DNA of 35,557 nt from Spirochaetia bacterium (lineage in GTDB: Bacteria > Spirochaetota > Spirochaetia > Treponematales > Treponemataceae), in NCBI GenBank assembly GCA_022773305.1, contig JALFAW010000013.1:1-35557 (forward strand), given 5' to 3'. A program made the position numbers and the translations under genes. Below, in pieces: positions 1 to 35,557 of this stretch (its first letter is position 1; every line of letters begins with the position of its first letter). The notes beneath the pieces were generated by a model, which saw only the letters and a program-made list of their open reading frames with translations, did not search any database and was not told where the DNA came from.

Positions 1-49
1 GCTCGTGCAAACTATACGTTCTCTGGTATGACAATCTTACAGCACGAGC
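1..49 (-). repeat. CTCGTGC/GCACGAG stem-loop repeat, copy 1
   Basis: An imperfect palindrome of about 49 bp whose arms GCTCGTGC and GCACGAGC enclose about 33 nt. Read on the minus strand it has the pattern shared by the other copies: CTCGTGCTG near one end, a central ACACCA-like block (here ATACCA), and GTTTGCACGAG at the other end. Other copies lie at 185-232, 17098-17144, 17599-17645 and 17741-17788. No coding function is seen. It may continue beyond the window edge. Confidence 0.7.
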
Positions 50-50
50 C

Positions 51-142
51 AGCGGCAGCCCCAAAAAAAGTCTTTTTGCCCTGTGTCTCACTCCCTCGCG
101 CCAACTTTTATGAAAATATTTTTTATAATGCGTTTGCCCTGA
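51..142 (+). repeat. Partial copy of the right half of the 215-bp inverted-repeat element
   Basis: About 90 bp that are nearly identical, in the same orientation, to 1867-1956, the right half of the element at 1742-1956. It ends with the same 20-bp terminal sequence TTTTATAATGCGTTTGCCCT. The left half is missing: the sequence jumps directly from the CTCGTGC palindrome to the element interior at AGCGGCAGCCCC. This is a truncated or recombined copy. Small ORFs crossing it are not supported as genes. Confidence 0.75.
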
Positions 143-150
143 ACTCTCCC

Positions 151-183
151 CGAGTTTTTAGCAAAGCGTTAAAAAAAACTCGA
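151..183. repeat. CGAGTTTTT/AAAAACTCG hairpin
   Basis: Inverted repeat with arms CGAGTTTTTA and TAAAAAAAACTCG around a loop of about 10 nt, directly beside the CTCGTGC palindrome at 185-232. At 17098-17849 each CTCGTGC palindrome is likewise followed by a GAGTTTTGG/CCAAAACTC hairpin, so this is probably a diverged form of that second stem-loop. A terminator role for something reading through is possible but unproven. Confidence 0.5.
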
Positions 184-184
184 G

Positions 185-232
185 GCTCGTGCAAACTAAA
201 TTTTCATTGGTGTTTCAGTTTATAGCACGAGC
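185..232 (-). repeat. CTCGTGC/GCACGAG stem-loop repeat, copy 2
   Basis: A 48-bp imperfect palindrome with perfect 8-bp ends GCTCGTGC and GCACGAGC. On the minus strand it holds the family core ACACCAA and the 3' segment TAGTTTGCACGAG. It is followed at 235-244 by one GGGACAGACC motif, the same neighbour arrangement as the copies at 17098 and 17741. Confidence 0.75.
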
Positions 233-260
233 CAGGGACAGACCTAAACTTTTGGTATTA

Positions 261-433
261 GGTTCAATTTCGAATATTTGATTTACAAACCGTGGCAAGG
301 ATTGTAAGGGCTGGCGAAGCCAGTTCCGAAGCGTAGCGAAGGAATGAAGCGATAGCGGAACCCTGAAAAGCCTGTTTTTTGCGAAGCAAAAAGCCACCCA
401 AAGAAAAAAAAATTTAAAACTCGACATTTGTCC
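261..433 (-). repeat. 173-bp hairpin-rich mosaic module, copy 1
   Basis: Read on the minus strand it starts with GGACAAATGTCGAG and ends with TTCGAAATTGAACC. It matches 6556-6727 closely over its full length, in the opposite orientation. Inside are several short perfect stems with TTCG at the tip, for example TTTTTGC-TTC-GCAAAAA and CTGGC-TTC-GCCAG. Related partial copies lie at 24135-24263 and 35418-35557. Together with 1-260 it fills the 480-bp gene-free start of the window; I see no credible gene there. Confidence 0.8.
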
Positions 434-479
434 TATTAGATTTGTCCCCCTTTTTTGCGTGTTTGTTTTGAATATTTTA

Positions 480-1541
480 TTATAATGTTAAGTCATTATC
501 TTTTATCCAACCAATTTTTCTGAAAAACTTTCCAGAAACAAAACAAATCAATGCTGGTAAAATAAAACACACAAGAATTAATCCTGCCCAATCTATGAAA
601 GAAGGAGAAATTGCAATAGCTCCATGAGAAAGAGCAACTTCACTTGGTTCAAACCATCCTGTAATCACACCAATCTGACCAACAAGTCCGCAAGTTCCCA
701 TACCAGAACTTACTGCAGCTCCATTCATCTGTAATTTAAAAATACATGTTGCAACAGGACCTGTGATTACTGAAGCTAAAATTGGTGGAATCCACACTTT
801 TGGATTTTTGATAATGTTTGGCATTTGAAGCATGCTAGTTCCTAATCCTTGCGATAAAATTCCACCCCATCTGTTTTCTTTGAACGATAAAACTGCAAAT
901 CCAACCATTTGAGCGCAACATCCGGCAACAGCAGCACCTCCTGCCAATCCTGTCAATCCAAAAGCTGCACAAATTGCAGCCGAACTGATTGGCAAAGTAA
1001 GCGCAATCCCCACAACAACTGAGACAAGAATACCCATCCAAAATGGATGAAGATTTGTTGTCCAAACAAGGAATTTTCCCACATTTTTTGCTGCCATACC
1101 AATATATTGTGCAGTCAGAACAGTCAAAAGTGCACCCACAAGAATTGTTACAGCAGGAGTCACGATGATATCAACTTTTGTTTTTTTACTCACAAGGCGC
1201 CCACATTCTGCGGCAATTATAACAATTAGCAAAACTGCAAGAGGTCCACCAGCTCCTCCAGTAACATTTGCAGCAGCACCAACAGCTACAAGACTAAATA
1301 ATACAAGAGCAGGAACATTCATGGCAAAACCAATTCCAATAGCCATAGCAGCGCCTACAACATGAGAATCACTTGCAAAATTTCCTGCTTTTACAAGAAA
1401 ATCAAAAACAGGATTTGAACCAAGACGCAAAAGCTGCTGCCCCAAAGTTTTGATAATAGTTCCAATCAACAAGGATGCAAAAAGTCCTTGTGCCATACCA
1501 GACATTGCGTCAATACAATAACGCTTAACATATTTGTTCAT
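480..1541 (-). CDS. Orphan PTS EIIC-type membrane protein (PTS_EIIC_2-like)
   Basis: A 353-residue very hydrophobic protein with about eight to ten membrane segments and glycine/alanine-rich loops such as TGGAGG and GLAGGAAVAG. The overall pattern is that of the PTS_EIIC_2 family of predicted sugar-permease-like membrane subunits. The start is supported by GGAG five bases before the ATG. No EIIA, EIIB, HPr or enzyme I gene is nearby, so phosphotransfer cannot be inferred; it may transport without the PTS or serve another role. Substrate unknown. Family assignment is from sequence feel, moderately sure. Confidence 0.72.
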   Translation of the reverse strand: MNKYVKRYCIDAMSGMAQGLFASLLIGTIIKTLGQQLLRLGSNPVFDFLVKAGNFASDSHVVGAAMAIGIGFAMNVPALVLFSLVAVGAAANVTGGAGGPLAVLLIVIIAAECGRLVSKKTKVDIIVTPAVTILVGALLTVLTAQYIGMAAKNVGKFLVWTTNLHPFWMGILVSVVVGIALTLPISSAAICAAFGLTGLAGGAAVAGCCAQMVGFAVLSFKENRWGGILSQGLGTSMLQMPNIIKNPKVWIPPILASVITGPVATCIFKLQMNGAAVSSGMGTCGLVGQIGVITGWFEPSEVALSHGAIAISPSFIDWAGLILVCFILPALICFVSGKFFRKIGWIKDNDLTL

Positions 1542-1563
1542 AGAGACTCCAGCCTATAAAGGC

Positions 1564-1592
1564 ATTTAAAATGTAATGATTTTTTTAGTAAA
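1564..1592 (-). promoter_or_regulatory. Candidate promoter for the EIIC-type gene
   Basis: Minus-strand TTTACT (1587-1592), 17-nt spacer, TTAAAT (1564-1569), about 22 nt before the start codon, followed by a small palindrome GCCTATAAAGGC and GGAG. A second equally good candidate is TTGATT (1716-1721), 17 nt, TAAACT (1693-1698), which would give a leader of about 150 nt. Each matches four of six consensus bases in both boxes. Confidence 0.3.
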
Positions 1593-1730
1593 TTACTCGT
1601 AGATGTGTATGCTGCTTGTACCGTGGCATCAAACAACAGGCAGGACGCTATGGACTCTGGTATCGTTCATCTCAAACGTAAAATCTATCGAGAGTTTAAC
1701 AAAAATAAAGAAAAAAATCAAATCAATTGA
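1584..1730 (+). pseudogene. Possible 3' remnant of a protein-coding gene
   Basis: An open frame without a start codon reads through LVDVYAACTVASNNRQD and then AMDSGIVHLKRKIYREFN before a TGA at 1728-1730. The composition is protein-like and the region is richer in GC than its surroundings, so it looks like the tail of a lost gene. I do not recognise the family. The same stretch is also closed by a 9-bp stem, CTCGTAGAT at 1596-1604 against ATCTATCGAG at 1683-1692, so a structured RNA or another palindromic repeat is the main alternative. Confidence 0.3.
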
Positions 1731-1741
1731 TACAGAACAAT

Positions 1742-1956
1742 AGGGCAAACGCATTATAAAATGATTAGTTGTAATATCTGGCTCCCGGTCGTGATTCACA
1801 GGTCAAAAACGCACAATAATGCGCTAGACGTTTTTTGGGGTATAGAAACTATTATAATGCCGCTCTCGCGGCAGCCCCAAAAAAAGTCTTTTTGCCCTGT
1901 GTCTCACTCCCTCGCGCCAACTTTTATGAAAATATTTTTTATAATGCGTTTGCCCT
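1742..1956. mobile_element. 215-bp MITE-like element with 20-bp terminal inverted repeats
   Basis: Perfect terminal inverted repeats AGGGCAAACGCATTATAAAA (1742-1761) and its complement (1937-1956). Nested inside are further dyads: TAGACGTTTTTTGGGG against CCCCAAAAAAAGTCT, and GCCGC-TCTC-GCGGC at the tip. There is no convincing coding sequence and no clear target-site duplication. A truncated second copy lies at 51-142. These features fit a miniature inverted-repeat element moved in trans, or a long palindromic intergenic repeat; no transposase is present in the window. Confidence 0.65.
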
Positions 1957-2051
1957 TGGGACAGACCTTGGTGATAACCTAAATTCAGGCCTATTCTAAC
2001 AAAATGAACTATGGTGAGCAAATTTATAGCGCGAGGCAGGGACAGACCTTG

Positions 2052-2190
2052 TTTTATTTCGCCAGTTGACTGTCTGTTTTGCAGGTTTTAAACTGCACAG
2101 CGCACCGAGGCTTGAACAGGCGACGAAGTCGAGTCCGAAGGACCGAACGTGAGTGAGCTGTGAAAGGCGACTGACTAACTGCACTTTGCT
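2052..2190 (-). repeat. Hairpin-rich intergenic module with TTCG tips
   Basis: GC-richer block between GGGACAGACC motifs. On the minus strand it contains GTC-CTTCGG-AC and CGAC-TTC-GTCG hairpins, and its ends are roughly complementary (GCCAGTTGACTG near 2060 and CGACTGACTAACTGC near 2169-2183). The design resembles the modules at 261, 6556, 17370 and 32757 but the sequence is different. No gene is supported in 2050-2200. Confidence 0.5.
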
Positions 2191-2203
2191 AAATAAAGAA
2201 AAA

Positions 2204-2266
2204 AAGGGACAGACCTTGTTTTTTAAGGGACAGACCTTGTTTTTTAAGGGTCAGACCTTGTTTATT
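2204..2266 (+). repeat. Three tandem 21-bp units carrying GGGACAGACCTTG
   Basis: Three head-to-tail units of exactly 21 bp, each AAGGGACAGACCTTG followed by six T-rich bases. Units one and two are identical; unit three has GGGTCAGACC and a T-to-A change in the tail. A spacing of 21 bp is two turns of B-DNA, so the motif would face the same side of the helix three times. This lies just upstream of the promoter of the FliL-like gene. Confidence 0.85.
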
Positions 2267-2282
2267 TCAAATCAAAAAGTGT

Positions 2283-2311
2283 TTGCAGAATTAATCAATG
2301 TAATATATATT
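2283..2311 (+). promoter_or_regulatory. Promoter of the FliL-like gene (leaderless)
   Basis: TTGCAG, 17-nt spacer, TATATT. Only seven bases separate the -10 box from the ATG at 2319, so transcription should begin at or next to the start codon. There is no Shine-Dalgarno. Confidence 0.6.
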
Positions 2312-2318
2312 TGTATTA

Positions 2319-2855
2319 ATGAAAAAACTCGATAAATTTCTTTCTATTTTAATAATACTTTTATTGATTACAATTTTGATGGGAACTTTTATTACAATAT
2401 ATAAGAATAAAAAATCAATAACTAAACAAAAACAACTTATTTCGCAAGGAAAAGCAATTAGTTTGATGGCTCCCAAAAACAACAATCAAAATTCATATTT
2501 TAATTTAGGTTCACTGAGAGTTTTAACTAAACCTGAAAATTTTCAGGAAAAAAATTTCACACCATCTAAAACCGATGCCATTCAGGAATTGGAACAGAAT
2601 TTGGGAACGATTCTCCTTGTTACGCCTTGGATTTCTTATCCTTCAGATGATACCATTTTTTTTGAAGAAATCTCTAGAAAAAAAACTGTAATTGCAGGAA
2701 TCATTCAAGATTATTTCTCGAATCATTCAAAACAAGAACTTTTGTCTCAAACAGAAGTTACAATAGAAGAAAATCTTTTGTTAGAAATAAATAACCACCT
2801 TTCTCTTGGCACAATTAATCAAATTTATTTTACAGATTTTATTTTCCTTGAATAA
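2319..2855 (+). CDS. FliL-like membrane-anchored protein
   Basis: 178 residues. One membrane segment spans about residues 7-27, followed by a polar linker and a C-terminal domain. The last 60 residues fit the FliL pattern: a basic stretch, a helix (AGIIQDYFSNHSKQEL), a second helix ending in NNHLSLGTI, and a final strand NQIYFTDFIFLE, where FliL proteins have a VYFTEFVI-type ending. Length and topology match FliL, which sits around the flagellar stator and motor. It stands alone, away from any flagellar operon, and the middle is divergent, so it may be a paralogue. It appears to be leaderless. Confidence 0.55.
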   Translation: MKKLDKFLSILIILLLITILMGTFITIYKNKKSITKQKQLISQGKAISLMAPKNNNQNSYFNLGSLRVLTKPENFQEKNFTPSKTDAIQELEQNLGTILLVTPWISYPSDDTIFFEEISRKKTVIAGIIQDYFSNHSKQELLSQTEVTIEENLLLEINNHLSLGTINQIYFTDFIFLE

Positions 2856-2868
2856 TTATCCATGATAA

Positions 2869-4242
2869 CTATTCACGAGTGATATTTTTGAGCCATTTTT
2901 TCTTGAAGTAATGTATTATTATTACAGGCATTTTTTCAAATTCATCAAGATAAAGGATAAAATAAACCCAAAGTGGCGGAAGTTTCAAAACAAAGGCGCT
3001 AATCAAACCAAGAGGAACTGAAACTCCCCACATCATTATTGCATCCATAACAAAACCGAATTTTGAATCTCCTCCAGCTCGAAAAACGCCACAAATCAAA
3101 ACTGTATTAATTGCCGCTCCAATGATTGAAAAACAATTAATTATCAATAAAACATCAGAATAATGTTGTGCCTGAGTTGTTAAATCTGCAAGAAGTGGCA
3201 AAACTGGATGAAGAGCATACATCAAAATACTTCCTAAGATTCCTGAAAAAATAGTAGTTTTTATAAGACGAATTGCATTTCTTTGTGCAAGTTCCATTTG
3301 TCCGCTTCCCATTGTTTTTCCAAGTACAATTGCACCTCCGTAAGCCATTCCAAAACACACAACAGTACCAAGATTTCGCAGTACACCAACTACCGAATTT
3401 GCAGCAACAATATCTTCTCCAAGATGCCCCATAATCACTGAATACATTGTAAACGCAGCACCCCACACAAGTTCATTTCCAAGTGCTGGCATAGAATAAC
3501 GCAAAAAATCAATGGTTAAAATTCGCCTGAATTTAAATAAATTTGAAAACCTGATTTTCACATCTTTTTGCATATATGAATAAATCACCGTAAAAATCAA
3601 CTCGACAATTCTTGAAACTGTTGTAGCAAGTGCAACTCCTGCAATTCCGATTTTCGGAGCTCCAAACAAACCAAAAATAAAAACTGCATTCAATAAAACA
3701 TTTACACAAAAAGCTGTAACCGTAATTGTTGAAACGATTTTCACCCTTTCAATACTTTTTAATCCTGCCTGAAACATTTGTGAAATTGAAAAACATAAAT
3801 ATGACAAACTTACAATTTTGACATAACGGCTACCTACTTCCACCAGATTTTCATCATTTGTAAAAATCCTCATCAAAAATGATGGCCAGAAAAAAGCTGC
3901 AATCGTGACTGCAATGCCAAAAAACAATGAAAATCTAAGGGCAATTCCATGTAATATTCTGATTGATTCGATATCTTTTTTTCCCCAGTATTGGGCGCAA
4001 AGCATCACAAGTCCAGATGAAAGACCTGTTGCAATCATAATCAAAATAAATTGAATGTTTCCTGCCAAAGATGCTGCTGCAATTGCCGTTTGCCCAACAA
4101 AACTTAACATAATGACATCTGTGGAACTCACCGCTGCAGAAATAAGATTCTGTACTGCAATTGGTCCAACCACATTAAAAAGCGACTTATAAAAATCTTT
4201 TCCTTCAGTCGAAATTTCAAAATTCTTTTTGAAAAAATTCAT
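2869..4242 (-). CDS. MATE-family multidrug/cation antiporter
   Basis: 457 residues with twelve predicted membrane segments. The two-fold internal pattern and the start (FNVVGPIAVQNLISAAVSSTDVIM) are typical of MATE transporters, as are the FVGQTAIAAASLAGNI loop and the C-terminal LDEFEK...KKKWLKNI ending of the NorM/DinF group. It likely exports organic cations or drugs using an ion gradient; substrate unknown. AAGGA lies seven bases before the ATG. It is last in a probable three-gene cluster, 40 bp after birA, and converges with the FliL-like gene with a 13-bp gap. Confidence 0.9.
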   Translation of the reverse strand: MNFFKKNFEISTEGKDFYKSLFNVVGPIAVQNLISAAVSSTDVIMLSFVGQTAIAAASLAGNIQFILIMIATGLSSGLVMLCAQYWGKKDIESIRILHGIALRFSLFFGIAVTIAAFFWPSFLMRIFTNDENLVEVGSRYVKIVSLSYLCFSISQMFQAGLKSIERVKIVSTITVTAFCVNVLLNAVFIFGLFGAPKIGIAGVALATTVSRIVELIFTVIYSYMQKDVKIRFSNLFKFRRILTIDFLRYSMPALGNELVWGAAFTMYSVIMGHLGEDIVAANSVVGVLRNLGTVVCFGMAYGGAIVLGKTMGSGQMELAQRNAIRLIKTTIFSGILGSILMYALHPVLPLLADLTTQAQHYSDVLLIINCFSIIGAAINTVLICGVFRAGGDSKFGFVMDAIMMWGVSVPLGLISAFVLKLPPLWVYFILYLDEFEKMPVIIIHYFKKKWLKNITRE

Positions 4243-4282
4243 ACTATTCCTTTTTTTGAATAATTTTTTTTTGATTTAATTT

Positions 4283-5341
4283 CTATATGATTACTGATTC
4301 AGATTTGATGGAAACTTCTCCAGAATTTAATGATTTTATTGTGCCATCCAAAGTTTTCACTACGAGAGCAGCATTCTGATCAATATCTAAAACGGTCGCT
4401 TCGTAAACTTCATTATTTACAATTACAGGATGAACAAAAACTTTTTTCCCAATCAAAAATGATTTTTCCCGATATTCGTTTATTACTTTTTGAGAATCTT
4501 CGGAAAAAATCGAAAGTGTTTCCCCTGCAATTTGTGCAGCAATTTTAATTCTTGAGACTTTTTTTTCCGTATCTACATCATTTTCGTATTGAAAAATAGA
4601 ACCTGCAACTTTTTTGAGTTCAGCTGAAAAATCATCATTTTCAAAGATGTTCAATCCGATTCCAACAATTGCAGCTTCAATCTTTCGTGTTTCAAAATTT
4701 ACAATTCCTTCTGTCAAAATGCCACTTACTTTTTTGCCATTCAAAAAAACATCATTTACCCATTTGATTTGTGCATCAAGATTGAAAAGTTTTTTTAAAG
4801 TTCTGCATACAGCAACAGCCGAAAAAGCAGTTAGTTTTGCAGGATCTTGAATTCCGTTTTCTGGTGCGTAAATCACAGAAAGGTAAATGCCGCTTTTTTT
4901 TGGTGAAACAAATTCTCTTCCTAAACGTCCACGTCCTGCAGTTTGACATTCTGCAACTATCACTGAATTATGATATTTTTGACCAGCATCGGTAAGATTT
5001 CCACTTTCATCACGAAGATTTCCACATTCTGACAAAATTTTTTTTGCATAGTTATTTGTTGAATCTATTTTTTCAAAACATTCGATATGAGAATTTGAAA
5101 AATTTGGAAATGAAGCTGAAAATTCTGTAGAAAAAGCTTCTTTTGAAAACAAATCATTTTGTCCTAAGAGTTTATAACCGCCGTTTGTAGTTCCTTCAAT
5201 CAAAAATCCATCATCACGCAAACTTTTTACAGCTTTCCAGACAGCTGCCCGACTGACTTCACACTCATTTGCAAGGAATTCGCCTGAAACACAATCATTG
5301 TTATTTTGCAAAATCTGCAACACTTTTTCTTTTGTTTTCAT
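4283..5341 (-). CDS. birA: Biotin-protein ligase with N-terminal HTH (BirA)
   Basis: 352 residues. Residues 1-60 form a winged helix (SGEFLANECEVSRAAVWKAVKSL, split here by description as an HTH followed by a wing ending NGGYKLL). The catalytic domain has DSTN near 93, the biotinyl-AMP loop GRGRLG at 136-141, KWVNDVFLNGKKVSGIL with the conserved lysine, and GIGLN. The C-terminal SH3-like domain follows. It activates biotin with ATP and attaches it to carboxylase subunits; the HTH suggests the bifunctional repressor type. No biotin genes are nearby. A perfect TATAAT lies nine bases before the ATG, so it may also have its own promoter. Confidence 0.93.
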   Translation of the reverse strand: MKTKEKVLQILQNNNDCVSGEFLANECEVSRAAVWKAVKSLRDDGFLIEGTTNGGYKLLGQNDLFSKEAFSTEFSASFPNFSNSHIECFEKIDSTNNYAKKILSECGNLRDESGNLTDAGQKYHNSVIVAECQTAGRGRLGREFVSPKKSGIYLSVIYAPENGIQDPAKLTAFSAVAVCRTLKKLFNLDAQIKWVNDVFLNGKKVSGILTEGIVNFETRKIEAAIVGIGLNIFENDDFSAELKKVAGSIFQYENDVDTEKKVSRIKIAAQIAGETLSIFSEDSQKVINEYREKSFLIGKKVFVHPVIVNNEVYEATVLDIDQNAALVVKTLDGTIKSLNSGEVSIKSESVII

Positions 5342-5351
5342 ATAACCAAAA

Positions 5352-6470
5352 TTATATCTGTCCTAACATTGCCTGAACACAAAATGAAACTACGACTACA
5401 ATAAGCGAGATGATAAAGCCGTGAATCATAGGTTTTACACCACTTTTTGCAACTTTTGCAAACGGAGTTTTCAGACCAATTGAACCAAGTGCCATTACAA
5501 AAGCAAATTTACTAATTTTTGAAATGTATGATGCAATTGTTTTGACAGTTTGTTCATTGCCCATTTTTGAAAAAACTACATCTGAAATGCTTCTGACTGC
5601 AACAAATCCTAAAAAAGCAAGAATAAACCATGGAAAGATTTTTGCAATAGAAAACTTTACTTTTTTTGTTTCTAATGGAATTAAACCAGTTTTTCTTTGA
5701 GCGGCAATTATTGTTTTCTGATTGATGTAACCAAACAAAAGAACAATCGGTACGATAGAAAGTGTTCTTGTAAGTTTTACAATTGTTGCAAAATTTCCTG
5801 CTTCTTCAGAAAAAGCATAACCAGCTGCCACAACTGAAGAAGTATCATTTACGGCTGTACCAGTCCAAAGTCCGTATCCCAAATCAGTCATGTTGAAATA
5901 TCGTCCCATTATTGGAAAAGCAATTACCATCAAAATGTCAAAAATAAATGTTGCAGAAATTGCATAAGCAACATCACTATCTTCAGCATCGATTACAGGA
6001 GCGATTGCAGCAATTGCAGAACCTCCACAAATTCCAGTTCCGGCAGAAATCAAATTCGAAAGTTTCCAATTCATTTTAAAAATTTTTCCAAAAAGATTTC
6101 CAAAACCAAATGCTGCTACAAGTGTAAACGACATAACTATAAGCGAAAATTTCCCTACGTGAAGAACTTGCGCAAAGCTCAAAGTAAATCCCATAAGAAC
6201 AATTCCAGCTTTTAGAACTGTTTTTGAAACAAAAGCAAGACCTTTTGCATACCCCTTTGTAGAATTCTCACCGCATTTTTTATCCAGAATTTTTTGAATC
6301 AATGGGTTGAGCGCCATTCCCAAAAGCATGGCAAAAACGCCTGCCGAAATCAAATGATAAGGGATAAATCCTGCAATAAAATTAGAAAGAATTGCAAGAA
6401 CTACAGCACAACAAAGTGCAATCAAAAAAAATAATATTGCTTTAAAAGATTTTGTGGTATCTGTTTTCAT
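5352..6470 (-). CDS. YeiH/UPF0324-family membrane protein, putative exporter
   Basis: 372 residues with about ten membrane segments. Family marks are AMLLGMALNP near the start, GTGICGGSAIAAIAPVI in the middle, the following SATFIFDILMVIAFP, and GTAVNDTSSVVAAG. These are the conserved blocks of the UPF0324 (YeiH) group, sometimes called putative sulfate exporters, whose true substrate is not firmly known. It leads a minus-strand cluster: ten bases separate its stop from birA. A TATAAT six bases before the ATG and no Shine-Dalgarno suggest a leaderless start. Confidence 0.88.
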   Translation of the reverse strand: MKTDTTKSFKAILFFLIALCCAVVLAILSNFIAGFIPYHLISAGVFAMLLGMALNPLIQKILDKKCGENSTKGYAKGLAFVSKTVLKAGIVLMGFTLSFAQVLHVGKFSLIVMSFTLVAAFGFGNLFGKIFKMNWKLSNLISAGTGICGGSAIAAIAPVIDAEDSDVAYAISATFIFDILMVIAFPIMGRYFNMTDLGYGLWTGTAVNDTSSVVAAGYAFSEEAGNFATIVKLTRTLSIVPIVLLFGYINQKTIIAAQRKTGLIPLETKKVKFSIAKIFPWFILAFLGFVAVRSISDVVFSKMGNEQTVKTIASYISKISKFAFVMALGSIGLKTPFAKVAKSGVKPMIHGFIISLIVVVVSFCVQAMLGQI

Positions 6471-6476
6471 AAATTC

Positions 6477-6482
6477 ATTATA
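6477..6482 (-). promoter_or_regulatory. -10 box of the YeiH-like gene (leaderless)
   Basis: Minus-strand TATAAT separated from the start codon at 6470 by only six bases (GAATTT). The -35 region is poor (TTCTAT at 17-nt spacing). The transcript would start at about the ATG. Confidence 0.45.
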
Positions 6483-6555
6483 TCGAATAGTATCTACATA
6501 TAGAAGATATTTTTTAATGATTTTATATTTATTCCTTCTATAAGAATATTAATTT

Positions 6556-6727
6556 GGACAAATGTCGAGTTTTAAATTTTTGTTCTTTGGGTGGCTTTTT
6601 GCTTCGCAAAAAACAGGCTTTTCAGGGTTACGCTATCGCTTCATTCCTTCGCTTCGCTTCGGAACTGGCTTCGCCAGCCCTTACAATCCTTGCCACGGTT
6701 TAAAATTAAAAAACTCGAAATTGAACC
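6556..6727 (+). repeat. 173-bp hairpin-rich mosaic module, copy 2
   Basis: Near-full-length match, in the opposite orientation, to 261-433, from GGACAAATGTCGAG to CGAAATTGAACC. Its ends carry CGAGTTTTAAATTTT and AATTAAAAAACTCG, so the element is itself bounded by an inverted repeat. The interior has TTTTTGC-TTC-GCAAAAA and CTGGC-TTC-GCCAG hairpins. It occupies most of the 266-bp gap between the GH9 stop and the yeiH-like start. An overlapping 122-codon ORF is a by-product of the repeat. Confidence 0.85.
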
Positions 6728-6736
6728 AATTTAAAT

Positions 6737-8311
6737 TTAAAATCCTGTTTTCGAAAGCACATAAACCAATGCTGAATTCCAATAAATTGCAATTTCATTT
6801 GTACTGTAACTTGGCTCTGCATCAGCATAACATTTCAAAGCTGGTAAATTTGCAAGATGAATTCGTGCATATTCATCATTCAAACCAGCACAAGGTCCAC
6901 CCACGAGCATACCTGGCATCACTTGTTTAGTTGCTCCACTTGGTCTGTGATGTGGATGTTCAGGACTTTTTGCTCCCCAACCTGTAACATAACAAAAGTT
7001 CAAAGGATTACAACCCAAAACATAATCAAGCTGGGCTTTCGCAATTGTTTTGTATTCAATTTTTCCAGTAATTTTGTATGCAAGCATCAATACGTGAGCT
7101 TGATCACAAACTGCACCATTACTTCCCCATCCGTAAAATTTTGAAGCGTACAAAAATGCTGATTTATTTGCTGTTTCTAAACTTTTATCTGCATTTTTAA
7201 TAACTGCGTCCTTAAGTGTTTGAACAACTTCTTTATCATCAATCTTTTGACTGTTATTGATTAGAATTTCAGTTCCAAAACCAGCCATCAACCCCCAGCC
7301 AAAACCTTCATGCCAAAATCTATTATTTTCGATTTCATTTTTTCTGATTTCTAAAGCTTTTTTCAAATAATCAGGATTTTCTGTTACTTCCCAAAGTGCA
7401 CATAACGCAAAATATCGTTCATCACTTACATTCCTATCACCATAAGAACCTGTTGTAATTTCAGGTGGATTAATAAATATTTCGTCATCATGATGATTTA
7501 AATATTCCTGAGCTTTCAAAGCAGCATCTAACAATTTTTTAGCAAATTCTTTATCTTCTTTTTGATAATATTTCGATGCAAAAGCAAGGCTTCCAGCAAA
7601 ATCGGCAGTAGCAGCTGTTGAAATTGGAGAAATCACAAGTTTATCTTTTTCATCTTCTGGTTTTATAAATGCACAAAAATGGTAACAAGAAACTTTGTGA
7701 TAAACAGCACCATCTTCTCGCTGCATTTTGAGCATCCATTCCAAAGCAAAACGAATTTCTTTCAGAATATCAAAATCTGTAAAAAAGTTTTTTGATGAAT
7801 CATAAGCCATAAGTAAATCCATGATCGTTTTTGCAGTTGGAACAATATATCTTCCATAATCTCCCGCATCGTGCCAGCCACCTTGCACATTTTTTGTTTC
7901 ATTTGTGCCATAAATTTCAGCATCAGCCGTGTGGCAAAAATTCTGGCCACAACGTGAAAGATTAAAATAATTTAAAACAGAATAATAAAGGTTTTTATAT
8001 ACTTGAGATTTTATTTCAAATGGAAAACTTTCCTGATTTCCAATCTTGATAAAATATTTACCTTCTTGTGAAAATTCGGAAAAATCGGCAGTAAAAATTT
8101 CTTCACCAACAGCAGAATCAACATATTTTGAACCATCATCATTTTTTGGAAGTATTTTTCCAGTAAACACAACTTTTTTTGAATTTATTTCACATAATTC
8201 AAACGTACAATTCTGATTTTGTGCTGCTTGTGTTAAAAATGCAAGTTTTTTATCTTTTGGGAGATAGCCAATTTGATTAATAAAAATATTTTTTTCCTGT
8301 GTTTTTTCCAT
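6737..8311 (-). CDS. Glycoside hydrolase family 9, intracellular
   Basis: 524 residues. Residues 8-100 are the N-terminal Ig-like domain seen in many GH9 enzymes (INQIGYLP). The catalytic domain follows, with GGWHDAGDYGRY holding the two aspartates D148 and D151, the PHHRPSG histidine/arginine motif, and the acid glutamate E506 in STNEIAIYW. All expected catalytic residues are present. No signal peptide is seen, so it probably acts in the cytoplasm on imported cello-oligosaccharides or a related beta-glucoside rather than on cellulose outside. TATTAT lies five bases before the ATG and there is no Shine-Dalgarno. Confidence 0.92.
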   Translation of the reverse strand: MEKTQEKNIFINQIGYLPKDKKLAFLTQAAQNQNCTFELCEINSKKVVFTGKILPKNDDGSKYVDSAVGEEIFTADFSEFSQEGKYFIKIGNQESFPFEIKSQVYKNLYYSVLNYFNLSRCGQNFCHTADAEIYGTNETKNVQGGWHDAGDYGRYIVPTAKTIMDLLMAYDSSKNFFTDFDILKEIRFALEWMLKMQREDGAVYHKVSCYHFCAFIKPEDEKDKLVISPISTAATADFAGSLAFASKYYQKEDKEFAKKLLDAALKAQEYLNHHDDEIFINPPEITTGSYGDRNVSDERYFALCALWEVTENPDYLKKALEIRKNEIENNRFWHEGFGWGLMAGFGTEILINNSQKIDDKEVVQTLKDAVIKNADKSLETANKSAFLYASKFYGWGSNGAVCDQAHVLMLAYKITGKIEYKTIAKAQLDYVLGCNPLNFCYVTGWGAKSPEHPHHRPSGATKQVMPGMLVGGPCAGLNDEYARIHLANLPALKCYADAEPSYSTNEIAIYWNSALVYVLSKTGF

Positions 8312-8421
8312 ATTTTATAATATACAGTACTTAATTAAAAAAAACTTGAATAAATCTCTATAAAACTTGTGTAAACTTGGCAAACTTTGGAAAAATCTGA
8401 ATTGCCAATGATATCAGTCAA

Positions 8422-9054
8422 TCACATTCCACATAAAATTTTTGGAATAGAAATTTTTTGAACCTGTTGTTTTCCATCAATGTTAATGACAATCAAACTG
8501 ATAAAACTTTCTGCCAACTCGCTAGCCATTTTTTCTCCATAAAAAGTTGCAATAGTTTCCAAATATTCGGTTTCTGTCATTTTCTCATCATTAAAAACCG
8601 GAGCTAAAAGTAAATCTAAATCAGACTGTAACTGCTCATCAGCATTTTCATAAAAGTTCCGAAGATTTTCATAAGAAAAATCCACAGAAAGACTACCGTT
8701 TTGCATTTTTAAAAGTTTTGAATGAAACAAAACTGATTTTTGCGATTTATCTTCCATTGTAATTAAAATATTTTTAAGCTTGCCTGATAAAATCTGTACA
8801 TTTTCAAAACCTGAATTTTTTAACGACTCTATTAAAACTTCCACATCTAATTCAGTATTTTCAATATTTTCTAAATCTAACTCAGCATTTTTATCATTTT
8901 GATTAATCAAAAATTGCAAAAAATCTCCACTCAAATCTCCATCATAACTAATTTTGACATTACCATCTTTTTTTACTTCAAAAACAATTTCGGCTGAACA
9001 GGAAAAAAACAGAAAAACAGAAAAAAACAATAATATCTTAAACAAAAACTTCAT
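8422..9054 (-). CDS. Hypothetical lipoprotein
   Basis: 210 residues. Basic start, hydrophobic segment and lipobox FFSC|S at about residue 19, so an exported lipoprotein. The mature part is acidic, alpha/beta in character (EIVFEVKKDGNVKISYDG near the start), and I recognise no domain. It is last in a three-gene operon with the NlpC/P60 protein, 25 bp downstream of it, which suggests a role in the envelope. Confidence 0.75.
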   Translation of the reverse strand: MKFLFKILLFFSVFLFFSCSAEIVFEVKKDGNVKISYDGDLSGDFLQFLINQNDKNAELDLENIENTELDVEVLIESLKNSGFENVQILSGKLKNILITMEDKSQKSVLFHSKLLKMQNGSLSVDFSYENLRNFYENADEQLQSDLDLLLAPVFNDEKMTETEYLETIATFYGEKMASELAESFISLIVINIDGKQQVQKISIPKILCGM

Positions 9055-9079
9055 AAAAAACTCATTTTTTCAAATTATC

Positions 9080-10225
9080 TTATTTAAAAGCACCCATTCC
9101 TAAAGTAACTTTTATTCCAGTAAACATTACAATTCCAGCTGAAGCTGATTCAATAAATGACAAAGCAGCATTATCAGGATTATTGAAAACTGTGTAACTT
9201 ACATCCTGAATAAACTGAACTTTTGCCTTATTAATAGAAAAACTAGGAGTACTAAAAGTTACACCAAGAATGCCTGGAAAAAATGAGGAGGAAATCTCTT
9301 TTTCTGTACTAATCATTTTTGGATTTCCAAAAGTGATTACAGGTCCTGCATAGAAACGTACATAATCATTCAAAGTAGCGCTGAATATTAATGGAATCTG
9401 CACAACATCAATTCCATAATTATAGCGAATTCCAAAACCAAAACCAGGTTCAAGCACCCATTTTGAAATTCTTACATTAGTTTCAAAATTTAATCCACGC
9501 CATTTAAGCATAAACTCATTTGGAGAAAAAAGCGACCAACCACACGCAACAATTCCATCAAAAGTAAGAGAATCAAGAAAATTAACATCAGGATTGTAAA
9601 AACTGCTTCCTGCAAAATTTGTGTTTGATTTTTGTGCAGATTTCTTTGCAGTTTTCGAATTTGATGAATTAAAATTCTGTTCATCATCAAAATTTCTTTT
9701 AACGGATGAGGATTTATCCTTCCCAGAAGCAAGAAACTGACCACAACCGACATATTTAGGTTTCCAATATTCCTGATCCAAAGAAGAAATTATCACTCCA
9801 CTGTTTGGTCCATCACTTATAGCAGAAATAAACTGACTTCCACCAATATAAATTCCCACATGAGTGATAGAAGCAGTATTATTTGTTTTGAAAAACAGTA
9901 AATCACCTTCTTCCATTTTTTCTTTTGGAACTACTTTACAAAAACTGTACAATGCCTTTGAAGTTCTTGGCAATTGCAATCCCAAAGCCTGATTTGCAAC
10001 ATAATAAATCAGCCCCGAACAATCAAAAGAATCAGGTCCTGTGGCACCATAAACATAAGGACAGCCGACATATTTTTTAGACTCTGCCACAAATTTTTCA
10101 CGATTAACCTGTGCTTGAGCCGGAGAAATATCTTCAGCACAAAGTTTTAAACAACATATCGAAAATAATATAGTAAAAACTATGAGAGTTCTATTTGCAA
10201 GGGGATTTGTTTTTTTCATTTTCAT
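9080..10225 (-). CDS. NlpC/P60 peptidase fused to a beta-barrel-like domain
   Basis: 381 residues with a signal peptide (cleavage near residue 30). Residues 42-165 are an NlpC/P60 domain: catalytic C69 in DSFDCSGLIYY and H122 in ITHVGIYIGG. The third polar residue, usually His in a FIHA-type motif, is replaced by Ser in QFISA, so activity is uncertain. A Ser/Lys-rich linker (170-200) leads to a C-terminal region of alternating strands with aromatic residues, resembling an outer-membrane barrel or porin-like fold. Likely an envelope murein hydrolase or a binding derivative. It starts six bases after the stop of the upstream gene. Confidence 0.8.
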   Translation of the reverse strand: MKMKKTNPLANRTLIVFTILFSICCLKLCAEDISPAQAQVNREKFVAESKKYVGCPYVYGATGPDSFDCSGLIYYVANQALGLQLPRTSKALYSFCKVVPKEKMEEGDLLFFKTNNTASITHVGIYIGGSQFISAISDGPNSGVIISSLDQEYWKPKYVGCGQFLASGKDKSSSVKRNFDDEQNFNSSNSKTAKKSAQKSNTNFAGSSFYNPDVNFLDSLTFDGIVACGWSLFSPNEFMLKWRGLNFETNVRISKWVLEPGFGFGIRYNYGIDVVQIPLIFSATLNDYVRFYAGPVITFGNPKMISTEKEISSSFFPGILGVTFSTPSFSINKAKVQFIQDVSYTVFNNPDNAALSFIESASAGIVMFTGIKVTLGMGAFK

Positions 10226-10231
10226 TTACTT

Positions 10232-11404
10232 CTATCTCAAATATCCGCGAATTTGATTTGCAATCAAAGTCATTTTTTCATTATCACGTTGAAAAACTGC
10301 ATTAAATAAATCTGGCTCAACCCCTCCTTCGCAGGAAGCTGCCAAAAATCGAACATCATCAGCTAAAGAATCATAAGCTTCAGCTCTGTAACTTACAGGT
10401 GCAAGCATCGTTTTATCAGAAAGTCGTGTCTGTACATCTTCTGTAAAAAGTTTTTTCAATATTTTTTTAGAATTTGAATTATCTGATATTAAAACACAAT
10501 TTACAGAAGGTGCAATTAAACAATGTGGTATATCTTCGTTTACAACTGGCATTTTTGCAGCAGAAAATTTACTTACAATTTCATACTTTATTTTTCTGTG
10601 CTCAGAAAGATTTGTATAAAAACAGGCAACCTGATTATCTGATGCAAAAACTTCCAAATCAATTCTGTTTGCAATTGTCCACTGAGGATGAATGATTTCT
10701 TCTTTTGGCCATATTTTTAACATGTTCAAAACATCAGCATAACATAATCCGTTTTCATTCAAACCAATATCACAAAAATCATCAAGATTTTCGTAAGTTT
10801 TCATCAATTCAATCAGATTTTTGTAAGATTCTAGTCCGCCCAAAGCTTCCACAAAACTTCCTGTTAGTGCAAGCAACATTCTTTCATCACTGCCATATGT
10901 AAAAAACGGAGAAAAAACATATTGTTTTGATTCTTGCAAAAAATCCGTAAAACTTTGAAAACTCTCCTGAGGATTAATCTGAGTTTTCTCAATCAAATCA
11001 GTTTTAAAAGCCATTTCAAAATGGTCAAGAAGAATAGGAACATAATATTCATTTCTCAATGAAATTGGAATATTCTCAAGAATTTTGGCAGGAATTTTTT
11101 CAGCACTTTTTGACAGATTCTGAGTAACTTCGCCATTCCATGCAAAAATCATATCATATTTCTTTGTTATCGTTCCTAAATCTAAGTTTCCGTCAGCAAG
11201 AAAATCATATTGTATAATAATCTTTTCATCATCAACAAATTCCTGTGGAATTGCTTGGCATAAATCTTGTGAAAGTCCATAAAATGCAACTTTTACAGTT
11301 TTATCTTTGATATTCTTGCGAACTGAAAAAATTATTATAAAAGCAATAACAATGAAACAAACACAAACAAGTATAGGAAAAATAATTTTAAATTTCTTTT
11401 TCAT
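10232..11404 (-). CDS. Membrane-anchored protein, periplasmic-binding-protein-like
   Basis: 390 residues. One N-terminal membrane anchor (about residues 7-28) without a lipobox, then a large extracytoplasmic domain. The start of that domain (TVKVAFYGLSQDLCQ, then YDMIFAWNG) and its length resemble the fold of extracellular solute-binding proteins, but no permease or ATPase gene is near. It heads an operon with the NlpC/P60 protein and a lipoprotein. It may be a sensor or an envelope assembly factor. I do not recognise a specific family. Confidence 0.6.
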   Translation of the reverse strand: MKKKFKIIFPILVCVCFIVIAFIIIFSVRKNIKDKTVKVAFYGLSQDLCQAIPQEFVDDEKIIIQYDFLADGNLDLGTITKKYDMIFAWNGEVTQNLSKSAEKIPAKILENIPISLRNEYYVPILLDHFEMAFKTDLIEKTQINPQESFQSFTDFLQESKQYVFSPFFTYGSDERMLLALTGSFVEALGGLESYKNLIELMKTYENLDDFCDIGLNENGLCYADVLNMLKIWPKEEIIHPQWTIANRIDLEVFASDNQVACFYTNLSEHRKIKYEIVSKFSAAKMPVVNEDIPHCLIAPSVNCVLISDNSNSKKILKKLFTEDVQTRLSDKTMLAPVSYRAEAYDSLADDVRFLAASCEGGVEPDLFNAVFQRDNEKMTLIANQIRGYLR

Positions 11405-11445
11405 CTTCTGATTATCGGCAAAAAAAGAATAAAGTTAAAAAAATT

Positions 11446-11518
11446 AGCCGACTCTCAGACTCGAACTGAGTACCTGCACGTTACGAGGGTGCTGCTCTAC
11501 CAGGTGAGCTAAGTCGGC
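11446..11518 (-). tRNA. tRNA-Thr (anticodon CGU)
   Basis: A full cloverleaf on the minus strand: acceptor GCCGACT/AGTCGGC, D arm GCTC-GAGC, T arm CTCAG-TTCGAGT-CTGAG. The anticodon CGU is at 11483-11485 and reads ACG threonine codons. The last pair of the anticodon stem (31-39) is C opposite C, and the discriminator reads U, both a little unusual. CCA is not encoded; a T-run follows directly and may end transcription. Confidence 0.93.
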
Positions 11519-11528
11519 ATATATTTCA

Positions 11529-12779
11529 TTATATCTTACGATGACCAGTATTGCAACGGGTTTCATACAATCTTTTTAATTCATTGATATTGTTTACAAT
11601 AATATAATTATCATAGACTTCAATTTTACGACGTTCCACAAGTTTATTTATTTCATCTCGAGTAACATCGATAGGAAGTCCAGCCCAATGCGAAATATCA
11701 GAAATGGAAACATTAAATCTTCGCTGACGTTCAGCTTCATTTGAAATAGGATTCATTTCATCAAGCATAAGAAAAACATCAGAAATTCTCGCCTGTAAAT
11801 CTTTTATAACGAGGATTCTAAATCTGCGTTTTTGGTCATAAATACGCTTACAGAAAAGTTTTAGCAAAAGTAAAGCCATTTGAGGATTTCCTGTAATCAA
11901 CAGCTCAAAATTTTCTTTGTTAAACTCAAGACATTTAACATTTCCCGCAGCAACACAAGTAGCAGAACGTGGAGAATTATCCAAAATAGCCATTTCTCCA
12001 AAAAACTCACCTGGTTTCAAAATATCAAGATTCTTTTTTGTGCCATTTACACATTTTACAAGCTGAACACGTCCACTTTGAATTAAATAAAAGCAATCAC
12101 CTGGTTCATATTCCGAAATGATAACCTGTCCAGGCTCATAAGTTTTTGCAAATCTTTCAAACGCAGGAAGAGAAAACAGTTTCAACGAAGAATTTGAACC
12201 ATCATCTTCCATTTCAAACATATTTCCTCTGGAATGAGAAGCAAGTTTTTCCATGCGAAGTTTGGAATCATTATAAAGTTTTGCAACTTCATTTTTATGT
12301 TCTGTATTTGGATATCTTTTTAAGAATTTTAAATAAACATCACATGCAGAACGATACTGTTCATCTTCATAAAAACTTTTTGCCACAGCAAGCATTCCAG
12401 TCTGCTGATCTTCTGTAACCTTATTTAAAATGGATTCAGTTTTTTTATGAATATTTCTTAGTTGATTTGAAAAAACACGAAGCATTTTCATAATCAAAGG
12501 TTTGTTATTACTAAAAAGAATTTCAAATTCTTGTACGGTTAAAGCAACTGCAACGGTTGGAACAAGGCAAGTTGCTGTTTCTTCACGTGCAAAATGTCCA
12601 AGTGCTGATTTTACGCCAAAAAATTCACCATTTTTTACTTGCTCAGAAACTGGTTGTCCTGATTCAATATCTGTACTTGTTAAAAGAACGGAACCACTTT
12701 GCATGATAAAAATACGCTCATCATGATCCCCTTCAAAATAGATGATAGAACCTTTTGTGTATTGCATGGCTTTTGGCAT
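11529..12779 (-). CDS. Double cyclic-nucleotide-domain regulator with C-terminal winged helix
   Basis: 416 residues. Two CRP-type cyclic-nucleotide domains: residues 1-115 and about 205-325, joined by a helical, TPR-like stretch (125-180). The second has an intact phosphate-binding cassette, GEMAILDNSPRSATC (G261, E262, R271). The first lacks the glutamate (FGVKSALGHFAREETATC), so it may not bind nucleotide. The last 80 residues look like a winged-helix DNA-binding domain (VSISDISHWAGLPIDVTRDEI). GGGAG nine bases before the ATG fixes the start. Probably a transcription factor for an unknown regulon. Confidence 0.82.
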   Translation of the reverse strand: MPKAMQYTKGSIIYFEGDHDERIFIMQSGSVLLTSTDIESGQPVSEQVKNGEFFGVKSALGHFAREETATCLVPTVAVALTVQEFEILFSNNKPLIMKMLRVFSNQLRNIHKKTESILNKVTEDQQTGMLAVAKSFYEDEQYRSACDVYLKFLKRYPNTEHKNEVAKLYNDSKLRMEKLASHSRGNMFEMEDDGSNSSLKLFSLPAFERFAKTYEPGQVIISEYEPGDCFYLIQSGRVQLVKCVNGTKKNLDILKPGEFFGEMAILDNSPRSATCVAAGNVKCLEFNKENFELLITGNPQMALLLLKLFCKRIYDQKRRFRILVIKDLQARISDVFLMLDEMNPISNEAERQRRFNVSISDISHWAGLPIDVTRDEINKLVERRKIEVYDNYIIVNNINELKRLYETRCNTGHRKI

Positions 12780-12815
12780 ATTATTTAACTCCCGTATACA
12801 ACAACCTTTGGAATA

Positions 12816-12848
12816 ATTATATCACAAATCAAAAAAATATGCTATCAT
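12816..12848. promoter_or_regulatory. Divergent -10 boxes for the regulator and the PHP gene
   Basis: On the minus strand TGATATAAT, an extended -10 (hexamer at 12816-12821), serves the regulator and gives a leader of about 30 nt with GGGAG. On the plus strand TGCTATCAT, also an extended -10 (hexamer 12843-12848), lies six bases before the ATG of the PHP gene, which has no Shine-Dalgarno and should be leaderless. The -35 regions are weak, as is usual for extended -10 promoters. Confidence 0.5.
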
Positions 12849-12854
12849 ATTTTT

Positions 12855-13703
12855 ATGGTAGATTTACATATTCACACAACAGCTTCAGACGGTCAGTATA
12901 AACCAGAACAAATTGTTCAGAAAGCTCACGAAAAAAACATTTCAACTATTGCTATTACAGACCATGATACAATAAACGGATTACCACAAGCTATGGAAGA
13001 AGGAAAAAAACTTGGAGTAAACGTTGTGCCTGGTGTCGAATTAAATATCAGTGGATTTCCAGGTGAATTTCATCTTTTGGGACTTGGTTTGAAAAATCCA
13101 TCTAAATCACTCTACGAAATTCTGCAAAAAGTTATTGACAATCGCAATGAACGAAATAGAAAAATTATAGAAAAAATGCAATATGACGGAATTGACATCA
13201 GTTTTGAAGAAATGCAAGAAAAATATTCAGGCACTTCGATTGGAAGACCTCATTTTGCAGCAATGATGGTTGAAAAAAAAATTGTTAAGACAACTCAATT
13301 AGCTTTCAATCTTTATCTTACTAAGGGAAAACCATATTATGTTGAAAGAACAGGTTCAAATCTTGATGAAGCAATCATTGCTATTCAAGAATCTGGGGGA
13401 ATTCCTGTTGTAGCACATCCTATGTCGCTTTATCTTTCTTGGGGAAAATTACCTGAAACTTTACAAAGTTTTTATGAAAAAGGTGTGGGCGGAATAGAAG
13501 CTTTTCATCCTGGTGCAAGAATGACAGATTGTCTACGTCTTGAGGAATTAGGACGTAAAATTGGATTTTTTTTGACAGCAGGAAGTGATTTTCATGGTGA
13601 AAAAATAAGACCTGACAGAAAACTCGGATACACAGTCGGAAAAAGAAAAATAGATGATTCTTTTTGGGAAAATGAATTAAAACCAGCGCTTGAAAAACAA
13701 TAA
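12855..13703 (+). CDS. PHP-domain phosphoesterase (RNase AM/TrpH-like)
   Basis: 282 residues, a single PHP domain with all metal-binding motifs: DLHIHTTASDG at residues 3-13, ITDHDT near 40, PGVELN near 60, VAHP, and GSDFHGE close to the end. This set and length match the YciV/TrpH group, of which the E. coli member degrades short RNAs and releases nucleotides from 3',5'-bisphosphates. A metal-dependent cytoplasmic phosphoesterase is safe; the exact substrate is not. It is alone on the plus strand and appears leaderless. Confidence 0.88.
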   Translation: MVDLHIHTTASDGQYKPEQIVQKAHEKNISTIAITDHDTINGLPQAMEEGKKLGVNVVPGVELNISGFPGEFHLLGLGLKNPSKSLYEILQKVIDNRNERNRKIIEKMQYDGIDISFEEMQEKYSGTSIGRPHFAAMMVEKKIVKTTQLAFNLYLTKGKPYYVERTGSNLDEAIIAIQESGGIPVVAHPMSLYLSWGKLPETLQSFYEKGVGGIEAFHPGARMTDCLRLEELGRKIGFFLTAGSDFHGEKIRPDRKLGYTVGKRKIDDSFWENELKPALEKQ

Positions 13704-13730
13704 TTTGTGGATTAATAAAAAAACAAAAGA

Positions 13731-13747
13731 AAAATCAAGCTGATTTT
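13731..13747. terminator. Weak bidirectional hairpin between convergent genes
   Basis: AAAATCA-AGC-TGATTTT between the PHP gene and the convergent 1075-residue gene. A-rich and T-rich tracts flank it, so it could stop transcription from both sides, but the stem is short and AT-only apart from one pair. Confidence 0.3.
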
Positions 13748-13761
13748 ATCATTAAGATTTT

Positions 13762-16700
13762 TTAAAATTTAGCTATAAAATTAAAACTATACAAAAATCC
13801 ATTTGTTTTAGGATAAAAAGCAAATTTATTCTCGATGCTGAACATGGATGAAGTGGAAAAACCAATAGATGTTGTAAAATCAACATTTAGCAAAAAATAA
13901 AAACAATCTTTTTCATAAGTTTCAGAAAGAATTCTTCCAGTGTAATTTTCTCTGCGGATATCAGGCTGTAAAACCTTTGAAGTATCATATTTCAGTTGTA
14001 ATTCATAACCAGCTTTTAAGCCAACACGCCCAAAATATAACTGCAATAACGAAAATCCATTATGAATTTCTTTTCCAAAAAGAAGAAGTTCAGTATTTAC
14101 TTTTAACGCAGTACCATTTTCATTAAAAAAAGAAGCGCTAATACTAGTAGGTAAACTTAAAATCCAACCGTTAATCATTTTTAAGGGTGTAAGTCGTGGG
14201 ATTTCAATTTTTGCAAATGCTCCAATATTGATTTGACTTATATCCAACATTTGACTGTCATATAAATCTTTCAATTCATCAAGTTTATTCTGATAATCTG
14301 GATCATCTTCGGTAATCTGTCCAATTTGTTCTTTATTATAATCATTTAAAATTCCAATCTGCGTTAAATCCCAGTTTGAGTAAATTCTAACACCAACAGA
14401 AAAACCTCGTTTTTCGTAAGGAGAAATCCCATATTGATGAATATTTGAATATTCTGTAATCACTGAAGCTTCAAAAAAATTATAAGCTTCTGAAAAAGTT
14501 GGCCAATTGGACAAACTTGGATTTTTATCAATAAGATTTGAATCATAATAATCTGTAGAAGCTGTATAATCTGAATCAATTGTGATTTTCATATTACTAA
14601 AATTCATGCCCATAGGAATTTGCCAAGAAGTTCCAATAATTCCTTCATAAAAATATTCGCCAGAAAGATTAAAACGAAACATACTGCCAACAGAAATGTC
14701 GACTGGGGTTGAAGAATTTTTTATAAAAATAGACGCAGATTTATCTTTTCCGAGTAATCGTGCGTTTTTTAAATAATCTTGTTTATAATCTTCAGAAGGA
14801 TTAAAAACAGTTTCAAAATTTAGTTGAGCAAAATTCCATCCAGCAGAAATATAAAATTCAGTATTTTCAAATGGATCTGTTTGCGAAATGAAAGTAATTC
14901 CCACACCAGGCCAAAGTTCAGGTCCATTATCAGCAGAAATAGAGCGCACAGGAAGCATCGGTCTAACTGAAAAAGGGAAAAAATATTTCCATGGATTATA
15001 ACGGTCTTCTAATTCCAAATCATCTTTTTTTGCAACTGAATCAGCTATTTTCAAATCATCTTGAAAATTTAATTTATGAATTTCAGATTGCACAAAATTC
15101 AAATCATTTTTGGAAATCATCTTAAGCTCATCGTTAATGTACTTTTGTGATGAAAAATAAACTTTGTCATCACAAAAACAAGCCCAGTTAACACCACCAG
15201 AAAAATCATCCTGCAAGAAAAAAGCATTTTCAGGTTCAAAATTCTGATTCAACGAAATGTAACCTGTTTTTGTAAATCCAAAATCTTTTACATTAGCATA
15301 ATCAAATGAAAAAATAAAATCATGATGAACATTAAATATTTTTCTTTTTGTATTACGAGAAATTCTCAAATTCTTGATTCTGATTTGCCCATTTTCTTTA
15401 GAAAAATCTTCGGATAAGACAAAATCTGTCTCCGCAAGAGTCGATAAATCAATCATTTTGATAAACTGCAATTGATTTTTTGAAATAAGAAGAACGATTT
15501 TTCCATCTGGAGTAAAACAAACAGATTCTGGAAATTCATCTGATTCAAAATGTTTCTCATAAATCAAATCACGTTTTTCATCATCATCTGAAAAAGCTAA
15601 AACTTGAAGTTTTGGTATTTTTTCTTCTATATTAATGCCTGCAATCAGTTTGGGCAAAGAATCAATAGAGTCTTTTTCCAGGTAATCCTCATTCAAAAAT
15701 GGTAGAAAAACAGTTCCATTTTGGAGGAAAAACTTTTGTGGAAGAAATTTTCGTTTTTGTAAATCAAAAATCCAGCAAGCTTTCTTTGCAAATTCTTTTC
15801 GATTTTTAATCTGCTTAAACGATACTACAAGAAACCGACCATCTGGTGATAAAGAAAGGTACTCAATATCATTTGCAAGAAAAAGCAAATTTCTTATGGA
15901 AAAAGGATTATAAAATTTATCAGATTCAAAAAAATTTTCAAAAATATCAACTTCGTGTCGGATTTCATCATACCAAATCAATCCATAATCTGAAAAAATT
16001 AGATTTCTATATAATCCTTGTGAATTTTTAGGTAAAATTTGTACCGTTTTTTTTTCATTTTCTAAAATCTCGTCAATATTTTGAGGAACAGGAACACTAT
16101 CATAAAATTCGTTCCATAAAACAGAAAGAGATTTTTTGTAAACATTATAAAAAATACCATCTGTAAACATTAAATTCAGTTTTCCGCTTTCTTTCCATAA
16201 TTCTAAATATTTATCAATTCCATAAGCTTGTAACAAATATGCTGAAAATCCAGCTGTTGCAGCTAAAATAATCTGATTATACGGATGAATATCGTTTGAT
16301 ACACGAGCTTGAAAATGACTTGGAAATTTTCCTTCGATTTTAGCCTGTACTAGCAGTTCAAGTTGTTTTTGTTCTTGAAATTCATAAGTTTCATTTTTAC
16401 AATCATCTTCAGATTCAGATGAAAAATATAAATCACTGTCCTTTTTTTTATTTTCCGAAAGTTTCGAAAATGACTGCGAAATAGAACTAAATCCTTGAAT
16501 AAAAGAAAATGGCATATTCAACTGAGCAACTGGTTGATAAGAACTACCGCCTATCGTGTTTGCAATAAAAGTATTTAACCCACTTTTTTCAGATTGTAAA
16601 ATCGCCCTAAAAACTTCTTCATAAAGTTGAGTCAAAATTACTTCATTCTCAAAAGGAATTGCAAAACCAGGATAAGCTTCAAAAACAATAATTCTGTTGT

Positions 16701-16989
16701 ATGGATTTGGAGTATAAGTTACAGAAAACTCATCTGAATCTGGTGAAATCAGGATAGGAATGTGAAGTTTAACGTTAGATTCCAAAGATTGCAGTGCTTT
16801 TTGATACAGTGTTTCAATATTATGTTCAATGATTTGTGCTGTTTTCATCGATTGTTTTGGGAACAAAATGTCAAAATGTTCTGTTTTTAAAACATATACT
16901 TTGTAAGGTTTGCTCAAAACTGAAGTTCCATTCATGGAAAAGAGAAAAACAAAAATGACAATCAGAAAAGAAAATTTTTTTTTCAACAA
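13762..16989 (-). CDS. Large exported protein: degenerate peptidase-MA-like, propeller-like and barrel-like regions
   Basis: 1075 residues. A signal peptide (to about residue 27) is followed by three regions. Residues 30-330 follow the layout of peptidase-MA-like proteins (HFDILFP; a FIQGFSSISQS block where EGLA-type motifs occur; AGFSAYLLQAYGIDKYLELW), but the expected HExxH is replaced by LYEEVF, so the zinc site is lost. Residues 330-680 have repeated strand motifs such as SPDGRFLVVSF, like a TolB-type propeller. Residues 690-1075 alternate aromatic strands, ending in F, like an outer-membrane barrel. Only TTG is available as a start; TATAAT lies five bases upstream. Domain calls are inference. 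Confidence 0.62.
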   Translation of the reverse strand: MLKKKFSFLIVIFVFLFSMNGTSVLSKPYKVYVLKTEHFDILFPKQSMKTAQIIEHNIETLYQKALQSLESNVKLHIPILISPDSDEFSVTYTPNPYNRIIVFEAYPGFAIPFENEVILTQLYEEVFRAILQSEKSGLNTFIANTIGGSSYQPVAQLNMPFSFIQGFSSISQSFSKLSENKKKDSDLYFSSESEDDCKNETYEFQEQKQLELLVQAKIEGKFPSHFQARVSNDIHPYNQIILAATAGFSAYLLQAYGIDKYLELWKESGKLNLMFTDGIFYNVYKKSLSVLWNEFYDSVPVPQNIDEILENEKKTVQILPKNSQGLYRNLIFSDYGLIWYDEIRHEVDIFENFFESDKFYNPFSIRNLLFLANDIEYLSLSPDGRFLVVSFKQIKNRKEFAKKACWIFDLQKRKFLPQKFFLQNGTVFLPFLNEDYLEKDSIDSLPKLIAGINIEEKIPKLQVLAFSDDDEKRDLIYEKHFESDEFPESVCFTPDGKIVLLISKNQLQFIKMIDLSTLAETDFVLSEDFSKENGQIRIKNLRISRNTKRKIFNVHHDFIFSFDYANVKDFGFTKTGYISLNQNFEPENAFFLQDDFSGGVNWACFCDDKVYFSSQKYINDELKMISKNDLNFVQSEIHKLNFQDDLKIADSVAKKDDLELEDRYNPWKYFFPFSVRPMLPVRSISADNGPELWPGVGITFISQTDPFENTEFYISAGWNFAQLNFETVFNPSEDYKQDYLKNARLLGKDKSASIFIKNSSTPVDISVGSMFRFNLSGEYFYEGIIGTSWQIPMGMNFSNMKITIDSDYTASTDYYDSNLIDKNPSLSNWPTFSEAYNFFEASVITEYSNIHQYGISPYEKRGFSVGVRIYSNWDLTQIGILNDYNKEQIGQITEDDPDYQNKLDELKDLYDSQMLDISQINIGAFAKIEIPRLTPLKMINGWILSLPTSISASFFNENGTALKVNTELLLFGKEIHNGFSLLQLYFGRVGLKAGYELQLKYDTSKVLQPDIRRENYTGRILSETYEKDCFYFLLNVDFTTSIGFSTSSMFSIENKFAFYPKTNGFLYSFNFIAKF

Positions 16990-16994
16990 AAATG

Positions 16995-17000
16995 ATTATA
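16995..17000 (-). promoter_or_regulatory. -10 box of the 1075-residue gene
   Basis: Minus-strand TATAAT five bases before the TTG start at 16989 (eight before the following TTG codon). The frame is closed by TAA just upstream and no ATG or Shine-Dalgarno precedes the signal peptide, so a leaderless TTG start is the simplest reading. Confidence 0.4.
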
Positions 17001-17084
17001 CAACTTTTTGATTATTTTGAAAGGGTGTTTGTGACTTGTATCAAAAAAAACAGGTGTGTCCCTTTTTCTATCCTTGTTATACAA

Positions 17085-17239
17085 GGTCTGTCCCTGACTC
17101 GTGCTGAACATTTGCACACCAACGTTAGTTTAGTTTACACGAGCCGTGAGTTTTGGCATTTGTTTTTTACCTTCGTTTGCTGGAATTGTACTTTGCCAAA
17201 ACTCAGAAAAACGTGCGACTTGAAATCAAGGTGTGTCCC
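17085..17239 (+). repeat. Composite two-stem element, copy A
   Basis: GGTCTGTCCC, then a CTCGTG...ACACGAG palindrome (17098-17144), then TGAGTTTTGGCA...TGCCAAAACTCA (17147-17205), then AAAAACGTGCG and a closing GGTGTGTCCC. The order is the same as in 17728-17884, and the second stem is almost identical between the two. Short ORFs in the two copies fall in different frames, which argues against a protein product. Confidence 0.8.
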
Positions 17240-17369
17240 CATTTTTCTATGCTACTTTGAAACTCTTTAAATCGAGGTCTGTCCCTCTTTTGCACTTAGT
17301 TTTGGTTGAAAAGGGGACAGACCTTAATTTTGAATCAAATATTTAAAAAAAGGGGACAGACCTTGCATT

Positions 17370-17502
17370 GTTCGTAAAATGCACAAGGGCTATGGAGCAG
17401 CGCAAAGCGGCCACTGGACTGAGCGAAGCGAGGGAAGCGGCTGACCGTTAGGGAACTGCGTAACAGCCCGGTTTTGCGTAGCAAAATGTGCCCCGAAAAG
17501 CA
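17370..17502 (-). repeat. Hairpin-rich mosaic module
   Basis: GC-richer block between GGGACAGACC motifs. A 35-bp segment (17409-17443) is a perfect inverted match to 24191-24225 in the module beside folE2. It also has TTTTGC-GTA-GCAAAA, the counterpart of the TTTTTGC/GCAAAAA stem of the 173-bp modules, so this is another mosaic relative built from shared blocks. Confidence 0.7.
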
Positions 17503-17598
17503 AATTTATTATAATATAAAAAAGGGGGACAGACCTTGCACTTCTTTGATAAAAAGGGGACAGACCTAATTTTCACAATCATTAAGGGTTGCCCCTGT

Positions 17599-17705
17599 CT
17601 CGTGTTGAACATTTGCACACCAACATCAGTTTAATTTACACGAGCCGTGAGTTTTGGTAGCTTAATTAACTTTATTCAGAGGAAATCCTCTTTTGCCAAA
17701 ACTCA
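17599..17705 (+). repeat. Composite two-stem element, copy B
   Basis: CTCGTG palindrome (17599-17645) followed by TGAGTTTTGG...CCAAAACTCA (17648-17705). The first stem closely matches copy A (TTGCACACCAAC in the centre), but the interior of the second is replaced by unrelated sequence holding its own GAGGA-AA-TCCTC hairpin. Stem sequences are kept while loops change. Confidence 0.75.
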
Positions 17706-17727
17706 GTGTTAGTTTAGTTTAAATCAA

Positions 17728-17884
17728 GGTCTGTCCCTGACTCGTGCTGTTAGCTTGGTACACCAATGAGCATTTGGTTTGCACGAGCCTAGAGTTTTGG
17801 CATTTGTTTTTTACCTTACATTTGCTGGAATTGTACTTTGCCAAAACTCAGAAAAACGTGCGGTTTGAAATCGAGGTCTGTCCC
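17728..17884 (+). repeat. Composite two-stem element, copy C
   Basis: Bounded by GGTCTGTCCC at both ends (17728-17737 and 17875-17884). It contains the CTCGTGC palindrome (17741-17788) and the GAGTTTTGGCA...TGCCAAAACTC hairpin (17792-17849), then AAAAACGTGCGG. The most complete copy, ending only 27 bases before the lysS promoter. Confidence 0.8.
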
Positions 17885-17910
17885 TGTTTTAATTCCCTGT
17901 TTAATACTAA

Positions 17911-17939
17911 TTGTCTCTCTAAAAAAATTCTGTTATAAT
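17911..17939 (+). promoter_or_regulatory. lysS promoter (leaderless)
   Basis: TTGTCT, 17-nt spacer, consensus TATAAT. Only eight bases (TCAACTCT) lie between the -10 box and the ATG at 17948, with no Shine-Dalgarno, so the mRNA should start at about the A of the start codon. Confidence 0.7.
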
Positions 17940-17947
17940 TCAACTCT

Positions 17948-19576
17948 ATGAGTAACAATAATCAAAATAACGAAAAAAGAGATCCTTTACTTTGTCACTG
18001 GGCAGACCAGATGGCAAATCAAATTATTCGCGAAAAAGGCGATTTAGATTCTTATACCTGTGCTTCGGGAATTACTCCTTCTGGAACTGTTCACTTGGGA
18101 AATTTCCGTGAAATTATCACTGTAGATTTAGTTGTTCGTGCTTTGCGCGATCGTGGCAAAAACGTGCGTTTTATTTATTCTTGGGATGATTATGATGTTT
18201 TTAGAAAAGTCCCGCTTAATATGCCTGACCCTGAAATTCTTGAAAAATATTTGCGTTATCCTATTACTGAAGTGCCTGACACAACTGGTCGTAACGAAAA
18301 TTATGCACGCCATCACGAAGTTGATATCGAACAACAGCTTCCACGTGTTGGTATTTATCCTGAGTTTTTATACCAGGCAAGTCGATATCGTGCAAACCGC
18401 TATGCTGAAGGCATGAAAAAGGCTTTACAAAATCGTGAACTTATCAAAGAATGTTTAAACGAATACCGCGATGATGAACATAAAATGAAAAAAGAAGATG
18501 TTTATTGGCCTGTGTCTGTTTTCTGTGGAAAATGTCAAAAAGATACTACAAAAATCACAGACTATGACGGCGAATGGAACATTTCTTATAAATGTGAATG
18601 TGGCAACTGCGAAACTGTTGATTTGCGTACTTTTAAAGGTGCAAAACTTGGCTGGCGTGTTGACTGGCCTATGAGATGGAACGAAGAAAAAGTAGTTTTT
18701 GAACCTGGCGGAAAAGATCATATCAGTCCTGGTGGAAGTTACGATACTGCAAAACTTGTTTCAAAAAAAATTTATGATTGGGATGCACCTGTAACTATGC
18801 GTTATGATTTTGTAAATCTGAAAGGTGTTCCTGGAAAAATGTCATCTTCAAAAGGAAAAGTCATTGCTCTTCCTGATGCTCTTGATGTTTATCAGGCTGA
18901 AGTTTTACGTTATCTTTTTGCAGGAACTCGTCCAAACACAGAATTTTCTATCAGTTTTGATTTGGATGTCCTTAAAGTTTATGAAGATTATGATAAAACT
19001 GAACGCATTGTTTACGGTATTGATAAAGCAAAATCTGAGGATGTTTTTAATAAAGAAAAACGCATTTACATGCTCAGTCAGATAGATGGAAAAATTCCGG
19101 AAGTTATGCCTTATCAGATTACTTTCCGCATGCTCACAACTTTACTTCAGATTTATTCTGGTGATATTGATAAAGTGATTTCTTCTCTCGGTGATGTAAA
19201 ACCTGAACAGGAAGAAAGATTACGCCGTCGTGCTGCATGTGCGTGGTTCTGGATTCAAGATAGCGCTCCAGACCATGCTCCAGAATTCTGTTTTGCGTTA
19301 CGAAATGATGGCAGCAAGGCTGATTTGGAAGGTGATATTTTAACTGCCGTAAAACGTGTAAGAGATGAAGTTTTGCCAAAAATGGATTCGTTCCAAACTG
19401 ACAAAGACTGTCAGCAGGCAATGTATGATATTGCTACTGAAATGGGAATTGAACCTAAATCTTTGTTTACTGCAATGTATAAAGCTTTGATTGATAAAGA
19501 ACAAGGACCTAGACTTGGAAGTTTTATGCGCATAATAGGAAAAAATCGTTTATCTGAAATTTTAAGCGTTTATTAA
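17948..19576 (+). CDS. lysS: Class I (archaeal-type) lysyl-tRNA synthetase
   Basis: 542 residues. It charges tRNA-Lys with lysine using ATP. The Rossmann catalytic core shows the HIGH-type motif HLGN at 49-52 (TPSGTVHLGN) and a KMSKS-type loop, GKMSSSKGK, near residue 300. A cysteine pair-rich stretch around 198-226 (CGKCQKD...KCECGNC) looks like a zinc ribbon. The alpha-helical C-terminal part fits the class I enzyme, which spirochaetes use instead of the usual class II LysRS. It is monocistronic, with a strong terminator after it and its own promoter. Confidence 0.95.
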   Translation: MSNNNQNNEKRDPLLCHWADQMANQIIREKGDLDSYTCASGITPSGTVHLGNFREIITVDLVVRALRDRGKNVRFIYSWDDYDVFRKVPLNMPDPEILEKYLRYPITEVPDTTGRNENYARHHEVDIEQQLPRVGIYPEFLYQASRYRANRYAEGMKKALQNRELIKECLNEYRDDEHKMKKEDVYWPVSVFCGKCQKDTTKITDYDGEWNISYKCECGNCETVDLRTFKGAKLGWRVDWPMRWNEEKVVFEPGGKDHISPGGSYDTAKLVSKKIYDWDAPVTMRYDFVNLKGVPGKMSSSKGKVIALPDALDVYQAEVLRYLFAGTRPNTEFSISFDLDVLKVYEDYDKTERIVYGIDKAKSEDVFNKEKRIYMLSQIDGKIPEVMPYQITFRMLTTLLQIYSGDIDKVISSLGDVKPEQEERLRRRAACAWFWIQDSAPDHAPEFCFALRNDGSKADLEGDILTAVKRVRDEVLPKMDSFQTDKDCQQAMYDIATEMGIEPKSLFTAMYKALIDKEQGPRLGSFMRIIGKNRLSEILSVY

Positions 19577-19603
19577 TCAGATTATACCTTTTTTTACAAC
19601 AAA

Positions 19604-19654
19604 ACGCATTGGAATGATTTTCTTTTGATTTTCTTTCCAATGCGTATTTTTTTT
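19604..19654 (+). terminator. Intrinsic terminator of lysS
   Basis: An 11-bp perfect stem ACGCATTGGAA / TTCCAATGCGT (19604-19614 and 19635-19645) is followed by A and eight Ts. It lies 28 bp after the lysS stop. Confidence 0.88.
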
Positions 19655-19726
19655 AACTTTTTCATTTTTTTTCGTATAAAATCGTTAGCTTATGGACATA
19701 TTTATATTGAGCAATTATAAGGATAA

Positions 19727-19762
19727 AATAAATTATGATTTATTAATTTTATTTTGCCTTAT
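19727..19762. promoter_or_regulatory. AT-rich hairpin before the EEP gene
   Basis: ATAAGG and CCTTAT close a long AT-rich stem (ATAAAATAAAT against ATTTTATTTT). It ends 18 bp before the ATG, ahead of the GAGG ribosome site. There is no T-run, so a terminator is unlikely; it may affect mRNA stability or translation. Confidence 0.35.
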
Positions 19763-19780
19763 TCTCTCAAGTGAGGTTTA

Positions 19781-20815
19781 ATGAAAAAGTTTTTGTTTTG
19801 TTTTTTTAAACTGATTATCTGGATTTTTTATCTAGGCGGTTGTTGTGCTTCAAATAACGTTTCTAATTGTGACAGCGGTTATTCTTGTAACGTAAAAATG
19901 GCTTGTTGGAATGTTCAAACTTTTTTTGATGCAAAAAAAGATGGCAATGAGTATTCAGAATTTATGAAAAGTGAATACTGGAATAATGAAAAATACATTA
20001 TCCGGTTGGAACGTTTATGTGAAGTAATGATTTCAATAGATGCTGATATTTTTGTATTGGAAGAAGTTGAATCTATTGCTGTTATTCAGGATATTTCGAA
20101 TTATTTAACTAATAATTCATGGTCGAATAGTAAAAAATGGAATTACGCTTGCTTTTCGAGGAATTCTGGCTCATCAATTGGTTGTGCAGTTTTTTCTAGA
20201 TTTCCGATTAATGAATTAAAAGTTCATAATGTTGATGTACGAATTTACACGAATGATCAGCCTTCCTGTCGTCCTATTATGCAAGTATGTTTGGAGATTG
20301 ACAAAAAAGAATTGGTTCTTTTTGTAAATCATTGGAAATCTAAGTCCGGTGGCGAGGTAGAAACCGAAATTTGGCGAGACTGGCAGGAAGCTTTGCTCGG
20401 AGAACGATTAGTTCGTGATTTTAGTTTTTCAGAGAAAAATGCTTATATTTTATGTGGTGACTTTAATAGAAGTGCTGAAGATTTTGTTTGTAATTTTGAT
20501 GGAAAACCTGAATGTACTGATGCGAATGTTGTATTAAGAACATTTGGACAGGGGAAAACTAATTTTGTTTGTGTTTATTCACCTTGGTTTATTGAGTCTG
20601 GTAAGTTTACAACTGAAAGCGGAAGTTATTTCTATAAAGGTAGTTGGGAAAGGATTGATAACATTTTTTCTTTTGGGAGTTTAAAAATTTCTGGATTCAT
20701 GGTCGAAAGTGATGGAAAATTGGCAAAAGAAGATGGGGCGCCTTTCAAATATACTGTTTACAACGGCGAAGGGTATTCTGATCATTTTCCTTTGGTGTGC
20801 AACCTATTGCTTTAG
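19781..20815 (+). CDS. Exported endonuclease/exonuclease/phosphatase-family protein
   Basis: 344 residues. An N-terminal hydrophobic segment ends in LGGC|C, a probable lipobox. The rest is a DNase I-like fold: ACWNVQTFF at the first strand, the metal-binding glutamate in VLEEVES, VNHWKSKSGG, the GDFNRSAEDF asparagine/aspartate motif, and the C-terminal histidine in YSDHFPLV. All expected catalytic positions are present. It likely hydrolyses nucleic acids or a phosphodiester outside the inner membrane, perhaps for nutrient scavenging. GAGG six bases before the ATG supports the start. Its end overlaps the convergent smr gene by 12 bp. Confidence 0.85.
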   Translation: MKKFLFCFFKLIIWIFYLGGCCASNNVSNCDSGYSCNVKMACWNVQTFFDAKKDGNEYSEFMKSEYWNNEKYIIRLERLCEVMISIDADIFVLEEVESIAVIQDISNYLTNNSWSNSKKWNYACFSRNSGSSIGCAVFSRFPINELKVHNVDVRIYTNDQPSCRPIMQVCLEIDKKELVLFVNHWKSKSGGEVETEIWRDWQEALLGERLVRDFSFSEKNAYILCGDFNRSAEDFVCNFDGKPECTDANVVLRTFGQGKTNFVCVYSPWFIESGKFTTESGSYFYKGSWERIDNIFSFGSLKISGFMVESDGKLAKEDGAPFKYTVYNGEGYSDHFPLVCNLLL

Positions 20816-21370
20816 TATGACCCAGGTTGCTCCTGTTCCGCCTTCTTGTTTTGTTTTTGGATGACCTGACATTCCGCAACGTTTGTCGCGTTCGATAAAT
20901 TTACGAACAAAAGCTCCAAGGACGGGATCTGTTCCTGTGGTGTGGATTCCTTTTCCGTGGATAATAATTACTTTTCTGATTCCGTGACGAAGGCAATCTG
21001 TTATGAAGTAATCGAGTTTTTCTTGAGCTTGTGCTTGAGTTAAACCATGCAAATCAAGGCGTGCTTCTGGTTTCATGTTTAAAAGATAATTTCTGTCCGT
21101 CTGATTTGAAATCTGTTGTTCTTGTTCGGCAAGTTTATCTTTATCAATGGTACCATAGCGACGAAGCCACATCTCCATAGGATTAATACGTTTGGAATTT
21201 TCAGCTTGAATCTTCAATTCAAAATCTTTTTCAGCGGCTAAAGCCTTTTCCTCTGCAGTAGGAGCATTTGCCTTCTTATGAGAAATTGTGCTTTTGCCGC
21301 TTTCTTTTTGTTTTTTGATTTGTGCTGCCTGGTATTTATCCCACTGATTTAAAATATCCCCCATATCCAT
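20804..21370 (-). CDS. Smr-domain protein
   Basis: 188 residues. The N-terminal 90 residues are charged and helical (DILNQWDKYQAAQIKKQKES). The C-terminal Smr domain has the hallmark LDLHGL (near 104-109), IIIHGKG, and the closing GTGATWVIL. Smr domains bind or nick nucleic acids; stand-alone members have been tied to rescue of collided ribosomes in other bacteria, but the role here is unknown. It lies 34 bp downstream of a lipoprotein gene on the same strand. Confidence 0.88.
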   Translation of the reverse strand: MDMGDILNQWDKYQAAQIKKQKESGKSTISHKKANAPTAEEKALAAEKDFELKIQAENSKRINPMEMWLRRYGTIDKDKLAEQEQQISNQTDRNYLLNMKPEARLDLHGLTQAQAQEKLDYFITDCLRHGIRKVIIIHGKGIHTTGTDPVLGAFVRKFIERDKRCGMSGHPKTKQEGGTGATWVILKQ

Positions 21371-21404
21371 AACAATTACCTCAAAATTATCTCAAATCAT
21401 TACA

Positions 21405-22679
21405 TTAATCAAAAACTTTACGTCGCCATTCAGACTCTAAATCTTCAATAGACATTACAGTTTCTTCTGGTTGAGCAGTTATAACAGATCGCAAATATGG
21501 TTCAATAACAAGACTTTTGTAGCTATCCCATCTAGCAGGAAGTTTTTGAGGTACAGAAAGCATTTGAGAAGGTGGAAGATTTGTCAAAAGATGCGTATAA
21601 AAAACTGGCAAAATGTGTTCTGTAACATCTCTAATTGAAGAAAAACCACCAGAAATCCCAAACAGTTCAGTATCTAGATTCAACTTTTCTTTTCTTTCTA
21701 AAATCTTCTGTTGATTATCTACATTAAAGAACCACGAAATAAATTCCGTAGCACCAGGTTGATTACGACATTCTTTATAAATTCCTAACATAATCATGGA
21801 ATCTTCAATTGGAATTTTTTTATTCTGAACAACCCATCTATAATCAATCCCAAAATCTTGATTTTTTATTGTTTTAAAAAGCTGGTCACTAGTAGTATAT
21901 GCATATAAAGTTCTATCCGATATAACCTGACGATAATATGGCATAAAAAGGTATTTAAATGCAAAATCCTGTTCAGTTTGAGCCGATTCATTTTCTGTAA
22001 AAATCCAATCTTTTAATTTATCTGTTGTTTCTTGTAACTTTTCAGAATTCCAAATGATCTTACCATTTTCTTCACGAAAATTGACATCAAATATTTTTGT
22101 TGAAAGATAGAGAAAATCATTATTACTCAAAGGTGTAAAACCAATCTTAGTAAATACACCTTTATCATTCTTTGTATTAAATTCTGCCCCAGTTTTTCTG
22201 ATTTGTTCAAAAGTCAAAGTATAATTATCTGGTACAAGATTTTTATTTTCTTGTGAAAAAACAATTGTCGGCAGATTAAAACTTACTGGCAAAAGAAACT
22301 GTAAATTATTTTTTTGACCAGCTTCAAAAAGTTGCTTATAAAATAAATCAGAACTTAAAATTTTATTATAAAAAATGTAATCAAGAGGTTTACAATATTT
22401 ATAAGGTGCATCATTTCTAAGCCAAGAACCAATAATAATATCAGGAGGAGTTTCATCACGAGCAGGTGGAATTGAAAGAGCAGGATTTTCTTTATAAACA
22501 AGGATAGCGTTATTTTCTTTGTGAGTTTTGTTAAAAAGCTCAATATATTGAACAAATTCGCTACAACTAGTCCAAATTACAACTCTCTTTTTCTGTTCCT
22601 GCTGTTGAAATTTGCAGGAAAACAGAAAAAAGGAAAGTGTAAAAATTGAAAATATCTTAAAAAAGGCAGTTTTCTTCAT
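21405..22679 (-). CDS. Extracellular solute-binding-like lipoprotein
   Basis: 424 residues with a lipobox at FLFSC|K. The mature protein follows the plan of family 1 sugar-binding proteins (VVIWTSCSEFVQYIELFNKTH at the first strand and helix, PDIIIGSW, then long alpha/beta lobes). No ABC permease or ATPase is adjacent, so it either works with distant transport genes or has been adapted to another use. The same holds for the anchored protein at 10232-11404. Confidence 0.75.
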   Translation of the reverse strand: MKKTAFFKIFSIFTLSFFLFSCKFQQQEQKKRVVIWTSCSEFVQYIELFNKTHKENNAILVYKENPALSIPPARDETPPDIIIGSWLRNDAPYKYCKPLDYIFYNKILSSDLFYKQLFEAGQKNNLQFLLPVSFNLPTIVFSQENKNLVPDNYTLTFEQIRKTGAEFNTKNDKGVFTKIGFTPLSNNDFLYLSTKIFDVNFREENGKIIWNSEKLQETTDKLKDWIFTENESAQTEQDFAFKYLFMPYYRQVISDRTLYAYTTSDQLFKTIKNQDFGIDYRWVVQNKKIPIEDSMIMLGIYKECRNQPGATEFISWFFNVDNQQKILERKEKLNLDTELFGISGGFSSIRDVTEHILPVFYTHLLTNLPPSQMLSVPQKLPARWDSYKSLVIEPYLRSVITAQPEETVMSIEDLESEWRRKVFD

Positions 22680-22759
22680 TCAAATTCTTAATAAAGAGTA
22701 TTTTTCCAATACAACTTATTATTCATAAACCATTTTATACAAAATCAGAAAAATAAAGA

Positions 22760-24049
22760 TTACAAAGACTGTGCAACTTTGTAAATGCTTTCGTAAACAG
22801 AATCGATTTTATCTTCATCGATACTTGAAAAAGCCACTCTCAAAGTGTTCTGATCAATCTGAATAATTCCAATTCCAGTAGTTTCAAGAAGTTTTCTGCG
22901 AATCTGTTCAGCATTTCCAGTTTTTACATTGAAACTCATAAAATATCCTGAATTGAAAGGCAAAGGTTCCAAAACAGAAGATTCATGAGAATTTACAAAA
23001 GAACGAACCAAATCATAACGGCGTTTCAACATTTTGCGAAGCTGTTTTTTCTGTTCATCATGACAAGGATCTTTAATTGCATGCATAACAAGACTTTGAG
23101 AAGGAGTAGATGAACATGAAACAGAAGAACGAATTGCTGCCATAAACTTTGTTTCAAGAGCAGCATATTGTTCAGAAGTCAAATCTTTTGATGCGAAAGT
23201 GATAAACCCAGTTCTAAATCCCCATGCAAAATCTTCTTTTGTAGGACCATCAGCCTTGATAGCAAGAACATTTTCGTGAATATCAGCAAGATATGCAAAA
23301 AGAGATTGAGGTTCAATGTCATCTTCATAATTAAGGCCAAAATAAGCATCATCCGAAAGAACAAGAACTTTTTTTCCGCTTTCCGCAATATCTTTTACAA
23401 CACGACAAATTTCCTTTGCCTCATTGACAGTCGGACTATATCCAGAAGGATTTTGAGGAAAATTCAAAATAACGCGAACTGAACCGTACTTTTGTGCGTC
23501 ATCTTTCATCTTTGCTTCCAAATCAGGAATGTTAAATTTTCCGTTTTCAAAACATTTAAACTGATGAAACTCAGCACCACAACGAGCAGAAGCAATCAGT
23601 TCATAATTATCCCAACAAGGATTTGCGGCTAAAAGTGGTTTATTCTCTTCAACAAATAAATCACAAACATAAGAAAGAACAGCCGTGAGTCCAGGAACAA
23701 GAATAGGAGTAGAAAAAGTTTTTTCTTTGAGCGAAGGATTTTTCTCGATGATTTTTTCTTTCCAAAGATTTCTTAATTCAGGATTTCCTGCAGTTTTTGC
23801 ATAAGCAACTGTTTCCTGAGGTTTTAGTGAAGGCATATTTTTTTTGTAAGAATCAAGTTCAATTGGAGTTCCGTTCGAAACTGCCATTCCAATAGTTCCG
23901 TTTGCAAAAGTTGCTTCCTTAGAAGCTTCACCACCTTGAGCAATAATACCTTTTGGAAAATAAAGACGTTTACCCATCTGAGAAATAAGTTCGCCCACAA
24001 CCGAGTCTTTTAATGTTTCATTCAATTCTTGTGCTAAAGGATTAATCAT
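22760..24049 (-). CDS. PLP-dependent class I/II aminotransferase
   Basis: 429 residues, fold type I. The PLP-binding features are NFPQNPSGY (196-204), SDDAYFG with the ring-binding aspartate near 233, and the Schiff-base lysine, most likely K271 in PTKEDFAWGFR. A glycine-rich N-terminal part (AVSNGTPIE) resembles a distinct branch of aspartate/aromatic-like aminotransferases. The amino-acid substrate cannot be read from sequence. The promoter (TTGACT-17-CATAAT) sits nine bases from the ATG and no Shine-Dalgarno is seen. Confidence 0.85.
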   Translation of the reverse strand: MINPLAQELNETLKDSVVGELISQMGKRLYFPKGIIAQGGEASKEATFANGTIGMAVSNGTPIELDSYKKNMPSLKPQETVAYAKTAGNPELRNLWKEKIIEKNPSLKEKTFSTPILVPGLTAVLSYVCDLFVEENKPLLAANPCWDNYELIASARCGAEFHQFKCFENGKFNIPDLEAKMKDDAQKYGSVRVILNFPQNPSGYSPTVNEAKEICRVVKDIAESGKKVLVLSDDAYFGLNYEDDIEPQSLFAYLADIHENVLAIKADGPTKEDFAWGFRTGFITFASKDLTSEQYAALETKFMAAIRSSVSCSSTPSQSLVMHAIKDPCHDEQKKQLRKMLKRRYDLVRSFVNSHESSVLEPLPFNSGYFMSFNVKTGNAEQIRRKLLETTGIGIIQIDQNTLRVAFSSIDEDKIDSVYESIYKVAQSL

Positions 24050-24058
24050 AATGTGTTA

Positions 24059-24087
24059 ATTATGCGAATTCTTAGGGGTTTAGTCAA
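24059..24087 (-). promoter_or_regulatory. Aminotransferase promoter (near-leaderless)
   Basis: Minus-strand TTGACT (24082-24087), 17-nt spacer, CATAAT (24059-24064), then nine bases to the ATG. The transcript would carry at most a few untranslated bases. Confidence 0.6.
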
Positions 24088-24134
24088 TATAAAGAGAAAA
24101 ATAAGCCCACAGTTTAGTTGTAAAATTTATATAT

Positions 24135-24263
24135 CTTGGGTGGCTTTTTGCTATGCAAAAAACAGGCTTTTCAGGATTACGCTATCGCTCCAGCCGCTTC
24201 CCTCGCTTCGCTCAGTCCAGTGGCCACCTCCGGCGTCCTTACAATCCTTGCCACGTTTTAAAC
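24135..24263 (+). repeat. Partial 173-bp-type module abutting folE2
   Basis: Starts at CTTGGGTGGCTTTTTGC and ends at CCTTGCCACGTTTTAAAC, the same borders as inside 6556-6727, but the centre is replaced by the 35-bp block shared with 17409-17443. The GGACAAATGTCGAG end is missing. The closing GTTTTAAA covers the last codon and stop of folE2. It fills most of the 208-bp gap between folE2 and the aminotransferase gene. Confidence 0.75.
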
Positions 24264-25049
24264 TTGATTATTCAAATTCCCAAACTCAGTGTAAGCATAA
24301 GCATTGTGATTGTGAATACTCTCTTCCGTTTCGGCTTCAACACTAAACCAGTCAAAGCCCTGCGCCTTTAATCCTAAATATACATCTCGTACAACATCTT
24401 CCACAAAACGTGGATTTTCATAAGCATGTTCAGTTACATATTTTTCATCTTGCCGTTTCAAAATAGAATAAAGAGGAGTTGATGCACAATTCTCTACTAT
24501 ATTAATAATATCCTCAATCCAGAAAAAATCTTTATACAAAACTTTCACTTTTACAAAACCACGCTGATTATGTGCACCAAAATCACTAATTGCTTTTGAA
24601 CACGGACACAAAGTTGCAACCGGTACTTTTATCGAAATAAAGAATTTTTGTTCATTATCCTTTTTACTAGAACTTTCACCTTCATAAGCGCAGATATATT
24701 CCATCATTCCAGGTGCATTTGTAACTGGCGCATTTTTTTCTATATAATATGGAAAACAAATGCGTCCAAAAGCACGTTCAGCATCCAATCTCTGTCTGAT
24801 TTCTTCGAGCATTTCTAGAAAATTTTTCATCGAAATATCATTATGATATTTGTGAAAAACTTCTATAAAACGACTCATGTGAGTTCCTTTAAAATTATGC
24901 GGAAGATTAACAAAAAGATTAACTGTAGCTGTCGTATTCTGCACTTTCTTTGATTTATCAAGTACAGAAACAGGATATTTCACTCCTTTTACACCTACTT
25001 TTTCAAGCGGTATTTCCCTGCTGTCTTCTTGATTTTGAATATCCAACAT
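24258..25049 (-). CDS. folE2: GTP cyclohydrolase FolE2 (type IB)
   Basis: 263 residues. It makes dihydroneopterin triphosphate from GTP, the first step of folate synthesis. Family marks are VKYPVSV near the start, HMSRFIEVFH, the metal/substrate motif CPCSKAISDFGAHNQRG, and ESIHNHNAYAY near the end. FolE2 can use metals other than zinc, useful when zinc is scarce. GGAG seven bases upstream sets the start. It lies 29 bp after folD in a folate operon. The last residue and the stop codon fall in the adjoining repeat module, so its original C-terminus may have been altered. Confidence 0.93.
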   Translation of the reverse strand: MLDIQNQEDSREIPLEKVGVKGVKYPVSVLDKSKKVQNTTATVNLFVNLPHNFKGTHMSRFIEVFHKYHNDISMKNFLEMLEEIRQRLDAERAFGRICFPYYIEKNAPVTNAPGMMEYICAYEGESSSKKDNEQKFFISIKVPVATLCPCSKAISDFGAHNQRGFVKVKVLYKDFFWIEDIINIVENCASTPLYSILKRQDEKYVTEHAYENPRFVEDVVRDVYLGLKAQGFDWFSVEAETEESIHNHNAYAYTEFGNLNNQV

Positions 25050-25078
25050 AGTAAACTCCAGACTAAAATGATGAAAGA

Positions 25079-25945
25079 TTATTTCTCTGCCGATTCCAAT
25101 GTGTTTACCATAAGCATTGCAATAGTCATTGGACCAACTCCGCCAGGAACAGGTGTAATAAAAGAAGCTTTTTCTTTCAAATCATCAAAATCACAATCAC
25201 CCACAAGTCTAAATCCTGATTTTTTTGAAGAATCAGGGATGCGGTTTACACCTACATCAATTACAACAGCTCCCTCTTTTATCATATCCCCAGTTAATGT
25301 ATGAGGATGTCCGGAAGCCACAACAACAATATCAGCTTGTTTTGTAATTTCAGATAGATTTTTTGTTCCTGTATGACAAAGTGTAACTGTGCAGTTAACA
25401 CTTTTTTGTGCAAGTAAAACAGAAACAGGTTTTCCTACAATATTTGAACGCCCAATAACTACAGCGTGTTTTCCAGAAGTTTCAATTCCCATTCTTTGGA
25501 GCAGAACAATGATTCCATGAGGTGTGCAAGGTAAAAATCCAGGACGACCAATCATCATGTTTCCAACATTTACAGGATGAAAACCGTCCACATCTTTTTC
25601 TGGTGAAATTGCCATAATCACTTTATCTTCGTTGATATGCTTTGGTAGTGGAAGCTGCACAAGAATGCCGTGAACTGTATCGTCATTATTCAGCTGGTCA
25701 ATCAGTTTGAGTAAATCTTCTTCGCTGGTATTTTCAGGCAAATGAACAGAACGGTCCTGCATTCCTACTTCGGCAAGAGCTTTCTGCTTTCCTGTAACGT
25801 ATGAAACAGAAGCAGGATTTTCTCCCACAAGAATTACGGCAAGACATGCATTTTTTCCATTTTTCTTTAATGCTGCGACTTTTTGTGCAACTTCAGCACG
25901 AATATCTGCAGCAACTTGTTTTCCGTCAATAATGATAGCACTCAT
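25079..25945 (-). CDS. folD: Bifunctional methylenetetrahydrofolate dehydrogenase/cyclohydrolase FolD
   Basis: 288 residues. It interconverts 5,10-methylene-, methenyl- and 10-formyl-tetrahydrofolate with NADP. Visible motifs are the catalytic-lysine region [35 protein letters not shown], the nucleotide loop [12 protein letters not shown] and [12 protein letters not shown]. Complete by length. AAGGA nine bases before the ATG. It is the first gene of a folD-folE2 pair, which joins folate synthesis to one-carbon use. Confidence 0.96.
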
Positions 25946-26060
25946 GTAACTTTTCCTTTTTATCTTGGTTTTATTGATAAAATCTTCTATAAACGATATA
26001 TTTATAAAGAATTATTTTTTGCCTCAAAAAATATAAAGATCAGCAATGATTTTACTATAC

Positions 26061-26066
26061 TATAAT
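26061..26066 (+). promoter_or_regulatory. -10 box upstream of the small outer-membrane-like gene
   Basis: TATAAT 17 bp before the ATG at 26084, followed by AAAAGG as a possible ribosome site. No good -35 at standard spacing was seen. Confidence 0.4.
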
Positions 26067-26083
26067 TAAAAAAAGGTCGCAAT

Positions 26084-26659
26084 ATGAAACGTTTTTTTTC
26101 TATTATGCTAACTTTAGCATTGTGTTCTGCTTTTGTTTTTGCAGACGAACCTGGTGATGAATATGATGATGGTTATGTCTATACACAAAATGGTGAAGGA
26201 GATCAATTTTTAAAAATAGAGTTAGCCGGACTTTTTCCTCTCAATTTTGGTTCGCAGATTTATCCAGGAGCAGCACTTTCCATAGGCTACTACAGATTTT
26301 TAACAGAAAACTTAGCTGTTGGAGGAGATGCTATTGTTACTTACAGCCTGACAATTGGGGAGAAATCGCTTGTAAATGTACCAGTTTCTTTTGGAGTAAT
26401 GTTTCAACCAACAATCAACAAATTTGAATTTCCACTTTTTGCAAGCATAGGATTTGCAACAGTTTCATGTCAGGGAATGAACTATTTTCCAGCTCTTTCA
26501 TTAAAAGCTGAAGTTGGTGCATTTTACAGAGCGACAGAAGCTTGGTCATTTGGACTTTCATCAAATATTTTTATGATTTCCCAGTTCTTTGCTGATTCAT
26601 CAAAAAATGATACAGGATTTTTCTGTACTGCAAATCTTTCTGCAAGATATCATTTTTGA
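26084..26659 (+). CDS. Small outer-membrane beta-barrel-like protein
   Basis: 191 residues with a clear signal peptide (cleaved after ...FVFA, about residue 20). The mature protein begins with acidic residues and then shows eight or so alternating strands rich in Phe, Gly and Tyr, for example AALSIGYYRFL and SFGVMFQP, ending in SARYHF. A terminal Phe is typical of outer-membrane barrels. An OmpW/OmpX-size porin-like protein is likely, but no specific family is recognised. Confidence 0.7.
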   Translation: MKRFFSIMLTLALCSAFVFADEPGDEYDDGYVYTQNGEGDQFLKIELAGLFPLNFGSQIYPGAALSIGYYRFLTENLAVGGDAIVTYSLTIGEKSLVNVPVSFGVMFQPTINKFEFPLFASIGFATVSCQGMNYFPALSLKAEVGAFYRATEAWSFGLSSNIFMISQFFADSSKNDTGFFCTANLSARYHF

Positions 26660-26725
26660 TTATATAAATACTTAATTATCTTAATTTTGTAAAAGTTTAG
26701 AAAATAAAAAGAATGCAATTTATAA

Positions 26726-26759
26726 CCTATTTTTTTTAGTTTCTTTCAACTAAAAAAGG
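26726..26759 (+). promoter_or_regulatory. Hairpin overlapping the ribosome site of the next gene
   Basis: TTTTTTAGT and ACTAAAAAA (26732-26740 and 26749-26757) form a 9-bp stem, followed by GGA and eight Ts, then the ATG at 26769. The GGA that would pair with 16S rRNA directly abuts the stem, and the T-run makes the whole look like an intrinsic terminator placed just before a gene. It could end transcription of the upstream gene or tune translation of the lipoprotein. Confidence 0.45.
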
Positions 26760-26768
26760 ATTTTTTTT

Positions 26769-27995
26769 ATGAAAAGAATATTATTTTTTATCACTATTTT
26801 AAGTTCACTTATTTTGGCTAGTTGTTTTAATCCAGTTTACTATGAGATTAGAAAAGACGTAAAACCAGAAGAAGGCACAATTTCTGGAAACATTTCGCAA
26901 ATCACAAGAACTACAGTTGATAATCAAGAATTTCTTGTTTTATATGCAAACGAAGGAATTAGATATAAACAAAAAGATTTGTCAGAACATGGCGCATGGA
27001 AAATTTTTGACAATCCACCTTGTGCCAAATCTGTAGTTTTTGACAAAATTAGTCAAAAATATGTTGGAGAACAAGTAGTCTCTATTTTTTCCGATAAAGA
27101 CACTTTATTTGCAATCACAGCAAAATATAAATACAATACAGAACTTGGAACAACCAATGTTGATTATATGAAAGTTTATGGAACACAATTACATTTGGAT
27201 GAAACAGATTCCTCTAGACATACATGGTCTACCAATAATGAATGGACACTTATCATAGATGATACTGAAAAAAAGATATTCCCTTTTGCTGGTGCTGACT
27301 CTTCAAGTGACTATCAATCAAGTGAATTCGCAATTTTCCAAACAAATTCCCCGAAAGCTGAACATAGGAAAGTTTTTATAAGAAGCGGAAAATCAAATCC
27401 AACATATTATGAACTATCTGGAATTCAACAACCTGTTACCACAAATGTTATTATTACTGGAAAAAAAAGTGATATTGCAAATTCAGCAGTTTATTTTAAC
27501 GGAGAAGTTCTATTCTTTGAGTCACTTGCTTCAACTACAAACGAAACTTATGATTCTGAAGCAACACGTTTTTATTTTGGAAATGACAATAAACTGTATG
27601 CAAATAAACAAGCAAATTCAAAAGAAATATCAGAATTCTGCGATGCTGAAAACACAATCTCTAGTATAGCAACTTGTGCAGACTCTATTTTAATAGGACG
27701 TGGTAAATTTGGCAATGACTCATCAACATACGGAGGAATTGCAAAAACTTCTCTTAATGTAGATGGCACTCCAGGAAATCAATTGATTTCATTTGATACA
27801 AATGCTTCTTTCCAATTATCTACAGCATATCTTATTAACTGTATTATCAACACTTCGCCAGAGAAAAATGAAACTGCTAGTAGTTTTTATTCATCTGTTT
27901 CTATAAAAGGAACAGCTACTTCAACAGGTGCTTCATTTAGAAATCTTGGACTTTGGTCATATTATCCTTCAAGAGGTAACTGGAACCGCGAGTAA
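26769..27995 (+). CDS. Hypothetical lipoprotein
   Basis: 408 residues. Signal peptide with lipobox ILASC|F at about residue 19. The rest is a soluble, strand-rich region with many Asn/Ser/Thr residues and no recognised domain (repeat-like stretches ENTISSIATCADSILIGRG and AVYFNGEVLFFESL hint at a propeller). Its TAA stop shares one base with the ATG of the rarA-fusion gene, so the two are translationally coupled, although a functional link is not obvious. Confidence 0.75.
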   Translation: MKRILFFITILSSLILASCFNPVYYEIRKDVKPEEGTISGNISQITRTTVDNQEFLVLYANEGIRYKQKDLSEHGAWKIFDNPPCAKSVVFDKISQKYVGEQVVSIFSDKDTLFAITAKYKYNTELGTTNVDYMKVYGTQLHLDETDSSRHTWSTNNEWTLIIDDTEKKIFPFAGADSSSDYQSSEFAIFQTNSPKAEHRKVFIRSGKSNPTYYELSGIQQPVTTNVIITGKKSDIANSAVYFNGEVLFFESLASTTNETYDSEATRFYFGNDNKLYANKQANSKEISEFCDAENTISSIATCADSILIGRGKFGNDSSTYGGIAKTSLNVDGTPGNQLISFDTNASFQLSTAYLINCIINTSPEKNETASSFYSSVSIKGTATSTGASFRNLGLWSYYPSRGNWNRE

Positions 27996-30619
27996 TGGCT
28001 GACTCTCTTTTTGAACAAAAAAGAACACAAGAACCTCTCGCTGCAAGAATGCGTCCTCGAAATCTTGATGAATATATCGGTCAAGACCACATCGTGGGAA
28101 AGGGGCGCTTACTTAGGCGTGCAATTGCTGCTGATCAACTCACTTCTGTAATATTTTACGGACCACCAGGGAGTGGAAAAACAACTTTGGCAAGGGTAAT
28201 TGCAAATCATACAAAATCAAATTTTATCACGTTGAATGCTGTTTTAACTGGAGTAGCAGATATCCGCACTTCCATAAAGCAGGCAGAAGATTTTTATAAT
28301 CTTTATAGTCGAAGAACAATTCTTTTTGTAGATGAAGTACACCGCTGGAATAAAAGTCAGCAGGATGCACTTTTGCCATGGGTTGAAAACGGAACAATCA
28401 TCCTTATCGGTGCCACAACAGAAAATCCTTTTTTTGAAGTAAATAAAGCACTTGTGAGTCGATCTCGTGTTTTTCAATTAAAACCGCTGACTAAAGAAGA
28501 TTTACAAAAAGCAGCTCTTCAGGCAATAAATGATACAGAACGAGGATATGGTCACTGGCAGGTTGAATTTGAAAAAGGTGCACTTGAACATTTAATTGAA
28601 ACGGCAAATGGTGATGCCCGTTCTCTTTTGAATGCACTCGAGCTTGCTGTGGAAACTACTCCAGAAAAATGGAATCCCACTGGAAATCCTCCAGTTCCTG
28701 CATTTGGAACAAAAATTTATATCTCAAAAGAAACAGCAGAAGAATCAATCCAAAAAAAAGTTGTCCTATATGACCGAGATGGTGACTATCATTATGATAT
28801 AATCAGTGCTTTTATAAAATCTTTACGGGGAAGAGACCCTGATGCAGCACTTTACTGGCTTGCAAAAATGACTGTTGCCGGAGAAGACCCTCATTTTATT
28901 TTCAGACGAATGTTGATATCTGCTTGTGAAGATACTGGTCTTGCAGATCCTCATGCAATCAGTGTTGTAGAAAGTTGTGCACAGGCTTTTGACAGAGTTG
29001 GCATGCCAGAGGGAAGATATTTTTTAGCACATGCAGCACTGTATCTATCCACATCGCCAAAATCAAACAGCAGCATGGCTTTTTTTGATGCAATTTCCTG
29101 CGTTGAAAAAGAAGAAGCAGAAGTTCCAAATCATCTGAGAGATTCTAGTCGTGATGCTGAAGGTTTTGGTCATGGAGCTGGGTATTTATATCCACATGCA
29201 TATAAAGACCACTGGATTGCACAACAGTATTTACCGGATGAACTTTCTGGCAGAGTTTTTTATAATCCAAGTACACAAGGTTATGAAAACACAATAAGAA
29301 ATGATGTACTTTCGCGCCGGGAACTGCAAATAGCCGCAATGTTAGAAAAAAATACAATTGGCGAACTTTATTCTAGCGATGAACTTGCAACTTCACCAGA
29401 AACAACAGGTTCTGTAAATGTTTATTCACGTTCACTCACTGCAAAAAGCTGCGCAAAAACTTCCGCACAGGAAACAGATTTGCAAAAATCAGAATTTGGA
29501 GATAATCCTATTTCACAATGGTGGATTAACGAACATTTCAAATCTGGCGATGTAAAAAAAGAAGAAAATCTTACATTCAGTCCAAAAAATCCTGCAAAAG
29601 ATGTAATTCTTGACAGGGCAGATAGATTTTGGCAACAGCGATTAGATTCAAATCGTGCAGAAATCTTGTTAAATATCAGAGACACAATGATTTCCATGGC
29701 AAATCTACTTCGTCATCATAGAAGCCTTATCTGGAATGCGGATAGCGGACTTTTAATCTGGGAGATTGCAAGAAAAACTCCAGAGGGTGTAACATGTGGT
29801 GTCTGTAAAACCCAAAAAGGCAAACAGATTTTGGAACAATATGGTCGAACACTCGGAAAACTTGACCGCCCGATTTTACAAGTACGAGATGAGAACAATA
29901 ATTCTCAAACCGATTTTTTAACGCCAAAAGCATTTTACAACTTAATCATAAAAATGCAGTATAGCGGTGCTGTTTTTGACAGAATATTTTTTACAGACCC
30001 TTTTGTTTCACAAAAATCCATAACAACACTTGCTCAATCAATTTATGGAATTCTTAATAGTAAAGATTTTCAAAAAAACAACGAACCTGAAGATGAAAAT
30101 CAAAACTTCTACGAAAAAGATAATTTTGAAGCAAACGAAACAGAAGAAAAATATGAACCTGAGATTCCTCTTGCAGACGGTTGGAAAGTTATAATTTCAC
30201 AAAAAATTCCTTGCAAAGGACAGTTAATTAGTGAAATCATAGAAAAACAGATTTTGTCACAGAAAATCACAGAACCTTTCGCACAAATGTTACAGAAAAT
30301 GAAAAAAGCTGAACAAATCTTTTTCGGTGATAAAGAAAATCCTCTTTTTTCATGGGATTCACAAACAATCGCGCAGGAATTTGAAAAAAAAGGTTTTCAT
30401 GTAAAAGTTGCATCAAAACAAATCACAGAAAAACGACGAATCACACCCACTGAAATTGAAAAATGGTTTGAACCAAAAAAATCAGCTTACGGCTCAAAAA
30501 TATCCGAAGCGTTGGGAAGTGCTGATCTTCAAAAATTAATAAATCTGCTTTTAGCTGCCTGTGAAAAAACACTTTTTGAGTGGAAAAGTGAAATTGCATT
30601 TTTTATGATAGAACAATAA
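27995..30619 (+). CDS. rarA: RarA/MgsA AAA+ ATPase with long C-terminal fusion
   Basis: 874 residues; ordinary RarA has about 440. Residues 1-440 are a complete RarA: Walker A GPPGSGKT (56-63), Walker B LFVDEVHR (110-117), GATTENP (139-145) and the C-terminal [20 protein letters not shown] type ending. RarA acts at stalled replication forks. The extra 430 residues include a region (about 550-690) laid out like a Rossmann methyltransferase: [15 protein letters not shown] in place of motif I, then [11 protein letters not shown], and [10 protein letters not shown]. The normal Gly-rich signature is incomplete, so catalysis is doubtful. RarA/unknown-domain fusions are known in bacteria. Start overlaps the upstream stop. 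Confidence 0.88.
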
Positions 30620-30642
30620 TCATAAAAACCGGAAAATTAAAA

Positions 30643-30735
30643 TCACCATCTTTTCTGCCAGTTTGCATTCACATTTGTGATTCTCCAAATATCAAAAATG
30701 AACAAGACAAACCAGCAGATAAAGAAATTAATCAC
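30643..30735 (-). other. Possible 30-codon membrane peptide or gene remnant
   Basis: A GTG overlapping the ilvB stop (GTGATTAA) opens a frame for about 30 residues: a hydrophobic stretch INFFICWFVLFIFDIW, then RITNVNANWQKRW and TGA. The amphipathic ending looks protein-like, as in the last segment of a small membrane protein. It has no Shine-Dalgarno. It may be a real small protein coupled to ilvB or the tail of a deleted gene. Confidence 0.25.
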
Positions 30736-32461
30736 GTATAGAATCGATATTTGCCTTTCCGCCTGGAACAAACGGTAAAACAGTTTCTTCAGGATTTACA
30801 CTGATGCGAACAAAACAAGGTTTATTTTTTCTCGATGAATCAAATGCCTTGAGATACCAGAATTCATCACTATCAGCATCAATGGCTTCAATGCCAAAAC
30901 CTTTTGCAATCTGAAGTAAATCAGGGGACTTACTAAAAACAGAAGCGCTGTAATTTTTATCAAATAGAAATTTTTGCTGCTGATAAACCATTCCCAAAGT
31001 TCCATTTTCAAAAACAATAACTGTAACAGGAAGATTTAATTCTGCCAGTGTGGCAAGTTCTTGAACATTCATCATAATTGAACCGTCACCACTGAAACAA
31101 ACAATCCTATTTTCAGGATTTGCCAATGAAGCACCAATAGCCGCAGGAAGTCCAAATCCCATAGTCCCAAGTGAACCAGAAGTCAAAAAAGAACGAGGTC
31201 TTTCAACAGGATAAAACTGAGCTGCCCACATCTGATGCTGACCAACATCAGTAGTGATAATAAGCTTTTCAGCAGAAATGCCAGATTTTTCAGCAAGTTT
31301 TGGAATATTTTTAATAATTTCGCGAGGATTTGCAAGTTTTTCACCTTTTGGACGACCACATTCCAGCGAAACATTTTGATTTTTCAATTCGATAATCGAT
31401 TTAAGCCAGTTTTTGTCTGTAGAAATTTTCTTTTCCAAAACAAGTTCTGTTAAAACTGAAAAAACAGATTCTACATCAGCAACAATCGAAATAGTTGAAG
31501 GCATTATTTTATCAACTTCAGCAGCATCAATATCAATATGAATAATTTTTGCGTTTGGACAAAATTTGGAAACAACACCTGTTGCTCTGTCATCAAAGCG
31601 AACACCAGCAGCAATTACTAAATCACTGTCATGAATTGCAACATTTGCAGCATGATTTCCGTGCATACCAAGCATTCCAACAAAATTATCACAAGAATTT
31701 GGAATTGCACCAAGCCCCATCAAACTGAAAACAGCAGGAATTGAATAATTATCTAAAAACTTTTTGATTTCCTTTGACGCCTTTGGTGAATTACAACCAC
31801 CACCACAATACAAAACCGGTTTTTTAGCATTTTTTAAAAGTTCAATAATTTCAAAACACTTTTTTGCAAGTTCCTCTTTTGTAGAATGATATTTTACAGG
31901 AACTTTACATTGTTTTTCATTTTCAATCATTTTTTCAAAAAAATCATCAGGTATTTCACAACAAGCAAGCTGAACATCACGAGGAACATCAATTAAAACA
32001 GGACCAGGTCTTCCTTGAGTGGCAATTCTGAAAGCTTCTGGAATTGCAGTCAATAGTTCTTCAGGAGATTTTACCATAACAGAATGTTTTGTAATTGGAA
32101 AAGAAAGTCCAAAAGTATCTGCTTCTTGAAAAGCATCGGTTCCAATCAAAGAAGTGTTAACCTGACCAGTAATCGCAATGATTGGAACAGAATCCGCACG
32201 AGCATCAGCAATAGCAGTCAAAAGATTCATCGCCCCTGGTCCAGATGTAGCCATACAAACAGCAATCTTTCCAGTAGAACGAGTAATTCCCTGTGCAATA
32301 AATCCAGCCGCTTGTTCCTGGCGCACAAGGACGTGTTTGATTGTAGATTTATTCAGTTCATCATAAAGTGGCAAAATTGAACCACCTGGAATACCAGCAA
32401 CCAACTCAATACCGAATGCTTTCAAAGATTCTACAATAATTTGTGCACCAGAAATTTTCAT
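30728..32461 (-). CDS. ilvB: Acetolactate synthase large subunit (IlvB)
   Basis: 577 residues from the chosen start. It condenses two pyruvates, or pyruvate with 2-oxobutyrate, the first common step to valine, leucine and isoleucine. The catalytic glutamate is E49 in VRQEQAAG; GRPGPVLIDVPRD follows, and the ThDP/Mg motif GDGSIMMNVQELATLAEL is in the C-terminal third. The frame extends to an ATG at 32473, but GAGG seven bases before the ATG at 32461 lies inside that extension, so 32461 is the likely start. No regulatory subunit gene ilvN follows. The gene is controlled by the attenuator at 32489-32665. Confidence 0.95.
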   Translation of the reverse strand: MKISGAQIIVESLKAFGIELVAGIPGGSILPLYDELNKSTIKHVLVRQEQAAGFIAQGITRSTGKIAVCMATSGPGAMNLLTAIADARADSVPIIAITGQVNTSLIGTDAFQEADTFGLSFPITKHSVMVKSPEELLTAIPEAFRIATQGRPGPVLIDVPRDVQLACCEIPDDFFEKMIENEKQCKVPVKYHSTKEELAKKCFEIIELLKNAKKPVLYCGGGCNSPKASKEIKKFLDNYSIPAVFSLMGLGAIPNSCDNFVGMLGMHGNHAANVAIHDSDLVIAAGVRFDDRATGVVSKFCPNAKIIHIDIDAAEVDKIMPSTISIVADVESVFSVLTELVLEKKISTDKNWLKSIIELKNQNVSLECGRPKGEKLANPREIIKNIPKLAEKSGISAEKLIITTDVGQHQMWAAQFYPVERPRSFLTSGSLGTMGFGLPAAIGASLANPENRIVCFSGDGSIMMNVQELATLAELNLPVTVIVFENGTLGMVYQQQKFLFDKNYSASVFSKSPDLLQIAKGFGIEAIDADSDEFWYLKAFDSSRKNKPCFVRISVNPEETVLPFVPGGKANIDSIRD

Positions 32462-32488
32462 TTTAAACCTCATAATAAAAATATTTGC

Positions 32489-32520
32489 AAAAAAAAAGCC
32501 CTCCGATTTCCCGGAGAGCC
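32489..32520 (-). terminator. ilvB attenuator terminator
   Basis: Minus-strand stem GCTCTCCG (32512-32519) with CGGAGGGC (32498-32505), one G-U pair, six-base loop, then nine Ts. It lies between the leader peptide and ilvB. Its 5' arm can instead pair with CCCGAAGAG (32562-32570): CTCTCCGGG at 32510-32518, which would break the terminator. Confidence 0.88.
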
Positions 32521-32572
32521 TAAAATCTATATCATGCTTTAATCATAAGATATAACATTCACTCTTCGGGTA

Positions 32573-32629
32573 TCAGATTACCGATAGGACGAGGACAGTT
32601 ACAACTTTGACTAAAGACAAAAAATGCAT
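32573..32629 (-). CDS. ilvB leader peptide (attenuation)
   Basis: An 18-codon ORF, MHFLSLVKVVTVLVLSVI, followed by TGA. Eleven of 18 residues are Val, Leu or Ile (six Val, four Leu, one Ile), the end-products of the IlvB pathway. It is followed by an attenuator terminator 50-80 bases later. Stalling at these codons when branched-chain aminoacyl-tRNAs are scarce would leave 32562-32570 free to form the antiterminator. The promoter -10 box ends seven bases before the ATG, so the peptide is probably translated from a leaderless start. Confidence 0.85.
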   Translation of the reverse strand: MHFLSLVKVVTVLVLSVI

Positions 32630-32636
32630 GAAGTAA

Positions 32637-32665
32637 ATTATGTTGATTTTTAGTAATTTTGTCAA
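32637..32665 (-). promoter_or_regulatory. Promoter of the ilvB leader
   Basis: Minus-strand TTGACA (32660-32665), a perfect -35, 17-nt spacer, CATAAT (32637-32642), then seven bases to the leader-peptide ATG. One of the best promoters in the window. Confidence 0.8.
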
Positions 32666-32756
32666 GAGTGTATTTTACACAAAAGACTTCCAAGTTGTTT
32701 ATACATTTCATTACTAAAGCGTTTTTTTTATTATCATAGCACAAATTCAGTTAAGT

Positions 32757-32830
32757 AGACGCGTTACGCCGCTCGTTAATCACTCGGTCCTATCGGACTA
32801 GCCTTCGGCTACGGCTCCATGCTTGGTGCC
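32757..32830 (+). repeat. Hairpin-rich intergenic module
   Basis: GC-richer stretch with GTCC-TATC-GGAC and TAGCC-TTC-GGCTA hairpins one after another. It is built like the modules at 2052 and 17370, and likewise lies close to a GGGACAGACC motif (32869-32878). The surrounding gap 32670-33065 holds no credible gene. Confidence 0.5.
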
Positions 32831-32868
32831 ATTTAAATACCACACAACAGATTTAATAAACTAAACCA

Positions 32869-32878
32869 GGGACAGACC
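32869..32878 (+). repeat. Single GGGACAGACC motif
   Basis: GGGACAGACC followed by TTGTTTTT, the same core and tail as the tandem units at 2204-2266. It lies between the hairpin module at 32757 and the 79-bp module at 32903. Confidence 0.75.
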
Positions 32879-32902
32879 TTGTTTTTCATTATTTCTATGT
32901 TA

Positions 32903-32982
32903 AATACGTCGAGTCAAGGCACGCTAACGCTTAAAGCCTTGACTTCGCCGTTTTGAGGGTTGTACTACCCCCTCAATAAAAA
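32903..32982 (-). repeat. 79-bp two-hairpin module, inverted copy 1
   Basis: Matches 35439-35519 in the opposite orientation with a single one-base difference. Read on the minus strand it has TGAGGGGG...ACCCTCA, then TCAAGGC...GCCTTGA with an inner AGCG-TTA-GCGT. It stands alone here, without the 173-bp module that surrounds the other copy. Confidence 0.85.
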
Positions 32983-33025
32983 AGGCAGCTTTTTTTTAAA
33001 CAGAGTTAAAATAAAAAACTGCCTT
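32975..33025 (-). terminator. Intrinsic terminator of the lipoprotein/LysM operon
   Basis: Minus-strand AAGGCAG (33019-33025) pairs with CTGCCTT (32982-32988), extended by T-rich and A-rich inner arms, and is followed by a run of Ts. It starts 40 bp after the stop of the LysM gene and ends at the border of the 79-bp module. Confidence 0.75.
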
Positions 33026-33065
33026 AATTAATATTCTCAATCAATATATAGTAATAACTTAAAAT

Positions 33066-33755
33066 TTATTCTCCATAAGCATCATATGATTTTTTGGAAT
33101 CATAAACACCAGAACGGTATTCACCTGTTATACTAGGAATCTTCATTTTCATGCCAGGCAAAATTAGATTTGGATCTTCTGGTTTAGGCATGTCATTTTT
33201 GTTTGCCTGATACAAATTCTCCCACAACAAAGGATTATTATAAACATAAGGTCTTCCAGAAATATTCCAATAACAATCTTTTGTTTCAGTCCATGGTTTT
33301 ACAATGTAATACTCCGGTAGTGGAGTAACTTCTCGAATTCCATCCAATGAAGCAATACAAGCCTTTGCATATTCAGTCGCTTGAGGATAATCTTCAGATT
33401 CAAATGAACTTTCTGCATTTGAAAGATTTTCTATTGCTGCTGAATAAGCCATTGGAAAAGTATTTGGTGCATTTATTTTTTCTGCATAAGCAACTTGATT
33501 TTTTGCCAATTTAATATTATCTTCTGCAGTTTTTCGTTCCATCATAAGTGCAATATAAGCTTTCGAAAGAGCAGCATTCTCTTCAGCCTTTTTTGAGTAT
33601 TCTACAGCATCATCATATTGACCAGCATCCAAAGCAATTTCAGCTTTTTTTGTATATTCATCCGCAAGTTTCTGATAAGTATTATTTTTATAACTGATTG
33701 CAAAAAGAGAAAGTGAAAACAATGTTACAAATAAAATTACTACACTTTTTTTCAT
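33066..33755 (-). CDS. Exported protein with helical repeats and C-terminal LysM domain
   Basis: 229 residues. A signal peptide (about 19 residues) is followed by two or three helical, TPR-like pairs (YTKKAEIALDAGQYDDAVEY and similar) to about residue 140. The last 60 residues are a LysM domain of the form YYIVKPWTETKDCYWNISG...WENLYQANK...DPNLILPGMKMKIP, expected to bind peptidoglycan. It likely tethers an envelope complex to the wall. GGAGG ten bases before the ATG lies at the end of the upstream gene; only two bases separate the two genes, so they are one operon. Confidence 0.82.
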   Translation of the reverse strand: MKKSVVILFVTLFSLSLFAISYKNNTYQKLADEYTKKAEIALDAGQYDDAVEYSKKAEENAALSKAYIALMMERKTAEDNIKLAKNQVAYAEKINAPNTFPMAYSAAIENLSNAESSFESEDYPQATEYAKACIASLDGIREVTPLPEYYIVKPWTETKDCYWNISGRPYVYNNPLLWENLYQANKNDMPKPEDPNLILPGMKMKIPSITGEYRSGVYDSKKSYDAYGE

Positions 33756-33757
33756 AA

Positions 33758-35065
33758 TTATTCAACCTCCACTTCATCTTGAACATTTTCTTCTATCATT
33801 TCTGTTGATAAATCAGAGCCATCTTGCTCAGTATTTTCATTAACTATATCATCAATTTTTTCCTGTTCACTAAGCTCCTCTGAGATAGGTTCATCAATAA
33901 TAGGTTCATCACTTTCATCTGAATCATCATTCTTTTCCGTAGATTCCTCAGATTCTAGAGTATCTTCAATCTTTTCAGAATTTTCACTTTCTTCAGTTTC
34001 AGCTTCTGTTTCTGTTTCACTTTCAATTAATTCTTTATCAGTTTCATCAGATTCTTCTATAAGAGTTTCATCATCAATATCTTCAGAAATATCTGCTTCT
34101 GCATCCTCTGGATTTTCATAATCATCTTCTTCCAAAAGAACAGTATCAGCATCTTCTATACCATCAAGTTTTTCAGTAATTGGAGATTCTTCATCTGCCT
34201 GTTCTGCAAACTGTGAGCTTTCCTGTACTTTTCTTTTTGCAGCTTCAATTGCAGCCTGTGCAGCAGCACGTTTTTCAGAAACTTCCTCATAAAGTTCGGT
34301 AAACTGTTGTGCTGCCAATTCATATTTTTCTAAAGCTTTTTTTGGACTCTGCATAGAATAAAGTGTGTCACCACTTTTGAAATTATCAGCTGCTTCTTTA
34401 TATCTTTCTTTTTGAGAAACTCCAGCTCTTACACTATCAGATTTTACTTTTGCTTCATAAGCGAGATTTCTTTGCTCTTTTGCCAACTTTTTGTAAGCAA
34501 TAGTAATTACACTAGTAAAATTCGAATAAGCAGACTCAGCATCTTTCTGTGCATTTGGCTCGATTTCTTCAATATTTGCCAAAGCTTCTTCTACTTTCTG
34601 CAAACAGATAACACCTTCATCATAATTTTTCTGTGCAAATCCTGATAAATTATTTTCATCTATTTCAATTTTTGCATTTTTAGCTTTTGCATAACTTGCA
34701 AGAATTGAATATTTCAAAATTAAGGAATCAGCATTATCCTGAAGATTTTCTTCTTTTGCTTTTTCATAAATGCCATCAATTGAGTTCAATAAATCTGGAG
34801 CATTTTTTTCTGCGCCAGCCAAAATTGCAACTTCCCTTGCTTCATCAATTTTTGCAATCAAAGCTGCAAGCTCTTCTTCACTTAATTGTTCCGTTTCCGG
34901 TTCAATTGTATTGTCTGTTTCATCCACAACAGGAGTTTCCGGTTCCACATTTTCTTCCACCACAGGAGCTTCTGGCTCTACCTCTTCTGGAGCTGGTTTT
35001 GAACCGCAGGAAATAAAAAACAGAATAGTAAAAACAGAAAAAAGAACCAAAAAAACTTTCTTCAT
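33758..35065 (-). CDS. Acidic lipoprotein with coiled-coil core
   Basis: 435 residues, lipobox LFFISC|G at about residue 20. A Pro/Glu/Val-rich linker (25-60) is followed by helical, Ala/Lys/Glu-rich repeats (about 60-285, AELAAL-like heptads, alternating KYELAAQQF and YKEAADNF units) and a very acidic, Glu/Ser/Asp-rich tail (285-435) with low complexity. No enzyme motif. It is cotranscribed with the LysM protein, so a structural or cell-wall-linked role in the periplasm or outer membrane is likely. GAGG seven bases before the ATG. Confidence 0.78.
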   Translation of the reverse strand: MKKVFLVLFSVFTILFFISCGSKPAPEEVEPEAPVVEENVEPETPVVDETDNTIEPETEQLSEEELAALIAKIDEAREVAILAGAEKNAPDLLNSIDGIYEKAKEENLQDNADSLILKYSILASYAKAKNAKIEIDENNLSGFAQKNYDEGVICLQKVEEALANIEEIEPNAQKDAESAYSNFTSVITIAYKKLAKEQRNLAYEAKVKSDSVRAGVSQKERYKEAADNFKSGDTLYSMQSPKKALEKYELAAQQFTELYEEVSEKRAAAQAAIEAAKRKVQESSQFAEQADEESPITEKLDGIEDADTVLLEEDDYENPEDAEADISEDIDDETLIEESDETDKELIESETETEAETEESENSEKIEDTLESEESTEKNDDSDESDEPIIDEPISEELSEQEKIDDIVNENTEQDGSDLSTEMIEENVQDEVEVE

Positions 35066-35134
35066 AATAACCTCACTTTTTATATTTTCGGCAAATTGTA
35101 TTCTTTGTTAGATATTTAAAATCTTCTCAAAATT

Positions 35135-35163
35135 ATTTTACTACACAATTCTATAATACACAA
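35135..35163 (-). promoter_or_regulatory. Promoter of the acidic lipoprotein operon
   Basis: Minus-strand TTGTGT (35158-35163), 17-nt spacer, TAAAAT (35135-35140), giving a leader of about 60 nt that carries GTGAGG before the ATG. Apart from this, 35066-35417 shows nothing I can identify. Confidence 0.5.
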
Positions 35164-35417
35164 TAAAGAATAACAGTATTTTTAATTTTTTTCTCGCTTT
35201 TTTAAAGTTTTTATGTTAAATTCTATTTAAAGGATAAAGTTTTAATGATTAAGTGACTTTTTGGTTCTCATAAAAACAGAAATAAATTGCTTTTTTCGTA
35301 AAGAGTTTGCAGAAAACCCAATTTATTCAAGATTATGCTAATTCTTCAGAGATGGATTAGATACATCTTAAAATATTTGCCACTTTTTCAACTAAAGCAT
35401 TCACATTTATAATAATA

Positions 35418-35557
35418 GGACAAATGTCGAGTTTTGAATTTTTATTGAGGGGGTAGTACAACCCCTCAAAACGGCGAAGTCAAGGCTTTAAGCGTTAGCG
35501 TGCCTTGACTCGACGTATTCTTTGGGTGGCTTTTTGCTTCGCAAAAAAAGCGAGAAA
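35418..35557 (+). repeat. 173-bp-type module interrupted by the 79-bp module (cut by window end)
   Basis: Begins with GGACAAATGTCGAGTTTTGAATTTTT exactly as the module at 6556 does (one base differs), is then interrupted at 35439-35519 by the 79-bp two-hairpin module, and resumes with CTTTGGGTGGCTTTTTGCTTCGC. Comparison with 6556-6600, where the two halves are joined, shows a clean insertion. The element runs off the end of the window. Confidence 0.8.

Follow-up and report, generated by a model that had tools for sequence, protein, structure and literature searches.

A putative ribosome-mediated attenuator with an apparently leaderless leader peptide upstream of ilvB in Treponema relatives

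Results

Organization of the locus upstream of ilvB

On the minus strand of the window, i.e. the whole stretch of 35,557 nucleotides analyzed here, a candidate regulatory element is located between a gene at 33066-33755, for which no Pfam match was found, and ilvB (Table 1). An earlier, sequence-only reading of this DNA had described a promoter, a short ORF and two alternative RNA stems at this locus, and all of these elements are present on the minus strand with the coordinates assigned to them. The ilvB product contains three Pfam TPP-enzyme domains, as in acetolactate synthase, which confirms the gene class, and no gene on the same strand lies directly 3' of ilvB in the window. The more downstream of the two ilvB starts in Table 1 is conserved, and in one related locus (L004) the more upstream ATG does not lie in the ilvB frame; the ORF caller has probably placed the start 12 nt too early. 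Because a GAGG Shine-Dalgarno-like site precedes it, ilvB itself has a conventional start.

Table 1. Elements of the candidate ilvB attenuator in the window
Feature	Position	Strand	Remarks
-35 box TTGACA	32660-32665	-	TTGACA/TTGACT-like in nearly all relatives
-10 box CATAAT	32637-32642	-	17-nt spacer; ends 7 nt 5' of leader ATG
Predicted transcription start, A of leader AUG	32629	-	Predicted from 7-nt discriminator and comparative fixed spacing
Leader ATG	32627-32629	-	
18-codon leader ORF MHFLSLVKVVTVLVLSVI and TGA stop codon (32573-32575)	32573-32629	-	11 V/L/I residues
Regulatory codons GTC CTC GTC CTA (codons 12-15)	32585-32596	-	Conserved; predicted stall site
Segments 1:2, anti-antiterminator stem around stop codon	32562-32593	-	Present in ribosome-free fold; weak covariation
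Segment 2, CCCGAAGAG, antiterminator 5' arm	32562-32570	-	Immediately 3' of stop codon
Segment 3, CTCTCCGGG, antiterminator 3' arm and part of terminator 5' arm	32510-32518	-	
Segments 3:4, intrinsic terminator	32488-32521	-	11-bp stem (32496-32521), 4-nt loop, T run
GAGG, Shine-Dalgarno-like site of ilvB	32468-32471	-	From sequence
ilvB, acetolactate synthase large subunit type	30728-32461	-	Conserved start 32461; ORF caller start 32473

Segments 2 and 3 pair at eight of nine positions with a single A-C mismatch, and the leader region folds with a z-score of -5.35 relative to shuffled sequences. The probability of at least 11 V/L/I codons out of 17 is ~1e-3 for one given ORF at intergenic base composition, which is weak taken alone. 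We judge the element to be more than a product of chance because it is conserved in ~75 genomes.

Conservation and phylogenetic distribution

IlvB was searched in 118 genomes of the same genus and the regions upstream of ilvB were retrieved; 29 of these regions contain a short V/L-rich ORF at a near-constant distance from a TTGACA-like box. A covariance model (R1) that spans only the part from the ATG to the terminator and leaves out the promoter was run on all 200 genomes of the genus and gave ~60 strong matches, one per genome. For the 30 matches from genomes or contigs outside model building, ilvB is located directly 3' in 28 cases, the remaining two lie within 116 bases of contig ends, and all 30 are again found 5-10 nt 3' of a -10-like box. 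Three weak matches (L269, L271 and L272, below ~38 bits) had no ilvB and were rejected; they are the only ones without ilvB among the genus matches examined. Five more genera of the family have the same element before ilvB, and a distant match (L282) without ilvB was rejected as false.

In total, the V/L-rich ORF, the terminator and the antiterminator are conserved in ~75 genomes, in agreement with the original proposal of a ribosome-mediated attenuator of ilvB. The comparison of homologous regions that had been put forward as a check on this proposal shows that relatives keep the V/L-rich ORF and that their stems contain compensatory changes. At the loci examined from other families of the phylum, ilvB is preceded by an attenuator with a 5' UTR and in most cases a Shine-Dalgarno-like site: In families f17, f30 and f43 a 5' UTR and an AGGA-like site precede the leader ATG (L281, L301, L302, L303 and L347; the promoter of L347 was assigned by eye, the automatic scan having picked a weak site), and L304 from family f49 has a 5' UTR without a clear site of this type.

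The leader start abuts the promoter

The sequence-only reading had described the leader as apparently leaderless, and the comparative data are consistent with this prediction: the gap between the -10 box and the leader start is 5-9 nt in 72 of the 75 leaders with readable promoters. Among 58 leaders from the genus, gaps of 5, 6, 7, 8 and 9 nt are found in 4, 14, 32, 3 and 2 cases, respectively, a gap of 10 nt in two and a gap of 1 nt in one; thus, 55 of 58 (95%) fall within 5-9 nt compared to 15% in shuffled upstream sequence. All 17 leaders from the five other genera have a gap of exactly 6 nt. A single promoter match is unexceptional in this region, with three sites found and 3.1 expected from shuffling, and what sets the promoter apart is the constant spacing to the ATG that it keeps from genome to genome. 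With gaps of 10 nt (L028 and L246) or 9 nt (L092 and L260), four leaders perhaps have a 5' UTR of 2-3 nt.

Leaderless initiation favors an ATG start codon, and 75 of 76 leaders start with ATG. The exception is L040, with a TTG start, the 1-nt gap and a downstream ilvB that contains an in-frame TAG. The ilvB genes in G098:C5 and G100:C43 each contain one in-frame TAG, and the leader in G098 (L040) also lacks an in-frame ATG, which suggests decay or an assembly error. Based on promoter spacing, we predict that the leader peptide is apparently leaderless.

Alternatively, the attenuator is real and the main transcript begins further upstream, giving the leader ORF an ordinary 5' UTR and making the abutting promoter a minor one. 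Two weaker promoter-like sites at 32672-32701 and 32888-32917 could serve such a transcript, and the ilvB attenuators in other families of the phylum do carry 5' UTRs; however, these upstream sites are no better than chance by the count given above, the leader ATG of the window lacks a preceding Shine-Dalgarno-like site, such a site reaches -4 kcal/mol or better in only 5 of 58 relatives, and the distance from promoter to ATG is constant across genera in which the promoters otherwise differ. We consider an upstream start unlikely and favor initiation at or close to the leader AUG.

Several observations concern the promoters of this family more generally. In other genera of the family, a palindrome, e.g. 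TGCATAATTATGCATA, is located in the spacer between the -35 and -10 boxes (L278, L280, L300, L328-L334, L336, L337 and L339); this type of palindrome is absent from the promoter in the window. It seems to resemble an ARG box, i.e. an ArgR-type operator. In one sub-group (L007, L009-L011, L013, L091, L224, L226, L230, L234, L239 and L247), AAAATTTGGAAAAT is conserved in the spacer and -10 region. At genus loci without the attenuator (L053, L054, L056, L058, L062, L069 and L074), the ATG of ilvB itself often abuts the promoter as judged by eye, and ilvB looks leaderless at these loci. In the window, a good -10 box lies 5-9 nt before the start of the ORFs at 2319-2855, 5352-6470, 10232-11404, 12855-13703, 13762-16989, 17948-19576 and 22760-24049. 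A scan of the same genome for further leaderless leader peptides behind TTGACA promoters gave 53 sites, mostly long coding sequences or short chance ORFs, among which no second amino-acid leader was recognized; the sites include long coding sequences with TTGACA-17/18-TATAAT-like boxes abutting the ATG, and leaderless starts may be widespread among the genes of this organism. In spirochaete genomes with leaderless genes, 1.8-6.9% of the genes have been estimated to be leaderless (PMC3160421).

The leader ORF and the amino acids predicted to be sensed

Frame 0 is open through 16 codons in all 76 leaders, whereas the other two frames contain stops in 68 and 37 of 76. The mean V/L/I content of the 16 codons after the start is 61% in frame 0 compared to 19% and 9% in the other frames. 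The pN/pS ratio of the leader ORF (0.84 vs 0.82 and 1.11 in the other frames) is uninformative as an ORF test, and third codon positions of the leader also seem constrained.

Scarcity of Val, Leu and Ile had been suggested as the signal that switches ilvB on. The composition of the leaders agrees with this mainly for Val (31% of residues) and Leu (17%); Ile makes up 3.7% of leader residues compared to 7.9% of codons in the genes of the window. Codon choice is strongly biased: GUC accounts for 45-47% of Val codons in genus leaders vs 5.7% in the genes of the window, and CUC for 32-33% of Leu codons vs 4.1%. Leaders from the other genera of this family are less biased (GUC, 45% vs 25%; CUC, 28% vs 22%). 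Because the tRNA set recovered from the window's own genome is incomplete (33 found), we turned to the near-complete relative G077, in which the only tRNA-Val found has the anticodon UAC and the tRNA-Leu species have UAA, CAA, UAG and CAG; no GAC (Val) or GAG (Leu) anticodon was found in this set. With no Watson-Crick partner among these tRNAs, decoding of GUC and CUC would depend entirely on wobble. Together with the codon bias of the leaders, the choice of GUC and CUC is therefore consistent with tuning for stalling. Part of the conservation of CUC may reflect base pairing to GAG in segment 2 instead of slow decoding. Overall, we infer that the leader senses mainly Val and Leu by means of the rare codons GUC and CUC.

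The antiterminator covaries with the terminator

That the terminator and the antiterminator share a segment, as the sequence-only reading had it, is supported by covariation across 38 non-redundant leaders. Segments 2 and 3 pair with -13.6 kcal/mol with their own partners and -11.2 kcal/mol with permuted ones (z = -7.3; 0 of 20,000 permutations as good), compared to z = 0.9 and -0.1 for two control pairings and z = -9.6 for the terminator; the permutation leaves sequence relatedness in place, and the control pairings carry the same relatedness. Both sides of the stem are exchanged, e.g. GGAGC/GGGCTCC in L037 vs CCAGAGAG/CTCTCCGG in L007. Covariation of the 1:2 stem is weak, with z = -2.4 (215 of 20,000 permutations) using better placed windows and no signal with the first choice of arms. 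In 8 of the 38 leaders the ORF continues through segment 2 rather than ending before it; a ribosome translating such an ORF would still cover segment 2, and the logic is the same.

In foldings from which the bases under a ribosome were masked and which extended to just past segment 3, a stall in the V/L run gave the antiterminator in all 38 leaders, compared to 3 of 38 when the ribosome had reached the stop codon or was reading through and 9 of 38 in the absence of a ribosome. For the window, eight antiterminator pairs formed with a stall at codons 7-15, none with the ribosome at the stop codon and none in the ribosome-free state. Because a mask placed at the stop codon necessarily removes segment 2 from pairing, this analysis tests geometry and not energetics; in both the geometry and the masked foldings, a ribosome that has reached the stop codon covers segment 2, and one stalled at the regulatory codons leaves it free. 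Once the complete terminator is included, the minimum-energy fold prefers the terminator for stalls at codons 13-15 and, therefore, commitment to the antiterminator before segment 4 is made would be needed, i.e. a kinetic decision as in other attenuators.

A riboswitch ligand or a PyrR-like protein, to which the terminator and antiterminator would respond while the ORF is incidental, is a very improbable alternative. In general terms, alternative structures before a biosynthetic gene are compatible with a switch of this type, and the ribosome-free fold is strong; yet it is the ORF, open in every leader and rich in V/L/I, that is the conserved part, segment 2 lies within reach of a terminating ribosome, and the alignment contains no extended aptamer-like conserved core. 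Moreover, no Rfam 15 family reached its gathering score at this locus or in nine related loci, and a low-threshold search of the locus gave sub-threshold matches to unrelated families only (best E 0.036). Least credible of all is a mere terminator of upstream transcription next to an unrelated promoter, a common intergenic arrangement that would involve no attenuation, since the covariation of segment 2 with the terminator's 5' arm would be unnecessary in a plain terminator, and ilvB lies downstream in every strong genus match examined whose contig continues.

Discussion

The locus combines a short V/L/I-rich ORF, an intrinsic terminator before ilvB and an antiterminator that shares a segment with this terminator, as in ribosome-mediated attenuators. 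Combining these parts with their conservation, covariation, spacing and geometry, all of which were established by computation, we suggest with a probability of roughly 0.88 that the element is a four-segment ribosome-mediated transcription attenuator of ilvB in which the leader is translated from a leaderless 5'-AUG.

What we infer from these data is where transcription starts, that the leader is translated, that ribosomes stall on it, that transcription terminates and that the switch responds to Val and Leu; the proposed sequence of events would be as follows: (i) RNA polymerase would start at, or a few bases from, the A of the leader AUG, (ii) a ribosome would load directly on the 5'-AUG and trail the polymerase, (iii) with ample charged Val-tRNA and Leu-tRNA, this ribosome would reach the stop codon and cover segment 2, and the 3:4 terminator would end transcription, (iv) with charged Val-tRNA or Leu-tRNA in short supply, the ribosome would stall in the GUC/CUC run, segments 2 and 3 would pair and polymerase would read through into ilvB, and (v) with no ribosome on the leader, segments 1 and 2 would pair and the terminator would form in most members.

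A more speculative model, which we regard as doubtful, is that the leaderless start is itself part of sensing. In this model, loading on the 5'-AUG would be timed with promoter escape, the switch would also read the capacity for leaderless initiation, GUC and CUC without Watson-Crick tRNAs would set the threshold, and the leadered attenuators of neighboring families and the leaderless ones described here would represent two alternative states of a single ancestral device.

Attenuators of the same gene with and without a 5' UTR provide a natural comparison within one phylum, and this comparison makes it testable whether ribosome and polymerase can remain coupled, as attenuation requires, when initiation is leaderless. 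The element also predicts when relatives of Treponema make branched-chain amino acids.

The attenuators of the enterobacterial ilv, leu and trp operons work by four-segment logic and ribosome stalling, and their leader ORFs have a 5' UTR and a ribosome binding site. The sequence-only reading had taken the enterobacterial ilv attenuators as its model; this likeness holds for the four-segment stalling logic, whereas neither a 5' UTR nor a ribosome binding site is predicted here, and in its anatomy the element is nearer to the actinobacterial leaderless ilvB attenuators.

Within the spirochaetes, an ilvB motif is known from Leptospira (PMC8632094) and has been reinterpreted as a uORF attenuator (PMC10272879). 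It likewise consists of a uORF rich in branched-chain amino acids 5' of ilvB with proposed attenuation; it differs in having seven representatives, from Leptospira only, and in the description available a leaderless start is not mentioned. Neither the element in Treponema nor any leaderless attenuator of spirochaetes turned up in our search of the literature, which covered open-access papers and few subscription papers.

A leaderless attenuator leader had been presented as a variant not known to be described; such leaders are in fact published for Corynebacterium, Streptomyces and trpL of Sinorhizobium meliloti. The leaderless trpL of S. meliloti (PMC7298713) and the leaderless polycysteine attenuators reported for mycobacteria (Canestrari 2020, cited in PMC13236596) are alike in that leaderless leader ORFs control downstream genes and differ in the amino acids and genes concerned. 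In S. lividans, several attenuator leaders are leaderless, including ilvL before ilvBHC (PMC8079986); a clear terminator is missing from several of these actinobacterial attenuators, whereas the element described here has a canonical terminator and a covarying antiterminator.

The closest parallels are the Corynebacterium ilvB attenuators. In C. glutamicum, transcription of ilvBNC starts one nucleotide from the leader ATG, and mutation of the Val codons or of the ATG alters expression (PMC11857589); the title of Morbach and colleagues (2000, cited in PMC10272879) speaks of leader peptide formation without a ribosome binding site, and the ilvB leader of C. diphtheriae is leaderless as well (PMC5784534). 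C. glutamicum ilvBNC, the ilvB-II motif (PMC11857589, PMC10272879) and the C. diphtheriae leader (PMC5784534) share with our element a leader rich in branched-chain amino acids 5' of ilvB, a terminator with an antiterminator, a transcript that begins on the leader ATG or one nucleotide away from it (predicted here) and the lack of a ribosome binding site. C. glutamicum differs in phylum, sequence, peptide (MTIIRLVVVTARRLP there) and in the ilvBNC operon. Leaderless ilvB attenuation is thus already known in kind, the spirochaete case is new as far as the literature searched shows, and leaderless attenuation, so far described from actinobacteria and an alphaproteobacterium, would be extended to the spirochaetes and ~75 of their genomes.
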